Below are positions 1-64,000 of a stretch of 64,000 nucleotides of DNA, piece by piece. The notes under the pieces are model-generated. The model saw nothing but the letters and a program-made list of their open reading frames with translations. It was not told the DNA's origin and made no database searches. Numbering within the stretch: the stretch's first letter is position 1; every line of letters starts with the position of its first letter. The position numbers and the translations under genes were made by a program. Origin of the DNA: Pseudomonadota bacterium (GTDB lineage Bacteria > Myxococcota_A > UBA796 > GCA-2862545); assembly GCA_023954855.1 (NCBI GenBank), contig JAGSGY010000001.1, positions 62,001 to 126,000 on the forward strand, written 5' to 3'.

Positions 1-261
1 CGAACCGCGGACCCACATGAAGGTGGCACCGACCAAGCCCGCATGATGCGTCTGCTGGAGACGGTCGACGACGAGACCCGCGCCTGCGTGATGTACAGCT
101 TCTTCGACGACTGCACGCGCCAAGAGACGGCAGACCTGGTTGGGCTCTCGGTGCCGACCGTGCGTAAGCGCATCAACGCGTTTCTCGATCTCGCCCGCAA
201 GGACCTCGGCCGCGGGCTCGTTCTCACCGCCATCGCGCTGCTGGCCTGGAGCCTGTCATGA
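1..261 (+). CDS. ECF-type RNA polymerase sigma factor, C-terminal part (5' end outside window)
   Basis: The reading frame is open from the first base, so only about 86 C-terminal residues are visible. They contain a sigma region 4 helix-turn-helix (TRQETADLVGLSVPTVRKRI), which would contact the -35 element. The order sigma, anti-sigma, caspase-like peptidase is repeated at 61859-64000, where the sigma gene is complete, and this supports the call. Its stop overlaps the next start (ATGA), so the two are probably translationally coupled. Oddly, the protein ends in a hydrophobic run (GLVLTAIALLAWSLS) that could touch a membrane or a membrane-bound partner. Region 2 lies outside the window, so the exact ECF group cannot be assigned. 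Confidence 0.8.
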   Translation, partial: RTADPHEGGTDQARMMRLLETVDDETRACVMYSFFDDCTRQETADLVGLSVPTVRKRINAFLDLARKDLGRGLVLTAIALLAWSLS

Positions 262-1040
262 TGCCTCGCACCCGCGAAAACACCGGGGACCGGCCCTCTC
301 GACTCACGCTGGCGCGCTTTCACACCGGAGAGCTCAGCGCGGCCGAGAGCGCAGAAGTCGAGATCTGGATTCGCGACAACCCCGCAGACTCGTTCCTCGA
401 CGAGCTCGAAGCCAGCCGTTCCAGCGTTCGGCCCGTCGACATCGCCTCGCTACGGGCCGCCAGTCTGACGCTGGTCGACGAGCCCGCCCCCCTTCCCGAG
501 CCCGCCAATCAGGCTTGGCGTTGGGCGCTGCCGCTCATCGTTCTCGCCGCCGCCCTGCTGTTCTTCGCTCGCGGCACACCCGAGCAGATCGCGACGACGG
601 CGGATCCTGCGGGCGTCACCTACAAGGGCACCGCCTCACTCGAAGTCTTCCGCCTCACCGGAGAGGTGCTGACCCCCTATGAGGGCGAGGCACTCGGCGA
701 GGGCGACACCATCGGCTTTCGGGTGGTTCCGGGCGACCACGACCACCTCGTTCTGCTCTCTGTCGAAGTCGACGGCACCGTGAACATCCTCTACCCGGAC
801 CCATTCGTGAGTGGGGACGCCTCCGAGCCCATCCGCCCAGGAGGACATCCGACTGAGCTTCCCGGCTCGATCATCCTCGATGGTGCCGGTGACCCCGAGG
901 TGTTCGTGGCGGTGTTCGGCGGCAAAGTGTTGACCGCCGCCGCGCAGGCTCGAGAGTCCTTCGATGAAGGCGGGCTCGAGGCCGTGATGGACCTTGCGGA
1001 CGAGCCTCACATCGATGCCGTCGAGGTGGTGCGCAAATGA
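258..1040 (+). CDS. Membrane-anchored anti-sigma-like protein with DUF4384-like periplasmic domain
   Basis: 260 aa. The N-terminal about 85 residues would be cytoplasmic and carry an anti-sigma-like helical segment (RLTLARFHTGELSAAES). One transmembrane helix follows (about 87-104, ALPLIVLAAALLFFA). The periplasmic part has a DUF4384-like pattern (GDTIGFRVVPGDHDHLVLL, then NILYPDP). Unlike its counterpart at 62374-63117 it lacks the His/Cys zinc motif of the zf-HC2 fold. It overlaps the sigma gene upstream and the caspase-like gene downstream by 4 bases each, so the three form one operon. The role as regulator of the adjacent sigma factor is inferred from position and topology. ATG at 261 is an alternative start. 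Confidence 0.7.
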   Translation: MMPRTRENTGDRPSRLTLARFHTGELSAAESAEVEIWIRDNPADSFLDELEASRSSVRPVDIASLRAASLTLVDEPAPLPEPANQAWRWALPLIVLAAALLFFARGTPEQIATTADPAGVTYKGTASLEVFRLTGEVLTPYEGEALGEGDTIGFRVVPGDHDHLVLLSVEVDGTVNILYPDPFVSGDASEPIRPGGHPTELPGSIILDGAGDPEVFVAVFGGKVLTAAAQARESFDEGGLEAVMDLADEPHIDAVEVVRK

Positions 1041-2602
1041 GCTTGCTTCTCGCCATCCTGCTGGGTGCAGCCTCCGCCGAGGACGTGCGGATCGGCATCT
1101 TCGTCGGAAACGACGATGGCGGCGCAAGCCAGAAGCCACTGATCTTCGCGACTTCCGACGCCGAGAAGATGCGCGACCTCTTTGTGCAGCATGGCCAGAT
1201 CGCCGAGAAGAACGCCCTACTCCTCACTGACGAGCCGACTCGCAATGTCGAGAGCGCGTTCGTCATCGCGGGCCAGCGCCTTGCAGAGGCCGAAGCGCGA
1301 GGGGCACACACGACGCTGATCTTCTACTACTCGGGCCACGGCGACGACCACGGCTTGAAGCTCGGCAACAGCACTCTGGAACACGAGGCGCTGCGCGGCT
1401 GGCTCGAGTCCTCTGGCGCAGATGTCCGAGTGGCCTTCCTCGACGCCTGCCAGTCCGGGGGGGCCGTCCGTGAAAAGGGCGGAACCCGAGGGCCGAGCTA
1501 CGCATTCGCGGTGGATGCCTCGAGAATCGAGGGGACGGCCTTTGTGACGTCCTCGGCGGCGACCGAGTTCTCGCAAGAGTCCGACGAGATCGGCGGCGGC
1601 TTCTTCACTCATTACCTGCACGGCGCGCTCGCGGGAGCCGCGGACGCCGATGGCGACGGCGATGTGACCCTCGCCGAGACCTACGCCTACGTTCACACCG
1701 AGACCGCCTTCGCCACGCGTGACGCCCCCGGCTCGCAGTCTCCAGTGGTGGACCTCGACCTCACCGGCGAAGGGTCGGTGCGCCTCACGAGGCTCGATGC
1801 CGAGAGCGCCTTCATCCGCTTCGGTGGAGGCATGGAAGGCACGTACGCGGTGTGGGATGAGACGCGCCGACGCTACGTCGCCGAGGTCGACGGTGCCCGC
1901 GCCTCAAAGCTGGCCGTGCGTCCCGGGACCTACTTCTTGCATCACCGCATGCCGGGCTGGGTGGACCAGGCCGAGCTCCAAGTCGGGCGTGGCGAGAGCG
2001 TGGATGTCGACGACGCAGCCTTTTTGTCTCTCGCGTACGAGGACACCGCCGCCCGCGGTGACCTGGAGCGCCAAGTCCGCCGCGCCGAGATGCCTGGATT
2101 CAGCTTGCGCGGCGTGGTCGGAGCGAGAGGATTTGGGGACACGCCGATCGGACGTCAGTACCTTCCCGCCCACGCCATCGCAGGCGTCTCAGCCCGATTC
2201 TTGTCCCGCAAGAGCGGACCGGGCCCCTACTTCGGCGCCGACCTGCTCAGCGGAGCGGGGCCGTCGAAGCTTCAATTCGCCGAGCTCGAGCCGGTCGACG
2301 TGGTGGTCAGCTCGACATCCGTCGGCGCCACAGCTGGCTTTGCCACCGCCCCCGCCCTATTTCGCGCCGGCGTCGGCGGGCGTGCCGAGATCATCGTGTT
2401 CACGCGGAGCTTCCCCAATGGCGAGACCGAGTCGCAGACCGCCACGGGGATTGCTCCTGGGCTCGGAGCGTGGGTCGGCGTGCACCACGGTCGGTTCGTC
2501 GCGGACCTCTCCTTCGATCTGCTTCGCTTCTCAGTGAACCTGGAGGGCTCAGGGCAGCCCGTGTACGGCGAGTTCGGCCTCTCGCTCGGTTACCGGTTCT
2601 GA
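1037..2602 (+). CDS. Exported caspase-like (peptidase C14) protein with beta-rich C-terminal domain
   Basis: 521 aa. A short signal peptide (MSLLLAILLGAASA) precedes a caspase-fold domain at about 16-235. The catalytic pair is intact: His101 in YYSGHG and Cys138 in FLDACQSGG. An acidic loop (ADADGDGDVTLAE, about 202-214) resembles a calcium-binding loop often seen in bacterial caspase-like proteins. After a linker, residues about 353-521 are rich in alternating hydrophobic residues and glycine and end in YRF, which suggests an outer-membrane beta-barrel-like domain. If so, the peptidase acts in the envelope, not the cytosol. It starts inside the anti-sigma stop (ATGA). Substrate and activation are unknown. 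Confidence 0.85.
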   Translation: MSLLLAILLGAASAEDVRIGIFVGNDDGGASQKPLIFATSDAEKMRDLFVQHGQIAEKNALLLTDEPTRNVESAFVIAGQRLAEAEARGAHTTLIFYYSGHGDDHGLKLGNSTLEHEALRGWLESSGADVRVAFLDACQSGGAVREKGGTRGPSYAFAVDASRIEGTAFVTSSAATEFSQESDEIGGGFFTHYLHGALAGAADADGDGDVTLAETYAYVHTETAFATRDAPGSQSPVVDLDLTGEGSVRLTRLDAESAFIRFGGGMEGTYAVWDETRRRYVAEVDGARASKLAVRPGTYFLHHRMPGWVDQAELQVGRGESVDVDDAAFLSLAYEDTAARGDLERQVRRAEMPGFSLRGVVGARGFGDTPIGRQYLPAHAIAGVSARFLSRKSGPGPYFGADLLSGAGPSKLQFAELEPVDVVVSSTSVGATAGFATAPALFRAGVGGRAEIIVFTRSFPNGETESQTATGIAPGLGAWVGVHHGRFVADLSFDLLRFSVNLEGSGQPVYGEFGLSLGYRF

Positions 2603-3456
2603 TGAGGCCTCTCTTTCCGCTTCTGCTCGCAGGCTGCACCTCGTCGCTGTCCAACGACGTGTTCTTGGAAGACTCCCGCTTTCTCAGCGCCCTTCCGAAC
2701 GAGCTCACGGCCGGGCCCCCCACCGCCTTTGATCCGCTGACCGGGGACGCGGAGCTCCTGCCCGCCATTCGCGAGGGCGTTGATGCGGTGGACAGGCTCA
2801 CCCTCGCCAGCCGTCGTGCCGGGGTGGCCCTGCGGGGTGCCCTACCCGACGAACGTTCCGACGTACACCGCCGATGGGAAGCGGTCGCCATCATCCTCGA
2901 AGGGCCCTCGGCCTCGGTTCAGGCGTGGTCCCAAGCCGACGTCATTCTCGCCGATGGCCGGGTGGAGTGGACGCTGCAGATCTCCACGGAGCGCGACGGT
3001 CCCTGGGAGCCGCTGGCGACGGGATGGCACGAGACCCTGGAGGAGGGAGCCCACGGCGGATGGAACTGGAACATCGGCGTGGAGTCCACCTACAGCGGCC
3101 AAACCGAGACCGGCGTCTACGAGCTCGCCTACCGCACCGATCCCGTCCGGGATGTCACCATCGACATCCGCGATGACCTCCTCACTCCGGCCGCTCTACA
3201 CGTCAGGCTCTACGACACGGGTGGGTTTGCGTTTCCGGCGACCCTCGATCTCACCGGTGCCCCGATCGAAGGCCGTATCGCCGCTCTCCACACCGACACA
3301 GGGGGTCGCGCTGACGGCACCCTCGGCGAGGACGAAGCACCCTTCACATCCTGCTGGGACGAAGACGGGGACGCGGTCTACCTCGGTCCTGAGGCCACCC
3401 TCCAGGGCTACGGCAGCGAAGCGGACTGCGCGCTCGAGTCAATCCCCGACGCTTGA
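2602..3456 (+). CDS. Predicted lipoprotein of unknown function
   Basis: 284 aa. The start at 2602 is chosen because it overlaps the caspase gene stop (TGATG) and gives a clean lipoprotein signal, MRPLFPLLLAGC, with the lipobox Cys at residue 12. I do not recognise the mature region; it has a beta-rich stretch and ends in an Asp/Glu-rich segment. Co-transcription with the sigma/anti-sigma/caspase module is likely from the overlap, so it may be an accessory of that system. Its 3' end overlaps the end of the convergent response-regulator gene by 18 bases. Confidence 0.75.
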   Translation: MRPLFPLLLAGCTSSLSNDVFLEDSRFLSALPNELTAGPPTAFDPLTGDAELLPAIREGVDAVDRLTLASRRAGVALRGALPDERSDVHRRWEAVAIILEGPSASVQAWSQADVILADGRVEWTLQISTERDGPWEPLATGWHETLEEGAHGGWNWNIGVESTYSGQTETGVYELAYRTDPVRDVTIDIRDDLLTPAALHVRLYDTGGFAFPATLDLTGAPIEGRIAALHTDTGGRADGTLGEDEAPFTSCWDEDGDAVYLGPEATLQGYGSEADCALESIPDA

Positions 3457-3888
3457 GCCAAGCGCCCGACGTACATCCGCCGGCGAGGCATTGTCGGGGA
3501 GGTATGCGGCAGGCCCGAACCGCTCCGAGAGTCGCGCCCAGCGCCGTGGCTCATTGCCGAAGTCGTAGGAGAGCACGACCGGCAGCGTAATGCCTGCTTC
3601 CCTGAGGGCAGCAAGGATGTACGTGCCCTGGTGGTCTTCGAGAAAGCGTCGGGCCTGGACCCTGTCCCCGTTGAACCGGTCCGCGACCTCGACCGGGTCC
3701 CCGAGCAGCTCCCCTTCGGGTGCCCGATCAAAACGCATGTCGAGAAAGACGGCATCGACGCCGCCACGAGCCAAGCGCTCAAGTCCCGCAGGACCCGACC
3801 CGGCGCGCTCCCAGTCAATGCCCTCGCCCAGGAAGCGGGTCATCGTCTCGATGTATTCGCTGCCATCCTCGATAATCAGCACTCTCAT
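3439..3888 (-). CDS. Stand-alone response-regulator receiver (REC) domain, atypical
   Basis: 149 aa, a receiver domain with no output domain. The acidic pocket (E7, D8 in LIIEDG) and the phospho-acceptor Asp50 (VFLDMRFD) are present. A long insert follows the acceptor (about 54-85, containing ELLGD). The conserved lysine near the C-terminus seems to be missing (AAYLPDN where xxKP is usual). The same insert type occurs in the REC of the AAA+ regulator at 6530-8161. It is the last gene of a four-gene minus-strand operon; its ATG overlaps the kinase stop. Likely a diffusible receiver or phosphate sink for that kinase. Confidence 0.85.
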   Translation of the reverse strand: MRVLIIEDGSEYIETMTRFLGEGIDWERAGSGPAGLERLARGGVDAVFLDMRFDRAPEGELLGDPVEVADRFNGDRVQARRFLEDHQGTYILAALREAGITLPVVLSYDFGNEPRRWARLSERFGPAAYLPDNASPADVRRALGSSVGD

Positions 3889-6488
3889 GCGGTCTCTCCG
3901 ATGTCTTCCGCCCGAGGCAGGCGAACGGCGATAGCCTTGGCGTAGCCCGGGTGGTCAGCGACCGAGACGGAGCCCCCGAAGCGGTGCACGAGGTCCACGA
4001 CAAGGCCCAGTCCCCGTTCGATGAATCGGCCGCGGATCTGCTCGGTGGTGACGCGTCCCTCTGCATCATCCGCCACGCGAATCACGATGCTTTCTAGTCC
4101 CGTGACCCAGTCCTCCTGCACCTCCGTCGACACCGCCAGCCGCGTGGCTCCAGCCTGCAGCGCGTTTCGGAACAGGTTCACGAGGACATCGTGGAGATCG
4201 GTGTGGTCGCCGCGAACGAACAGTCCCGTATCGATGTCCAACACCAGCGGGACTGGGGGTGCATCTCTGCGCGCCGGCTCGGCCTGGACATCATCCCAGG
4301 CGGACGCGACTAGACCGTCGTGAATGGCGACGCGCTGGCCAAGCGCGAGCAGCCGACCCAAGCCCGCGTAGGTGTCGCGGTTCAGTACCTGGGCGATCTC
4401 GCGGAGCGCCGCAGCCGCACCCGGACGCATGCGCTCCAAGTCCTTTCGCAAGCCCCCGAGCCGATGGACCTCGACAAGGGCGGGCCCGAAGAGTGGATCG
4501 ACATGGCTCAAGTTCAGTGCCTCGCCGTGCCGTCGGCCCACCGCCCGAAGCCGCTCACACTGCTCGAAGAAGCGAGCCACGACGCCGCGCTCGCCAAACA
4601 ATCGCTCGTTTGCCCAGGCCACGAGCTCATCGTCGCCACGCTCAAGGGCGTCAGCGACGGGCTCGAGCAAGCTCGTGTTGTGCTTGAGAACCTCGTGGCG
4701 CAGAGCACTCAAGACCGGGGCCAGCTCGGCAAAGCTTCCAGGCGACGCTTCAATGAGCTGCTCGACCGACTGACCGCGTCGACGGGAAGCCACGGCAACG
4801 AGCGGCAGCAGCAACAGCAGCCCTGCGCCGACCACGCCGGAGGTCCACACCAGGCGCTGCCGGTCACCGACACGCTCGCGAAGGACAAGGGCCTCGCTAT
4901 ACGCCGGTCCGCCCGTCTCGCCGGCGAAGAACAGATCGAGGTGAGCCTCTGCATCCCAGAGCTTCCATCCCTCGAAGGCTCGCCGCGCAAGGGGGAGCCG
5001 AGCCGCCGCGCCACCCGGCAGCTTCGCCGCCCGCTCGAGCAGCGCCGTCGCCTGTGCGTCGCGCCCTTGGCTAGCCAACACATCGCCGAGGGCCGCCAAC
5101 AAGCGTGGCTCATCTGGACGGCTCAGTAGAGCGCGTTCGTACAGCAGCTCGGCACGATCCAAGTCGCCCGCCGTCAGCGCGAGCGAACCCGCCAGCTCGT
5201 CGATCTCGGGTCCGGCGGGCCCTTCGAGGGCCTCGAGCTCTGCCAGAGCCCTCTCGATGTCCCCATCCGCAGCGTAGACGCGCGCGACCCAGTAACCGAG
5301 GGGCAATCCAGACTCCCTCGCTTCGAGCGCGGGCGCTTCAGCGGCGAGCGCGCGATCGGGGCGAGCTGCGCTCCGTTGTTCGGCGCGCAGCGACCAGTCG
5401 CCCTGCCCTAGCGACCGAGCGCGTTCGTAGGCCGCAGCCGCCTCGTCCAGGCGCCCGGCGGCCCAGCGAGCGTCGGCAAGCGCTACCCAGATCTGCGCTG
5501 AACCCGGGCGAAGCCGTGCGGCACGCGCGAGCTCGACCTCTGCATCCGCCGCGTGTTTCCCACCGTACCCGTCGAGCAAGAGGAGCCCGAGAGCGTGAGG
5601 ATGGGCGGCCTCGAGGGGCTCAAGGGCGGCAGCCACGCGAAGGGCACGTTCTGCCTCGTCCAGCTGCCCTTGCTCGCGCTGCACATCGGCCCATGTAGCG
5701 AGCAGCTCCGCGCTGCGTGGGTGTGCCCGTACCAGCGGCGCGAGTGCACGGTGGGCTTCTTCGACGCGCCCAGCCGCAAATGCCAGTCGAGCGCGGTCCA
5801 GCTGGCCACGCACGTCCGCGGCGAGCGCTTCGCTCCCCCCTCTCGCAAGCAGTTGGGCCCGCTCTTCAACGCGGTACCGTTCCAGACGGTCCACGAGGAG
5901 TTCATGCCCATCGAGGCTACCCGCCTTCTCTTCCACAGACTCAAGGAGGAGACGTGCACGATCCGACGCAGGTTCCTCAGACTCGGCATCTTCCGCGCGG
6001 AGCGCATCGGCAACCGCGACCAAGACACGGGCGGCGTGCGCATCGAGGCGCGAGTTGGGGTGCCCTAGCCACGCTTCAGCGCGCTCGTGAGCCTCTGATG
6101 GGTCGGTATGCGACAACGCCTCCGCTTGGAGGAGATAGGCCCCCTCAGACTCGGGGCTCAGTCGACCGAGTCGCAAGAAAGCGGCGTATGCGCCCTCCCA
6201 TCGTTCGAGCGCCAAGAGCAGGCGTCCTCGAGCCTGTACGGCATCGGCATCGAAGGGGGCGCCACCGAGCACGGTGAGCGCATCTTCAGGGCGCTGCGCG
6301 TCGACCAGGGTGCGAGCGAGCCCTAGCCGCGCCGGAACAAAGGCGTCGTCTGCGCGAAGGACTGCGCGGTAGCCCCCTTCTGCGGTCGCGGAGTCGCCAG
6401 ACGCCTCGGCCTCGACAGCGGCCACGTAGAACTGGCGCACCGCGGGAGACAGCGCGTCCTCGGGTGCGGCAAACGCTAGGCTCGGCAC
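3885..6488 (-). CDS. TPR-repeat sensor histidine kinase, membrane bound
   Basis: 867 aa from the GTG at 6488. Tandem TPR-like helices fill about 15-540, a transmembrane helix lies at about 548-568 (VVGAGLLLLLPLVAVAS), then a cytoplasmic kinase core with candidate phospho-His near residue 598 (LRHEVLKHN), an N-box (LVNLFRNALQAGA) and a G-box (ERGLGLVVDLVHRFGG). No ATG, GTG or TTG upstream gives a whole signal peptide. A CTG at 6533, overlapping the TGA of the upstream gene (CTGA), would add TPGRRGLLLLWALT and complete a classic Sec signal, so the true start may be CTG at 6533. The TPRs would then be periplasmic and act as the sensor. Confidence 0.85.
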   Translation of the reverse strand: MPSLAFAAPEDALSPAVRQFYVAAVEAEASGDSATAEGGYRAVLRADDAFVPARLGLARTLVDAQRPEDALTVLGGAPFDADAVQARGRLLLALERWEGAYAAFLRLGRLSPESEGAYLLQAEALSHTDPSEAHERAEAWLGHPNSRLDAHAARVLVAVADALRAEDAESEEPASDRARLLLESVEEKAGSLDGHELLVDRLERYRVEERAQLLARGGSEALAADVRGQLDRARLAFAAGRVEEAHRALAPLVRAHPRSAELLATWADVQREQGQLDEAERALRVAAALEPLEAAHPHALGLLLLDGYGGKHAADAEVELARAARLRPGSAQIWVALADARWAAGRLDEAAAAYERARSLGQGDWSLRAEQRSAARPDRALAAEAPALEARESGLPLGYWVARVYAADGDIERALAELEALEGPAGPEIDELAGSLALTAGDLDRAELLYERALLSRPDEPRLLAALGDVLASQGRDAQATALLERAAKLPGGAAARLPLARRAFEGWKLWDAEAHLDLFFAGETGGPAYSEALVLRERVGDRQRLVWTSGVVGAGLLLLLPLVAVASRRRGQSVEQLIEASPGSFAELAPVLSALRHEVLKHNTSLLEPVADALERGDDELVAWANERLFGERGVVARFFEQCERLRAVGRRHGEALNLSHVDPLFGPALVEVHRLGGLRKDLERMRPGAAAALREIAQVLNRDTYAGLGRLLALGQRVAIHDGLVASAWDDVQAEPARRDAPPVPLVLDIDTGLFVRGDHTDLHDVLVNLFRNALQAGATRLAVSTEVQEDWVTGLESIVIRVADDAEGRVTTEQIRGRFIERGLGLVVDLVHRFGGSVSVADHPGYAKAIAVRLPRAEDIGETA

Positions 6489-6529
6489 CGTCAGTGCCCA
6501 GAGCAGAAGCAGCCCTCGGCGGCCGGGCG

Positions 6530-8161
6530 TCAGCGCAACAACTCCTTCAGCTCACGCACCTTGAGGCCGAGCTGGTTGAAGCGCAGCTGGACTTTTCGGG
6601 CGTGCTCTTCGTCGCCGAGGAGCAAATCCGCCATTGCCGAGAAGTCGCCGCGTGTCCGTAGATACAGGCGCGTGAAGTACTGTCGTTCGCAGTCTTGAGC
6701 GACCTTGTTCAGCGTACTTGCTTGCCGCACATGCACCTTCACGGGCCAGCCCCCCTGCTCCGTCGCAGTGTCGGCCTCGCCTTGGGCCTCGTCGAGTGGG
6801 TCCGCGCCAGGCGAGTGGGACAGCAGGTCACGAACGAGCTTGGGCCGCACCTGGACCACATCGGATCGGCCTGTCCTTGGGGCGTCGATCAACTCGCCAA
6901 GCGCGAACAACACGGCGTTCTCGACGGTCATCGCAAACTCGCGAAGGTTGCCCGGCCAGCTGTGGGCCCGCAGCAAGCGCACCGAGCGCTCCGGGAACAA
7001 GAACAGCACACTCCCGGGCACGTCGTCGGGAACATCAGGACCCGCATGCACGCGTACCGCATCGCCTTGAACGCGGTGCCGTGACCGATAGGTGGCGAGA
7101 AGGCCTGCCATCGCCGGGCTCGACAGCGCCCGCTCCATCGCATGCCCGATCAGCCTCTCGAGGTCGTGTCCCCGATCGCGCAGGGGCGGCAGGTGCACAG
7201 CCGCCGCAGGGTTGAGGCGCATGTACAGGTCCGCCCGAAAGCTGCCCTCGCGTACACGCTTCTTCAGATCCTCGTTCGTGGCGACGACGAGCTTCACGTC
7301 GACCGAGCGCTCCTTGAGGTCTCCGAGCCGGCTGACGCGGCCTTCCTGAAGGACCGACAACAGCATCTTCTGGGCTTCGGGCGAGAGATTCCCGATCTCA
7401 TCCAAGAAGAGCGTTCCGCCATTGGCGGCTTCAAAGGCGCCGACCCGGTCCCCCACGCTTCCCGTGTAGGCTCCCCGAACGCTTCCAAACAGATGGGCCG
7501 CGATCAGCTCCTGAGGAAGTGTAGCGAGGTCCACCGAGATGAATTGCCCTGCACGCCCGCTGCGAGGGTGGACGAAGTGGCGAGCAAGCAGGCTCTTTCC
7601 CGTTCCAGTAGGCCCGAACAACACCACCGGCAGTCGACCGAGCGCGAGCACCTCGAGGCGTCGACGAATCTGACGCATCGCGAGCGAGCGACCCCAGAAG
7701 ATCGGCCCTTCGGACTCGCGCCCGCGCAGCTGGTCTTCCACCCCGCGAATCAGCGTCGCGAGGCTTCGAGCGTCGACGTAGTCATCGTCGAGAAAGAAGG
7801 TGTACTCGATCGAGTCGAGATCCTCTTCCTCGAGGCGCACATCTTCCCGCGAAGTCATGAGAATTACGGGCAGATCGGGATAGCGCGAGCGGATCTCTTG
7901 CAAGATTAGCAGGCCCTGAGTCCGCCGAAGTCGGTCGAGCTGTTTCGGCCCCGCACCGGGTTCGAAGCCCAGCAGGTCTTCATCGGGGATGTCGAAGTGC
8001 ACGTCCAGCAGCACGAGATCAACCCGTCCACGCGCTCGCCCAAGAGCCTCGGCGGCATCGCGAAAGCTCCGGACGGGCCCCCGATAGCGGTGCTCGGGCA
8101 TCGCCCGCCTGCACAGCTCGGCGTAGCGGTCTTGGTCATCGATGATGAGGATGTCGGCCAT
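6530..8161 (-). CDS. Sigma-54-type response regulator (REC-AAA+), with degenerate GAFTGA loop
   Basis: 543 aa. The start at 8161 (ATGA with the upstream gene) places the REC domain at the N-terminus (MADILIIDDQ; acceptor Asp53 in LLDVHFD). The AAA+ domain follows with Walker A GPTGTGKS (183-190), a sigma-54 contact loop reading GAYTGS where GAFTGA is standard, and Walker B LFLDEIG (251-257). The REC carries an insert after the acceptor (EDLLGFEPGAG) and has Asp where the conserved Lys is expected (TFFLDDD). The C-terminus has a weak Fis-like helix pair (FSAMADLLLGDEEHARKVQL). Likely the output of the adjacent kinase; whether it works with sigma-54 is uncertain. Confidence 0.85.
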   Translation of the reverse strand: MADILIIDDQDRYAELCRRAMPEHRYRGPVRSFRDAAEALGRARGRVDLVLLDVHFDIPDEDLLGFEPGAGPKQLDRLRRTQGLLILQEIRSRYPDLPVILMTSREDVRLEEEDLDSIEYTFFLDDDYVDARSLATLIRGVEDQLRGRESEGPIFWGRSLAMRQIRRRLEVLALGRLPVVLFGPTGTGKSLLARHFVHPRSGRAGQFISVDLATLPQELIAAHLFGSVRGAYTGSVGDRVGAFEAANGGTLFLDEIGNLSPEAQKMLLSVLQEGRVSRLGDLKERSVDVKLVVATNEDLKKRVREGSFRADLYMRLNPAAAVHLPPLRDRGHDLERLIGHAMERALSSPAMAGLLATYRSRHRVQGDAVRVHAGPDVPDDVPGSVLFLFPERSVRLLRAHSWPGNLREFAMTVENAVLFALGELIDAPRTGRSDVVQVRPKLVRDLLSHSPGADPLDEAQGEADTATEQGGWPVKVHVRQASTLNKVAQDCERQYFTRLYLRTRGDFSAMADLLLGDEEHARKVQLRFNQLGLKVRELKELLR

Positions 8162-8634
8162 CAGCTCAGCTCGCGAAAGGTGTTGAGAAATGCGGTACAG
8201 GCCTGTGCGACACACAGGGCCTGGGCCCGCGCCAAGCCAAGGTCGATGTCTTCGCCAGCGCGAAGCGCTTCAACGTGGACGCGAAGCGCCGTCATGGACT
8301 GGTCGAGCTCGACAAATGCGCGATGCTCTGAGAGGTCGACGGACACCTCCTCGAGGGGCTCGTCCCCAACGAGGGGCGCGCGAAACGCATCCCAGACCTG
8401 CAGCGCATCCATGGACCCATCTGGCCCGCGTCGGGTCGAGAGCAGATCCGCCACCAGCGCCTCGCGAAGCTCGTCATCGGCGGGATCATCGGGAAGCCAG
8501 CGCGCTTGAAACGCCACGTACTTGCCGAGGTCATGCTTGATCCTCGCAGCGTGATCTCGAATCATTCGTCGAAGGTTTGGATCGATGGAGTGCCTCTCGT
8601 ACTCCAAATCTATCATCTGCAAAACAAACTGCAC
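8161..8634 (-). CDS. Candidate histidine phosphotransfer / DHp-like helical protein
   Basis: 157 aa, predicted all helical. I do not recognise a named family. A stretch RIKHDLGKYVAF around His34 resembles the phospho-acceptor helix of histidine kinase DHp domains (H-D/E-hydrophobic-x), but there is no ATPase domain. It is the first gene of the operon that continues with the REC-AAA+ regulator, TPR kinase and lone REC, all with overlapping ends. This makes a phosphotransfer or partner role plausible; it is an inference from motif and position. Confidence 0.6.
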   Translation of the reverse strand: MQFVLQMIDLEYERHSIDPNLRRMIRDHAARIKHDLGKYVAFQARWLPDDPADDELREALVADLLSTRRGPDGSMDALQVWDAFRAPLVGDEPLEEVSVDLSEHRAFVELDQSMTALRVHVEALRAGEDIDLGLARAQALCVAQACTAFLNTFRELS

Positions 8635-8713
8635 CGTCGATGGCCATCTTGCGCCGCGGTGTTGCAGCCAGAGCGCCGAAGCACCGCGCTATAAAGCTGG
8701 CACTGGAGGCCCC

Positions 8714-9733
8714 ATGAGTGGAGCTGCAATCATCGCAATGGCGCCCTTGGGCTTTCCCTGGCCCACGCTGGACCCCTTTCTGTTTTGTGCGCACCACGAT
8801 GATCAGTACCCGGCGGGCAACGACGTGCTCGGCCCGCAGGCCTCTCTCGAGGGCCGAAACCTCGGCATGGATTTCGAAATCCGCGATGGCTGGCGGATGT
8901 ACCACGGCGAAAAAGTCCCTGGTTTTCCACGCCATCCGCACCGCGGCTTCGAGACCATCACCCTGGCTCGCAGCGGCTACATCGACCACTCGGACTCGCT
9001 CGGTGCGAAGGCCCGCTTTGGAAACGGCGACGCCCAGTGGATGACTGCAGGCGCCGGTGTCGTGCACAGCGAGATGTTTCCACTGGTGAACCGGGACGCA
9101 CCCAACCCCACGGAGCTGTTCCAGATCTGGCTGAACCTGCCCGCCGAAGACAAGATGGTGCCGGCCTACTTCACGATGTTCTGGGCCAACGACATCCCCA
9201 GGGCATCCTTTGAAGACGCCGAAGGAAGGCGCACAGATCTCCTCATGGTGGCCGGCGCACTCGGCGACACCAAGGCACCCAAGCCACCGCCGAACTCATG
9301 GGCCGCGCGAGACGAGAGCGACCTCGCCGTCTGGACGATTAAGCTCTCCGAGCGCGCCCAGTGGACGGTGCCGAAGTCCAAGAAAGGCGTGAACCGCCTG
9401 CTTTACTTCTTCACCGGCACCGCACTCACCATCGACGGCCTACGCGTTGAACCCGGCCACGTCATTCAGGTGCACCCTGACCAAGACATTCGGCTCGAGA
9501 ACCACGACGGCGAGGCCGAGCTGCTGATGCTTCAAGGACGCCCGATCGGCGAGCCCGTCGCCCGGCACGGCCCGTTTGTCATGAACACGCGCGACGAGAT
9601 TCGCCAAGCCATGTTCGACTACCAGCGCACCGGCTTTGGGGGCTGGCCGTGGGAGACCGACGCACCCGTGCACGACCGCGCTCAGCAGCCGTTTGCGCAG
9701 CACGCCGACGGTCGTCTCGAGCGGAAGGGCTAG
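8714..9733 (+). CDS. Pirin family protein
   Basis: 339 aa. A bicupin with the pirin signature: HPHRGFETIT with the metal-binding histidines, then the GAGVVHSEM block of the first cupin, and a second cupin near the C-terminus (NRLLYFFTGTALTIDG). Pirins are Fe-dependent cupins, some with quercetin 2,3-dioxygenase activity; others bind regulators. The start at 8714 is chosen for the GGAGG at 8705-8709; the frame is open further upstream but without a ribosome site. It stands alone, divergent from the signalling operon across 79 bases. Confidence 0.9.
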   Translation: MSGAAIIAMAPLGFPWPTLDPFLFCAHHDDQYPAGNDVLGPQASLEGRNLGMDFEIRDGWRMYHGEKVPGFPRHPHRGFETITLARSGYIDHSDSLGAKARFGNGDAQWMTAGAGVVHSEMFPLVNRDAPNPTELFQIWLNLPAEDKMVPAYFTMFWANDIPRASFEDAEGRRTDLLMVAGALGDTKAPKPPPNSWAARDESDLAVWTIKLSERAQWTVPKSKKGVNRLLYFFTGTALTIDGLRVEPGHVIQVHPDQDIRLENHDGEAELLMLQGRPIGEPVARHGPFVMNTRDEIRQAMFDYQRTGFGGWPWETDAPVHDRAQQPFAQHADGRLERKG

Positions 9734-9764
9734 CCAAGGCCGCCGAGGGCGCTATGGTCTTGCC

Positions 9765-10718
9765 GTGCATATCTACCGCTGGGACCTCGACCGTACCTAT
9801 CTCGACACCGAGATTCATTCGATGCGTGGACTGCTGAGAACAGCGCTCCAGACTGCCGAAGAAAAGAAGAACATCCCCGGTTCGGCCGCCCTTCTGAGAG
9901 CGCTGACCCGCTTCGACCCCGACGCACGTGTCGCCATTCTCTCGGGCTCGCCACGTCAAATGCGGGGGGTGCTTGAAGAGAAGCTCGCGCTCGACGGCAT
10001 CCGCGTCGACCGGCTCGTGCTCAAGGACAACCTCGGCAACATTCGCCGAGGCCGCCTGCGCGCCGTACGTGGACAGGTCGGGTACAAGCTGCCGAGCCTG
10101 CTCAAGGCCCGGGTCGGACTGGGTCCCGCCGTGCGCGAGTCTCTGTTTGGCGATGACTCCGAGGTCGATGCCCTGGTGTACGCCGTATACGCAGAGGCCG
10201 TGGCCGGCCGTATCGGCGAAGCCGAGCTGGCGCGGATCATGGAGGCGGGCGGAGCCTACTCCGACACGGTCACTGAAGCCCTCGAAGCCCTACGGCAGAT
10301 CGGTCGCGCCGATGCGGTCGAGGACATCTTCATCCACGTGGACCGCGGGGTTCCGGTCCGAGCCTTCTCCCGCCTCTCGCCCCGCGTCGTGCCGGTGTTC
10401 TCGTGGTTCCAGGCCGCGGTCGTGCTGTGGGCTCGGGGTCGAATCGCCCCTATCGGTGTGTCCGAGGTCGCCTCCGAGTGCCTCTCGGCCACGGGGCTCG
10501 GCGAGAACGCTATCGCCGGATGGGTCCAGGATGTGGCCCGACGCGGTCACGTGACGATGGAGCAAGCGCACGACCTCACGACGAGCTGTCATGGCTTGGA
10601 GCCCGTTGCGCCCACGATCCGGCGCGCGCTCGATGCCCTCGGGGACAAGCCCCGGACGATTGCGACGCCGAGCGCTCCGCCGCTTGCGTTCCTCGACGCC
10701 ATCAAGAAGCTCCCCTAG
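9765..10718 (+). CDS. HAD-superfamily phosphatase-like protein
   Basis: 317 aa from a GTG at 9765. HAD motifs are visible in order: WDLDRTYLDTE (motif I, DxDxT-like), ILSGSP (motif II), a Lys in LVLKDN (motif III) and FGDDSEVDA (motif IV). The pattern is closest to the App1/DUF2183 type of phosphatidate phosphatase domain, an assignment made by eye. The C-terminal half is helical and of unknown role. The gene ends 3 bases from the convergent cyclase/ATPase gene. Confidence 0.7.
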   Translation: MHIYRWDLDRTYLDTEIHSMRGLLRTALQTAEEKKNIPGSAALLRALTRFDPDARVAILSGSPRQMRGVLEEKLALDGIRVDRLVLKDNLGNIRRGRLRAVRGQVGYKLPSLLKARVGLGPAVRESLFGDDSEVDALVYAVYAEAVAGRIGEAELARIMEAGGAYSDTVTEALEALRQIGRADAVEDIFIHVDRGVPVRAFSRLSPRVVPVFSWFQAAVVLWARGRIAPIGVSEVASECLSATGLGENAIAGWVQDVARRGHVTMEQAHDLTTSCHGLEPVAPTIRRALDALGDKPRTIATPSAPPLAFLDAIKKLP

Positions 10719-10721
10719 CGT

Positions 10722-13700
10722 CTAGGAAGAGCTCCCGAGGACCTCTTCGGCGTACAACGCAGCCACGCGGCCTGGGTGCCCCGAGGTCTTCAGCGCTTGC
10801 AGCTCCGCGACAAGCCCCCCGCCGGCCTCGCCACGTGCGTGCCGCCGGACCAACGCCAACGGGGCGGCCGCGCCGGCGAGTGCCGGATCTCTCGCCTCTT
10901 GAAGGGCGTGCAGTCCGTCTGCCCACAATGCATCGCTGGCCTCCGGGTCCGAGCGCTGCATGAGCAATGTCGACCACCACAAGCGCGTCACTCCGCGGGT
11001 CGCGAGGTCACCCGCTTTGTCTGCCAGGCTGGCCGCACGCTCGTAGCGCTCGAGCGCGAGCGTCTCGTCACTGCGACGGTGGGCCACGATCCCGAGCATC
11101 GACAGGCACAGGCACTGCCCCGCGAGGTCGGCGGTCTTCTCGTGGAGGAGCAGCGCCTCGGACATGCGGCGCTCGGTGTCTTCGGCAGAGTCGACGCCCA
11201 TTCCGGCCAGCGCGAGGTTGGTCAGCGCAGCGGCCTCGCCTCGTCGGTAGCCCACCGACGAAGCGAGCCGTAGGGCCGCGTCGAAACACACGACCGCCTC
11301 GTCGAGTTCGTCGCGATGCAGCAGGAGCACGCCGAGGTTTCCGAGGTGCACGCCCTCAATTCGGCGATCGCCCGTCTGACGGTGGATGTCGATGGCGCGG
11401 CGGTACAACACCTCAGTGCCCTCGTCATCGCCAGACCAGCGAGCGGCGACACCGAGATTGCCCACGGCCTTGCCCTCGACCCGGCGGTCACCGACCTGGA
11501 CGGCGAGCTCCGCCGCGTCGTTCAGCAGATCGCGCGCACGGGAGAGATCACGCTGCGACAGTGCGATGGCGCCCATCAATCCGAGCGCCGCGGCCACTGT
11601 GGCGACGTCTGCGGCCTCGGTGGCGAGCGACTGTGCCCGCGCGGCCATGCGTCGCGCTTCGTCGAGCCGACCCGACAAGCGCAGATGGTCACCGATGGGC
11701 ACGCAGGTGCGCGCTTCTTCAACCTTCGCTCCCGCCGCGACCGCAAGGTCACGGGCTCGCTCGAGGTCTGCCATCGCTTCGTGGGTGCGGCCCAGGACTC
11801 GTCGCACCTCTCCGCGACAGCGAAGACTTCGGGTGCTGAGTTCGAGCGGAGGCGCATGACTCGACTGATCGGCCGAGGCCAGTGCCCCATCGAGAAGCTG
11901 CAGGTGTGTGTCGGGAGGGCCACGCCAGGCCAACAGAGGATCCATCGCCAGCACAGCGCGAAGCGCCCAGGTGATGCCTCGGGGTCCGCCTCGCAAGAGT
12001 CCGCGGCGGTGCACCGCCAGTAGATTGGCGCGTTCCCGCTCGAGCGAGCCCAACGCCTCGAGTGCGTCCGGCCCTCTGGTCTCGACCGCCCACGACTCGG
12101 CCCGCGCCAGGTAGTGCGCCGCATGACGATCTTCGGCGGCGCTTCGGCGCCCTCGCGGAAGCCTCATCTTCACGTGGTCGCGCACCGCCCTGTGCATGCG
12201 GTACCGGGGCGAGCCAGGCGCATCGGCGAGAGTCACATCCTCGAGAAGGCAGCGGGCACACAGAGAGCCCAGTACATCTGGAATCCACGGGGCGGCAGGA
12301 AACGCCGTCAAGTCCACGATCTTCTCGGCCGCGGGCACGTCGAAGCCGCCACGACAAACCGCCATCTGTGCGAGGACTTCGCGTTCCCAGAGCGCGAGAT
12401 GCTCCCAGATCCAACCAAGAGCGCCGCCGAGTGCATCCGCTTCATCCTTGGGAGCGCCCACGGCCTGAAACCACTTTCCGAGGTCTCGGGCGAGGTCACC
12501 CCAAGTCGGGGAGGCCGAGTGAGCCCCGACCAGCTCCAGCGCCAGGGGCACGCCCCTCACCAAGTGGGCAGCGGATGCCGCAGCCACCGAGTCCGAACCC
12601 GTGGTCCGAAGGTCTGGTCGCTCACGAGGCGCCCGTGCCACAAGAAGATCGACGGCTGTGCGCTCCGCCTCGGGCGACATTCCGGCCAGCTCGTACGCAA
12701 TCTCACCCGGTACGCCGAGCCGCGCGCGCCCCGTCACCAGGAACCGCGCCTCGGGAGCCGCGGCAAGCCAGGCCGGAAGCGGAGAAGCGGCCTCGACATG
12801 GTCAAGACCGTCGATGACCAACAAGAGCGGCCCGCGAGCGGCCAGCGCAAAGCCAATCTGCGCCGTTGCATCCGCGCCCGTCCGCCCAACAGTGAGGGGC
12901 ACGTCGAGTGCGGAAGCCACCGCCCGCGTCACTTCCTCTGGAGCCCGGGCCTCGGCAGCGGCAGCCATCCAGACTCCGCCGTGGCGTGCGAGTTCCGTGA
13001 CGCGCGAAGCCGCAAAGTGCGCGGCGAGGCGCGTCTTTCCGATGCCTGGAGAACCGAACACCGTCACCAGACGAGCGCCAAAGTTTGTGAGCTCCGAGAG
13101 TGCCGCAAGGTCATTCTCGCGGCCCACAAAGAGTGTGACTTCGGGCGGGAGATTCGAGCGACGAAGGTCAACGGCATCCACAGGCGAGAAGCGGCGGGCC
13201 GCCAATCGGGCCGGGAGCACCTGGATGAGATGTTCTTCGCCAGAGAGCCCGCGCAGACGACGGTAGCCGAGGTCCGTGGCCACCATGTCGCGCGCGACCT
13301 GCTCATTTACGACGCTCCACAGGGCGCCAGAGAGAAGGACCTGTCCGCCTCGGGCCGCCCCAGCGATTCGCGCCGCCCGACGCACAGCTTCCTGCGAAGG
13401 GTGCTCGCCGGCACCCCGATCGAGGTGCGCACCCATACGCACGCGAAGCCCGTGCATGAGCCGCTCGCCGCGGGGGGAAAGGATGTCGCGCGCGAGCGGG
13501 AGCACGGTCAGTCCCGTGGGCCACTCAGTGTCTACCAGCGCGAGCTGCACCTCGGCACACCACCGCACCGCGGCCATGGGGTCATCCCAAACCGTCAGGA
13601 GTGCGTCGCCAACTCCGTGCAACTCACGCCCGCCGTGTTGAACGAGCAACCGGCGCAAGAGCGCATCATGGATGGCTACCGCAGCCTCCATCGCGTCCCG

Positions 13701-13775
13701 GTCGCTCGCCCAAAGCTCCGAAGATCCGTCGACATCGGTGAACACGAGCGCTTGGATCTGAGGGGTCTCTGGCAT
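10722..13775 (-). CDS. Class III nucleotide cyclase-domain / ATPase / TPR regulatory protein
   Basis: 1017 aa from ATG 13775. Residues 1-190 form a class III adenylate/guanylate cyclase domain with metal Asp14 (VFTDVDGSS) and Asp57 (GVGDALL). The usual Asn-x3-Arg motif appears as AVRRAARI, so the transition-state Asn is replaced by Arg. Then comes a STAND-like ATPase with Walker A GSPGIGKT (241-248) and Walker B LLLVIDGLD. The last third is TPR repeats. Proteins of this plan are signalling ATPases; cyclase activity may be weak or lost. There is no clear ribosome site, and a TACAAT at 13784-13789 (minus) lies so close that a leaderless start is possible. Confidence 0.85.
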   Translation of the reverse strand: MPETPQIQALVFTDVDGSSELWASDRDAMEAAVAIHDALLRRLLVQHGGRELHGVGDALLTVWDDPMAAVRWCAEVQLALVDTEWPTGLTVLPLARDILSPRGERLMHGLRVRMGAHLDRGAGEHPSQEAVRRAARIAGAARGGQVLLSGALWSVVNEQVARDMVATDLGYRRLRGLSGEEHLIQVLPARLAARRFSPVDAVDLRRSNLPPEVTLFVGRENDLAALSELTNFGARLVTVFGSPGIGKTRLAAHFAASRVTELARHGGVWMAAAAEARAPEEVTRAVASALDVPLTVGRTGADATAQIGFALAARGPLLLVIDGLDHVEAASPLPAWLAAAPEARFLVTGRARLGVPGEIAYELAGMSPEAERTAVDLLVARAPRERPDLRTTGSDSVAAASAAHLVRGVPLALELVGAHSASPTWGDLARDLGKWFQAVGAPKDEADALGGALGWIWEHLALWEREVLAQMAVCRGGFDVPAAEKIVDLTAFPAAPWIPDVLGSLCARCLLEDVTLADAPGSPRYRMHRAVRDHVKMRLPRGRRSAAEDRHAAHYLARAESWAVETRGPDALEALGSLERERANLLAVHRRGLLRGGPRGITWALRAVLAMDPLLAWRGPPDTHLQLLDGALASADQSSHAPPLELSTRSLRCRGEVRRVLGRTHEAMADLERARDLAVAAGAKVEEARTCVPIGDHLRLSGRLDEARRMAARAQSLATEAADVATVAAALGLMGAIALSQRDLSRARDLLNDAAELAVQVGDRRVEGKAVGNLGVAARWSGDDEGTEVLYRRAIDIHRQTGDRRIEGVHLGNLGVLLLHRDELDEAVVCFDAALRLASSVGYRRGEAAALTNLALAGMGVDSAEDTERRMSEALLLHEKTADLAGQCLCLSMLGIVAHRRSDETLALERYERAASLADKAGDLATRGVTRLWWSTLLMQRSDPEASDALWADGLHALQEARDPALAGAAAPLALVRRHARGEAGGGLVAELQALKTSGHPGRVAALYAEEVLGSSS

Positions 13776-14062
13776 CGGGCACCATTGTACGCCGCGTGGC
13801 GTTTGGGATGAAGGACGAAGTCGCCGTTCCGATCTCCCGTGGACGCGGTGCCAGCCCGGGCGTACACGCGTTTGGCGCTCATATGCACCACAATCGAGGG
13901 GCGCGCGCCACTTGCGCCGCAACAGCTCGCCGATCGCCCGCCCATCGACCACGTAGCGCCGCGGCGACGCATACACTAGTTTGCAGCAGCACTTTCGGAC
14001 GTCATATCGCTGAACCGCTACTCATCGGCATCGTAGCAAGGCACTTTTTTTGAGCCCCCCCT

Positions 14063-14089
14063 TTGCATCTACGAAGCCTGCGCTATCCT
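14063..14089 (+). promoter_or_regulatory. Possible promoter of the HU gene
   Basis: TTGCAT at 14063-14068 and TATCCT at 14084-14089, with a 15-base spacer, shorter than usual. Transcription would begin near 14096, just before the inverted repeat at 14100-14118. Read by eye; weak. Confidence 0.3.
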
Positions 14090-14099
14090 CCCTCCGACT

Positions 14100-14118
14100 C
14101 CTGGAGACGCTCTCCAGG
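14100..14118 (+). promoter_or_regulatory. Perfect inverted repeat in the HU leader
   Basis: CCTGGAGA-CGC-TCTCCAGG: an 8-bp perfect stem with a 3-base loop, 28 bases before the HU ribosome site. It could be a 5' mRNA hairpin or a dimeric operator. No T-run follows, so it is not a terminator. Confidence 0.6.
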
Positions 14119-14156
14119 TAGCTCTAAGCTGACTGTCGAAAGACGTGGAGGACTTC

Positions 14157-14450
14157 ATGAACAAGAAGGAACTTGCTGCCAAGCTCGCCAAGAAGACTGG
14201 CCTCTCGCAGGCCGCCGCCGCTAAGTGCGTCAACGAGATCTTCGACGCGCGCCCCGGAAAGGGAATCATCGCTGTCGAGCTCGACGCCGGCCGCAAGGTG
14301 ACCATTCCTGGCTTTGGTACCTTTGGTACGCGCACCCGCGCTGCTCGCCAGGGCACCAACCCCGCTACCGGCCAGCCGATGCAGATTCCGGCCCGTAAGT
14401 ACCCGTTCTTCCGTCCGGGCAAGACCCTGAAGGAGCGCGTCGCGGAGTAA
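14157..14450 (+). CDS. HU/IHF family DNA-binding protein
   Basis: 97 aa, the normal HU length. It starts MNKKELAAKLAKKTG and has the helical dimer body, the IPGFGTF turn and the DNA-binding arm region (NPATGQ then IPARKYPFFRPGK). It is a nucleoid protein that bends and compacts DNA as a dimer. The start at 14157 is fixed by GGAGG at 14147-14151; an ATG 12 bases upstream lies before the ribosome site. Monocistronic, with a leader hairpin and a strong terminator. Confidence 0.95.
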   Translation: MNKKELAAKLAKKTGLSQAAAAKCVNEIFDARPGKGIIAVELDAGRKVTIPGFGTFGTRTRAARQGTNPATGQPMQIPARKYPFFRPGKTLKERVAE

Positions 14451-14470
14451 TCTCCACGACCGCACGGTCG

Positions 14471-14510
14471 ACGCGCGCCTCACTCAAGTGGGGCGCGCGT
14501 TCGTGTTTTT
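14471..14510 (+). terminator. Rho-independent terminator of the HU gene
   Basis: GC-rich hairpin at 14472-14499 (GCGCGCCTCACT pairing with AGTGGGGCGCGC, one wobble, 2-base loop) followed by TTCGTGTTTTT. A second small hairpin (CGACCG-CA-CGGTCG, 14457-14470) sits right after the stop codon. Confidence 0.85.
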
Positions 14511-14525
14511 GGGGTAGGAGTTCAT

Positions 14526-14852
14526 ATGGCACTCAAGCACAGCATTCCGCACGACCTCGGCCTCGAGCTCGGCCGAAAGGTCACCGCTCGCGCACTGGAG
14601 AGCTACCGAGACGACTTCGCCGAGTACAGCCCCCAAGGCCGCTGGGTCAGCGCAGATCGGGCCGAGGTCTCGTTCTCGGTGGCCGGCAAGACGCTCGCCG
14701 GCGCGGTGGACGTAAAGGCCCGGGTCATTGAACTGGAACTCAAGGTCCCCTTCTTGTTCCGACCGTTCAAGTCGATTGCCATTGGCGTCATCGAGAACGA
14801 AATTCGTGAATGGATCAACCGCGCCAAGGCCGGGGAACTCGACGAGCCCTAG
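14526..14852 (+). CDS. Polyhydroxyalkanoic acid system family protein
   Basis: 108 aa. The sequence fits the small PHA_gran_rgn family: the opening ALKHSIPHDLG, the central SFSVAGKTLAGAVDV and an amphipathic end (VIENEIREWIN). Family members occur near PHA granule genes in some proteobacteria, but the biochemical role is not established, and no PHA synthase is visible here. The stop shares the tetramer CTAG (14849-14852) with the stop of the convergent hydrolase gene. Confidence 0.75.
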   Translation: MALKHSIPHDLGLELGRKVTARALESYRDDFAEYSPQGRWVSADRAEVSFSVAGKTLAGAVDVKARVIELELKVPFLFRPFKSIAIGVIENEIREWINRAKAGELDEP

Positions 14853-15619
14853 TAGAGCACGCTCAGGCAAGTCAGTGAGCCATCGCGCTTGGCGAACTCG
14901 CTGTTGTCGATGGCCGTGACCGCAAAGCCGGCTGCGAACAGGCGCTCGGCGGTGACCGGGTAGCCCGCGGCGACCATGACCCGACCGTTCCAGCCGACCA
15001 CATTCGAGGCGTAGGCCTCTTCTGGTGGCGAGGTGAGCACGCGCACTCCAGAGGGAGCCACGCGCTCCAAGCCCAGCCCTTCCGCACAGAGAAAGGCGTC
15101 AGGCGCAGGAGCCGAGCACACGCACTTCAGATGCAAGCCGCGAACGTCCACCACCGTCACCTCCATGCCATGACGGGCTGCGAAGTGACGTAGCTCGGCG
15201 ATGCCTTTGGCATTCGAGCGGTGGCTGCTGCCGACGAGAACTCCCCCCCCGACCTGCAAGACGTCGCCGCCGTCCAGTGTTCCTTCGCGCATGTGCGTCA
15301 AGCGCAGTTCGCTGGACAGTGCAGACACCACACTGGCGGATTCGACAGACCGCGAGGGCGCCGCGCTTCGCGTGATCAAAGCCTCATCGCCAATGACGAC
15401 GGCTCGATCCTCCACGAAACAAGCGTCCGGCGCCCCAGCCAGCGGGTCGAGCACCGTCGTCGCGAGACCCCAGCCCCGGAGAGTCCCCGCAATCTCGGCG
15501 TGCTGCCGAACGAGCAGCTCGAGGTCGACCTGGGCGCTACGCCCCTCCACGAGGGCGTCCTGAAATTCGTGGGATGGCTGTCGGAGCAGCGCGCGAGTAG
15601 CCAGCGTTGACGTGTGCAT
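14849..15619 (-). CDS. Dimethylarginine dimethylaminohydrolase (DDAH)-like amidinotransferase-fold hydrolase
   Basis: 256 aa. The pentein-fold active site is recognisable: FVEDRAVV (acidic substrate-binding block), LDGGDVL, catalytic His in GLHLKC, and catalytic Cys251 in the C-terminal DGSLTCLSVLY. The family hydrolyses methylated arginine to citrulline and an amine; some relatives act on free arginine. Length and C-terminal Cys fit DDAH better than arginine deiminase, which is much longer. Substrate remains inferred. Convergent with the PHA-system gene. Confidence 0.85.
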   Translation of the reverse strand: MHTSTLATRALLRQPSHEFQDALVEGRSAQVDLELLVRQHAEIAGTLRGWGLATTVLDPLAGAPDACFVEDRAVVIGDEALITRSAAPSRSVESASVVSALSSELRLTHMREGTLDGGDVLQVGGGVLVGSSHRSNAKGIAELRHFAARHGMEVTVVDVRGLHLKCVCSAPAPDAFLCAEGLGLERVAPSGVRVLTSPPEEAYASNVVGWNGRVMVAAGYPVTAERLFAAGFAVTAIDNSEFAKRDGSLTCLSVLY

Positions 15620-15654
15620 TGCACAACCGTAGCATCGCCGAGGAGCACCACCTG

Positions 15655-15936
15655 ATGACCGAGAATGTCTCGCTGTCCCCCGGTTCCATGCGAACCATCC
15701 TGATCACGACCTTTGCCCTGGCATTGCTGGGGCTCGTGCTCGGGCTGCACAATGTGAGGGAGGGCAACCACCTGAGCGGCTCTCAGCTCCAGCTGTCCGA
15801 GGCCTACGCCAGGACGAACGCCGCGCGGCGCCTCACCGCTCTCGAAGCCGAGAGGGACGCGATGCGCGAGCAAGTCGACGCCCTCCAGAAGCAGATCGAT
15901 GGTCTCGCCGCAGCACCAGAGATCACCGCGCCCTAG
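15655..15936 (+). CDS. Small membrane protein with coiled coil, unknown function
   Basis: 93 aa. One transmembrane helix (ILITTFALALLGLVLGL) followed by a heptad-rich segment (LEAERDAMREQVDALQKQI), the arrangement of small bitopic scaffold proteins. Start at 15655 chosen for AGGAG at 15640-15644. It lies next to the divergent DDAH-like gene and converges on the lipoprotein gene, sharing the CTAG at 15933-15936. No family recognised. Confidence 0.65.
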   Translation: MTENVSLSPGSMRTILITTFALALLGLVLGLHNVREGNHLSGSQLQLSEAYARTNAARRLTALEAERDAMREQVDALQKQIDGLAAAPEITAP

Positions 15937-16841
15937 TCGCGCCACTCTGCGGACAGGCGGTAGAAGTGCGCAGCGCCCGCACGCGTGATGGCCACCGTCG
16001 AGCCGTCCGCAGACACTGTGAGTTCATCCGCAAGGCCGGGAGTCCGGACCGACGCCTGGCGCGCTCCCGTGTCGCCGTCCAGGTAGACCACCTGGCCAGC
16101 TCCGTCTGGCAGAGCCACGAACACGGCAGCCGCACCTGTCGCGCCGGCCTCGGTGATGTCGACCACTCGGCCCTCAAGTTCGACTTCCCATCGGAGCGTG
16201 CCGTCTTCTTCGAGGGCTCGCACGGTCTGGGCGTCGCTCGTGTAGATCGCCTGGGCGTTGTGGTCGTACACACCCGAATCGCCGAAGTCAGCGACTCGGA
16301 AGACATCGTTCGCTGAGACCAGGCTGACTCCACGCTCATGCGCGATGACGGCCAGTCCAGTCTCCGGATTGACGTCGAGGTCGCCACAGGGCGCAGCCAC
16401 ACTTTCCTCGGAATCACTCCAGCTGACCAAGCACGCGCCCGTCTCCTCGCGAGAGAGAGCCACGATTCCGCCTTCGTACAGCCGTGCCTCCTCTAGACCC
16501 GCCACCGTTAGGGTCTCGTGGGTGTACTCGCCTGTCGACTTATCGAGCAAGTGTGCGTCATCACCAAGAAGGAGCAACACCGTGTTCTCGCCGATGAGGT
16601 CGCCGGAATCGACGACCTTCTCGCCCTCGCCTGGCAGCTGGTAGTCCCCGGTGACGGAGCCCTCAGACGTCTCGAATGGGCAGTTCGTGCCCATCATGCC
16701 TGCATGGCCGATGCTGCCGTCCTGATGGAGCACTAGGCCCCTAGCGTTTCGGCTCAGCGAGCTCTGGTAATCGAAGCTGTCGGCGCCGTCCGACGCGCAG
16801 CCAGAAGCGAGCAGAGCAAGTGAGACGACGGCGAAGCGCAT
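15933..16841 (-). CDS. Predicted beta-propeller lipoprotein
   Basis: 302 aa. Lipoprotein signal MRFAVVSLALLASGC; the lipobox and a GGAG ribosome site fix the start at 16841. The mature protein has repeated short beta-blade motifs with Asp-Gly turns (such as VYLDGDTGARQ and VSADGSTVAITRAG), which points to a WD40/PQQ-like propeller. No catalytic motif was seen. Similar propeller lipoproteins occur at 44502-49681. Confidence 0.7.
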   Translation of the reverse strand: MRFAVVSLALLASGCASDGADSFDYQSSLSRNARGLVLHQDGSIGHAGMMGTNCPFETSEGSVTGDYQLPGEGEKVVDSGDLIGENTVLLLLGDDAHLLDKSTGEYTHETLTVAGLEEARLYEGGIVALSREETGACLVSWSDSEESVAAPCGDLDVNPETGLAVIAHERGVSLVSANDVFRVADFGDSGVYDHNAQAIYTSDAQTVRALEEDGTLRWEVELEGRVVDITEAGATGAAAVFVALPDGAGQVVYLDGDTGARQASVRTPGLADELTVSADGSTVAITRAGAAHFYRLSAEWRD

Positions 16842-17008
16842 GAGAACTCCAGGTCCGGGGCGAAGAACGCCATAGTTGAGTGTACCGTCACTTCGACCCA
16901 CGAGCGACGACGAACAGAAAAACTCCGGAACCCAAGCTTCCGAGCGAAGGCTCAATCCACTGGCACAGACCCGCTGCTCCGATAGAGCCGAAAGCCAAGA
17001 GAGGTGCC

Positions 17009-17986
17009 ATGAAGACGCACAACCAAGTCCTCGAGGATCTTCGCCAAGCCGAGTCTCCCGCGCTCGAACGTCTCGCCTCCTTGGCGGCGAACGAGCTACT
17101 GACCCGGCCACTCGGCGAAGTCCTTGATGCGGACTTCGTTGCAGCCCAGGCCGCCGCTGTGCTGCAGAGCTTGGCCCGCCCCACGACCCGGGAGGCCATC
17201 GCGAAGCGAGTGGACGAAGGCATTCAGACGCACACGACCACGACCAGTTGCATGCGGGAACACGTTCCAGGCGAGGCTCTAGACCCTCTGCGTGAGCTGC
17301 TCGGCCGACCCCTCCACGTCAGCGAAGAGCTCACGCATAAGCTCATCGACCAAGGGGTCGTCCACCGCCTGCTGGCCGACGTCCTCGAGTCTGCGCTCAA
17401 GCGGTTCATGCGCCGGGCTCGGAGGGTTGACGACAAGCTCAAGGCCGTCGACGAACGGCTGGGCGGATTTGGTAGGCGTGCCCGAGGACTGTTCGGAAAC
17501 GTGGCTTCCGAGCTCGCCAGCGCGGTGGGCGAGGAGCTCGAGCACTCCGTCGAGGCCCGCATCAAAGAGTTCGTACATCAGGGAACCTCCGAGATGCTGA
17601 AGGTGGCGGCGCGCCGTATCGCTGACCCTGCACAAGCCGCCGCTTGGGGGGAGTTCCGCGTGGCGGTTCTCGAGCTGTTGATCGACACCCCGATCGCCGA
17701 CCTGGCGACCGAAGCCCAGGCGCAAGAGCCGGGTGCGGCAACCTCGGAGCTCCTTGCGGCACTCGGAGCCACGGCGCAGTCCGAGGGCTTTCAGGACGCC
17801 GTGGCCAGTGCCGTACGCCGCGCACAACAGGAAGTCGGTGACGGCACACTCGCCGCGTGGCTCGATGAACTCGAACTTCGCGAACTGTGGGGCGAGGCCA
17901 CGACGGGCCCTCTGGCAGACCAGCTGCGGCATGTCGTCGGCTCGGAGGCCTTCGGATCTTGGTGGGAACAGCAATTTGCCGATTGA
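17009..17986 (+). CDS. Hypothetical helical protein
   Basis: 325 aa. Start at 17009 follows AGAGGTG. The protein is almost entirely helical, charged, without signal peptide or membrane segment, with a basic middle (KRFMRRARRVDDK) and an aromatic acidic end (SWWEQQFAD). No family recognised. It is divergent from the propeller lipoprotein and precedes a small membrane protein by 44 bases in the same direction. Confidence 0.65.
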   Translation: MKTHNQVLEDLRQAESPALERLASLAANELLTRPLGEVLDADFVAAQAAAVLQSLARPTTREAIAKRVDEGIQTHTTTTSCMREHVPGEALDPLRELLGRPLHVSEELTHKLIDQGVVHRLLADVLESALKRFMRRARRVDDKLKAVDERLGGFGRRARGLFGNVASELASAVGEELEHSVEARIKEFVHQGTSEMLKVAARRIADPAQAAAWGEFRVAVLELLIDTPIADLATEAQAQEPGAATSELLAALGATAQSEGFQDAVASAVRRAQQEVGDGTLAAWLDELELRELWGEATTGPLADQLRHVVGSEAFGSWWEQQFAD

Positions 17987-18030
17987 CGTCGTGAACTCGA
18001 GCCTCTAAGACCGGCGTCTTGGAGGTCCCC

Positions 18031-18351
18031 ATGGACATGCCGAACGACTACAAGAACACCGGAATCCTGATGCTCATCGCGGGCATCATGAACATGATCG
18101 TGAGCGGCATCTGGATGGCCAGCTCGCTGTGCCTCTGCGTGAACTCGTGGTTTACGCTCGTCGTCGCCTTCGCCGAGATCGGTGTCGGGGCGATGATCCT
18201 CTCGGGCAACAAGATCCCCCAAGCCAAGATCGTCTCGATCCTCGGCATCGTCGGCGGCATTCTCTCGTTCTCGATGATGGCTGTGGGCCTTGAGGTCTTC
18301 GCGACGATCCTGCTCGGCAAGCCGGAAGTCGAAGAGTACCTGAACGGCTAG
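18031..18351 (+). CDS. Small multi-pass membrane protein, unknown function
   Basis: 106 aa with about three transmembrane helices (GILMLIAGIMNMIVSGIWM; FTLVVAFAEIGVGAMIL; VSILGIVGGILSFSMMAVGL). Start at 18031 chosen for GGAGG at 18021-18025. No catalytic residues seen. The stop is shared with the convergent gene through CTAG at 18348-18351. Confidence 0.7.
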   Translation: MDMPNDYKNTGILMLIAGIMNMIVSGIWMASSLCLCVNSWFTLVVAFAEIGVGAMILSGNKIPQAKIVSILGIVGGILSFSMMAVGLEVFATILLGKPEVEEYLNG

Positions 18352-19739
18352 CGCGGCTCTCTTGCGCCCTCGAGGCGCCTCTGCTCGACGTCGAGCATGA
18401 GGCCGCGCCGTGCGCGATCACCGTCATCGCCGTCAGGATAGACGTCGGTCACCGCGCCATTCGCAGAGAATCGCCAGCTCTGAGCGGCTCGAACGGCCCA
18501 AGCATCGCCGTCCACCGCCCACGGGCGCGCCTGGACATCGTCCCCAACCAGCCAGCCGTAGACATCAGCCAAGCTGATGGTCTGATGCAACAGGGGTGCC
18601 TGTCCGTGCAGCGCGACGGGCACTTCCAGTGTCTGCGCTTCAAAACGCTTGCCGAGCCACTCTTCAGGCCCGAGCGCGATGCCCCCGAGGCCGACGACCG
18701 CGACCCGCCCCTCCGGTCCAGCCGCCTCGGCGATGGCGGCAATCGCCTCGTCGACCACCCCGACTTCTCCGAGGTAGGAGGCATGGACGAAGGCCGGGTC
18801 ACGGATGCCCGGAAAGCTCGACTGGAGGGCGCTCGGCAGCCCTGGATGTGCTGTCCCTCCAGGGTCGCGCCCCTCGTAGAAGCGCTCGTCCCAAGGCGGA
18901 GGAGGCTCCAGCGGAGCGAGGGGATCGGTGAGATGAACCCACGCAAACGCACAACCCGACCGGCCGGCGACCCATCTGGAAGCCACCGATGCCGTCTCCC
19001 AGGCGGGCCTCTCTTCGGGCTCGGGTAGGCCGAGAAGCTTGCCCACTGCTGTCCTTGGGATCAGCCGAAGACCGGCCCGCGCGTCGTCGAACGTGTTGAA
19101 GCCGGCTCGCGGCGCCACTTCCCGGGACACAAACGCCCCCGTCTCACAGCCTTGCCGTCGGAAGTGTTCGGCGAGTGGCGTTCCCCCCGTGCTCCACGGC
19201 ATGCGCCCAACGAGCACGGCATCGAGGGCCACCTCTGTATCTGGGCTCGGCGTGATCCCCAGCAACCTGCGTCCGTGAAGTGCGAGTTCCTCAGTACGTC
19301 GAAGCGCGGGCCACGCGTCCGCCCGCAGACCATCGACGGTCACGAGCACGGTGCGGGGCCCTGCGGATCGCGCCGGTCGGTTCGGCACCCACCAAAGGAG
19401 AAGCGATACGCCGAGTAGCGCCACCAGTGGTTTCAGCGGAACACGAAGGGCAGCTAGCCCCAGCGCGACGAGGACCGCAGCCAGCGCAAGGTGACCGTGA
19501 ATCGCCGCTGCGCCGCCTACGAGGACGAGCGCACTCGAGCAGAGCACCCTCGGCCCCTTATCGCTCAGCCACGCGAAACCGAGCGACAGAGGAACCGCTA
19601 CTGACGCCGACGCACACAGCCCGACTAGAGAGTCCACGAGCGAAGGATGGAGGGGCCCCAGCGCCAGCCACACCCCTTCGACACCGGCTGAGATCAGCCC
19701 GCCTGCCGCCGCCCAGGACCACGGTTTCACGTCTTCCAC
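18348..19739 (-). CDS. Membrane-anchored alkaline-phosphatase/sulfatase-fold protein
   Basis: 463 aa. Several transmembrane helices occupy the first 125 residues. A soluble domain follows with the fold's opening motif VLVTVDGLRADAWP and a nucleophile-like block SPDTEVALDAVLVGRMPW. The position used by formylglycine in sulfatases holds Thr, so it is not a standard sulfatase. The plan recalls membrane phosphoglycerol or phosphoethanolamine transferases, but some metal ligands are hard to see (the usual DHGxx block reads GLGGIALG), so it may be inactive. Confidence 0.65.
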   Translation of the reverse strand: MEDVKPWSWAAAGGLISAGVEGVWLALGPLHPSLVDSLVGLCASASVAVPLSLGFAWLSDKGPRVLCSSALVLVGGAAAIHGHLALAAVLVALGLAALRVPLKPLVALLGVSLLLWWVPNRPARSAGPRTVLVTVDGLRADAWPALRRTEELALHGRRLLGITPSPDTEVALDAVLVGRMPWSTGGTPLAEHFRRQGCETGAFVSREVAPRAGFNTFDDARAGLRLIPRTAVGKLLGLPEPEERPAWETASVASRWVAGRSGCAFAWVHLTDPLAPLEPPPPWDERFYEGRDPGGTAHPGLPSALQSSFPGIRDPAFVHASYLGEVGVVDEAIAAIAEAAGPEGRVAVVGLGGIALGPEEWLGKRFEAQTLEVPVALHGQAPLLHQTISLADVYGWLVGDDVQARPWAVDGDAWAVRAAQSWRFSANGAVTDVYPDGDDGDRARRGLMLDVEQRRLEGAREPR

Positions 19740-19807
19740 GCCCCCAGCATAGCCCCCGGAGACGGTCCAGCCGGTTCACGCGACACGTCAGGTTCGCGTC
19801 CAGTCCG

Positions 19808-19836
19808 TTGCCGACGGCCTATGCGCGTGACACAAT
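19808..19836 (+). promoter_or_regulatory. Possible promoter of the TolA-like protein gene
   Basis: TTGCCG (19808-19813), 17-base spacer, CACAAT (19831-19836), each 4 of 6 to the sigma-70 consensus, 40 bases before the ATG at 19877. It lies in the 137-base divergent gap. Read by eye. Confidence 0.35.
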
Positions 19837-19876
19837 GCCTCGTCACGCGGGCCCAACTCACCCTTGGGGGTCACCA

Positions 19877-21448
19877 ATGTCCCTTCGTCGTTCTCTGTTC
19901 GGCCTGTCGCTTCTTGCGCTGCCTTCACTCGCCTTTGGTGGCGACACAGTGGTTCTCTCTCCGCTTCTTGCGAAGGGCGTGGATCCAATGGTCGTGATGA
20001 ACGTCACGTCCTTGATGTCCTCTGAGCTCGACTTCATGGGCGACGTCGACGGCGTCGTGGAGCTTCCGAAGTCTCCCAGCAGCTCCAGCTGCATGAAGTC
20101 GTCGAGCTGCCTCTCCGGCCTCGCGTCTGAGGGCGGTGGTTCGAAGGTCATTGCCGGAACCATCACCGCGTCTGGCAGCCAATTCGTGCTCGACCTCGTG
20201 CTCTACAGCAAGTCGCAAGGTCGCATCGAGCGCGCGAAGGAGTTCCGGCTCGACTCCAACCCCGAGGCCGTGGCTGACGGCATGACCGCCGTGCTCAAAG
20301 AACTGTGGACCGGCAAGGCTCCCGCCGCAGAGCAGGCCGAAGAGCCCGCCCTGGCGAGCTTCACCGCGCCCGCAGTCGACGATGGCGATGACATCGCCTT
20401 CGAAGACGACCTCTCCGACTGGGATCCGGAAGAGGAGGCCCGCGCCGAAGCCGAGCGCAAGCGCGCCGAAGAAGAGGCGCGTCGTCAGGCTGAAGAGGCC
20501 GAGCGCGCCCGTCGGGCCGAAGAAGAGCGTCGCCGCGCCGAAGAGGAGCGTGCTCGCCGCGAGGCCGAAGAGCGCGCCCGTCGCGAAGAAGAAGACCGTC
20601 GCCGCGAGCAGGCCCGTCGCGAAGAGGAAGAGCGTCGTCGCGCCGAAGAAGAGCGTCGCCGTTCAGCATCCGAGCCCGAGCCCGAGCCCGAGTTCGACGC
20701 CAGTGCCATCTCATTCGGCGATGCCTCGAGTGAGATCACTACCGAGGAAATCAACGACGCGATTCAGTTCGGAAGCACACCCGCTCCCGCCCCCGTCGCG
20801 CCGGCTCCCGCCCCAGCACCCCGCCGCACGTCGCGCACCATCGAGGACCCGGACGAGGCGGACCGCAAGGCACGCATGCAGGACCTCGACAGCGAGAAGC
20901 CCGCAAGAGTCGAACGCGAAGCCGCCATGTTCACCCTCGCCGTCCGCGGCGGAGGGGCCAAGTACTACGGCCTCAACTTCGTCACGGCCGGCGGCGAGAT
21001 CAGTCTGGCACTGGGCAAGTCCGGAGTATCGGCCGTCATCGGCATGGAGACCTACGCCGCAGGGCGCCAGGTTCCGGTCGAGCTGCAAGAGAGCTTCGGT
21101 CGCACGAGTGAGTGGAACTTCCTCTACCCGGTCAATGTCGGCGCCATCTACCGCCTCCACAAGGGCGGTCTGGCGGTCCCCTACTTCGGCGCAGACATCA
21201 TCGGAGCATCGTACTTCCAAGATCCGCAGACCGAGATCGCGGGTCTAGCCATCGAAGGCAAGCGCTACAACACGATCGGCGCACGTGGCCGGGTCGGTGT
21301 CGACCTCATGTTCACCTCGAACTTCGGGCTGAACATCAACGCCGCCATCGGCGGATGGTCCGGCAAGCGCTGGCCGGTCATCGACCGCACCACGAAGGCT
21401 GGCGGCCTGTTGCCCCAGATCTCCGCCGGTGCCCTCGCCGCCTTCTAG
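19877..21448 (+). CDS. Exported TolA-like coiled-coil protein with beta-rich C-terminal domain
   Basis: 523 aa. Signal peptide MSLRRSLFGLSLLALPSLAFGG. Residues about 25-170 form a small folded domain. About 185-260 is an uninterrupted Ala/Glu/Arg helix with repeats such as RRAEEERARREAEERARR, then EPEPEPEF, a Pro/Ala linker (PAPAPVAPAPAPAPRR), and a C-terminal domain of alternating hydrophobic strands ending GALAAF, like an outer-membrane barrel. The layout suggests a periplasm-spanning rod joined to an envelope domain. The gene is followed 15 bases later by a membrane protein gene starting with TTG. Confidence 0.7.
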   Translation: MSLRRSLFGLSLLALPSLAFGGDTVVLSPLLAKGVDPMVVMNVTSLMSSELDFMGDVDGVVELPKSPSSSSCMKSSSCLSGLASEGGGSKVIAGTITASGSQFVLDLVLYSKSQGRIERAKEFRLDSNPEAVADGMTAVLKELWTGKAPAAEQAEEPALASFTAPAVDDGDDIAFEDDLSDWDPEEEARAEAERKRAEEEARRQAEEAERARRAEEERRRAEEERARREAEERARREEEDRRREQARREEEERRRAEEERRRSASEPEPEPEFDASAISFGDASSEITTEEINDAIQFGSTPAPAPVAPAPAPAPRRTSRTIEDPDEADRKARMQDLDSEKPARVEREAAMFTLAVRGGGAKYYGLNFVTAGGEISLALGKSGVSAVIGMETYAAGRQVPVELQESFGRTSEWNFLYPVNVGAIYRLHKGGLAVPYFGADIIGASYFQDPQTEIAGLAIEGKRYNTIGARGRVGVDLMFTSNFGLNINAAIGGWSGKRWPVIDRTTKAGGLLPQISAGALAAF

Positions 21449-21463
21449 GACAGCAGCATCGGC

Positions 21464-22552
21464 TTGGACGCGCTCATTCCAGTGCTCTGCCTCCTCAGTG
21501 GAGGCATCCTCACCCTGACGCTGCTCTGGCTGCTCGCGCGCCGGGCCTGGCGACAGCTGGCTGTGGCCGAGGCCTACCGCGAGACCTCCCGACGCCTCGG
21601 GCTGACGCTCGACACTCGGGGTCTATCGATTCGCGGGTACCTACAGGAGCGGCGCATCTGGATTGGCGAAGTGATGCTGGGCTACGGGGCCGATCGTGGC
21701 ACGGAGGTCCGCGGAATCCTTCGGCTCGACCGGCCGCTCGGCTTCGGTCTGCAAGTACGCAAGCGCGGTGGACGACGGCTCTTGCGGCGGCGGCGCTCCG
21801 CCACGGTGACGACTGGGCACGAGGACCTCGACAAGGAACTCGAGGTTCGCGCCGATGATTCTGACCGCGTCGCCGAGTTGATCAACGACCGCGTCGCCGA
21901 GGCCCTTCGCACCCTGAAGCGGCGCTGGCCCGACATCGCGCTGACCGACCACCACATCCGCGTCTACCTCAACAAGTCCGAGACGAGCGCCGAGGGCCTC
22001 GAGGACTTGGTTCGCGCCATGGATGGCGTCGCCAACGCGCTCGTCGACGTGCGCAGCGAGCTTCCGCCTCCGCCCGGGCTCCAGCAGTGGATCGAGCCGT
22101 GGCGTGGACTGGCCGGGGACCTCGGCCTCGACTTCGAAGAGAACTTTCCCGCCCTCTCGGGCGAGATGGAGGGCCTCAAGGTCCGCGTCATAGCCCGACG
22201 CGCCGCCGAGCGGTACGTCAGCGAGATCCGCGTCATGCATGCCAAACACCAGATGCTCGGTCTGCGCCTGGTCCCACAGCATGGACCGGACGGCTACTGG
22301 AGCGTCGGCCAGGACATCCAAGTCGAGGATGAAGCCTTCGATCGTGCATTTGTGATCAAGGGCTACGACCCCGATCGCATTCGCGAACTGCTGGACGGAC
22401 CCGTCCGCGCCACGTTGCTCGAGAGCTTGGAACTCGGGCCCATCGAGGTCGATGACCACGGCATCCAACTCGGCGAGGCCCCGCTCGATCCGGCGGCCCT
22501 GGCGCCCGCGATCCAGCTCGCGGTTCGCGTCGCTCTCGCTCTCGCCTGGTGA
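21464..22552 (+). CDS. Membrane-anchored protein of unknown function (TTG start)
   Basis: 362 aa, starting at TTG 21464; no ATG or GTG before the first membrane helix is in frame. One N-terminal transmembrane helix (IPVLCLLSGGILTLTLLWLL), then a soluble, basic domain (RRLLRRRRSATV at about 104-115) with no recognised fold. It follows the TolA-like gene by 15 bases and is probably in the same transcript. Confidence 0.65.
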   Translation: MDALIPVLCLLSGGILTLTLLWLLARRAWRQLAVAEAYRETSRRLGLTLDTRGLSIRGYLQERRIWIGEVMLGYGADRGTEVRGILRLDRPLGFGLQVRKRGGRRLLRRRRSATVTTGHEDLDKELEVRADDSDRVAELINDRVAEALRTLKRRWPDIALTDHHIRVYLNKSETSAEGLEDLVRAMDGVANALVDVRSELPPPPGLQQWIEPWRGLAGDLGLDFEENFPALSGEMEGLKVRVIARRAAERYVSEIRVMHAKHQMLGLRLVPQHGPDGYWSVGQDIQVEDEAFDRAFVIKGYDPDRIRELLDGPVRATLLESLELGPIEVDDHGIQLGEAPLDPAALAPAIQLAVRVALALAW

Positions 22553-22570
22553 ACGCGCCCTTTCCGGTTA

Positions 22571-22576
22571 TATAAT
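22571..22576 (+). promoter_or_regulatory. Consensus -10 box upstream of the NYN-domain gene
   Basis: TATAAT at 22571-22576, inside an AT-rich patch unlike its GC-rich surroundings, 24 bases before the ATG at 22600. No good -35 is seen about 17 bases upstream. Confidence 0.45.
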
Positions 22577-22599
22577 CTCGCTTTTCCGGGATTTATCTT

Positions 22600-23514
22600 A
22601 TGCGCGTCGCTTTGTTCTTCGATGGCAAGAACCACATGAAGGCCCTAGGGCGAGCTGCCGAGAATCGGTGGTTGGACCACGGTCGGTTGGCGGATTGGAT
22701 CGTCAAAGAGGTCGGCGGCACCAGCCTCGCCGCGGCCCACTACTACACGGGCGTGCCGAACCCGAACGACGAAGACCGCGGTCGCCACGCGCTGACGGAC
22801 CTACTCGACGAGCTCGAGCGCCGGCCAGGCTTCTTCGTGCACCGCTTCAACCGCCGCGCGAACACGCGCGAGTGTCCACACTGCTCCGAGGTCATCGCGT
22901 ACACCGAAGAGAAGATGGTCGACACCTCGCTCGTGGCCGACATCATCACCTACGCCGTCCGCGACGCCTTCGATATCGCCGTCATCTTCTCGGGTGACCT
23001 CGACATCGCCCCCGGACTCTCCGCAGTGCACGCGCTCGGCAAGCAGGCCTGGGTGGCTACCTTCGGCAACGCCGGCCTGTCCCGCACGCTGACCCGCACG
23101 GCGTGGGGCACGATCGATCTGCTTGACTCCATCCACCAGTATTCGTACTCGGACCTCGGCAGTGCGCCGATGCTCGAGGTCGCGCCGGCATCCATCGACG
23201 ATGTCGACCGCGAGATGGTCCGCGAGTTGCGCCGCGCCGAGGCCCACTTCGGAACCGGCGGCGGCTTTGTCGGTGCGCATTACTTCGTGCATCGCTGGAA
23301 AGGCCACGGCATTCCCGATGCCCCAGAGCTCCGGCGACAGGCCCTCCAGCGCTTGATGACCGAAGGACTCGTCGAGACCTACTCGGTCGACGGAAAGACG
23401 GCGGTCCGCGCAGCGCAGATCGACCTCCCTGACGAAGACGAAACTGTCGAGATGCAGCTTACGGACGCAATTAAGCGCATCCGGATCCGCGCGAGCGCCG
23501 ACGCCGGCAAGTAG
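22600..23514 (+). CDS. NYN (PIN-like) nuclease-domain protein with C-terminal winged-helix-like region
   Basis: 304 aa. The NYN/LabA domain covers about 1-190 and shows its acidic residues: VALFFDGKN, EKMVDTSLVADI and IFSGDLDIAPG. A CPHC pair (about 89-92) may bind zinc, with partner residues not obvious. The C-terminal part (about 205-285) looks like an OST-HTH or winged-helix nucleic-acid binding region. Such proteins are predicted RNases. The gene has its own TATAAT and no overlap with neighbours. Confidence 0.85.
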   Translation: MRVALFFDGKNHMKALGRAAENRWLDHGRLADWIVKEVGGTSLAAAHYYTGVPNPNDEDRGRHALTDLLDELERRPGFFVHRFNRRANTRECPHCSEVIAYTEEKMVDTSLVADIITYAVRDAFDIAVIFSGDLDIAPGLSAVHALGKQAWVATFGNAGLSRTLTRTAWGTIDLLDSIHQYSYSDLGSAPMLEVAPASIDDVDREMVRELRRAEAHFGTGGGFVGAHYFVHRWKGHGIPDAPELRRQALQRLMTEGLVETYSVDGKTAVRAAQIDLPDEDETVEMQLTDAIKRIRIRASADAGK

Positions 23515-23620
23515 CTCGGTCGTTCGAGCCGGATCAATCCGTGCCAGGCGCTTGCCGCCCGCTCCTGCGTGACTACCCTCCGCCCATTCGGCCCCCCCGC
23601 TGGGAGGCTAGGAGGAACAC

Positions 23621-25474
23621 ATGGCACGCAAGTTCAAGGCTGAGGTCTCCGAGCTTCTCGACCTCATGATCCACTCGCTGTACACCGACCGCGAGATTTT
23701 CCTGCGCGAGCTGGTCTCGAACGCCGCAGACGCCCTCGATAAGGTCCGCTTTCTGGGCTTGACCCACGAGGACCTGACTGCCGGTAGCGGAGACGTCGAC
23801 GGCATTCGAGTCACGGTCGATGCCGAGGCCGGAACCATCACTGTCGAGGACGACGGCGTAGGACTCACCGAGGCTGAGGCCGTCGCCAACCTCGGCACCA
23901 TCGCCCACTCCGGCTCGAAGAAGTTCCTTCAGGCGCTCAAGGAGGGCGAGAGCAGCGCACCGGAGTTGATTGGCCAGTTCGGCGTCGGCTTCTACTCAGC
24001 CTTCATGGTCGCCGACGAAGTGTCCGTCGAGTCCCTGTCGGCCTTGCCCGGCGAGGAGCCCGTCATCTGGCGCTCCAAGGGCAAGGGCACCTACGACGTG
24101 AAGAAGGGCACGCGCACGACGCGCGGTACGACCATCACGCTGCACTTGCGCGAGGACTCCACCGAATTCGCCGATGAGTGGCGCCTGAAGGGCATCGTCA
24201 AGCGCTACTCGGACTTCCTGCCCTGGCCCGTTGCTGTGGCGGGCGAGCAGGCAAACACCGCCAAGGCCATCTGGCAAGAGATACCCACCAACGTGAAGGA
24301 GGAGGAGGCCAACGCCTTCTACAAGACCCTCTCGAACGACTGGCAGGACCCGGCCCACCGCATCCACCTCAAGGTGGACTCGCCGCTGCAGTACGCCGCG
24401 ATGCTGTTCATCCCCTCCGCCCCTCCCCACGACTTGTTCCTGCAGCACGTCGACCGCGGTCCGCGCCTGTACGCCAAGCGCGTGATGATCATGGAGCACG
24501 CCGGCGAACTGCTTCCCGACTGGCTCCGCTTCGTGCGCGGCGTCGTCGACAGCGAGGATGTGAAGCTCAACGTCTCTCGCGAGATGCTCCAGAAGACCCC
24601 CGTCGTCCGCAAGATCCGCGAAGCGCTCATCAAGCGCGTGCTCAAGGACCTCGGCCGCCTCGCACGTCGCGAGCCGGAGGAGGGAGAGGAAGACGTCTAC
24701 GCCGCCATCTGGAAGAACTTTGGCGTGCTGCTCAAGGAAGGCGCCTACCACGAGCATGGCGAGACCCGCGAGAAGCTGACCGAGCTGCTCCGGTTCAACG
24801 CCTTGTCCCACGAGGACGAGGACGGTCAGATCTCGCTCGCCGCCTACAAGGAGGCCATGCCCGAGGGCCAGGACACGATCTGGTACCTGACCGCCGAGTC
24901 CCGCGACAGCGCGCTTGCTTCCCCCTTGCTCGAGTCGTTCCGCAAGAAGGGCTACGACGTGCTCCTACTCACCAACCCGGTCGACGAGTGGTTGGTGGGT
25001 GCCGTGACCGAGTACGGCGAGCTTCCGCTCAAGTCCGTCTCGCGCGGTGAGCTCGACATGGACGACGAGGCCATCGAGGACGGTGCCGACCTGACCGGCC
25101 TCGGTCCGTGGATGAAGGACCTCTTCGACGGCGCAGTCCACGACGTGCGTGCCTCGGGACGTCTCACCGACTCGGCGTGTGTGCTTGTCGACAGCGAAGA
25201 CGGCATCTCCGGCAACATGGAGCGCATCCTTCGCGAAGCCCAGCAGGCCGCTCCTGCCGCCGAGCGCGTGCTCGAGCTGAACGCGGGACACCCACTGGTG
25301 AAGAACCTCGCCCAGCTTCACGCCGACGGCAAGACCAGCGTGGCCGAGCCGCTCGCACGTCTTCTCCTCGACGACGCCCTGTTGCTCGAGGGCACCGTGC
25401 GTGACCCAGCGGCCATCGGACGCCGTCTGCAGGCGCTTCTCGAGCAGGCAAGCGCCTCGGCGATCAACGCCTAG
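23621..25474 (+). CDS. htpG: Molecular chaperone HtpG (Hsp90 family)
   Basis: 617 aa, the usual bacterial Hsp90 size. The GHKL ATPase domain shows the conserved blocks REIFLRELVSNAADALDK, DDGVGLT, GTIAHSGSKKF and GQFGVGFYSAFMVAD. The middle domain has the catalytic-loop block LNVSREMLQKTPVVRKIR, and the C-terminal dimerisation domain follows. Start at 23621 preceded by AGGAGGAAC. It is an ATP-dependent dimeric chaperone of the cytosol. No CIRCE element was seen upstream. It shares the stop tetramer CTAG with the convergent gene. Confidence 0.97.
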   Translation: MARKFKAEVSELLDLMIHSLYTDREIFLRELVSNAADALDKVRFLGLTHEDLTAGSGDVDGIRVTVDAEAGTITVEDDGVGLTEAEAVANLGTIAHSGSKKFLQALKEGESSAPELIGQFGVGFYSAFMVADEVSVESLSALPGEEPVIWRSKGKGTYDVKKGTRTTRGTTITLHLREDSTEFADEWRLKGIVKRYSDFLPWPVAVAGEQANTAKAIWQEIPTNVKEEEANAFYKTLSNDWQDPAHRIHLKVDSPLQYAAMLFIPSAPPHDLFLQHVDRGPRLYAKRVMIMEHAGELLPDWLRFVRGVVDSEDVKLNVSREMLQKTPVVRKIREALIKRVLKDLGRLARREPEEGEEDVYAAIWKNFGVLLKEGAYHEHGETREKLTELLRFNALSHEDEDGQISLAAYKEAMPEGQDTIWYLTAESRDSALASPLLESFRKKGYDVLLLTNPVDEWLVGAVTEYGELPLKSVSRGELDMDDEAIEDGADLTGLGPWMKDLFDGAVHDVRASGRLTDSACVLVDSEDGISGNMERILREAQQAAPAAERVLELNAGHPLVKNLAQLHADGKTSVAEPLARLLLDDALLLEGTVRDPAAIGRRLQALLEQASASAINA

Positions 25475-26286
25475 TCGAACAGTGCTCCGAGCGATCCGGG
25501 ACCCTCGACCAGGTCTCGGATCGTGATGGCCTCGGCCGCGAGGACCTCGGGTTCCTGCAGCTTGACGAGCTGATGCGAGAGCACGGTCGCACCCGTACCG
25601 GTGCGGCCCATTCGTTTGGTCCGCACCTCGATGGTCTCGCCGGCGATGACCGCCTGACGCCACTTCACGAACTCGGCGACCGGCACCATGTTCTGTGGAT
25701 CGACGCCCGCAGCGCGAATCACTCGACTCGTCGCCTCGTCGCACCAGTCCAGGTAGAGCGGGTGGTTCACGTGGGCGAGCGGATCCATATCCGTATGCCA
25801 GACCTCGAAGACAAAGCGAGACTCGGGTCCGTCCGCATCGGTCCACGACGGCAATGTCGCGACCGGTCCTTCGGGGACTGGGTCGAAGGATGCGATGAGT
25901 TCCTCGCTCGCCCGGGCGGGTGCGATCCCCTCGCCTTCCTTGATGCGCTCACGCACGTGAACCCACTCCTGGGTGGCCGTCGCCGCCGGTTCATCGGACG
26001 CATACAGCACGATCTGCCGCGGCGTGATGATGCGACGCCGGAACTCAGAGACCCAGGTCTGTCCGCGCACCGGCTCCCCGTACTTGATCTCGCGGTGGTG
26101 AACCACGGTCATCGTGCGGACGATGAAGGCAATGCCCTCCTCGCGATACCGCGATGGTGGCCAGCCCACTCGACTCGACCCCACGAGCGCTGCATCCTGG
26201 AACGAACGCCAGATGTCGCCGGCGCGGGCCACATCGCGAGGCGTAAAACAATGGCGGGAGAGCATCAGGGGGATGTCGTGCTTCAT
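25471..26286 (-). CDS. Double-hotdog acyl-CoA/ACP thioesterase family protein
   Basis: 271 aa with two hotdog-like halves. The second begins RFVFEVWHTDMDPLAHVNHPLYLDW, of which the WHTDMDPLAHVNH block is typical of 4-hydroxybenzoyl-CoA and acyl-ACP thioesterases. It probably hydrolyses an acyl thioester; the chain is unknown. The start at 26286 is chosen because upstream sequence in frame has no family similarity. The gap to the divergent JAMM-helicase gene is only 51 bases. Confidence 0.75.
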   Translation of the reverse strand: MKHDIPLMLSRHCFTPRDVARAGDIWRSFQDAALVGSSRVGWPPSRYREEGIAFIVRTMTVVHHREIKYGEPVRGQTWVSEFRRRIITPRQIVLYASDEPAATATQEWVHVRERIKEGEGIAPARASEELIASFDPVPEGPVATLPSWTDADGPESRFVFEVWHTDMDPLAHVNHPLYLDWCDEATSRVIRAAGVDPQNMVPVAEFVKWRQAVIAGETIEVRTKRMGRTGTGATVLSHQLVKLQEPEVLAAEAITIRDLVEGPGSLGALFD

Positions 26287-26337
26287 CGGTTCCTCATGGG
26301 CCAAGGTGCGTAGCACGATGGCGGGATAGGTCGGTGC

Positions 26338-28785
26338 ATGATCCGATTCACTGCACCCGCCGCCGAGAAGCTGCGCCGCGCGATTCGCGAGGCCGGAGGC
26401 GTTGAAGTCTTCGCCATTGGTGAGGTCGCAGACGGCACGGTCACGAGCGTGACGGTCACCTGCCGAGGCACAGAGAACGCCGTCCCCGCCCTGTTCGATC
26501 GCCCGCGTACCGGCCAGGTGGTGATTCACAACCACCCCTCCGGCGACCTACGACCGTCCGCGGCGGACATGGACCTCGCCGGGCGCTACGGCGATGGCGG
26601 CACCGGCGTCGTGATCGTCGACTCGGCCGTGACGCGAGACAACTGGGTGGTGGAGCCCCACGCAAAGAAAGCGGTGCGCCTGGACCCGGCCGCCGTCCGC
26701 GCCGTGTTCGAAGACGCCCTTCCCCGCGCCTACCCGGGGTGGGAGCCTCGCGAGGCGCAGATCACGATGGCACTCGGAGTCGCGGCGGCACTCTCGGAGG
26801 AGCGCCCGTATGCGGTAGAGGCCGGTACCGGCACCGGCAAGTCGCTGGCCTACCTCGTCCCGGCTGCGATGTGGGCCCTGGCCAATGACGGGCGGGTCGC
26901 GATCTCGACGTACACGCGCTCCCTGCAGGCCCAGCTCGTGCAATCCGACCTTCCGGTGCTCGCAAAGGCCGGCATCCCGGTGCGGACCGCCGTGCTGATG
27001 GGTCGCAACAACTACCTGTGCAAGCGGCGCCTGCAGCTCGCCCTCGACGAGGACGCCGACCAATCGGTCGAGGAGCGAAACGGACTGGAGGAGCTTCGAC
27101 GGTGGGCCGAGACGACCCGCACCGGCATGCGCGGCGAGATCCCCTTCCCCGTAGACCCCCTGCTCTGGGAGCGCAGCGAGTCCGATGCCGACCTGACGCT
27201 GCGGGTGCGCTGCCCCCACTACAGCAGCTGCCACTACTACACGGCCCGGCGCGAGGCGACCGGCGCTCACCTCGTGGTCGTCAACCACGCCTTGCTTCTC
27301 GCCGACCGCGCCATTCGCGATGTGGGAGCCAACGGCGTGCTGCCGGACTTCGGTCGCGTCATCCTCGACGAGGCCCACCACATCGAACAGGCGGCGACCA
27401 GTGCTGTCGGCGAGCGCGTGTCGCATCGCGCCGTTCAGCGGGCCGTCGCACCCGCCCTCGGCCGCCGTCGCAGGCGCGGCAGCCTCGACCGGTTGCTCGA
27501 CACTCAGGCCGGGCACAACAGCGATCTGCCCTCCGACCGTCGGATGGACCTTCCCGAGCGGGTCGAGATGGCGCGCGCGAGCCTGGAGCGCGCCCGCCGC
27601 GAGGTCCCCGAGGGCCTCGAAGACTTGGCGACCCAAGTGCTCGGGCCCCAGAATGGCCCGCTTCGCGTGACCGCCGACATGATGGAGAAGCCGCTCTTCC
27701 TCGATGTTCTCGAGCCGCAGGTCGCCGCCGCCGCGGAAGCCCTGGAGGACGCGGGGAAGGCGCTCACCAAGCTCGACGCCCTCTTCGACGACAATCCACC
27801 GGGACCGGGTCGCTCGCAGCCGCTTCTCGACTTGCGCCGAGTGCATCGCCGGCTCGTCGGACAAGCGGCCATCCTGCGCGAGTGGCTCGATGAACACCCT
27901 GACTTCGCGCGGTGGGCCGAGCCGATGCGGGATCGCGAGCGTGTCTTCGGCGCCATCGTGCGCGCGCCCATCGACGTCGCCCCCACACTGCGGCGCATTC
28001 TCTGGGACCCCCTTCCGGGCTCGATTGCGACGTCGGCGACCCTCGCGGTCGGTCACAGCTTCGGGCACTGGCAGGCCCAGGTCGGACTCTGGGATGCCGA
28101 GTGCGCTGTGCTGCCCTCGCCCTTTGACCATCGCGCCCAGGCGCTGCTCGCACTGCCCCGAGACCTGCCGACCCCAAACCACGACAGCTTCCTGCGAAGG
28201 ACCTCGGAGTGCGTAGTGCAGGCCGCCCGGGCCGCCCACGGCGGAGTCTTTGTCCTGGCGACCTCGTATGAGGCCGTCAAGGCCTATGCGGCTGCCCTTC
28301 GAAGAGCCGAGCCCGGTAGCTTGGTCCTCGCGCAAGGCGAGACGCCACGGAGCGTGATGCTTCAGCGCTTCATCGACCATCCAGGGGCTGTACTGGTGGG
28401 AACCGACTCGTTCTGGGAAGGCGTGAGCGTCAAGGGAGACACGCTTCGGCTCGTGATCATCCCGAGGCTCCCGTTCCGAGTGCCGTCCGATCCGCTCCAG
28501 GAAGCTCGAGTCGAGCGCATCACCTCAAAGGGCAAGGACGCCTTCCGGGCCTACTCACTGCCGCACGCGGTGATCCGGCTGCGCCAGGGCTACGGGCGCT
28601 TAATCCGCAGCAAGACCGACCGCGGCGTCGTGCTGATCCTCGATCGACGCATTCACGAGCGCAGCTACGGCGCCCTGATGATTCGCTCGCTTCCCGACGC
28701 CCGACGGCTGAACACCAACTGGAAGCGCGTCGAAGAGGAGCTCGTCAGCTTCTTCCGAGAGATGCGCGACTCGAAGAAACGCTAG
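26338..28785 (+). CDS. JAMM/MPN domain fused to DinG-type helicase
   Basis: 815 aa. Residues 1-120 form a JAMM metalloprotease-like domain with all motif residues: E23, H64-x-H66, S74 and D77 (HNHPSGDLRPSAADMD). A DinG/XPD-like superfamily 2 helicase follows with Walker A EAGTGTGKS, DEAH box (ILDEAHHIE) and C-terminal motifs including GTDSFWEGV and RLRQGYGRLIRS. Iron-sulfur cysteines: LCKRR and RCPHYSSC give three; the position of the fourth (5 residues before RCPHY) holds Thr. DinG unwinds 5'-tailed DNA and R-loops in DNA repair. Some Gram-positive DinG proteins carry an exonuclease domain instead. Confidence 0.9.
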   Translation: MIRFTAPAAEKLRRAIREAGGVEVFAIGEVADGTVTSVTVTCRGTENAVPALFDRPRTGQVVIHNHPSGDLRPSAADMDLAGRYGDGGTGVVIVDSAVTRDNWVVEPHAKKAVRLDPAAVRAVFEDALPRAYPGWEPREAQITMALGVAAALSEERPYAVEAGTGTGKSLAYLVPAAMWALANDGRVAISTYTRSLQAQLVQSDLPVLAKAGIPVRTAVLMGRNNYLCKRRLQLALDEDADQSVEERNGLEELRRWAETTRTGMRGEIPFPVDPLLWERSESDADLTLRVRCPHYSSCHYYTARREATGAHLVVVNHALLLADRAIRDVGANGVLPDFGRVILDEAHHIEQAATSAVGERVSHRAVQRAVAPALGRRRRRGSLDRLLDTQAGHNSDLPSDRRMDLPERVEMARASLERARREVPEGLEDLATQVLGPQNGPLRVTADMMEKPLFLDVLEPQVAAAAEALEDAGKALTKLDALFDDNPPGPGRSQPLLDLRRVHRRLVGQAAILREWLDEHPDFARWAEPMRDRERVFGAIVRAPIDVAPTLRRILWDPLPGSIATSATLAVGHSFGHWQAQVGLWDAECAVLPSPFDHRAQALLALPRDLPTPNHDSFLRRTSECVVQAARAAHGGVFVLATSYEAVKAYAAALRRAEPGSLVLAQGETPRSVMLQRFIDHPGAVLVGTDSFWEGVSVKGDTLRLVIIPRLPFRVPSDPLQEARVERITSKGKDAFRAYSLPHAVIRLRQGYGRLIRSKTDRGVVLILDRRIHERSYGALMIRSLPDARRLNTNWKRVEEELVSFFREMRDSKKR

Positions 28786-30134
28786 GACCGCTCGAACCGG
28801 CGTCGAACCGCGGCGACCGTGTTGTCCACGAACATGCGCTCAGCCGACGTAGGCTCGCGGGTCAACTCAAGGCGGAGTTCCAGGCCGGTCGGTAGTCCGA
28901 TGACACCGGCCACGTGGATGAGATCGGCCGGTCCGCCCTCGAAGAGCGCATCCTGAAGCGCGCGGCTCATCGCCCCTGCAGCCTCCCCACACCCGCACGA
29001 AGCGCCCTCGGTGTGCGCGATCAGGTGAAGGCGCGCGAGCTGAGAGTCGGCATCCATCCCAGGCAGGCGTGAACCCTCGCGTAGATGGTCTTCCGCGCCG
29101 CAGAGTTTGTTGTGGACCATCAGGACGCCGAGGGCCGTGTGGGCCCGTGCGGCCTCCTCCTCATCGCCGCGCTCGATGGCTTGCTTCAAGAGGTCGGCGT
29201 CTTCGGTCAGCATGCCCGCTTCGCGGAGCAGGGCCGATGGGGCCTCCGAGACTTGTGCCGCCTCGACGAGCAGGGCAGCTCCCTTCTCTGGCTTCCCAGC
29301 CGCCTGATGCGCCCGCGCCAGTGCGACCATCGAATGGCGATGCATCTCGGGCTCTCGAGCCCGCAGGAAGTACCCAGCCAGGTCCTCGAGCGCCGCAATC
29401 CACTCGCGCTTGCGGCCGAGATCGCGGCTAATCTCCGCGATGAGCGCGAGGATCTGCGGGTGCGACAGCTCGCGCTGAGCCTTGTGCCAGTGGTTCAGCT
29501 CCACCAACACGGGAAGCAGCAGCTTGGCACGATGGCGCTGACCGACGACCGCTTCGCGAATCAGAGCGTCCTGAACCTCGGGAGGAAGCGCATACACCGG
29601 CTCGAGCGCCTCGGAGTGACGTCCGCCGGTAGCCTTCATCGCCATGGCGCGCACCAACAGCGCCTCGACGGCGCGCTCATCCCCCTGCTCCCAGAGCGAG
29701 CGGGCGCCGAGCTCGGCGAGCATCTTGGCTTCGCCCCGCTTCTCGACCGCAAGCAAGACCGCGGCAAGGCTGACGATGAGAGCCCCGTACTCGCGGTCCG
29801 TATCATCGGTGGCTTCGAGCCGAACCTCGGCGGCCTCGCGAAGCACCGTCTCGGCCTGAATGAACTCGCCCAGTCGCTCGAGCAGTTCGCCGAGGTGGCG
29901 TGCTGCCCCTGCACGGGCAATCGCATCAGCCTCGTCCGTCGTGTCACGAGTCCAGCCCTCGCGGAACCACTCGAGAGCCCGCTCGGCCTCACCTCGACGC
30001 AGCGCGAGACGACCTCGCTCCACCAGGGCCCAGCGCGCTTCGGCACCCTCACCCTTCGCAACCTCGGCGAGCGCAACCTCGGCCTCGGCAAGCTTGTCGT
30101 GAAGGAGGAGTGAACGGGCATGTTCGAGGGACAT
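28782..30134 (-). CDS. TPR-repeat protein, unknown function
   Basis: 450 aa, cytoplasmic, built of TPR-like helix pairs (MSLEHARSLLLHDKLAEAEV at the start; ALEWFREG, AETVLREAAE). A short CGCG cluster (ASCGCGEAAG) lies near the C-terminus. Start at 30134 follows GGAG. No enzyme motif; probably a scaffold. It is convergent with the helicase gene (CTAG overlap) and divergent from a thioredoxin-like lipoprotein gene. Confidence 0.75.
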   Translation of the reverse strand: MSLEHARSLLLHDKLAEAEVALAEVAKGEGAEARWALVERGRLALRRGEAERALEWFREGWTRDTTDEADAIARAGAARHLGELLERLGEFIQAETVLREAAEVRLEATDDTDREYGALIVSLAAVLLAVEKRGEAKMLAELGARSLWEQGDERAVEALLVRAMAMKATGGRHSEALEPVYALPPEVQDALIREAVVGQRHRAKLLLPVLVELNHWHKAQRELSHPQILALIAEISRDLGRKREWIAALEDLAGYFLRAREPEMHRHSMVALARAHQAAGKPEKGAALLVEAAQVSEAPSALLREAGMLTEDADLLKQAIERGDEEEAARAHTALGVLMVHNKLCGAEDHLREGSRLPGMDADSQLARLHLIAHTEGASCGCGEAAGAMSRALQDALFEGGPADLIHVAGVIGLPTGLELRLELTREPTSAERMFVDNTVAAVRRRFERS

Positions 30135-30201
30135 CGGCTCTCCGGCGGGAACGCCCGATAACACGACGGCTCCCGTGCCTGGACCGCGATACAGCGGCTG
30201 C

Positions 30202-30723
30202 ATGAAGCTGCTTCCTCTTCTCCTCCTCGCGTGCGCAGAGCCGCCGACTACGGCGCGGCCGGCACAGGTCATCGCAACGCCCCCGGCTCCGGTCACCGAG
30301 AAGGCCGAATCTCACTGGGTTGAGCGAACGGACCTCGAACTCGACGATGCCCTCAAGAGCGTCTGCAGAGACTCAGTCGAAGACGGAAAGCCGATCTTGC
30401 TGGAGTTCTCGGCGCCGTGGTGCGTGGACTGCCGCAAGCTCAACGAACTGTCGACGGACGACGCCGTGAAGGCCGAGCTCGAGCAATTCCACCACCTCAC
30501 GGTGGATGTCGGAAAGTGGGACCGCCACAAGCCGCTGATCGCGGCCTTCGAGGTCAGCGCGCTCGCCTGGTGGGTCGCGATGAAGCCCACCAACTGTGGA
30601 CATGCGATCACGAAGTGGCCACGCCTGAAGGAAGGCGGCTTTGAGCCGGCATCGTCCCCGACGGGTGTTCGCACCGCCGAGGGCGTCGCCACATGGCTCG
30701 CCGAGGCACGCAACGGAGCCTAG
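30202..30723 (+). CDS. Thioredoxin-like lipoprotein (DsbD C-terminal type)
   Basis: 173 aa. Lipoprotein signal MKLLPLLLLACAEP with the acceptor Cys after LLLLA. A thioredoxin fold follows with active site CVDC in FSAPWCVDCRKLNELS, the PWCVDC form of the DsbD C-terminal domain. It would act as a periplasmic thiol reductase or oxidase. The usual cis-Pro loop is not clear (ALAWWVAMKPTNC), and an extra Cys lies there. Its stop shares CTAG with the convergent cytoplasmic thioredoxin gene. Confidence 0.8.
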   Translation: MKLLPLLLLACAEPPTTARPAQVIATPPAPVTEKAESHWVERTDLELDDALKSVCRDSVEDGKPILLEFSAPWCVDCRKLNELSTDDAVKAELEQFHHLTVDVGKWDRHKPLIAAFEVSALAWWVAMKPTNCGHAITKWPRLKEGGFEPASSPTGVRTAEGVATWLAEARNGA

Positions 30724-31058
30724 GCGTCGGTGCCGCCGGCAATCTCAGCAAACACGGCTGCCAAGTGCTCGGGTCCGCGCCAGCCAGACACCTGGCCAAT
30801 CGGCTTGCCACCCTTGAAGACCATCAGCGTCGGAAGACTCTGCACCTGGTACTTCATCTGCGTGCGGCGGTTCTCCATCACGTCGAGCTTCGCGACCTTC
30901 ACCCGGCCCTCGAAGTTCTCGGCGTTGGTCTCGAGATGCGGCGCGAGCGACTTGCACGGGCCACACCAATCGGCCCAGAAGTCGACAACGACAGGGATGT
31001 CGGAATCGAGGACTTCGGTCTGAAAGGTCGTATCCGTCACTACGATTGGCTTGGTCAT
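30720..31058 (-). CDS. trxA: Thioredoxin
   Basis: 112 aa. Canonical cytoplasmic thioredoxin: DFWADWCGPCKSLAPHLE with the CGPC active site and the cis-Pro loop SLPTLMVFKGG. It reduces protein disulfides using thioredoxin reductase, which is not in the window. Start at 31058 preceded by AGGAGGTCAA. Tail to tail with the thioredoxin-like lipoprotein gene. Confidence 0.93.
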   Translation of the reverse strand: MTKPIVVTDTTFQTEVLDSDIPVVVDFWADWCGPCKSLAPHLETNAENFEGRVKVAKLDVMENRRTQMKYQVQSLPTLMVFKGGKPIGQVSGWRGPEHLAAVFAEIAGGTDA

Positions 31059-31203
31059 TTGACCTCCTGGAAGCCTTGGGCTCGCGTGCCTGCCAACCTG
31101 CACACGCCGCCGCAGACGTAAAGGCCCCGAACCTGTCGCAGGCCTTGCAGTCCGCCCACTGAATCGCCGCCCAGTTTGGCTTTCGCGCGGTTATGAGCCG
31201 CCC

Positions 31204-32460
31204 ATGGACAGACTCAGCACCATTTTCCGCCCCGTTCCACGCACCGGCGTCATCTACGTCATGACCGAGGCCGCCGAGCGCGGGTTCGTCTACGGCCACC
31301 CGGACTGGGCCAACCTCGGTCAGGGTGCACCCGAGACCGGGCCGCTCGAGGGCGCCCCGGAGCGCATCAACGCGATCGAAGTGAACATCGCAAGCGCAGA
31401 GTACGCACCGGTCCCCGGCTCGAAGGACCTGCGTGAAGCCGTCGCCGCACTGTACAACCACCGCTATCGGCAGGGCAAAGCGTCCCAGTACACCGCCGAG
31501 AACGTGTCGATCTGCGCAGGTGGTCGGGCAGCGTTGACCCGGGTCGCCGCATCGCTGGGCAGCATCCACCTCGGACACCTCCTCCCCGACTACACCGCCT
31601 ACGAGGAGCTCCTCGAGGTCTTCCGGGCCTTCGTGCCGCTGCCGGTCGTGCTCCAAGAAGAGGATGCGTTCACGCTGACTGGCGACACGCTACGCCGCGC
31701 CATCGTCGGTCACGGACTCGGTGCGCTGCTGTTTTCAAATCCGTGCAACCCCACCGGCCAGGTCGTGGATGAGTCGCTCGGCGACGTGGTGTCGGCCGCC
31801 CGTGAGCTCGGCTGCGCACTCATCGTCGACGAGTTCTACAGCCACTACATCTACGAGGGGCCGCTCGGGCGGACCGTCTCGGCTGCGGAGCATGTCGAGG
31901 ACGTCAACGAAGACCCCGTGGTTATCGTCGACGGACTGACCAAGAACTGGCGTTACCCCGGACTGCGCCTGTCCTGGACTGTGGGCCCGCGCGACGTCAT
32001 CGATCGCCTGGCCTCCGCCGGTAGCTTCCTCGACGGGGGCGCACCGCACCCCATCCAGAAGGCCGCTCTGCCCTTACTCGACCCCGCCGTGGCGGATGCC
32101 GAAGCGAGTGCCATCCAGAGGACCTTTGGCATCAAGCGCGAGCGCATGCTCGCCCGCCTCGAAGCCCTCGGCCTCTCGCCTCTCGCTGCACCAGGTGGCG
32201 CCTTCTACTGCTTCGCACGCCTGCACGACCTGCCACCACCGCTCAACGACGGCATGGCCTTCTTCCACGCTGCGCTCGACAAGGGCGTCATCTGCGTTCC
32301 CGGCGTGTTCTTCGACGTCAACCCCGGCAAGCGTCGAAGCCACATCCCCAGCCGCCTGCAGGGGTACGTGCGTCTGTCCTTCGGTCCGGAGCTGGCACAG
32401 ATCGAGCGCGGGCTCGACCGCATTGAAGCCCTCGTGAACGAAGCGCGCGCCGCCAAGTAA
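31204..32460 (+). CDS. Class I/II PLP-dependent aminotransferase
   Basis: 418 aa. The PLP-binding Lys lies in VDGLTKNWRYPGLRLSW; the substrate and cofactor block SNPCNPTGQVV and the cofactor Asp region ALIVDEFYSHY are present. The fold-type I arrangement is complete. Amino donor unknown. The gene stops directly at a hairpin that also ends the minus-strand tRNA unit. Confidence 0.9.
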   Translation: MDRLSTIFRPVPRTGVIYVMTEAAERGFVYGHPDWANLGQGAPETGPLEGAPERINAIEVNIASAEYAPVPGSKDLREAVAALYNHRYRQGKASQYTAENVSICAGGRAALTRVAASLGSIHLGHLLPDYTAYEELLEVFRAFVPLPVVLQEEDAFTLTGDTLRRAIVGHGLGALLFSNPCNPTGQVVDESLGDVVSAARELGCALIVDEFYSHYIYEGPLGRTVSAAEHVEDVNEDPVVIVDGLTKNWRYPGLRLSWTVGPRDVIDRLASAGSFLDGGAPHPIQKAALPLLDPAVADAEASAIQRTFGIKRERMLARLEALGLSPLAAPGGAFYCFARLHDLPPPLNDGMAFFHAALDKGVICVPGVFFDVNPGKRRSHIPSRLQGYVRLSFGPELAQIERGLDRIEALVNEARAAK

Positions 32461-32490
32461 AAACCCCGGCTCTCAGATGAGAACCGGGGT
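32459..32490 (-). terminator. Terminator of the first initiator tRNA unit
   Basis: On the minus strand: ACCCCGGTTCTC, loop ATCT, GAGAGCCGGGGT, then TTTTT. One wobble in a 12-bp stem. On the plus strand the hairpin follows the aminotransferase stop but lacks a T-run there. Confidence 0.8.
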
Positions 32491-32500
32491 CTTCAAGAGG

Positions 32501-32574
<74 letters not shown>

Positions 32575-32585
32575 TCAGCCCCGGC

Positions 32586-32613
32586 CATGTAACGCCTAGG
32601 TGACGCGCGTCAA
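32586..32613 (-). promoter_or_regulatory. Promoter of initiator tRNA copy 1
   Basis: Minus strand TTGACG (32608-32613), 16-base spacer, TACATG (32586-32591), about 12 bases before the tRNA 5' end. The same -35 and spacing recur for copy 2. Confidence 0.6.
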
Positions 32614-32664
32614 CCGCCGCAAGGCGAAAAATCGCGCCTTGTGAGACCGTGTTCTCCGGACATG

Positions 32665-32696
32665 AAAAAACCCGGCTCTCGTTATGAGAACCGGGT
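32665..32696 (-). terminator. Terminator of the second initiator tRNA unit
   Basis: Minus strand ACCCGGTTCTC, loop ATAAC, GAGAGCCGGGT, then TTTTTT. It closely resembles the hairpin at 32459-32490. Confidence 0.8.
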
Positions 32697-32706
32697 CTTC
32701 AAGAGG

Positions 32707-32780
<74 letters not shown>

Positions 32781-32791
32781 TCAGCGCCGGC

Positions 32792-32819
32792 TTAGTAACA
32801 GCCCCGGCAGGCCCGTCAA
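32792..32819 (-). promoter_or_regulatory. Promoter of initiator tRNA copy 2
   Basis: Minus strand TTGACG (32814-32819), 16-base spacer, TACTAA (32792-32797). The -35 box overlaps the stop codon of the upstream gene. Confidence 0.6.
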
Positions 32820-33658
32820 CCGCGTTTTGCGCGCGCCTTCTGTCCGATGCGCTTCTTCTTCGGCTTCGCCCGCGCGAATCCCTTGCGCTTCTTGTTTGAA
32901 CGATGCGCGCTGGGCACCCGGCCCTCGCTCACCTCGCGCAATCGCAGCACTTCTTCGCGGCTGAGCTGGCGGAGCTCGCCACGCTCCATGCCGCGAACGG
33001 TGATGGTGGCAAAGGACTCTCGGCGCAGCTTCGCGACGGGGTGACCCAGCTGGGCGAACATCCGACGGACCAGCCGGTTGCGCCCCTCGGTGACCGTGAC
33101 TTCGACCCAGGCATTGGTGCCATCAGTCTTCTCGACGACGCGAGCCTTGGCGGGGGCCGTGCGGCCGTCCTCGAGGTAGACACCGGTCTCGATAGCCCGA
33201 ATGTCGGCGTCGTTCGGCGTTCTGTAGACCTTGGCGCGGTAGCGGCGCGGGATCTCGATACCCGGCTGCATCAAGCGATGGGCGAGGTCACCGTCGTTGG
33301 TGAAGATCAGGGCCCCTTCGGTGTCGAAGTCTAGGCGACCAATTGGCTCGACGCGGAAGGGCAAGCCCTCGGTGAACTCCTGGACGCTCTGGCGCCCCTC
33401 GGGGTCTTCGCGAGTGGTGATGTAGCCGCGCGGCTTGAAGAGAATGTAGTAAACCTTCGGCGGCACACTCGGGAGCGGCTTGCCGTCGACACGGATGTGG
33501 TCGTGCTCCGGATCGACAAAGGTGGCGGCCGTTCTGACGACGGCGCCGTTGACGATCACGCGTCCCTCTTCAATCCACCGCTCCGACTCACGTCGAGAGG
33601 CGATTCCACGGGATGCCATCACTTTGGCGAGTCGAATTTCGTTGCGGTCGTAGGCCAT
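32816..33658 (-). CDS. rluB: RluB-type 23S rRNA pseudouridine synthase
   Basis: 280 aa. N-terminal S4 domain (LAKVMASRGIASRRESERWI) and an RsuA-type catalytic domain with the nucleophile Asp in IGRLDFDTEGALIFTNDG. A Lys/Arg-rich tail (KKRKGFARAKPKKKR) ends the protein and may bind RNA. RluB, E and F and RsuA are hard to separate by eye; the neighbouring scpA/scpB genes favour RluB, which is often linked with them. Start at 33658 follows GGAGG. Confidence 0.85.
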   Translation of the reverse strand: MAYDRNEIRLAKVMASRGIASRRESERWIEEGRVIVNGAVVRTAATFVDPEHDHIRVDGKPLPSVPPKVYYILFKPRGYITTREDPEGRQSVQEFTEGLPFRVEPIGRLDFDTEGALIFTNDGDLAHRLMQPGIEIPRRYRAKVYRTPNDADIRAIETGVYLEDGRTAPAKARVVEKTDGTNAWVEVTVTEGRNRLVRRMFAQLGHPVAKLRRESFATITVRGMERGELRQLSREEVLRLREVSEGRVPSAHRSNKKRKGFARAKPKKKRIGQKARAKRG

Positions 33659-33787
33659 GGCCTTCCTCCGAATGGCGTCTCTCGACGCGGCTCGGGTTGA
33701 CTTGCCCACCAGAAACCCATGTCTGGCGACGGCCGCGAACTATCGCAGTCAAGGGTCAAGCGCCAGTGAAGTCCGCCAGAAGCGCCG

Positions 33788-34345
33788 CTAGACGTCCTCT
33801 TCCAGCTCTTCTCTTTCGCGCAGTGTCGGCAAGTCGCGCAGGTCCGACAGGGCAAACATCTCAAGAAAGGCCCGAGTGGTGCCATACATCAAGGGCCGGC
33901 CCGGCTCCGCCTTTCGGCCTGCCACCCGGAGCAGTCCCCGTCCCAGAAGCGTGCGCATCACGCCACCCGAGTCGACGCCGCGGAGCTGTTCGACCTCGGA
34001 GCGCGTCACCGGCTGCTTGTAGGCCACCACCGAGAGCACTTCGAGAGCCGCACGCGACAGACGCGACGGGCGCTGACCCATGAGCTTGAGGATGGCTCCA
34101 GCGTGTTCAGGGCGGGTGCGAAGCTGCCAGCCTCCCGCAATCTCGAGGAGCTCGATGCCTCGGTCCTCATAGCCGCGCGAGAGTGCAGCGAGTCCACCGA
34201 GAACGTCCGCGTGCTCGACGTCGAGGGCCTCGGCGAGGTTTCGAGACGAAACCGGACCCCCCGAGGCAAACAGGAGAGCCTCGAGGGCGGCGCACAGACC
34301 ATCCGAGGGCTCGTTTCCGGGGAATGGAAGAAGGTTGTCGCTCAC
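33788..34345 (-). CDS. scpB: Segregation and condensation protein B
   Basis: 185 aa from a GTG that overlaps the scpA stop (GTGA). Winged-helix ScpB features: LEALLFASGGPVSS near the start, LSRAALEVLSVVAYKQPVTR and RGLLRVAGRKAEPGRPLMYG. It binds ScpA as a dimer and works with SMC in chromosome organisation. Operon usp-scpA-scpB. Confidence 0.93.
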   Translation of the reverse strand: MSDNLLPFPGNEPSDGLCAALEALLFASGGPVSSRNLAEALDVEHADVLGGLAALSRGYEDRGIELLEIAGGWQLRTRPEHAGAILKLMGQRPSRLSRAALEVLSVVAYKQPVTRSEVEQLRGVDSGGVMRTLLGRGLLRVAGRKAEPGRPLMYGTTRAFLEMFALSDLRDLPTLREREELEEDV

Positions 34346-35127
34346 GCGGTCGCGGCCTCGACCCGCCCCATGACCCGCGACAGGTCCACGTCCGCATCCA
34401 CTTTGCCCTCGACGCGAATGCTCCCGAGATGCTCGGTCTGCTCGAGTCCAACCCATCCGAGGCGGACCATCTCCAGAACCGCCACAAAAGTGAGAATGCG
34501 CTCGCGGCGCGTAGGTAGCGCCGAGAGCAACGAGGACAGCTCCCCGACCTGACCCGCGAGGGACGACAGCACGAAGCGGCACGCATCCTCGAGTGAGAGC
34601 GTCACGGTGTCGACCTCGTACTCAGGCTCGGGAGTGTCCTCGCGGGTGAGTAGATCGTAGAAGATCTCGAGCAGCCCGAAGGCGTCGACGCCCGGCTCGA
34701 CAGGCCGGTCTTCACCAGCCACATCACTCGGGTCTCGCACGAATGTGTCCCGACCCACATGCGGGCGCGTGTGCAGGGTGTCGGCCGCATCGCGGTAGCG
34801 GGCGTACTCCGCCAGTCGGCGGGCCAAGGCCTCACGCGGGTCCTCGCCGTCCTCTTCTTCCTCGTCGTGCAACACCGGCTTCTTCGGCAGCAGCTCGAGG
34901 CTCTTCAGCCAGATGAGCGTGGCGGCCATGACGAGGTACTCGCCGGCGATGCCGAGGTTCAGGTCCCGCATCTTGTCGAGGTAGTTGAGGTACGCGTCCG
35001 CAATGCGCGCCACCGGAAGTGCCCGAAGCTCGACGCCCTCCCGACGCACCAGGTACAGAAGCAGGTCGAGCGGCCCGTCGAACACATCGGTCTGGACGAA
35101 CCACTCCGGCTGGGCGGGGGCCGACAT
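34342..35127 (-). CDS. scpA: Segregation and condensation protein A
   Basis: 261 aa. Kleisin of the SMC-ScpAB complex: DVFDGPLDLLLYLVRREGVE at the start, the helical middle with EYLVMAATLIWLKSLELLP, and a C-terminal winged helix (TFVAVLEMVRLGWV). It bridges SMC heads. Start overlaps the stop of the universal stress gene (ATGA), and its stop overlaps the scpB start. Confidence 0.95.
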   Translation of the reverse strand: MSAPAQPEWFVQTDVFDGPLDLLLYLVRREGVELRALPVARIADAYLNYLDKMRDLNLGIAGEYLVMAATLIWLKSLELLPKKPVLHDEEEEDGEDPREALARRLAEYARYRDAADTLHTRPHVGRDTFVRDPSDVAGEDRPVEPGVDAFGLLEIFYDLLTREDTPEPEYEVDTVTLSLEDACRFVLSSLAGQVGELSSLLSALPTRRERILTFVAVLEMVRLGWVGLEQTEHLGSIRVEGKVDADVDLSRVMGRVEAATA

Positions 35128-35960
35128 CAGTGCGCGATCAGGACCATCATGCCGCCCGAGAGCGCCAGGTACTCCGACGTCGAACCGAAGAAGAAGTCCT
35201 TGAGTGTCGAGCGTCCACGGAAGCCGAGGGCGAGCACCTGGCAATCGAGCTCGACCAGCGTCTTCTGGAGGCCGGCGCGAACATCGTCGGAGAGCACGAC
35301 GTGCTTGCGGACTTCGCAGCCCTGAAGCTCGCTCTCACAATCGTTGAGCACTTCGGCGCCCGAGCCGTCTGGCGTGATGTAGATGGCGTGCACGGGAATG
35401 CCCGACCCGTCGAAGACCCGACGCACGGTGGCGAGTGCGTGGCGAGCTCCCTCGCTGCCATCGTAGGCAATGGCCACGCGATCGATCGATGCGGCTTGCT
35501 GAGGCACCAGCAAGATCGGCACGGTGATGCTCTCGAGGATCTGGGCGACAGTGCTGCCCCCTTGCCCCGGAAAGCGCATCTCGGTCTCGCCCTTAAACCC
35601 CATGACCAGTAGATCTGAGGCCTCGGCGTGATGGGTCACGCGCTCACCCACGGCGCCATGCTCGAGCACAGTGCGCGTTTCGAAGCCCGCGGTCTCGGCG
35701 TCGACCTTGAAGGTGCCAAGCACGCGTCGACCGTGCTCGCTCGCGGCTTCTTCGACGTTCTCGGACACCACCGCAGGCTCGAAGCCCAGTCGACCCGGCA
35801 GGTCTTTGATGAAGTTGCCGCTAGGCGTCACCACATTCACGACGTGCAGCCCTGTGAGGGCGACGTCGGGGAGCTTCGCGAGCAAGTCGAGGGCGACAGT
35901 CGAGGCGGCCGAGGACCACTCTGAGCTATCGAGGGCAAGCAGAATCTGTGTAGTGGACAT
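35127..35960 (-). CDS. Tandem universal stress protein (two UspA domains)
   Basis: 277 aa with two Usp repeats: first MSTTQILLALDSSEWSS to about 145, ending SITVPILLVPQ; second from RVAIAYDGSEGARHA. Each has the ATP-site style glycine block (VMGFKGETEMRFPGQGGST; LGFRGRSTLKDFFFGSTS). First gene of the operon with scpA and scpB, joined by an ATGA overlap; why a stress protein is coupled to chromosome segregation is not known. Confidence 0.88.
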   Translation of the reverse strand: MSTTQILLALDSSEWSSAASTVALDLLAKLPDVALTGLHVVNVVTPSGNFIKDLPGRLGFEPAVVSENVEEAASEHGRRVLGTFKVDAETAGFETRTVLEHGAVGERVTHHAEASDLLVMGFKGETEMRFPGQGGSTVAQILESITVPILLVPQQAASIDRVAIAYDGSEGARHALATVRRVFDGSGIPVHAIYITPDGSGAEVLNDCESELQGCEVRKHVVLSDDVRAGLQKTLVELDCQVLALGFRGRSTLKDFFFGSTSEYLALSGGMMVLIAH

Positions 35961-36022
35961 GGGTGGATTCTAACCCGGTTCCGAGTTGCCGGTGACCCGC
36001 TTCGCAGCAGCTTCTCGCTGCG

Positions 36023-37090
36023 CTAGGGCAGGCGAAGCCGCTGTACCGCCGCGACCTGCGCGATGCGCTCCTCAGCGAGCTTGTTCGAAGCGGCCAAGCT
36101 GGTCAGTCCTTCCGCGCTCGCCTTGTTGAGCACGCGCTTGACGGTGTCGAAGATGCGCGCGGCGTCTTCCATCGCCTTCTCGTGTGGCCAGCCCTTGAGC
36201 TCGGCGTACACCGCGATCAGTCCGCCCGCGTTGATGACGTAGTCGGGCGCGTAGGTGATCTTCTTCTCAGCGAGCAAGCGCGCATCGCGGTCTTCGTCCT
36301 CGAGAACGTTGTTGGCGCTTCCTGCGATGATCGGCGCGCGGATTCCCGCGATGTTGCGCTCGTGGACCACACCGCCAATGGCGCAGGGGGCGAGCACGTC
36401 ACAGGGGGTCTCCCAGAACACCCTTCCGTCGACGACCTCACCGCCAAAGTCCTCGAGGGCTCGGGCGATGTTGCCCTGATTGATGTCGCTGAAGATCAGC
36501 TTGGCGCCGCCATCGTGAAGGTGCTTGGCCAGTTGGTAGCCCACTGAACCCACGCCTTGGATAGCGACCGTGCGACCCGCGACGTCGGGGCTGCCGAACA
36601 CCACCTCGAGGCAGGCGCGAATGCCCTGGAACACACCAAATGCGGTGGAGGGACCGGGGTCGCCGCTGCCACCGATGTACCTGGACACGCCCGTCACCCA
36701 CTCCGTCTCCTGCCGGACGGTGTTCATGTCGTGCTCGCTCGTGTTCATGTCTTCAGCCGTGATGTAGCGGCCTCCGAGCGACTCGACGTGACGGCCAAAG
36801 GCCCGCATCATGGCGTCGGTCTTCAGAGAGGGATCGCCAATGATCACCGCCTTACCACCGCCGAGATCGAGACCGGCCACCGCCGCCTTGTAGGTCATGC
36901 CACGCGAGAGTCGAAGCACATCCTTGAGAGCAGCACTCTCGTCGACGTAATCGTAGAAGCGGCACCCTCCCAGGCCCGGACCGAGCGTCGTGTCGTGGAT
37001 CGCGATGATCGCGCGCAGGCCGAGTTCCTTGTTGTGGCAGTAGACCACCTGCTCGTGGTCGAGCTCATGCATCCAAGCGAAGGGTTCCAT
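36023..37090 (-). CDS. Leucine dehydrogenase-like Glu/Leu/Phe/Val dehydrogenase
   Basis: 355 aa, near the size of leucine dehydrogenase and shorter than glutamate dehydrogenase. Catalytic Lys in AVAGLDLGGGKAVIIGDP, the Asp block TAEDMNTSEHDMN, and the NAD site VAIQGVGSVGYQLAKHL. It oxidatively deaminates branched-chain amino acids to 2-oxo acids with NAD+. Leucine, valine or phenylalanine specificity cannot be decided by eye. It may feed branched-chain catabolism together with the acyl-CoA operon at 41181-44373. Confidence 0.85.
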   Translation of the reverse strand: MEPFAWMHELDHEQVVYCHNKELGLRAIIAIHDTTLGPGLGGCRFYDYVDESAALKDVLRLSRGMTYKAAVAGLDLGGGKAVIIGDPSLKTDAMMRAFGRHVESLGGRYITAEDMNTSEHDMNTVRQETEWVTGVSRYIGGSGDPGPSTAFGVFQGIRACLEVVFGSPDVAGRTVAIQGVGSVGYQLAKHLHDGGAKLIFSDINQGNIARALEDFGGEVVDGRVFWETPCDVLAPCAIGGVVHERNIAGIRAPIIAGSANNVLEDEDRDARLLAEKKITYAPDYVINAGGLIAVYAELKGWPHEKAMEDAARIFDTVKRVLNKASAEGLTSLAASNKLAEERIAQVAAVQRLRLP

Positions 37091-37191
37091 CGACGTCTCC
37101 GATGCCCCACAGGGCTCAGGTTCGGGAAGAGCCCCCCGTATCCGATGAACGCAAATTCATTGCGTCTTGACGCCGTCTTGATTCCTTCTCG

Positions 37192-38052
37192 CTAGTCGGA
37201 ATCGAGCGGAGACAGCTGGCCGACCAAACCCGCCCGAAGCCAGGCCTCCGGCGCCCCGTCGCAGCGTGCCTCGACCGAGCAGTACCTGCAGGCGTCCTCC
37301 TTGGCGAAGCGCACGACACGGGGAAAGAACAGGAGCGCATCGCCACACTGGTGCTCCGCGTCCACGTACCAGCGATTCTGACTACGCCAGATGCGAGAGG
37401 CTCCGCCCAACCGGCAGGCTGGCAGCCCCTTCACCCCAGCCGCAATGCCGTGTTCATCCAGCTGAGCGAGGATCTTCGGAACCGCCTCCGCAGCGCGATG
37501 AGCCGGCGGTGGCGCATCCGCCGGAGGGAACGGCCAGGTGAGCACCACCCGCTCCGGACGAGCTCGAATCAGGGCAGCGGCTACCGCTGAGGTCCGCTCG
37601 ATCACCTCGTCGACGAGCGGAACGACCGCAGTCACCCGCAGGTTCGCCGGCTGCCAGGCCGCGAGTTGCTCGGCTTGCTCGCGAGAGCGCACGGTGACCG
37701 CCGCATCGTTGATCTGTGCTCCAAGCCCGGACGCGAGACTCGGTGCATCATCTGCTCCCGCGTGCACCGTGATGCGCTGGAGTCCCCAGGTACGTGCCTC
37801 CGCGAGCAATTCCACAAGCCCGTCGAGCCGCTCGAGAGCGAGTCCAGAGAGCACCAAGGCGTCGCAGGCCCGACTGCGCGGTCCCGCCATGTCCACGACG
37901 AAGTGGCGCAGGTTCGCGCGCAGCTCCTCGACGGACAGACTGCGGGTCGGTATGGGCGCCCCCGCGGACACGCGGTCGGGAAAGCTGCGAGTGACCCGCA
38001 CCTGAACCACCGTGGGGGTGGCCACTGCTCCGGCCGCCGTGAAGCTCAGCAT
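37192..38052 (-). CDS. Radical-SAM-like protein lacking the CxxxCxxC motif, with C-terminal Cys cluster
   Basis: 286 aa. The layout recalls a radical-SAM TIM barrel (ALVLSGLALERLDGLVELLA, RITVHAGADDA), but the N-terminal block where the iron-sulfur CxxxCxxC belongs has no Cys (VRVTRSFPDRVSAGAP). The C-terminus keeps a SPASM-like group (CGDALLFF, then CRYCSVEARCDG). It may be a catalytically dead relative or a different enzyme. Its ATG overlaps the stop of the upstream gene. Confidence 0.45.
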   Translation of the reverse strand: MLSFTAAGAVATPTVVQVRVTRSFPDRVSAGAPIPTRSLSVEELRANLRHFVVDMAGPRSRACDALVLSGLALERLDGLVELLAEARTWGLQRITVHAGADDAPSLASGLGAQINDAAVTVRSREQAEQLAAWQPANLRVTAVVPLVDEVIERTSAVAAALIRARPERVVLTWPFPPADAPPPAHRAAEAVPKILAQLDEHGIAAGVKGLPACRLGGASRIWRSQNRWYVDAEHQCGDALLFFPRVVRFAKEDACRYCSVEARCDGAPEAWLRAGLVGQLSPLDSD

Positions 38053-38564
38053 GCGCGAGCGGCCACCGAGGGGCAGCCGTCGAGCTCCCAGAGCACCATG
38101 AAGTCGGCCACCGGAATGACCCGCTCTTCGTCAATGCCATCCCAGGGGTCCGGATCGAGCGCTAGCACTTCGTCGGTGACGCGCTCAATGAGAATCCACG
38201 TGGGCTGCACCACCTCGTCATGACGTTCGTAGATGCGCGCAAGCCACGGCGTGTTGTGCTTGAACTGGAACTGTCGCACGCGGCGGACCCGCGCTTCACG
38301 GTCTCCGTCACCCAGTTCACCGATCGCGTCAGCGCCGTATTGGCGCTGCGCGAAGGCATAGACGTCGGCGGGCTCGGTGGCAGGGCCAAGCTCTGCGAGC
38401 ACCGCCTCGACCAGAGCCCGTCCCGTCTCTTCACCTTCCACGGCGGTGATCGCGTTCGCGATAGCGCCAGATGCGGGGTGGCGCCCCCTCCCATGGAGCA
38501 TGAACATCCACGCCGACAGCACCACACCCAAATTTCCATCCGCTCGAAGCGGCCGCTCGCCCAT
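38046..38564 (-). CDS. Hypothetical protein
   Basis: 172 aa, start at 38564 after GGAGG. Soluble, mixed alpha/beta, with a central basic segment (REARVRRVRQFQFKHN) and an acidic end. No family recognised. It overlaps the radical-SAM-like gene (ATGCTGA at 38046-38052), so both are likely translated together and may act as a pair. Divergent from the sulfatase-fold lipoprotein gene. Confidence 0.65.
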   Translation of the reverse strand: MGERPLRADGNLGVVLSAWMFMLHGRGRHPASGAIANAITAVEGEETGRALVEAVLAELGPATEPADVYAFAQRQYGADAIGELGDGDREARVRRVRQFQFKHNTPWLARIYERHDEVVQPTWILIERVTDEVLALDPDPWDGIDEERVIPVADFMVLWELDGCPSVAARAC

Positions 38565-38595
38565 GCCCCCTCCTTGTTCTCGGCTGATTATACGG

Positions 38596-41184
38596 ATGCC
38601 GATGCGCGGACTCCCCCTACTCCTGCTCCTTGCTTGCGGCACAAGTGACCCCGCCCAGCCGGAGGTCCCGGATGTACCGCCGCTTCCGATGGACCAGACC
38701 GGCGCGGGTCATACCCAGCGCCTCACGGCCGAGACTGCGACCCTGATCTTGCCAGAGCGCGAAGCGACCAAGGTCGAGACCACGTTCACACTCACGCAGT
38801 TCACGCAAGACGCCTATTTCGGGGGATGTTTGACGGCGGACCTGCCGTTCACCCTCAACCGTGCGCAAGAGCGGAATCAGCCCGACGGAATCACGGTGAC
38901 GGTGGACGGTCGCGAGGTCCCCTACGTGCCGTGGGCGCACCCCGCGACCGAGGGATGGAGGATCAGCCGTGGCGAGCTTCACCTCGTCTCCGAGCGGCCT
39001 GAGACGGGCGTGGTCTTGAGCTACCCCAACCTCGCCGGGCGGGCGGATCGCTATGAGCCAGCCGCAGCGGGCCTCGATCCGGTCGCCTTCGTCGACATGA
39101 CCTACTCGGCTGGAGCCGCCAGTCGACCGGGCCTGCTCTTGCCAGCACCCGCCTCGGCAAGCTGGAACATACAGATCAAGCCAGGCCAACGCTTCGAGGC
39201 CGCCGTCGCCATCGCCGAAGCACCAGGCCTGCACGAGGGCTCGGATGGCGTCTGGGCCACGCTGCAGTTTCGCGAAGGCGAGAAGACCACGGTTCTCGAT
39301 CGAAAGTTCGTCGGCGCTGAAGGTTGGCTGTCGAAGACGATGACCTCGTTCGACCTTCGCGTCGAGGACCCGTTCGAGCCTTGGACGGTGGACCTAAGTT
39401 CCGTCGAAGGACGCACCGGATCCCTGGAGATCGTCTCCGAGCCCTACAAGAGTGAGGCGCGCGACTACCTGTTTGTCGCTCACCCAGCCGTGTCCTCGCC
39501 GGCGACCGCCCCTCCGCGCCATGTGGTCGTGATCGGCCTCGACACCACCCGACCCGACCACCTCGGAATGTACGGCTACGACCGAGACACGAGCCCGGAG
39601 CTCGACGCCTGGGCCCTCGGTGGCGCGGTCTTCGATAGCGCCTGGGCCCCCGCTCCCCGCACGCGTCCGTCTTTTCGCAGCGCCACGACAGGCCGCTACC
39701 CCCTGATGGCCGTTGGAGCGACGACCATTGGCCGCGTCTTCCACGACAACGGATTTGCCACGGCCGGAATCGTCGCGAACGTCCATCTCAATCCGAGGTT
39801 CTCGTTCAACGACGGCTTTGATGTCTGGCGCCTCGATCCGAAGTCCACCGTCGACACGCAGGTCGATCTCGCCTTGGAGTGGCTCAAGGCGCATCGGCAC
39901 CGCGACACCTACCTCTTCCTGCACGTCATCGACCCGCACCTGTTCTACAAGCCGCCGGCCCCCTACTCGACCAAGTTCGTCGACAACCCCGACCCGAACA
40001 TGCCGCCCGAGTTCAACCGGTGGTCGACATTGCGCATGGACCGAGAGGGCGCGCTCACCGATCAGCGCAAGGCCCACATGGTCGGTCTCTACGACGGCGA
40101 GATCGCGTACACATCAGCTGAGCTTGGACGCTTTCTCGCCGGACTTGACGCGCTCGGCGGACAGAGCCTTGTGGTGATGCACAGCGACCATGGCGAAGAG
40201 TTCTGGGAGCATGGCGGCTTTGAGCACAACCACACGCTCTACGACGAAGTCACCAAGGCGATGTTGGTGGTTCGCCCACCGGGCGGTCTTGCGGAGCCGG
40301 TACGGGCGAACGTACCTGCCACGCTCGCGGACATCGCGCCGACGCTCTACGACTACGTCGGCTTCGAGAACACCCCTGAGACGGATGGGATCAGCCTCCG
40401 CCCGTTCATCGAAGGCGCCGACGCCGACGCTCACGCCGACCGGGCAATCGGCCTCGCCCACCTGATGTACGACCGCGAGCAGTGGGGCGTGGTCTACAAG
40501 GGCCACAAGTACATCATCACGACGGCCACGGGCGAAGAGTGGCTCTTCGACCTCGAAGCGGATCCGGGCGAAAGCCAGAACCTCGCCTCCGACACCGACC
40601 TCGAGCCCTATCGGCAGGCGCTGTCTAGCGCGCACCTCGGGATGGAGGTCGGCCCCGGGCTCCGTCTGGATTTCTCGCTCACAGAGGCCATCTCAGTCCG
40701 GCTACCCGCCCCCGCCGTCGCATTCGGCATCATCGACCCCGAAGCCCAGCGCGAGGGGCGCGCCAACGAGGCCTGGGGCGAGACCCCACAGAAGACCGCC
40801 GCCGAGGTTGGAACGCTCACCCTCTCCGACGACGGCCTGACGATCACCGTCACACCAGACCAAGGCCGCGGCATTGGCTGGGTTCGCTTCGACGACCCGC
40901 ATACGACGGCGGACGTGCGCACGCTTCGCGACGGCAAGCCCACCCGGCTGTTCCGGCGTCGCGGCGTCGCCACCTGGGAGGCCAAGGGCGAGCACCTCGT
41001 CATCACGGCGGGCACGGTGTTTCAGACGCCGGCGACCGAAGCGAGCCGCATCGCCGAGCTCGGGGACGCCGACACGGAAGAGGTCGAGTTGCTCCACGCG
41101 CTCGGCTACATGGGCGGAGCGAGCGGCACTAAGCCAGAGCCCAAGCCGAAGCGTCGGCGCCTCGGTGAGAAGGCCAAGGACTAG
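38596..41184 (+). CDS. Sulfatase-fold (alkaline phosphatase superfamily) lipoprotein
   Basis: About 860 aa. Lipoprotein signal (MRGLPLLLLLACGT); the alternative start is ATG 38602. The catalytic domain opens VVVIGLDTTRPDHLGMYGY, has nucleophile block RTRPSFRSATTGRYP and metal blocks FLHVIDPHLFY and MHSDHGEEFWEHGGFEHN. Thr stands where sulfatases carry the Cys or Ser that becomes formylglycine, so a phosphotransferase or non-sulfatase hydrolase is more likely. The N-terminal 300 residues are beta-rich, and the C-terminus ends with a Lys/Arg tail. No ribosome site; TATACG at 38589-38594 is close enough for a leaderless start. Confidence 0.8.
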   Translation: MPMRGLPLLLLLACGTSDPAQPEVPDVPPLPMDQTGAGHTQRLTAETATLILPEREATKVETTFTLTQFTQDAYFGGCLTADLPFTLNRAQERNQPDGITVTVDGREVPYVPWAHPATEGWRISRGELHLVSERPETGVVLSYPNLAGRADRYEPAAAGLDPVAFVDMTYSAGAASRPGLLLPAPASASWNIQIKPGQRFEAAVAIAEAPGLHEGSDGVWATLQFREGEKTTVLDRKFVGAEGWLSKTMTSFDLRVEDPFEPWTVDLSSVEGRTGSLEIVSEPYKSEARDYLFVAHPAVSSPATAPPRHVVVIGLDTTRPDHLGMYGYDRDTSPELDAWALGGAVFDSAWAPAPRTRPSFRSATTGRYPLMAVGATTIGRVFHDNGFATAGIVANVHLNPRFSFNDGFDVWRLDPKSTVDTQVDLALEWLKAHRHRDTYLFLHVIDPHLFYKPPAPYSTKFVDNPDPNMPPEFNRWSTLRMDREGALTDQRKAHMVGLYDGEIAYTSAELGRFLAGLDALGGQSLVVMHSDHGEEFWEHGGFEHNHTLYDEVTKAMLVVRPPGGLAEPVRANVPATLADIAPTLYDYVGFENTPETDGISLRPFIEGADADAHADRAIGLAHLMYDREQWGVVYKGHKYIITTATGEEWLFDLEADPGESQNLASDTDLEPYRQALSSAHLGMEVGPGLRLDFSLTEAISVRLPAPAVAFGIIDPEAQREGRANEAWGETPQKTAAEVGTLTLSDDGLTITVTPDQGRGIGWVRFDDPHTTADVRTLRDGKPTRLFRRRGVATWEAKGEHLVITAGTVFQTPATEASRIAELGDADTEEVELLHALGYMGGASGTKPEPKPKRRRLGEKAKD

Positions 41185-41588
41185 GCGAGCGGGTTTGGCG
41201 CGTTCGCTTCGATGTACTCGACGATCTTGCCGATGGGCGTGCCCGGCGAGAACACCATCGACACGCCAGCTGCGAGCAACGGATCCACGTCTGCATCGGG
41301 GATGATGCCACCGGCTACGACGAGCACATCGTCGAGGCCCGCCTCGCGCAGCCCCTTTACGATCTCGGGAAGCAGCCGATTGTGGGCTCCGGAGAGAATC
41401 GACAAGCCAACGACCTGCACGTCCTCATCCACTGCGGTGCGCACGATCTGGGACGGCTTCTTGTGAAGGCCGGTGTAGATCACTTCCATGCCTGCATCGC
41501 GCAGGCCACGGGCGACCACCTTGGCGCCGCGGTCATGACCGTCGAGGCCAGGCTTGGCGACGAGAACGCGTAGGTGACGACCGCTCAT
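41181..41588 (-). CDS. Methylmalonyl-CoA mutase-type B12-binding subunit
   Basis: 135 aa, a stand-alone cobalamin-binding domain: KPGLDGHDRGAKVVARGL contains the DxHxxG signature with the axial His, then GLSILSGAHN and VVAGGIIPD. It pairs with a separate catalytic chain, which is not in the window. Last gene of the acyl-CoA operon; its ATG overlaps the acyl-CoA dehydrogenase stop, and its stop shares CTAG with the sulfatase-fold gene. Confidence 0.9.
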   Translation of the reverse strand: MSGRHLRVLVAKPGLDGHDRGAKVVARGLRDAGMEVIYTGLHKKPSQIVRTAVDEDVQVVGLSILSGAHNRLLPEIVKGLREAGLDDVLVVAGGIIPDADVDPLLAAGVSMVFSPGTPIGKIVEYIEANAPNPLA

Positions 41589-42721
41589 CGCAGGCTGTCC
41601 TTGGCGATGACGAGACGCTGAATCTCGGAGGTGCCTTCGTACAAGGTCGTGATGCGTGCATCGCGGTACAGGCGCTCGACTTCGTACTCGGTGCTGAAGC
41701 CGTAGCCGCCGTGAATCTGCACGGCCTCGTAGGCACAGAAGTTTGCGACCTCACTCGCCATCAGCTTGGCCATCGAGGCCTCGGCCGAGACGCGCATGCC
41801 CGCATCCTTCATCTTCGCGGCACGCCAGGTCAGCAGACGAGCGGCCTCGATCTTGGTGCGCATGTCGGCGATCTTCCATTGAATCGCCTGGAGGTTGGCG
41901 ATCGGCTTGCCGAAGGCGACACGCTCCTTCGCGTACGCAATGCTGAGGTCCAAGCAGCGCTGCGCGATGCCCAAGGACTGCGCTGCGATGCCGATGCGTC
42001 CGCCGTCGAGGGTGGCCATCGCGACCTTGAAGCCCTCGCGCTCGCCAATCAGGCGGTTCTCGGCGGGGACTCGAAGTCCCTCGAAGACGAGCTCTGCCGT
42101 CGCCGAGCAGCGAATGCCCATCTTGTCTTCGACCTTGCTCACCGAGAAGCCGGGGTTGTCGGTCTCGACGATGAACGCGCAGACGCCCTTGTGTCGCGAC
42201 GCGACGTCGAGGTTGGCGTAGGTCACACAGACATCGGCCTGCGGTCCGTTGGTGATCCACATCTTGGTGCCGTCGAGGACGTACTCCTCGCCATCGGCGT
42301 AGCAGCGCGTCTTCTGTGCACCCGCATCGGAGCCCGTCATTGGCTCGGTGAGCGCGTAGCAGCCGATCTTCTCTCCCGAGGCCATGCCCGGAAGGTACTT
42401 GTGCTTCTGTTCCTCGCTGCCAAACATCAGGATCGGGGCGATGGCGAGACTGTTCTGCACGCTCATGACAACGCCGACGCCGGCATCGGCGTAGCAGATC
42501 TCCTCGAGCGCGAGCACGTAGGAGAAGACGTCGAGGTCGGTGCCGCCGTACTCGGCAGGCACGAACATGCCGAGGAAACCCATCTCGCCAAGCTGGGCGA
42601 TGATCTCCTTCGGAAACTCGTGGCTGCGGTCGCGCTCAGTGGCTCCGGGAAGGATCTGCTCGCGGGCGAACTCGCGAGCGAGGTCGCGGATCTCCGCTTG
42701 GTCTTCAGTAAGCTCGAACAC
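41585..42721 (-). CDS. Acyl-CoA dehydrogenase
   Basis: 378 aa. Family blocks: CYALTEPMTGSDAGAQKTR for the FAD and substrate site, FKVAMATLDGGRIGIAAQSL, and the C-terminal LYRDARITTLYEGTSEIQR with the catalytic Glu in YEGTSE. It introduces the alpha-beta double bond in acyl-CoA, passing electrons to ETF. Chain length unknown; short-chain is suggested by the neighbours. It lies 15 bases after the hydratase gene. Confidence 0.94.
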   Translation of the reverse strand: MFELTEDQAEIRDLAREFAREQILPGATERDRSHEFPKEIIAQLGEMGFLGMFVPAEYGGTDLDVFSYVLALEEICYADAGVGVVMSVQNSLAIAPILMFGSEEQKHKYLPGMASGEKIGCYALTEPMTGSDAGAQKTRCYADGEEYVLDGTKMWITNGPQADVCVTYANLDVASRHKGVCAFIVETDNPGFSVSKVEDKMGIRCSATAELVFEGLRVPAENRLIGEREGFKVAMATLDGGRIGIAAQSLGIAQRCLDLSIAYAKERVAFGKPIANLQAIQWKIADMRTKIEAARLLTWRAAKMKDAGMRVSAEASMAKLMASEVANFCAYEAVQIHGGYGFSTEYEVERLYRDARITTLYEGTSEIQRLVIAKDSLR

Positions 42722-42736
42722 GTGGTCCTCCGTGGC

Positions 42737-43510
42737 TTAGGCGCCAGTAAACTCGGCAGCGCGCTTCTCGAGAAACGCGGTCATGCCCTCGGACTGGTCC
42801 GAGGTGGCGAAGCAGAGGGCGAAGAGATTGCGCTCTGCGGCGAGGCCGGTGCTTAGGTCCGCATCGGCGTTTTCGTGGATGGCGCGCTTGGCGTAGCTCA
42901 CAGCGACGGGGCCCTTGGCCGCGATCGTGCGTGCGATGGCGAGCGCCTCTTCGACGACGTCACCTTCGACCCTGCGAGCGGCGAGGCCCATCGAGACGGC
43001 CTCTTCGGCACCGACGAACCGGCCGGTGAGGCAGAGGTCGAGTGCCTTGGTGGCACCAACCCGACGCGCCAGGCGCTGGGTCCCACCAAAGCCAGGAATC
43101 ACACCGAGGTTGACCTCTGGCTGCCCGAACTTCGCGCGGGCACCCGCGATGACGATGTCGCAGCTCATTGCGAGCTCACAACCACCGCCCAGAGCGAAGC
43201 CGTTAACGGCCGCAATCACCGGCACTCCCAAGCGCTCGAAGCGCTCGCCCATCGCCTGCCCCTTGGCGGCAAACGCGCCGGCCTCAGCGGGCGTCAGCGA
43301 CTGCATGGCCGCGATGTCGGCACCCGCGACGAAGGCCTTGCCCTCACCCGTGAGCACGATGGCGCGCAGGTCAGCGTCGGCATCTGCTGCAATCGCGGCC
43401 TCGGTGAGCGCGTCGATCACCGCAGCATTCAGCGCGTTGAGCGCCTTGGGCCGCGTAATGGTCCAGATCTCGATCGGTCCCTGCCGCTCGATGCGAAGAA
43501 CGTCGCTCAT
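42737..43510 (-). CDS. Enoyl-CoA hydratase/isomerase family protein
   Basis: 257 aa. Crotonase fold with oxyanion-hole blocks AFVAGADIAAM and NGFALGGGCELAMSCD, followed by the Glu-bearing LGVIPGFGGTQRLARRVG. Start at 43510 overlaps the dehydrogenase stop (ATGA); a GTG at 43513 is the alternative. It hydrates 2-enoyl-CoA. Confidence 0.93.
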   Translation of the reverse strand: MSDVLRIERQGPIEIWTITRPKALNALNAAVIDALTEAAIAADADADLRAIVLTGEGKAFVAGADIAAMQSLTPAEAGAFAAKGQAMGERFERLGVPVIAAVNGFALGGGCELAMSCDIVIAGARAKFGQPEVNLGVIPGFGGTQRLARRVGATKALDLCLTGRFVGAEEAVSMGLAARRVEGDVVEEALAIARTIAAKGPVAVSYAKRAIHENADADLSTGLAAERNLFALCFATSDQSEGMTAFLEKRAAEFTGA

Positions 43511-44373
43511 CACTTGCCTCCGTAGTTGTAGAAGCCGCGTCCCGCCTTGCGCCCGAGCCAGCCGGCCTCGACGTACTTGGTGAGCAGCGGGCAGGCCCGG
43601 TACTTGGAATCGCCGCCCATGCCCTCGTGCAAGACCTGCATGATGGCGAGGCAGGTATCGAGCCCAATGAAGTCAGCCAGCGTCAGCGGTCCCATCGGGA
43701 CGTTGGTGCCGAGCTTCATGGCCGTGTCGATGTCCTCGACCGACGCGATGCCCTCGTACAGAGCGAAGACCGCCTCGTTGATGTACGGCATCAGCACACG
43801 GTTCACGATGAAGCCGGGCATGTCCTTGGAGGCAAGCACGGTGGTCTTGCCCATACGCTCTGCGGCGGCGTTCACGGCCTGGTAGGTCTCATCCGACGTC
43901 GCGAGCCCGCGGATGATCTCGACGAGCTTCATGACCGGCACCGGATTCATGAAGTGCATGCCGATGACGCTCTCGGGCCGGTCCGTGTGGGCCGCAATCG
44001 CCGTGATCGAGATCGAGGACGTGTTCGAAGCGAGAATGGCACCGGGCGCGGCCGTCTTTGCGAGACCCTCGAAGATGCGAAACTTCAGGTCGACGTTCTC
44101 AGTCGCAGCCTCGACGATCAGCTGGCAGTCGGCCAGAGGCGCGTTGTCCGCAGAGAAGTGTAGGCGTGCCAGGGCCTCATCGGCGGCAGCGGATGTGATC
44201 CGCTCCTTCTTGACCTGACGAGCCAGGTTGCCCTCGATCGTCTTGCGGGCACGCTCGAGCTGCTCGGCAGAGATGTCCTGGAGGGTGACGTCGAAGCCGG
44301 TGAGGGCGGCCACGTGGGCGATTCCGTTGCCCATCTGACCCGCGCCGACCACGCCGAAGCGCTGGATGTCCAT
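43510..44373 (-). CDS. 3-hydroxyacyl-CoA (3-hydroxybutyryl-CoA) dehydrogenase
   Basis: 287 aa. NAD site FGVVGAGQMGNGIAHVAA, catalytic His/Glu in VIGMHFMNPVPVMKLVEIIRG, then the C-terminal substrate domain with GFIVNRVLMPYINEA. Size is typical of the short stand-alone enzyme. It oxidises 3-hydroxyacyl-CoA, completing the reverse or forward C4 acyl-CoA cycle with its neighbours. Start at 44373 chosen for GGGAG at 6-base spacing; it is the promoter-proximal gene of the operon. Confidence 0.94.
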   Translation of the reverse strand: MDIQRFGVVGAGQMGNGIAHVAALTGFDVTLQDISAEQLERARKTIEGNLARQVKKERITSAAADEALARLHFSADNAPLADCQLIVEAATENVDLKFRIFEGLAKTAAPGAILASNTSSISITAIAAHTDRPESVIGMHFMNPVPVMKLVEIIRGLATSDETYQAVNAAAERMGKTTVLASKDMPGFIVNRVLMPYINEAVFALYEGIASVEDIDTAMKLGTNVPMGPLTLADFIGLDTCLAIMQVLHEGMGGDSKYRACPLLTKYVEAGWLGRKAGRGFYNYGGK

Positions 44374-44501
44374 GCTGTCTCCCATTCATGAAGGGGGGCG
44401 CCGCCGTAACCCGCACCGTGAAGGATCGCGACGACAGCGACACACCAGATGCGAACCGAGCGCCCCCGCGATAGGCGGCACCGCTTGTTCCCGGAGTCCG
44501 C

Positions 44502-47500
44502 TTGCGCCTCACCCTGCCCGTCCTACTGCTTCTATCCGGCTGTCTGCTCGACTCCGGCCTCGGCCCCGAGGTCGGCGAATGCGCTGAGTACCCGGACGGA
44601 GCGTACACCTACGGCGAAATTGGGATCGGCACCTGCATGGCCGGACCCACGGACATTCGCTTCATCGAGCGCGACGGACAGACCTTCTTGGCGGTCGCGA
44701 ACAGTGACCCGTACCAGACCTTCATGGGTGGCAGCGTACTGCTGCTCGACTGGGACTCGCTCGACCTTAGTGCCACCCGGAACCCGACAAGCACGCTCAC
44801 CGCATCTGCAGCGGACACGGTTCCGTTCCTCGGTCAGATTGCCGTGGCGGATGACACCTTGCTCATCCCGAGCCGCTATTCCGAGGATTCCCGCACCGTC
44901 ACCACGCTCGATTCCGTCGTGACCGTCGACATCTCGGACCTCTCCGCCCCCACCGTTGGGGACTCGATCGAAGTGCAGCAAGACCCCTATCCGGTCGCAT
45001 TCGACCCTGAGTCAGGCCTCGCCTACGTGGTCAACGTCACCGGCCAGAGCGTCAGCGTGGTCGACACCGAGACCCTTGAGACCCTCGAGATCTCCGAAGG
45101 CGCTTCTGTAGGACCCGCCCGGTTCTCCGACTTGGACGACTCGGGCTCACGGGCCGAGATCGGTCTCGCGAGCGTGCTCACCGCATCCGCGGTTCCCGCC
45201 GAGACGTTCACGCTCACCTGGATCGACGTGGCGATGCGCAGCTGGCTGCCCAGTGAGGGCGGTGTGGAGCTGTGGCGCGGCAACGGCACCGACTGGCTGA
45301 TGTCCAACTTCGGGCTGTTGCTCGACCCCGCGGAATTCGACAACATCGAGGCCATCGACGATCCGGTCTTCGCCTCGGTCGACGGCCTGCCGTCCTTGTT
45401 CTTTGCGGACGGAGGTGACCTGTTCGCGGTGGTGTCGAGCTACGGCGAAACCGACCTCTCGCTCCACAACCTCGAGCTGGTGCTCGACAGCGGCGCGCCC
45501 GGCTCGTTCGACGCCAACCTGTCGGCCCCGGCTCTCCTGACCTTCCGCGACCAAGGCCAGCTCTGGTACGACGCGCGGGTGGACGATGGCGAGCCCGCAG
45601 TGCTCGCCCGAGCCCTCGTCAACAACCTCGGCGCGTGGGAGCGTGGAGACGCGCTCATCGAGGCCCCAGAAGGCTTCGAGAGCATCGAGGACCCCGCTGT
45701 TTGGCCCGATGGACAGACCAACAGTCTTCGCGTTTTCGCCTCGCTCTACGATGGGACGCAGTGGTCGATCGGCTTGACCGAGTCGACGGACGGAGACACG
45801 TTCACTCCCGTCGAAGAGGTGCTTCGCCTCGACGGCCTCGACATCGCGGCCCCGACCATCTCGTGGGCGAATGGCCGCTATCTCATGGTCGCGAGCCAAT
45901 CGGACGGCACTGCCTGGTCTTTCGTGACCAGCTGGTCCCACGACGGCAGGCACTGGGACGACCCCGTCGTCTTCGCCGAGTCGACCGATCTCTATGACGG
46001 CCTTCGTCCCCCGCGGGCTGCCGCCACCACCGACGTGCACGGATTCTGGCGCGTCGAGGGCGATGACTTTGGCTTCCTCGAGAACCCGGCCACGTCCGCG
46101 GCCACTTGGGTCTCGGCCGGCGCCGGATTCTCGGTGCGGCCCGCCAGTGGACACGAAGTAGGCCTCGCGACCGCGCGGAGCCTCTCGAGCCTGGGCATCG
46201 AACCGGCAAGCCTCGCAACCGTCAACGGCGAAGACGTGCTCTACGCACTCGCCACCGACGGCGGCGGCCGTACCCGCCTGGTCGCGCTGCAGCGCACGGC
46301 CACGAGCTGGGGCCTGCTCGCCGACGACATCCTCAGCGTCGATGGCAGTGTCGATGGCGCCGTCGTCGTCGACGACGGAGACGGGTTCAGCCTCTACTTC
46401 GGCCAGCGGGACGCGGACGGCGTCACCCGCATGCGCCGCGCACGGTCGACGGACGGCCTCAGCTTCGAGGTCGAAGCCGGCAACCTGACCAACGACGACC
46501 TGGAATGGGACGGTCTCAGCCAGATCCCCCACTCCGCCGAGGTGCTCGACGGCGTCACCCGCCTGTGGTTCGCCGGTTCCGCGGGCGGTCAGTTCCGCAT
46601 CGGCGCACTGCGCATCGAGGGCGACCAAGTCACTCGCGAGCTCGGAACCTCCCGAGACTGGCTGTTCGGGAGTGGCCTACCTGGTGAGTTCGACGACTCC
46701 GGCGTGAATGACCCGCTTGTGTTCATGGTCGGCGAGACCACCCACATGCTCTACACCGGCAGCGATGGCACAACGAGCCGTATCGGACACGCCACGCTTG
46801 TCGATGGCGAGTGGACCCGCGAGGTCGACCCCTCCACAGAGCGTGTCGTTCCCGCAATGCTGCCCGTGGCCCGCACATTCTCCGCGGACTCCGTCTCCAG
46901 CCCCGTCATGATCTCGACGAGCGGCGACGAGGTCGAGATTGCCTATGCAGGCTCCGACGGCGTCTCACCCCGCATCGGCCTGGCTAGCGGCACTCCGGAC
47001 CACCTGTTCGGCGCCCACCGCTTCCCGACCAGCGGCGACACCCTCGAATTCACGACGACACGCGGCGGTCCCGGCCAGGACTTCATCGAGCTCGCGCAGT
47101 CGACCGACAGCTTCACTACGACCGGCGCCGGCGCCACCAACGCCCGCATCGACGCCGAGCGTGGCTTCCTCTACGTTCCGACGAACCAGAACCCCCACCT
47201 CGTCGTGATCGACATTCGCGACGACAGCGGCGCGGGCGTCGTCGATAGCAACGTGCACGACATGGAGGGCATCCTCCGCTACACGTCGACCTCGGGTGCA
47301 CGGGGCTTCCGCGACGCCGTTCCGCGTCCCGGTACCGACCTGCTCTACGCCACCGCGACCGAGCCCGACGGGGTGCTGGTCTTCGACCTATCCGATGTCG
47401 CCGACGACAGCGAAAAACAGGCTTACGACCTATCCTTGCGCTGGTCCTTCCCGCTTGGGCGGGCGCCCCAGAGCTCGCCAAACCGCCCCTCCCAAGATGA

Positions 47501-47834
47501 GGACGAGGGCTCCGAGACCTTCTCGAACGTCACAGGCGCGGGCATGGCCATGAGCCCAGACGGCAACACGCTCCTCGTCACTCACGCTCGCGGCAATCGG
47601 GTTCACGTCTTCGACCTGAACCTCGGTGCCTATGGCGGTGAGATTCGCTCCATCGAAGGCGTCGGCGAGTACCCACACGTCGTGCGCATCAGTCCAGATG
47701 GCATGCACGCCGTCGTCGCCAACTACGTTGGCGAAATCGAAGAGAGCGGAGTCGAAGCGACCCTTTCGGTCATCGACCTCGACCCCACCAGCCCGACCTG
47801 GCTTCAGGTTGTGACCCGGATCACGAACCGATGA
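44502..47834 (+). CDS. Large beta-propeller lipoprotein (TTG start)
   Basis: 1110 aa from TTG 44502, preceded by CGGAG. Lipoprotein signal MRLTLPVLLLLSGC. Flanking parts look like YncE-type propeller blades (AFDPESGLAYVVNVTGQSVS; SPDGNTLLVTHARGNRVHVF), and the centre has repeats resembling five-bladed glycosidase-type propellers (DGTTSRIGHATLVDGEWT). No catalytic triad was proven. Probably a secreted surface or binding protein. ATGA overlap with the next lipoprotein gene. Confidence 0.78.
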   Translation: MRLTLPVLLLLSGCLLDSGLGPEVGECAEYPDGAYTYGEIGIGTCMAGPTDIRFIERDGQTFLAVANSDPYQTFMGGSVLLLDWDSLDLSATRNPTSTLTASAADTVPFLGQIAVADDTLLIPSRYSEDSRTVTTLDSVVTVDISDLSAPTVGDSIEVQQDPYPVAFDPESGLAYVVNVTGQSVSVVDTETLETLEISEGASVGPARFSDLDDSGSRAEIGLASVLTASAVPAETFTLTWIDVAMRSWLPSEGGVELWRGNGTDWLMSNFGLLLDPAEFDNIEAIDDPVFASVDGLPSLFFADGGDLFAVVSSYGETDLSLHNLELVLDSGAPGSFDANLSAPALLTFRDQGQLWYDARVDDGEPAVLARALVNNLGAWERGDALIEAPEGFESIEDPAVWPDGQTNSLRVFASLYDGTQWSIGLTESTDGDTFTPVEEVLRLDGLDIAAPTISWANGRYLMVASQSDGTAWSFVTSWSHDGRHWDDPVVFAESTDLYDGLRPPRAAATTDVHGFWRVEGDDFGFLENPATSAATWVSAGAGFSVRPASGHEVGLATARSLSSLGIEPASLATVNGEDVLYALATDGGGRTRLVALQRTATSWGLLADDILSVDGSVDGAVVVDDGDGFSLYFGQRDADGVTRMRRARSTDGLSFEVEAGNLTNDDLEWDGLSQIPHSAEVLDGVTRLWFAGSAGGQFRIGALRIEGDQVTRELGTSRDWLFGSGLPGEFDDSGVNDPLVFMVGETTHMLYTGSDGTTSRIGHATLVDGEWTREVDPSTERVVPAMLPVARTFSADSVSSPVMISTSGDEVEIAYAGSDGVSPRIGLASGTPDHLFGAHRFPTSGDTLEFTTTRGGPGQDFIELAQSTDSFTTTGAGATNARIDAERGFLYVPTNQNPHLVVIDIRDDSGAGVVDSNVHDMEGILRYTSTSGARGFRDAVPRPGTDLLYATATEPDGVLVFDLSDVADDSEKQAYDLSLRWSFPLGRAPQSSPNRPSQDEDEGSETFSNVTGAGMAMSPDGNTLLVTHARGNRVHVFDLNLGAYGGEIRSIEGVGEYPHVVRISPDGMHAVVANYVGEIEESGVEATLSVIDLDPTSPTWLQVVTRITNR

Positions 47835-49681
47835 TGCGCCTCGCTCCCCTCGTCGTCCTCGCCCTCGTCGGCTGCAAAGAGACCCAGCGCACGCCTGGAG
47901 CCTTTGACACGCCCTCAGCCCTGGCGATTCTCGAGCCCGCCACCGGTGGCCCCTTCAATCAACCGATCGGCTACGCCGCCAACACCGACGGTGGGCGTAT
48001 CGCCGTGCTCGCCCTGACGAGCGGAACGTTCCTCTCCGACGACTCCAGCTCGCCGCTTGCTCGCGCAGACCGCCTGGCTACCGGAGAAGGCCGCCGGATC
48101 AACGAAATCGCCGTCTACGCGCCGGAGGCTGGGCACGTTGACCTGTTTGCGGCCGACAAGGCCTACGGGCATCTGCTCCAGATCCCGCACGTTGTGGACG
48201 TCACCACCGAGGGCGAGCCCATCGAGCTCCAGGCGGTCGCCACCACGCCGGTGTACAGCAACGACAGCTTGAGTCTCACCGATCTGGTGGTCAACCAAGG
48301 CGCAGCGTCCACGGAAGACTGGACCATCACCTACGACGGCAGCACGTGGTGGATGAGCGGCACCCGCAGCGGCCGCCTGACGGTGCCCGTGACGCCGGGC
48401 GAGCCCTACACCTGGGACAAGGTCACCGACATCGAAGGCGCGCGACTGAAGCCCCCCGTAAGCTTCACGCTGAATGGTTCTGGCGAAGCCGGGGACGTCA
48501 TCGCGTTCTCGACCAGCAATGGCATCGTCGAACACGATGTCGCAGGCACCCCCCTGCACATCGCGATGTCTCCGGACCAGAGCACACTCGCCGCCGTGGT
48601 CTCGGCCAACGGAGCCAGCCGCCTGCTGCTCATGGACCCCACCGCCATCGACACCTCGACGCCCACGACGCTCGGCGCGGGCGCGTCCCCCGGGCGAATG
48701 GCCTGGAGTGCTGACGGCGCCCTGTTCGCCGCGGACAACCTTCGCCCCGCCTTCTGGGAAGTCCGCGACGGTGTGGTCACCGAGCACGTCTTGCCGTGGC
48801 CCACACTCGACGTCGCTCCGCTCCAGAGCACCACCGGAGCCAACCTCGCCTACATCGTCCCCGTCTCGGCGGACGCGGTGTGGCTCTACGACCTCGACGC
48901 GAACGAGCTCCGAGACGTGAACCCCTGGGTCGACGGCGCTCAGGGCATGCCGACTCAGACCCAGGTTCGCGGCATCGGAAGCATCGACACGCCCTTTGAG
49001 TGGCCCGAAGAGGACAATGGCGGCGCCCCGCTGTACGGAAAGGCCGTCGCAGTCAGCCTGTCGAGCGGATTCGTCCAGTTCATCGAAGAGGACAGCGGCT
49101 GCTTCGTCCGTGACGTCCGCGGCCCGAGGACGGAAGTCCGCAGCCAGATCACCGGTGGCGACATCAGCACCAACTTCAGCGGCGTCGATGGTGCCGCGAG
49201 CCTTCAGGGCAACGGCACCAACCAGCGCGCCATTCAGGTCAACGCCTGTGGCGGCTCGGCTTGGACCGAGTCCTGGCGCGTTCGCTACGACCAAACCGTG
49301 CAGGCTTGGCTGGTCGACGGCTCGCTCTCCGGCGACCAGCAGAACCTCGCCTACGAGGACGTTCGCTACATCTCCGACAACGGCGCGGTCTCGTTCCTGA
49401 TTCGCTCGGGTGCGACGCCATCCGTCGACGGTTGGTCCTTCGAGTTTGAAGTCGAGTCTGGCCTGCTGCGCGCCGATGGCGACAACGACCTCGACAACAA
49501 CGTCGACGTGCCCCTCGACCTACCGGGCGACCCGATTGGCTTTGCCACGCCCGTCCCTGATGAGCTGGCGATGGGCTGGGAGTTCGGGGACCCGATCCCG
49601 TTCGTCCTCGTCGCCGCCGAGGCCGCTGACCTGGTGGGTCGCATCGATGTGCGAGATGGGACCGTCACACCCTGGTGGTAG
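47831..49681 (+). CDS. Beta-propeller lipoprotein
   Basis: 616 aa. Signal MMRLAPLVVLALVGC; ATG at 47831 overlaps the stop of the upstream propeller lipoprotein. Blade-like repeats such as HIAMSPDQSTLAAVVSANGA and SRLLLMDPTAIDTSTP. Same transcript and same architecture class as 44502-47834, so both may form one surface complex. No recognised catalytic residues. Confidence 0.78.
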   Translation: MMRLAPLVVLALVGCKETQRTPGAFDTPSALAILEPATGGPFNQPIGYAANTDGGRIAVLALTSGTFLSDDSSSPLARADRLATGEGRRINEIAVYAPEAGHVDLFAADKAYGHLLQIPHVVDVTTEGEPIELQAVATTPVYSNDSLSLTDLVVNQGAASTEDWTITYDGSTWWMSGTRSGRLTVPVTPGEPYTWDKVTDIEGARLKPPVSFTLNGSGEAGDVIAFSTSNGIVEHDVAGTPLHIAMSPDQSTLAAVVSANGASRLLLMDPTAIDTSTPTTLGAGASPGRMAWSADGALFAADNLRPAFWEVRDGVVTEHVLPWPTLDVAPLQSTTGANLAYIVPVSADAVWLYDLDANELRDVNPWVDGAQGMPTQTQVRGIGSIDTPFEWPEEDNGGAPLYGKAVAVSLSSGFVQFIEEDSGCFVRDVRGPRTEVRSQITGGDISTNFSGVDGAASLQGNGTNQRAIQVNACGGSAWTESWRVRYDQTVQAWLVDGSLSGDQQNLAYEDVRYISDNGAVSFLIRSGATPSVDGWSFEFEVESGLLRADGDNDLDNNVDVPLDLPGDPIGFATPVPDELAMGWEFGDPIPFVLVAAEAADLVGRIDVRDGTVTPWW

Positions 49682-49694
49682 CTGAAGCCGGCGA

Positions 49695-50198
49695 TTAGCC
49701 GGCGATATCGCGACCCTTAAGAAACTGCATAAGCTTCCACGCGTGGGGCTCTGCCACCGCGTCTCCCCAGGTCGAGCCGCCGCCTTCGAGCAAGGCGAAG
49801 TCACTCGTCTTCATGATGACATGACGGCCACTTAGCCAGGCGACCATGGACTCCCACCCGGGGTTGTGGCCGACCAGCAAGACAGTCTCGAGCGCAGCGT
49901 CGACGGTGGGAAGCTCACGGCGCACGTCATCAACCCCCGCATGGTAGAGGTGCCGCGTGAACTGGGCCGGAGGTGGCGCGACAGAGAGCCCCTCCAGCAC
50001 ACCCTGGACGGTCATCCTCGTCCGTAAGCTGTCGCTCGAGAGGATGAGGTCTGGGACCCAGCCTAGCCCCTCGAGCGTCTCGCCGACATGAGGAGCTGTC
50101 CGCCGTCCCCGCTTGTTGAGTGGGCGTGCGTGATCGCTCGTGGCACCGCTGGCCCAGTCGCTCTTCGCATGGCGGAGGATGATGAGTCTGCGCTTCAT
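49695..50198 (-). CDS. SixA-like histidine phosphatase
   Basis: 167 aa. Histidine phosphatase superfamily: LRHAKSDWAS with the catalytic RHxxS-type block, LSSDSLRTRMT, and the second His in VLLVGHNPGWESMV. SixA removes phosphate from phosphohistidine, for example on HPt domains. The gene overlaps the transporter stop by ATGA. A link with the kinase operon at 3439-8634 is possible but distant. Confidence 0.88.
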   Translation of the reverse strand: MKRRLIILRHAKSDWASGATSDHARPLNKRGRRTAPHVGETLEGLGWVPDLILSSDSLRTRMTVQGVLEGLSVAPPPAQFTRHLYHAGVDDVRRELPTVDAALETVLLVGHNPGWESMVAWLSGRHVIMKTSDFALLEGGGSTWGDAVAEPHAWKLMQFLKGRDIAG

Positions 50199-52366
50199 CC
50201 GACGAGCATCCCACGGAATGGGCCGGCGTTGCGCACCAGAAGCGAATCGGTCAGGCCGTCGAGAAGGTCCTTCAGACCCTGTGCGTAGGCCTCTTCATCA
50301 CCGGCGGGAGCAATGGACATGCCGAGAAGCACGAGCCGGGCCCCAATGGACTGGCGGCGAATCACATCCACTGCAGACTCGCCTTCGGGGCGCACAATCA
50401 CATCGACCTGCGCCTGAATGCGGATCTCCGGAAGCATCTGCTCGAACTCGGACCGACGCTTGTCGGCGGCCTCGGCGTCCTCGACCACTGACTTCAGCAC
50501 CAGAGGCGCATTGTGGAACTGCGGATCGAGCGTGAGCAAGTGGGCGAGCAACAGCATCAAGTCGCCGTTGCTCTCCTTGCCCTTCCACCAGATCACCAGT
50601 GGGCCGTCCTTCCGAGGGGCACGGTCACCCGGCCGGAAGATCATCGATGACTTCGCGAGGCCCGCGAGCTTGCGAACCACGCTGAGCTGCCGGCCAATGC
50701 GCGCCAAGCTCTCTTCCTTGGGCCAGCCAAGCATCGTCGTGTTGGAGGACAGACCAGCAAAGCCATGCGCCTGAGCCACCGTGATGATTCCAGGGGCTAG
50801 CTGTGGGACCGCCGCGACCTCGGCAAAGGCAAGCAGGCCCTCGCGCTCGAGAATCGCCTCGTTGCGCTGGAGAAGCACATCCGTGTCGACATGCTCATCG
50901 ATGTCTCCGAGACGAAGCGTGGTCACGGTGACGATGCCTCGTTCCTGCGAAAAGGCGCTCGCGAGCCGAACCATGTGAAGGTCCCGGGCGACGTCCTTGG
51001 CGAAGACCAGCAAGTGGGGCCGCCAGTTGCGAGGATCGTGAGCGGCATCGCGGAGGCGGAGCAGGGTGAACCGAGCCGCAAACTGCCAGAAACCGCTGCG
51101 CACATCGCCCCATGTGGCCTCGAGAGAGCGGCGAGACAGCCACCAGAAGATCAGGATCTCGACGACCAGAGCGACGACGCAGGCCATCGGGTTGATCGCG
51201 AACATGGCGATCAAGCAGCCGAGCGCACCAATCGTGCTGACCCACCACGGCACCCTGAGCGCCGGTCGGAAGGATGGGTCCCCCACCAGCCCCTCGACGG
51301 CGGCGACGGCGTTCAGCGCGCCGTAGGTCGTGAGGAAGAACACGGTCACCCACTCGGCGACGGCGTTGAGATCGCCGAGCAGAACCGCGATGAACGCGAT
51401 GACCGCGGAGAGGTAGAGCGCGGGGAGTGGTTCGCCCGTCTTCGGGTCGTTCTCGGCGAGAAAGCGCGGAGCCAGATTGTCGTTTGCAAGGGCCTGAAGG
51501 GTTCGAGGCGCGCCAAGAATGCTACCGAAGGCCGAGGAGAGCACCGCTCCCCAGAGTCCGAGCATGACGAACAGCGGCACCGCCGAGATCTCGGTCCAGA
51601 CGAGCTTGTTCGCCACAAGCAATTCAGGGGCCGCCCCAAAGGCGAGGAAGAACGGAACGACAAGGTAGACGACTGATCCCACCGCGACAGCGAGAAGCGT
51701 GCCCCGTGGAATCGACTTCCCAGGGTCCTCGAGGTCGCCGGACAGCGACACACCCGCGAGCACACCGGTCACCGCGGGGAAGAAGACCGCGAAGACGCTC
51801 CAGAAGCCTCCGTCCTCCCATGTGGCGGTAGGAAGCGGACGAGACCCCCACTCCACGCCCGCGGCAAGCGAGATGAGTGCCAGCACGATCAAGCCCATGA
51901 TCGGCAGCTGGAGCTTCAGTGCGAGTTCCGTGGACCGAGCGGCAACCGCGGATACGCCGACGACAATGACGGCAGCGAAAGGCGCAATCGGTACGCCAGC
52001 CCAGAAGATCTCGATCGACTCTGCGAGACCGTACGCGTACAGCGTAAGCGACAAAGTCTGCGAGAGGTAGAGCGGGATGCCAATGGCGCCGCCCGTCTCG
52101 AGGCCGAGAGAGCGCGAGATCAGGTAGTAAGCTCCGCCGCCTCCCACCTGCATGCTCGTCGCGAGCGAGCTCATCGACAGCGCGGTGATCAACGTGATCA
52201 GGTTCGCGATCACGACGATGGTCAGGGTGCCGTAGATGCCCGCATTTCCAACGACCCAGCCGAGTCGGAGGAACATGATCACACCCAAGATGGTCAACAT
52301 CGTGGGGGTGAAGACACCAATGAAGGTGCCGAGCTTGAGGGGGGCTGGACTAGCTTCTGTACTCAT
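50195..52366 (-). CDS. SLC12-like cation-chloride cotransporter / APC permease
   Basis: 723 aa. Amino acid-polyamine-cation fold, about 12 transmembrane helices in the first 440 residues, starting FIGVFTPTMLTILGVIMFLR, with the APC glycine-rich helix and a SLC12-type GGGGAYYLISRSLG. A large cytoplasmic C-terminal domain follows. Substrate unknown; cation-chloride or amino acid transport is plausible. Co-transcribed with the SixA-like phosphatase. Confidence 0.82.
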   Translation of the reverse strand: MSTEASPAPLKLGTFIGVFTPTMLTILGVIMFLRLGWVVGNAGIYGTLTIVVIANLITLITALSMSSLATSMQVGGGGAYYLISRSLGLETGGAIGIPLYLSQTLSLTLYAYGLAESIEIFWAGVPIAPFAAVIVVGVSAVAARSTELALKLQLPIMGLIVLALISLAAGVEWGSRPLPTATWEDGGFWSVFAVFFPAVTGVLAGVSLSGDLEDPGKSIPRGTLLAVAVGSVVYLVVPFFLAFGAAPELLVANKLVWTEISAVPLFVMLGLWGAVLSSAFGSILGAPRTLQALANDNLAPRFLAENDPKTGEPLPALYLSAVIAFIAVLLGDLNAVAEWVTVFFLTTYGALNAVAAVEGLVGDPSFRPALRVPWWVSTIGALGCLIAMFAINPMACVVALVVEILIFWWLSRRSLEATWGDVRSGFWQFAARFTLLRLRDAAHDPRNWRPHLLVFAKDVARDLHMVRLASAFSQERGIVTVTTLRLGDIDEHVDTDVLLQRNEAILEREGLLAFAEVAAVPQLAPGIITVAQAHGFAGLSSNTTMLGWPKEESLARIGRQLSVVRKLAGLAKSSMIFRPGDRAPRKDGPLVIWWKGKESNGDLMLLLAHLLTLDPQFHNAPLVLKSVVEDAEAADKRRSEFEQMLPEIRIQAQVDVIVRPEGESAVDVIRRQSIGARLVLLGMSIAPAGDEEAYAQGLKDLLDGLTDSLLVRNAGPFRGMLVG

Positions 52367-52411
52367 GCGGTCAGCCCCGTAACCCGCCGTTGTTTCGGGG
52401 GGTCGCCAACT

Positions 52412-55183
52412 CTACTCGACGGTGGCGCGACGCCAAACGCCCTGCTCGGCGCGTAGGTCGACGGTCGGCCAGTATTCGAGATCGAGGCGAAGTGTCACGA
52501 CGCGCATGCTCCCATCGAGCAACACGGTCGTGAGGCGCACTGACTCGCGGTCGGAGAGGCCCCCAACCGCCTGTAGGAAGGCGTCGAGGTCCGGGGTGGC
52601 CTCGCCATCCACATGCGTGATTCGCCGTGTCGGGCGCATGCCGTAGCGTGAGCCCGGTGTGCCGTACCAGAGCCAGGCGATGTAGACCCCCTCCGGCGTG
52701 ATGCCCTGCTGTGCCGAGACATCGTGGTGCGGTGCGTGGAGCACCATGCCCGCCCAGGAGATGATGCGCTCGACGCCATCTGTGTCGAGCGCTTGAGGGG
52801 TGAAGCTGAGCTCCATCTCGCCACCATCCCGGTACACCAACGCCTTGAGTTCCTGACCACAGAGCGACCCGAGCGCCTCGATGTCCTCGAAGCGACTGAT
52901 CGGCTCGGCCTGCTCGACGCCGAGGCCAACGAGCAGGTCTCCCTCAGTGAGCACGTCAATCGCCGGCGCAAGCCCGTCGACTCGCTTCACCTCGAGCACG
53001 CGACGCCACCGGGGATCGAGCGCGACCAGTACCTTGGCCCTGAAGTCGGCCAGACCTCGCTCTCTCGCTTCTGCGAGAGGCACTGCGCCCAACTCAACCC
53101 CCAGACCGCAGCGCTCTGCCTCCACGCCGCGAACCTGAGCAGGTAAGAAGGTCGTGGGCAGGCCGCGGAATCCGCGCTCGCCGTCCGACGGATCAAGGAA
53201 GCTGGCCCACAGAGCTAGGGCACGGCCCTTCTTGTCGACAAGCACACCGCCAAGGCTCGGCACCGTGCTCACGAGATCGGTTCCCACGGCGTTGATGTCG
53301 CGGAAGCGCGGCGTTCCGCTGGCGGCGAGAGCGATGGGCTGAACACGCTCGACGGTGGTCTGGCTGCTCACGACCTGGTGATGCCGGTCGAGACCCACCT
53401 GCCAGAGCTTGCTTCCCGCATCGAGGGTCCGCTCGATGAACTCGACCTCACCCACGGGCGTGTCGCCAAGCTTCGCAGGGTCGTACTGAACCACCGCGGT
53501 GTTGTGGATCGGGTCGAGGTAGATGAGACGCCCTGGCACGCGAAGCGACGCGGCGAAGGTGAGCGTGATGTCTCCCAGCGCCACCGGAACCGTGTCTCGG
53601 TCGACGAGCACCAGCCCACGCTCGGCATCGAAGACGGTGCCGACCCCTTGGTAGTTGAAGTTTCGGACCCCAGCAGTGGAGTACGGAACGTCAAAGTCGA
53701 CCATGACCAGAGCATCGGCGATACGGGCTGAGACCTTGTCGGGAGCGGGAGGAGGAAGAACCTCACGCGCGGCCTCGCGAGGCGGTTCCGGTGCGGCCGC
53801 CGCCGCCTGACAGGGCCAGGATCCGTCGCTGTCATCGCGCACGCAACGGCGCATCGGGTACCAGGTGCGGTCCATCGTGACGACGTCGATTCGATCGTGC
53901 CGTCGATCGCTGATGGAGTGGCTCCGGACCTGAAAGCGCTGGCCGTCCGCCTTGGTCTCGAGCTCGGCCTGAAGCGCATCGAGGTTGGTCGTCGAGACGC
54001 CATCGATCGCGGTGATCACCACGCTACCGCCAACGCCGCCGCGGGACCACATATAGCCAGGCACGGCCACGTAGACGCCATCCAGTGGATGCGCATGGGT
54101 CCGAGCCTGGTGGTAGCTCAAGTCGTGGAGAACCCCCCGTCCGACCTCGAGGAAGTTCGAGGGCGTGACCGCGTGAAGATCCTGCACATCCAATGAGATG
54201 CGTTGGGTCTCACCTCCACGCTCGATCTGCAGCTCGACCTTTTCGCCGACCCGCTCATCGAGGCGGGCCTCGAGGGGAACGAAGCTTCCGAGAGGCTCGC
54301 CGTCCACTGCGACCACAACGTCTCCGGATTGGAGAACGCCATCCGCCGGTCCATTCGGCAACACCCGCTCCACCACCAGGGCCCCCGTGCCGTCCGGGAA
54401 GGACTCACGCAGCCCAGCTTCGGTGGAGTCCGAGAGTCCGAGCCGCCGGCACTCGTCGTACGGCCGGTAGATCAGGGTCGTCAGGAGCGTTCCGCGGGCA
54501 ACGGGCTCGTCCTCGCGAATCAGGTCGAGTGCCCGAACGACGCGATCGAGCGGCAAGTAGAAGCTCGAAGCCGCCTCTCGCGAACCGCCGGCATTCAGGC
54601 CGACCACTAGCCCCTGCTGGTCCACCACAGGAGAGCCCGAAGAGCCCCCTGATGTGCCTGTGGCAGCCTGTAGATAGAAGGTATTGAAGTCGTTGTACGT
54701 CTCGCGGCCGTAGCGCGGAGCCGCGCGGTCAAGGCGGGCGAGAGTGCTGTCGAGAATCGAGATCTTCTCGCCGGCGTCATTTCCGATCACCCGAATCGAC
54801 ATGCCGACCCGGGCCCGCTCGGGAGCGAGCTCGAGCTCGGGAAGCTCCATGAACTTCACCGCCCCCGGGTCGTAGCGATAGAAGCCGAAGTCGTGGACAG
54901 GGTCGCGGTAGATCGGCTCGAGGTCCAGCTCTTCATTGTTGAGCAAGACTGCCTCTGCGAGCACCGGGCCTGCGTGAACCATGTGACGGTTTGTGAGGAT
55001 GATCCCGCGCTCTGCGTCGACAACAAAGCCGGTACCGACGCTGTTGCCCGCATTCTCGGTATCGAAGTCGCGGGTTGCCGTGACCCTCAACGAGACGACG
55101 CCTGGAACGACCCGGTCCAGAGTCTCCTCCCAACTAGGCATGGTGGGCGCGGCGGCAGCGGTCAGTACGAGAAGAGCAAGCAT
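52412..55183 (-). CDS. Two-unit HtrA serine protease resembling Nma111p/Deg7, secreted
   Basis: 923 aa. Signal peptide MLALLVLTAAAAP. First trypsin-like unit: His in ILTNRHMVH, Asp in DPVHDFGFYRYDP, Ser in TGTSGGSSGSPVV. PDZ-like segments follow. A second unit begins near residue 490 and keeps GLVLVDRDTVPV and DPIHNTAVVQYDP but lacks the catalytic His and Ser. Blocks such as RVIGNDAGEKISIL, YNDFNTFYLQAA and KPYDECRRLG-like YRPYDECRRLGL closely resemble my memory of fungal Nma111p. The size also fits. Bacterial HtrA proteins normally have one protease unit. Confidence 0.85.
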   Translation of the reverse strand: MLALLVLTAAAAPTMPSWEETLDRVVPGVVSLRVTATRDFDTENAGNSVGTGFVVDAERGIILTNRHMVHAGPVLAEAVLLNNEELDLEPIYRDPVHDFGFYRYDPGAVKFMELPELELAPERARVGMSIRVIGNDAGEKISILDSTLARLDRAAPRYGRETYNDFNTFYLQAATGTSGGSSGSPVVDQQGLVVGLNAGGSREAASSFYLPLDRVVRALDLIREDEPVARGTLLTTLIYRPYDECRRLGLSDSTEAGLRESFPDGTGALVVERVLPNGPADGVLQSGDVVVAVDGEPLGSFVPLEARLDERVGEKVELQIERGGETQRISLDVQDLHAVTPSNFLEVGRGVLHDLSYHQARTHAHPLDGVYVAVPGYMWSRGGVGGSVVITAIDGVSTTNLDALQAELETKADGQRFQVRSHSISDRRHDRIDVVTMDRTWYPMRRCVRDDSDGSWPCQAAAAAPEPPREAAREVLPPPAPDKVSARIADALVMVDFDVPYSTAGVRNFNYQGVGTVFDAERGLVLVDRDTVPVALGDITLTFAASLRVPGRLIYLDPIHNTAVVQYDPAKLGDTPVGEVEFIERTLDAGSKLWQVGLDRHHQVVSSQTTVERVQPIALAASGTPRFRDINAVGTDLVSTVPSLGGVLVDKKGRALALWASFLDPSDGERGFRGLPTTFLPAQVRGVEAERCGLGVELGAVPLAEARERGLADFRAKVLVALDPRWRRVLEVKRVDGLAPAIDVLTEGDLLVGLGVEQAEPISRFEDIEALGSLCGQELKALVYRDGGEMELSFTPQALDTDGVERIISWAGMVLHAPHHDVSAQQGITPEGVYIAWLWYGTPGSRYGMRPTRRITHVDGEATPDLDAFLQAVGGLSDRESVRLTTVLLDGSMRVVTLRLDLEYWPTVDLRAEQGVWRRATVE

Positions 55184-55296
55184 CCTCGTCGCTAACCCGC
55201 TGCCGAAACCGGCGGGGGCGTTGCTCCAGACGCTTGGTCGAAAATTTTTCTATGCTCAGCCTAGACTCCGGCGCTACACAGTTCGCGGAGGCGAGG

Positions 55297-55479
55297 ATGC
55301 GTACCCAATTCCAGGCATTGTGGGCCGGGTTCATCAGAGACGAAGTCGGGGGACCGGCGGTCGAATACAGCCTCGTCGCAGCACTCATTGCGATGACGCT
55401 CTTGACCGGCTTGCTGATGATGAACAGCCGCATCGGGTCGACCTACTCCATCATCTCTACGAATCTCGACACGCAGTAG
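55297..55479 (+). CDS. Flp/Fap-type pilin component
   Basis: 60 aa, start chosen for GGAGG nearby. A short basic-polar head then FIRDEVGGPAVEYSLVAALIAM, the hydrophobic helix with the Glu expected in Flp pilins (xxDExGxxxxEY). Such pilins are made by Tad systems; no tad genes are in the window, so this may be an orphan. A longer form from TTG 55234 is possible but less likely. Confidence 0.7.
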   Translation: MRTQFQALWAGFIRDEVGGPAVEYSLVAALIAMTLLTGLLMMNSRIGSTYSIISTNLDTQ

Positions 55480-55571
55480 TTCCCGACCGCCCTTAGAACT
55501 GAATAGGCTCCCTGGGGTCGCGATAGCGACCGAAATGGGGCATCTTGCGTAAGCTGCGGGGCAACGGGAGC

Positions 55572-57836
55572 ATGATGAGTCAGCGGAATCGAGCCGGGAG
55601 ACCAGGCTTGCTCACCTCGGTTGTGGCAACTCTCGCCCTCTGCGCGGGAAGTTCGGCCTCTGCGCAGGCCCTCTCCTCCGACGTCGAGTTGATCCATCCC
55701 AAGGCATCCCCAGGCGCACTGCCCGGACTCGAGTCGTCCTCGCGCGACGAACCCGGGACATTCCGCGCTCAGACGTCCATGCAATTCGAGGACTCGCCAC
55801 TGGTCCTGTATGCCGCCGGCGATCGCGAAGAGCTCGGCGCCGTGGTTCACCGCCGTATCACCACGCACCTCGCAATGTCCGGGACCATCGCCAAGCGGTG
55901 GCGCATCGGCGGTTCACTTCCCCTTCACGGTCAGTGGGGATCCGAGGTTCCCGACCTCGCGGCAGACGGATTCGGAGTCGGTGACCTTCGGATCGATGGC
56001 TCGTTTTGGCTCGGACGCTCCACGATTGGCGACTTCACCGCCCACCTGGGCTTCGCGCTTCCGTTCGGGCGGCGCAACGCATGGATGGGCGACCGCGGGC
56101 CTCGCACCGAGGTCGGCGTCGCATATGCCACTGGTGTCCGCCGCACCGAGATTCACGCCGACGTCGCGCTGGATGCGCGGGGTGCATGGCACGAATCCTC
56201 GGGCATCTACGACCGCGGCTCGGCCTTGCTGATCAGCGGTGGCGTTCGCGCGCCGATCGTTCGCGACAAGCTCCATGCCTTCGGCGTCCTGTACACGCGC
56301 TGGGGCGGCGGCATCTTCGTCGGACGCGGCAACGACTTTGTGCTGTCAGCGCTCGCCGGTGCCAAGTACAAGCCCATCAAGACCCTCGACGTCGACCTCG
56401 GCATTGGTCGTGGCGTCACGCCTGGTGTCGGCACCACCGACATTCGCGTGCTCGCCCAGGTCAGCTGGCATCACACCCCGAAGCCGCCCGAGCCCGAGCC
56501 CGAGATCGAGATCATCGTCCAACGCGAAGACATCGAAGAGCCACCGCCACCGCCGCCGCCGCCGGAACCCACCGAGCCGCCGCCGGCCGAGATCGTCGGC
56601 GAGCAGGTCATCGTTACGGCACCCATCCTGTTCTTCGTGAACACGGCCGACCTGAAGCCCGAGTCGACGGAGGCCATGGAGGCCATCGCCGAGCTCATGG
56701 CCGACGACCCGCAGATCGGCCACCTCGTCATCGAAGGACACGCCTCTGCCGAGGGCACCTACGAGTACAACTACGACCTGTCCGCTCGCCGCGCTCGGGC
56801 CATCCACGAAGCCCTCATGGAGCAGGGCGTCCACAAGACGCGCATCTCCTACCGGGGCATGGGCGAGGTCGAGCCCATCGTCGAAGGCGAGGACGAGGAC
56901 GCGCTCGCAGCCAACCGGCGTGTTGAGTTCCACATCATCAACCGCCGCACCCCCGGAGACGGGCAACTCGAGCACGCCGAGAGTTCCCCTCTCCCGTGGT
57001 CCGGCGAGGACGTCGATACACCTCGGCCCGAGTGGTCCGAAGAGGTGCTGAAGAAGTACGAGGAAGAGCAGGCCAAGATCCAGAAGGCGCTCGGCCCGGT
57101 GATCGAAGACGACACCGACGACCAGTTCGCCTTTGACGACCCCGAGATGTCTGGCCCGATCCGCGTTCAGCTCCCGCCCGAAGCCCGAAAGCCACAGCCT
57201 GAGGTCAGCAAGCCGGTCCCCGTCGAGCCCGCTCCCGAGCCTGCGCCGACCCCAGAGCCCGAGACGCCCCCTGCGCCGGAGACGTCAGCGCCCACCGAGC
57301 CGACGCCACCGGTAGAGCCCGAGACTCCCGCTCAGTCGGGCCCGGAGCCGGACAGCACAGCCTCCACACCAACGGTCACAAAACCGGCCCCCGAAGATGC
57401 CGTTGCCGATGTCGACCCCACTCCGGTCGTCGTCAAGCCGGCTCCGTCCGCGACTTCGGTAGACCCTTACACGTTGAAGGTTTACGCGAAGTTCGTCCCG
57501 CCGTTCATGGCCCAAGCCGACTTGCTGCGCGACGCCGGTAAGCTGCCCGGGACGCACTATTCCCTCGCGCTCGACGCGGTGCTCGACGCCGAGGGCCGCC
57601 TGGTCAGCGTGAAAGCCGCCAAGACATCCGGCGTGGAAGCGCTGGATGGGGCCGCTATCCGCGCGTTCTTCCAGGCCCAGCCATTCGCAATACCACCGGC
57701 ATCCCGACTCGAGAATGGCCAGGTGAAGATCCACAACATTCGCTTGGAAGTGGAAGGAAGCGGCGTGGACGACCTCGCCGTTCCCGCGAGTGAGCGCGTC
57801 GACGACATGTTGGACCGCGACGGAGGTGGCCAATGA
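55572..57836 (+). CDS. Envelope protein: barrel-like domain, OmpA domain, Pro-rich linker, TonB-C-like domain
   Basis: About 754 aa from ATG 55572 (ATG 55575 also possible). Signal peptide ends SASAQA. Residues to about 315 are beta-rich, barrel-like. Then PEPEPEIEI and PPPPPPPPEPTE, an OmpA peptidoglycan-binding domain (LVIEGHASAEGTYEYNYDLS and RRARAIHEAL; YRGMGE), a long Pro/Glu linker, and a C-terminal domain like TonB-C (GRLVSVKAAKTSGVEALDGA). A TonB-like end in a protein that also binds peptidoglycan is unusual. ATGA overlap with the TSP3 protein gene. Confidence 0.78.
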   Translation: MMSQRNRAGRPGLLTSVVATLALCAGSSASAQALSSDVELIHPKASPGALPGLESSSRDEPGTFRAQTSMQFEDSPLVLYAAGDREELGAVVHRRITTHLAMSGTIAKRWRIGGSLPLHGQWGSEVPDLAADGFGVGDLRIDGSFWLGRSTIGDFTAHLGFALPFGRRNAWMGDRGPRTEVGVAYATGVRRTEIHADVALDARGAWHESSGIYDRGSALLISGGVRAPIVRDKLHAFGVLYTRWGGGIFVGRGNDFVLSALAGAKYKPIKTLDVDLGIGRGVTPGVGTTDIRVLAQVSWHHTPKPPEPEPEIEIIVQREDIEEPPPPPPPPEPTEPPPAEIVGEQVIVTAPILFFVNTADLKPESTEAMEAIAELMADDPQIGHLVIEGHASAEGTYEYNYDLSARRARAIHEALMEQGVHKTRISYRGMGEVEPIVEGEDEDALAANRRVEFHIINRRTPGDGQLEHAESSPLPWSGEDVDTPRPEWSEEVLKKYEEEQAKIQKALGPVIEDDTDDQFAFDDPEMSGPIRVQLPPEARKPQPEVSKPVPVEPAPEPAPTPEPETPPAPETSAPTEPTPPVEPETPAQSGPEPDSTASTPTVTKPAPEDAVADVDPTPVVVKPAPSATSVDPYTLKVYAKFVPPFMAQADLLRDAGKLPGTHYSLALDAVLDAEGRLVSVKAAKTSGVEALDGAAIRAFFQAQPFAIPPASRLENGQVKIHNIRLEVEGSGVDDLAVPASERVDDMLDRDGGGQ

Positions 57837-59029
57837 TCGCCCTGTTCCTCGCCCTCGTGTCGGTCGCCTTTGGGCAGGCCACCGACTGCACCGAGTCCCT
57901 CACCCAGGACTTGAACTGCAACACCATCGACGTGGCCGACGAGAGGCTCGTCGACGTGAACGATCCCGCGTGTGGCGCGAACATCGACCCGAGCACGAAC
58001 CTCCCCTACGAGAGCGCCGACTACTACTACGACTACTTCTCGTGGGGCTGCCAGTACTTCATGCTGCCCCAGGACCTCGACAACGACGGGTTCAACACCA
58101 CGGTGCTGCAGTACGTCGACCCCGACGGCAACCTCGACATCCTGGCGATGTTCGACTGCGACAACTGCCCAGAGGACACCAACCCGGACCAGGCCGATGT
58201 CGACTGCGATGACGTCGGCGACATCTGTGACAACTGCATCGACGTGCCGAACACCGACCAGGCAAACTCGGACGGCGACACCCTCGGCGACCTCTGCGAC
58301 AACTGCATGTTCGCCACCAACGAAGACCAAGCCGAGACCGACGGCGACGGCGTTGGCGATGCCTGTGACAACTGCCCTGGCCTGAACAACCCTGCCCAGG
58401 ACGACGTCGACATCGATGGCGTAGGCGATGCCTGCGATGGGTGTCCGTTCATCTACGACCCCGACCAGGGCGACAACGACGGCGACCTGCGCAACGATGC
58501 CTGCGACAACTGCCCGAACGTCGCGAACCCCGACCAAGCTGACATCGACGGCGACGGATTCGGCGACCTCTGCGATACCTGCCCCGAGGTCTTCAACATC
58601 GACCAAGAGGCCGACCGCGATGGCGACGGTCATCCCGACGTCTGCGACGTTTGCCCAGACGAGGCGAATCCCGATCAGGAAGACATGGACGATGACGGAG
58701 TTGGCGACATCTGCGACGTCTGTCCAGAGACCGCGGATCCGGGCCAGTGGGACTTCGACCAAGACGACATCGGCGATGCCTGCGACCTATGCCTCGACGA
58801 CCCGCGCGGTGACACCGTCGACACCGATGGCGACCTTGTAGGGGATGCCTGCGACAACTGCCCCGAGGACGAGAACCCCGAGCAGGGCGATGCCGACGGC
58901 GATGGCATCGGCGACATCTGCGACTCGGAAGACCGGCTCGAAGGTGGCGGACGCCTCTGTCAGACCGCCGAATCGAATTTCCTGTGGTTCGCGCTCGTCC
59001 TACCTGCGCTCGTCAGGCGGCGTAAGTGA
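57833..59029 (+). CDS. Thrombospondin type 3 repeat protein with MYXO-CTERM-like tail
   Basis: 398 aa. Signal peptide MIALFLALVSVAFG. About ten acidic calcium-binding TSP3 repeats with the core DxDxDGxGDxCDxCP, for example DGDGVGDACDNCPGL. The C-terminus has a Cys, a short hydrophobic helix and RRRK (SNFLWFALVLPALVRRRK), like the MYXO-CTERM sorting tail. Probably a cell-surface protein. Co-transcribed with the OmpA/TonB-C protein. Confidence 0.85.
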   Translation: MIALFLALVSVAFGQATDCTESLTQDLNCNTIDVADERLVDVNDPACGANIDPSTNLPYESADYYYDYFSWGCQYFMLPQDLDNDGFNTTVLQYVDPDGNLDILAMFDCDNCPEDTNPDQADVDCDDVGDICDNCIDVPNTDQANSDGDTLGDLCDNCMFATNEDQAETDGDGVGDACDNCPGLNNPAQDDVDIDGVGDACDGCPFIYDPDQGDNDGDLRNDACDNCPNVANPDQADIDGDGFGDLCDTCPEVFNIDQEADRDGDGHPDVCDVCPDEANPDQEDMDDDGVGDICDVCPETADPGQWDFDQDDIGDACDLCLDDPRGDTVDTDGDLVGDACDNCPEDENPEQGDADGDGIGDICDSEDRLEGGGRLCQTAESNFLWFALVLPALVRRRK

Positions 59030-59136
59030 ACAAAGCAAACGGTCGTGCCACTCTAGTATTTCGAGAGCTCACGGACTCAGATCAGCCATCCGCAAACGTG
59101 GACGTTACGTTGTCACGGGGCGCGAGGAGAGGGAAC

Positions 59137-60702
59137 ATGATGCGTGCATTGCCGGTGCTAATCGGACTGGGACTACTCGCCGGCTGCCCGCCGTCGGACA
59201 CCGGTATCGGTCAGATCGTCGACAATCCCCGGGTCACCTCCCTCTTTGAGGTCGAGCCCAACTTGCTCACGTTCGGGCCCCTCGAGCGCGAGACCTCCGA
59301 GACGCAGACGTTCACCGTCCGCAACATCGGCGACACCCGCATCGAGGTTCGCACCGTAGGAATCAGCGGAGCGACCGCCTTCAGCCTCATCGACACCGTC
59401 GTCCCCATGAGCCTCGAAGTCGAAGAGGAGGCCATCTTCACCGTGCAATACGACGCGGCGAACATGGTCGACCAAGGAACTGTGACCATCACCGTCGACG
59501 CTGGCGGCGAGGGTGCAGACACCGTCGAACTCGTCGGTGAGACCGAGATTCCCGTCCTCGAAGTCTCCACCGTGGACCTCGGCAGCACCAAGATGACCTG
59601 CCCGGACCTCGAGCAGCCTCTGGTGATTCGCAACGTCGGCTCGGCCATCGCCAACGTCGACCAAATCCTCTTGGCCGCGGCACCCTCCGGCTTCATCACC
59701 GACCCGGTCCTGCCGCTGACGATTGCCCCCGGCGCCTTCGTCGAGTTCCCAATCAGCATGGGCACCGACATGGTGGCCGTGACTGATGGCGCCGCCTTCG
59801 TGAACGCCGACGACCCCGCCTCCCCTCACGAGGTCGATGTGCTCGGCCAGGTGAGCGTGGGCGACGACCCGGTGATCGACATCTTCAATCAGCCTGAAGA
59901 GATCGGCAAGATCGACATCCTGTTCACCATCGACCAGTCGTGCTCCATGGAGCAGGACATTCAGCAGCTGACAGCCTCCATGGGCACGCTGGCCGCTGAG
60001 CTCGGCAGCTTCGAAGCCGACTGGCAAGCCGCCATCGTCCCCTTCTTCAACGGTTGCCACTCGGGTGGCTACCTGACGAAGGACACGCCGGACCTTGTGA
60101 CTGCGTTTCAGGACGCTGCCCTGCACATCGGACAGGCCGGAGCCGACGACACCGAGCGCGGTATCGAGATGGCGAGAGACGCCGTGGTCGACACCTCCGG
60201 GTGCAACGCAGGCTTTATCCGCGAAGACTCCAAGCTCGCCGTCATCATGCTCAGCGATGAGCGCGACCAGTCCCGCGCCCCGTGGGAAGACCTCGTGAGC
60301 CAGGTCAATGGCGTCGTGCCGGGAACGCAGTTCCACGGCATCGTCGGCGGCCCAGAGCTCGACCTCTGGGACTTCAACGAGCAGGGCATCGACTGTGCCG
60401 AGCGCGGCGAGGGCTACATTCAGGCCGTCCAAGCCACCGGCGGCATCCTCCTCGACGTCTGCGAGGACAACTGGGAAGGCCACGCTGAGGCACTCGGCGA
60501 GGGCATGGGCGAGCTCGCCTCGGGTCGCGTCTTCCGCGTCTCTCACGAAGCCGTGCCGGACACGGTCGTGGTCTACGTCGATGGCGAAGCCGTCGAGACC
60601 GGCTGGACCTACGATGCAGACCGGCGCCTCGTGACCTTCGATGAGCCGCCGGCGGGGGGTTCATCCATTCGAGTGGAGTACACCGACGCAGACGCCTGCT
60701 AG
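59137..60702 (+). CDS. VWA-domain lipoprotein with Hydin/ASH-like N-terminal domains
   Basis: 521 aa from ATG 59137, after GAGGAGAGGG. Lipoprotein signal MMRALPVLIGLGLLAGC. N-terminal beta domains (FEVEPNLLTFGPLERETSET, VRNIGDTRIEV) look like choice-of-anchor D/ASPM-Hydin. A von Willebrand A-like domain follows with IDILFTIDQSCSMEQD, whose metal site is DxSxS-like but changed (DQSCS). Adhesion or surface binding is likely. An upstream GTG at 59026 overlaps the TSP3 stop but would bury the signal. Confidence 0.78.
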   Translation: MMRALPVLIGLGLLAGCPPSDTGIGQIVDNPRVTSLFEVEPNLLTFGPLERETSETQTFTVRNIGDTRIEVRTVGISGATAFSLIDTVVPMSLEVEEEAIFTVQYDAANMVDQGTVTITVDAGGEGADTVELVGETEIPVLEVSTVDLGSTKMTCPDLEQPLVIRNVGSAIANVDQILLAAAPSGFITDPVLPLTIAPGAFVEFPISMGTDMVAVTDGAAFVNADDPASPHEVDVLGQVSVGDDPVIDIFNQPEEIGKIDILFTIDQSCSMEQDIQQLTASMGTLAAELGSFEADWQAAIVPFFNGCHSGGYLTKDTPDLVTAFQDAALHIGQAGADDTERGIEMARDAVVDTSGCNAGFIREDSKLAVIMLSDERDQSRAPWEDLVSQVNGVVPGTQFHGIVGGPELDLWDFNEQGIDCAERGEGYIQAVQATGGILLDVCEDNWEGHAEALGEGMGELASGRVFRVSHEAVPDTVVVYVDGEAVETGWTYDADRRLVTFDEPPAGGSSIRVEYTDADAC

Positions 60703-60719
60703 GGCTGCAAAACCTCAAG

Positions 60720-60754
60720 CGCGGAACCGGTCCCTGACTGCTTCCGCGTTTTTT
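60720..60754 (+). terminator. Terminator after the VWA lipoprotein gene
   Basis: CGCGGAA (60720-60726) pairs with TTCCGCG (60742-60748), 15-base loop, followed by six T at 60749-60754. Confidence 0.7.
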
Positions 60755-60829
60755 ATTGGATCGACATGCCCATTTGCTGAGCCTGCGGTTCAAAGGGAGT
60801 GAGACAAAGAAAACTGCTCCGGAGACCGC

Positions 60830-61753
60830 ATGCGCACCTTGTCGCTGATGATTCCCTTCGCCCTGCTCTTGCCCGCCTGCTTCGAAGTGACCGGCAACGC
60901 CTCGGGCGACGACGCTCCCGGTGCCGAGCCCACGACCGACGGTGGCGGCGACGACGGAACGGCCGACGGCGAGGACCCCAACACCGCCGGGGACCCGGTG
61001 GACGTCAGCGAGGACCTCGACGCCTGCGAGACCGTGTACTGGGACTGCATCGATGGCGGCGGCGACGACGCGACCTGCTACCCGCTCTGGGAAGAGTGTG
61101 CGCTTGACGCCTGGAATGACACCGACAATCCGACGACCGGCGACCCGTGGTTCGACTGCGACATGGGCTGGGTCGCCTGTGTGGACGCCGGCGGCTCCGA
61201 GGATGAGTGCAACACCTCCTATGACGAGTGCATCGGCGGCATCGACGAGGGCCCCGGCGGCGACGAGTGTGACACGGCCTACGACGAGTGCCTGGATTCC
61301 GGACAAGACCCGAACGCTTGCGACGACGCCTGGCTCGAGTGCTCCGGCTGGGGCGAAGACCCGTGCTTCCAAGAATACGACGCGTGCATCGACAGCGGCG
61401 AGGAGCCATCTGCCTGTGAAGCCGCTCTGGACGAGTGCTTTGGCGGAGACGGCGGCTTCGGAGAAGACCCGTGCTTCGACGAGTACGACGCCTGCCTCGA
61501 CTCGGGCGAAGACCCGCAGGTCTGTGACGACCAGCTGATGGAGTGCTGGGGCGAGCCGACCGGCGGAGGCCCCGGAAACGGTGGCGGCAACGGCGGCGGC
61601 CCCGGCAATGGCGGCGGCAACGGCGGCGGCCCCGGCAATGGCGGCGGCACCGAGACCAACGCCTGCGACACAGAACTCGACGACTGCCTCGCAGCCGGAA
61701 CAGACCCCAATGTCTGCTTCGACGACTACGACGCGTGTCTCACCGATCTGTGA
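60830..61753 (+). CDS. Cys-rich repeat lipoprotein with Gly/Asn repeats
   Basis: 307 aa. Lipoprotein signal MRTLSLMIPFALLLPAC. The mature protein is acidic and has repeats with four Cys in the pattern Cx(3)YDxCLDSGxDPxxCx(6)C (for example DECLDSGQDPNACDD). Near the C-terminus, a GGGPGNGGGN decapeptide is repeated three times. I do not know a family. Its surface position is inferred from the signal. Confidence 0.75.
   Translation: MRTLSLMIPFALLLPACFEVTGNASGDDAPGAEPTTDGGGDDGTADGEDPNTAGDPVDVSEDLDACETVYWDCIDGGGDDATCYPLWEECALDAWNDTDNPTTGDPWFDCDMGWVACVDAGGSEDECNTSYDECIGGIDEGPGGDECDTAYDECLDSGQDPNACDDAWLECSGWGEDPCFQEYDACIDSGEEPSACEAALDECFGGDGGFGEDPCFDEYDACLDSGEDPQVCDDQLMECWGEPTGGGPGNGGGNGGGPGNGGGNGGGPGNGGGTETNACDTELDDCLAAGTDPNVCFDDYDACLTDL
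61561..61650 (+). repeat. Three 30-bp direct tandem repeats
   Basis: Units at 61561-61590, 61591-61620 and 61621-61650, the last two identical except for the final base, each encoding GGGPGNGGGN. Exactly a multiple of three, so the reading frame is kept if copy number changes. Confidence 0.9.
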
Positions 61754-61760
61754 GTTTTTT

Positions 61761-61848
61761 GGAGACCCGGGAGGCGACGGATACTCGCACCTAACCCGCA
61801 GCACCCATCGCGAACCCTCGCTTCCCGGGTCCTCCTTTTTCCTCTTTT
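61761..61848 (+). terminator. Possible long-loop terminator before the second sigma module
   Basis: GGAGACCCGGGAGG (61761-61774) pairs imperfectly with GCTTCCCGGGTCCTCC (61820-61835), followed by TTTTTCCTCTTTT. It would separate the Cys-rich lipoprotein from the sigma gene. Confidence 0.5.
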
Positions 61849-61858
61849 ACCGGTATCC

Positions 61859-62377
61859 ATGAACACTCCCACGCCCGCCCCAGCACGGCAGTCCCTCGAT
61901 GTGGCTGAACTCTACCGTGTGCACGGCGGCGTGGCTTTTCGTCGCATTCTCCAGTTTTATCCAAGAAACATGGCCGAGGAAGTTCTCCAGGAGGTCTTCG
62001 TGCGCGTGCTCAAGAGCCAGAACAGCTTCCGCGGCGACAGCCATCCCGCGACCTGGCTGTACCAGGTGACCACACGCCATTGCCTGAACCGTCGCCGCAA
62101 TGAGCGTCGACGCGAGGAGCTACTCGCCCACTTCGGTGACCCGAGCTGGATGAACCCCGTCAGCCCAGCCAACCAAGAGACCGTGACCTTTCTCGAGCAG
62201 ATCTGGCGGGAACTCGACCCAGAGACCCTTGAAATCGCCGTGTACTTCTACCGAGACGGCCTCTCTCACGCCGCCATCGCCGAACAGCTTGGCGTCTCGC
62301 GCCGAACCGTCGGCAACCGGCTCACACGCCTCATCGAGCAAGCCCGCGAAGCCGCTGGCCTTGAGAACGCGCCATGA
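61859..62377 (+). CDS. ECF-type RNA polymerase sigma factor
   Basis: 172 aa. Region 2 helix AEEVLQEVFVRVLKSQNSFRG with the WLYQVTTRHCLNRRR segment, and region 4 HTH (LSHAAIAEQLGVSRRTVGNRL). It overlaps the anti-sigma gene by ATGA. No Shine-Dalgarno is visible; TATCC lies next to the ATG, so a leaderless start is possible. This is the complete counterpart of the truncated sigma gene at 1-261. Confidence 0.9.
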   Translation: MNTPTPAPARQSLDVAELYRVHGGVAFRRILQFYPRNMAEEVLQEVFVRVLKSQNSFRGDSHPATWLYQVTTRHCLNRRRNERRREELLAHFGDPSWMNPVSPANQETVTFLEQIWRELDPETLEIAVYFYRDGLSHAAIAEQLGVSRRTVGNRLTRLIEQAREAAGLENAP

Positions 62378-63117
62378 ACTTCAGACCCGACCACCACCTC
62401 ACCGACCTCGCCCTCGAGCTCGAGTTCGCCCAAGCCGCCTCCGCAGAGGTCGCAGCACACCTGGGCACATGCGAGCTTTGCACGGCGCGACTCGCGCACA
62501 TCTCCGAGCTCCAGGCCGAGTTCGAGACCCTCGACCTCCCCAACTTTGGCCAAACTCCGGAGGTGGCTCCCCTTCCACCTCCCGCGAACCGCCAGCGCTA
62601 CGGCGTGTGGACTGCCGCGGCACTCCTTCTCGCGACGGCGGCGGCAGTCCTGCTTGTGCAGCCGCCGACCCCGGTCGAGCCCGGATGGCGTTCCAAGGGC
62701 TCGGACCTCGAGCTGCACGTGCACATTCACGATGGAACGGAGTCGCGTTTGGCGGGTCCCGACGAGGTGGTGTTCCCCGATGATCGAGTGGGATTCAGCG
62801 TGCAGCCACGTCGAGAGGGCTTTCTCATCATCGCCGGAATCGATGCAGCGAACGACCCCTATTTGTGCTTTCCTCAAGACGCTTCAGCCCAGGCTCGCTG
62901 GTTCGAGTCGAGTCCTGAGTTCGTGGCTCTGGATGACGCCGTGCAGCTCGATGCAACCCTCGGAACCGAACGACTCGTCGCCTTGCTCTGCGATGAGCCC
63001 GTGCACTTCGACGAGGTCGCCGAGGCGCTCGAGGCCGCTGGCGATGAGGTACCCGCACCCTCGTTGCTGGACGGCTGCGCACAGCGCGAGCATCGCCTGA
63101 TCAAGGAACAGCCATGA
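62374..63117 (+). CDS. Membrane anti-sigma factor with zinc-finger and DUF4384-like domain
   Basis: 247 aa. Cytoplasmic N-terminus with a zf-HC2-type H-x3-C-x2-C block (AAHLGTCELC), a transmembrane helix (WTAAALLLATAAAVLLV), then a periplasmic DUF4384-like domain (VGFSVQPRREGFLIIAGID, then LCFPQD). It fits a ZAS-type anti-sigma that holds the upstream sigma factor. It overlaps both the sigma and the caspase-like genes. Paralogous in layout to 258-1040. Confidence 0.85.
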   Translation: MNFRPDHHLTDLALELEFAQAASAEVAAHLGTCELCTARLAHISELQAEFETLDLPNFGQTPEVAPLPPPANRQRYGVWTAAALLLATAAAVLLVQPPTPVEPGWRSKGSDLELHVHIHDGTESRLAGPDEVVFPDDRVGFSVQPRREGFLIIAGIDAANDPYLCFPQDASAQARWFESSPEFVALDDAVQLDATLGTERLVALLCDEPVHFDEVAEALEAAGDEVPAPSLLDGCAQREHRLIKEQP

Positions 63118-64000
63118 GAGCTCTCCTGCTTGCAGGACTGCTCTTTCACAGCGTCGCTCTCGCCGGCGAGACGCGGCGCTATGCCCTGGTCATTGGCGCC
63201 AACGAGGGCAACCTCGCCGACGGGCCGCTGTACTTCGCCGAGCGCGATGCCGAGCGCGTGGCCGACGTGCTGACCCGGGCGGGCGGTGTCTACGAAGAGA
63301 ATGCCGTGCTCCTTCGTGCGCCTGCCGCAGCTCGCGTGGAGCAGGCCATCCACCGACTCGGCAGCCGTATCGCCGCAGACCGGGCAAGTGGCGCAGTCGA
63401 TGAGGCGTTGGTCTTCTTCTACTACTCGGGCCACGGTGACGCGACATCCCTGCATCTCGGCCAGAGCCAGCTCATGCTCGGTAAGCTCACCGACTCGCTG
63501 GACACGATGGGGGCGGACCTCCGCGTCGTGGTCGTCGATGCCTGCCGCTCGGGCGAGCTGACGCGCATCAAGGGAGCGAAGCCCGCGGCCCCGTTCGAGT
63601 TCACGATCGACGAAGACCTGATGAGCCAGGGCACCGCCATCATCACCTCGTCGTCATCCGGAGAAGATGCCCAGGAGTCCGACAACCTCGAAGGTGGCGT
63701 CTTCACACACCACTTCGTGGCCGGCTTGCTCGGGGCGGCGGACGTCAGCGGAGACGGCGAGGTCACCCTCACCGAGGCCTACCACTACGGTTCGACGCAG
63801 ACCATCCGCACGACGTCGAGCGCACCATTCGTACAGCATCCGACCTACCGATTCGACCTCGCAGGCACTCAGGACCTCGTGCTGACCCGCATCGCCAGCG
63901 ACCGCGCCGGTGTACTCACCCTCGCAAAAGCCGGCGACTACGTGGTCCTCGGTCGCCGCGGCGATGTGCTCACCGAGGTCAGCGTCGGGGACGCCGGGCA
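63114..64000 (+). CDS. Exported caspase-like (peptidase C14) protein, 3' end outside window
   Basis: Starts at 63114 inside the anti-sigma stop (ATGA) and stays open to the window edge, at least 295 codons. Signal peptide MRALLLAGLLFHSVALAG. Catalytic His107 (FYYSGHGD) and Cys144 (VVVDACRSG) are present, with the acidic ADVSGDGEVTLTEAY loop. Third gene of the second sigma/anti-sigma/caspase module; the C-terminal domain cannot be judged. Confidence 0.88.
   Translation, partial: MRALLLAGLLFHSVALAGETRRYALVIGANEGNLADGPLYFAERDAERVADVLTRAGGVYEENAVLLRAPAAARVEQAIHRLGSRIAADRASGAVDEALVFFYYSGHGDATSLHLGQSQLMLGKLTDSLDTMGADLRVVVVDACRSGELTRIKGAKPAAPFEFTIDEDLMSQGTAIITSSSSGEDAQESDNLEGGVFTHHFVAGLLGAADVSGDGEVTLTEAYHYGSTQTIRTTSSAPFVQHPTYRFDLAGTQDLVLTRIASDRAGVLTLAKAGDYVVLGRRGDVLTEVSVGDAG

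Follow-up and report, generated by a model that had tools for sequence, protein, structure and literature searches.

HtrA-type proteases built from two units, one of them catalytically dead, have usually been described from plants and fungi. Plant Deg7 (At3g03380, 1097 aa) is a stromal protein with the order PD-PDZ-PDZ-PDia-PDZ-PDZ, an intact unit 1, a dead unit 2 and a long insert between them. The study defining Deg7 explained it by past duplication and fusion of a gene, and reported, for AtDeg7 only, that the inactive protease domain mediates trimerisation (PMC3473262). Yeast Nma111p/Ynm3 (YNL123W, 997 aa), which has the same architecture, is nuclear, lacks a signal peptide and is linked to yeast cell death. 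A 2018 analysis grouped yeast HtrA with plant chloroplast proteases, assigned PDZ_1 to the fungal branch and placed some bacterial proteins nearer yeast HtrA than human HtrA (PMC5982838); a bacterial origin is therefore not a new idea. A search of mainly open-access literature turned up no paper describing a bacterial two-unit Deg7 form. DegP/DegQ proteins share the fold and the protease-PDZ-PDZ order of each unit, but consist of a single unit.

Here we analyzed a 64,000-nucleotide stretch of bacterial DNA (the window), in which an earlier note, made from the sequence alone, had recognized a secreted protease resembling Nma111p/Deg7. The single 923-aa chain that it described was borne out as one open reading frame with two HtrA-type units, and the gene lies on the minus strand (Table 1). 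The sequence blocks on which the resemblance had been argued (DPVHDFGF, GNDAGEKISIL, YNDFNT and YDECRRLGL) were all found in the translation. A chance or frame artefact was ruled out by more than 100 co-linear relatives.

Table 1. Features of the two-unit protease gene and its downstream neighbours (window coordinates).
Feature	Position	Strand	Basis or remark
Two-unit HtrA/Deg7-type protease CDS, 923 aa	52412..55183	-	ORF, Pfam
Hydrophobic N-terminus, residues 1-16, probable Sec signal	55136..55183	-	weak here, clear in relatives
Unit 1 trypsin-like protease domain, triad intact, residues ~18-230	54494..55132	-	Pfam Trypsin_2, fold
Catalytic His67	54983..54985	-	invariant 107/107
Catalytic Asp98	54890..54892	-	invariant 107/107
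Catalytic Ser182, within GGSSGSP	54638..54640	-	invariant 107/107
Unit 1 PDZ domain 1, residues ~236-335	54179..54478	-	Pfam PDZ_6/PDZ_2
Unit 1 PDZ-like domain 2 (PF12812 PDZ_1), residues ~338-436	53876..54172	-	Pfam
Unit 2 degenerate protease domain, residues ~483-690	53114..53737	-	hhalign, DegP profile match, AlphaFold2 fold
Asp530 replacing catalytic His	53594..53596	-	N/D/E/A among 107 relatives, His in none
Asn561 replacing catalytic Asp	53501..53503	-	invariant: bacteria, yeast, plant
Leu644 replacing catalytic Ser	53252..53254	-	variable position
Unit 2 PDZ domain 1, residues ~696-797	52793..53098	-	profile match, fold
Unit 2 PDZ-like domain 2 (PF12812), residues ~806-899	52487..52768	-	Pfam
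Amino-acid-permease (AA_permease)/SLC12-like transporter, 45 nt downstream of protease	50195..52366	-	same neighbour in L040, L041 (57-59% identity)
SixA-like histidine phosphatase superfamily protein, overlaps transporter	49695..50198	-	conserved in L041, L042, L044, L048

Pfam analysis of the protein identified Trypsin_2 at residues 50-196 (E = 2e-25) and PDZ_6 at residues 270-322, together with two PF12812 PDZ_1 domains above the cut-off, one in each unit (E = 7e-22). Within its own genome, PF12812 was confined to this gene; other trypsin-like proteins, some of them HtrA-like, were also present. Comparison of the profiles of unit 1 (residues 1-464) and unit 2 (residues 465-923) gave an hhalign probability of 100 (E = 5e-41, 430 columns), showing that the two units are genuine duplicates of each other. 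Against PDB profiles, unit 2 alone matched DegP (E = 1.7e-15). Structure prediction of the second unit, which the earlier note had suggested as a check, yielded an AlphaFold2 model with a pLDDT of 88.1 and a fold of one protease and two PDZ domains. This model matched full DegP/DegQ chains with Z of approximately 22; the rmsd was 3.8-5.3 Å over the protease and first PDZ domains and about 10 Å over all three domains, which we read as a difference in domain orientation. A search of the PDB by sequence found no solved structure of a two-unit member.

Subsequently, we compared the catalytic positions across 107 bacterial sequences, the window protein included. His67, Asp98 and Ser182 of unit 1 were invariant (107/107) and were likewise present in the working copies of both eukaryotic sequences described below, in agreement with the trypsin-like unit of active type first read from the sequence. 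Gly180, just before Ser182, was also invariant among the members examined. We considered it very unlikely that unit 1 has no protease activity and that the whole protein acts as a chaperone or binding scaffold: chaperone activity is described for HtrA proteins, yeast Nma111 among them (PMC4877387), and the full-length AlphaFold2 model (pLDDT 89.5) assigns low confidence to loops surrounding the unit 1 active site, but the invariance of the three catalytic residues and of Gly180 argues against this alternative. In unit 2, none of the 107 sequences retained the catalytic His, Asp or Ser at the corresponding position, and in the window protein D530, N561 and L644 stand in their place, so the second unit is degenerate, as had been claimed. 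The His site was occupied by N, D, E or A and the Ser site mostly by V, F, I, L or Y, whereas the Asp site was always Asn. Five further Pseudomonadota members, some very divergent, retained the unit 1 triad and the unit 2 Asn, one divergent member having Ser at the unit 2 His position; none of the 112 two-unit relatives examined had a live unit 2. L126 and L134 are very divergent Pseudomonadota two-unit members that have kept both the unit 1 triad and the unit 2 Asn, the unit 2 of L134 being only 17% identical to that of the window protein. The yeast and plant sequences have the same Asn, while the other two positions vary by lineage. This shared residue suggests that catalysis was lost before the bacterial and eukaryotic lineages parted. 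Moreover, random decay would not yield such invariance, and the invariance suggests a structural role for the Asn561 position.

For these comparisons, the yeast Nma111 and Arabidopsis Deg7 sequences were working copies rather than database records. The yeast copy has 997 aa and two PDZ_1 domains totalling 192 bits, and the Arabidopsis copy has the published length of 1097 aa (PMC3473262), findings that support the two copies. The window protein aligned co-linearly with the yeast Nma111 copy at 35% identity across 920 aa (E = 6e-176), and with the Arabidopsis Deg7 copy at 53% identity in unit 1 and 35% in unit 2. The plant copy resembled bacterial members (up to 56% identity in unit 1) more closely than it did yeast (43%). 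In contrast, E. coli DegP gave far weaker matches to the eukaryotic copies (E = 2e-12 for yeast and 4e-7 for plant), and the window protein, with two units rather than one, scored 101.5 bits on the DegP/Do family TIGR02037, against a curated cut-off of 416.2. In the unit 1 tree, built without own_L004, own_L001 and DegS because these formed very long branches when included, the window protein, its relatives and the working copies of the yeast and plant sequences formed one clade with 100/100 support, apart from DegP/DegQ-type proteins. The likeness to Nma111/Deg7 asserted at the outset is thus one of homology along the full length, with a shared order of domains and a matching loss of catalytic residues, as judged on these eukaryotic copies. 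An ordinary DegP or DegS is ruled out by the TIGR02037 score, the weak DegP match and the unit 1 tree; a placement among DegP/DegS proteins combined with a second half of unrelated origin, named in advance as the outcome that would speak against the likeness, is excluded by the unit 1 clade and by the hhalign match between the units. We define the Deg7/Nma111 family without reference to cellular location.

The same evidence bears on whether two ordinary DegP-like proteases fused in tandem independently in bacteria and converged on the Deg7/Nma111 form. DegP already has the protease-PDZ-PDZ order, and in some DegP proteins PF12812 weakly matches the second PDZ; nevertheless, the co-linearity of both units with the yeast and plant units, the common family blocks, the identical Asp-to-Asn change in unit 2 and the 100/100 unit 1 clade apart from DegP make such convergence extremely improbable. 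As candidates for a single-unit precursor, we checked PDZ_1-positive Pseudomonadota proteins of about 500 aa (L127, L128 and L130), and these were nearer DegP than Deg7.

The N-terminus of the window protein (MLALLVLTAAAAP) is short and atypical, without a basic residue after the start, so the Sec signal reported from the sequence is not clear-cut in this protein; however, the N-termini of relatives are clearly signal-peptide-like or lipobox-like, and those of L113, L124 and L125 are lipoprotein-like. We place the window protein in the Deg7/Nma111 family as a bacterial and probably periplasmic representative. Its signal-like N-terminus and short linker distinguish it from stromal plant Deg7 with its long insert, and probable export distinguishes it from nuclear Nma111p, with which it shares two co-linear units and PDZ_1 twice. 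We favour, with a probability of roughly 85%, an exported Deg7/Nma111-family protease in which unit 1 cuts under PDZ control and unit 2 serves as a pseudoprotease scaffold in envelope quality control. Our analysis establishes the architecture, the homology, the intact triad of unit 1, its universal loss from unit 2 and a predicted fold; export of this individual protein, proteolysis, oligomerisation and substrates are inferred. After export to the cell envelope, unit 1 would exert an HtrA-type cutting activity controlled by its PDZ domains, as expected from the family, while the unit 2 pseudoprotease and its two PDZ domains, by analogy with plant Deg7 (PMC3473262), may form a non-cutting scaffold for particle assembly and substrate capture. 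The protein would likely contribute to envelope protein quality control alongside the genome's ordinary HtrA-like proteins.

Next, we surveyed the distribution of the two-unit type. It was present in approximately 68 of the 237 genomes sampled from the window's phylum, inferred to be Myxococcota (rows with a best E < 5e-7, one or two being contig-end fragments). All 13 genomes of the window's family carried the gene, as did 24 of 29 in the rest of its order. About 5 of 398 Pseudomonadota genomes carried it, in a sample drawn around a known carrier. A genome scan recovered at least 362 relatives, of which the best 80, mostly metagenome-assembled and with some doubtful labels, belonged to Myxococcota and to Gammaproteobacteria such as Woeseiaceae, Steroidobacteraceae and Chromatiales. 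In the 14 control genomes, among them Caulobacter and Synechococcus, no match exceeded the cut-off. Viral spread was considered and rejected, as a search of IMG/VR returned no relative. Plasmids yielded only weak single-unit matches. The two-unit protease thus forms a family that is common among Myxococcota and in some Gammaproteobacteria rather than a rarity. Because the family is common and the link to the yeast branch had already been noted, we regard its novelty as moderate. The presence of this dead half across a broad bacterial family places the duplication and fusion before the bacterial and eukaryotic forms diverged, opens the origin of the eukaryotic enzymes to a phylogenetic test and provides simple bacterial systems in which to study the role of a pseudoprotease half.

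The earlier note had suggested that the protein might bear on a bacterial origin of the eukaryotic family; it does supply material for a phylogenetic test, but the trees fit more than one direction and donor. In the unit 1 tree, plant Deg7 nested with a Myxococcota sequence (92/89). Full-length unrooted trees split the yeast and plant sequences, yeast on a very long branch, from all bacteria (89/89 or SH-aLRT 92), and when plant Deg7 was placed at three positions among the bacteria, AU tests rejected none of them (p = 0.14-0.25). Other bacterial proteins lay closer to the eukaryotic members than the window protein did. At a little under even odds, we suggest that the eukaryotic Deg7/Nma111 proteins go back to an envelope protease of Myxococcota or Gammaproteobacteria whose unit 2 was already dead, with later loss of the signal peptide and relocation to the nucleus and plastid stroma; if so, the pseudoprotease arrangement arose in bacteria. 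The opposite course, in which bacteria took up a eukaryotic gene and added a signal peptide later, agrees with the separation of the eukaryotic pair in the full-length trees, although these are unrooted and thus blind to direction. It appears unlikely given that the family extends widely and deeply through Myxococcota and Gammaproteobacteria, each clade conserving its own neighbouring genes, that known eukaryotic members are restricted to plants and fungi, and that the plant protein nests among Myxococcota in the unit 1 tree.

Finally, we examined gene neighbourhoods. In the window's clade, the protease gene is followed by the permease and histidine phosphatase genes; L041 has the full set, and L040, L042, L044 and L048 each have part of it. 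One Myxococcota group has hom-thrC upstream and mgtE downstream, and 48 gammaproteobacterial loci carry glycine-cleavage genes within 3 kb upstream. Contexts that are stable within clades and different between them fit vertical descent of a housekeeping gene; being clade-dependent and mostly metabolic, they carry little information on substrate. An M23 (LytM-type) murein-peptidase gene adjoins the protease gene in 24 of 80 loci, which fits an envelope role; in most of these 24 gammaproteobacterial loci it lies directly downstream, and the mechanically called frames overlap in 21. In these loci (L055, L058, L060, L061 and 20 others), the M23 gene shares the strand of the Deg7-like gene that it follows and in most cases overlaps, an arrangement suggesting that an envelope protease and a murein hydrolase are expressed together. 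On the other side of the protease gene in the window, and divergent from it, lies a small Flp/Fap pilin-like open reading frame that falls below the Pfam cut-off (55234-55479, plus strand). Further along, an OmpA-domain protein (55545-57836) adjoins a thrombospondin type 3 repeat protein (57833-59029, plus strand), whose C-terminal hydrophobic stretch ends in RRRK, a possible sorting tail.
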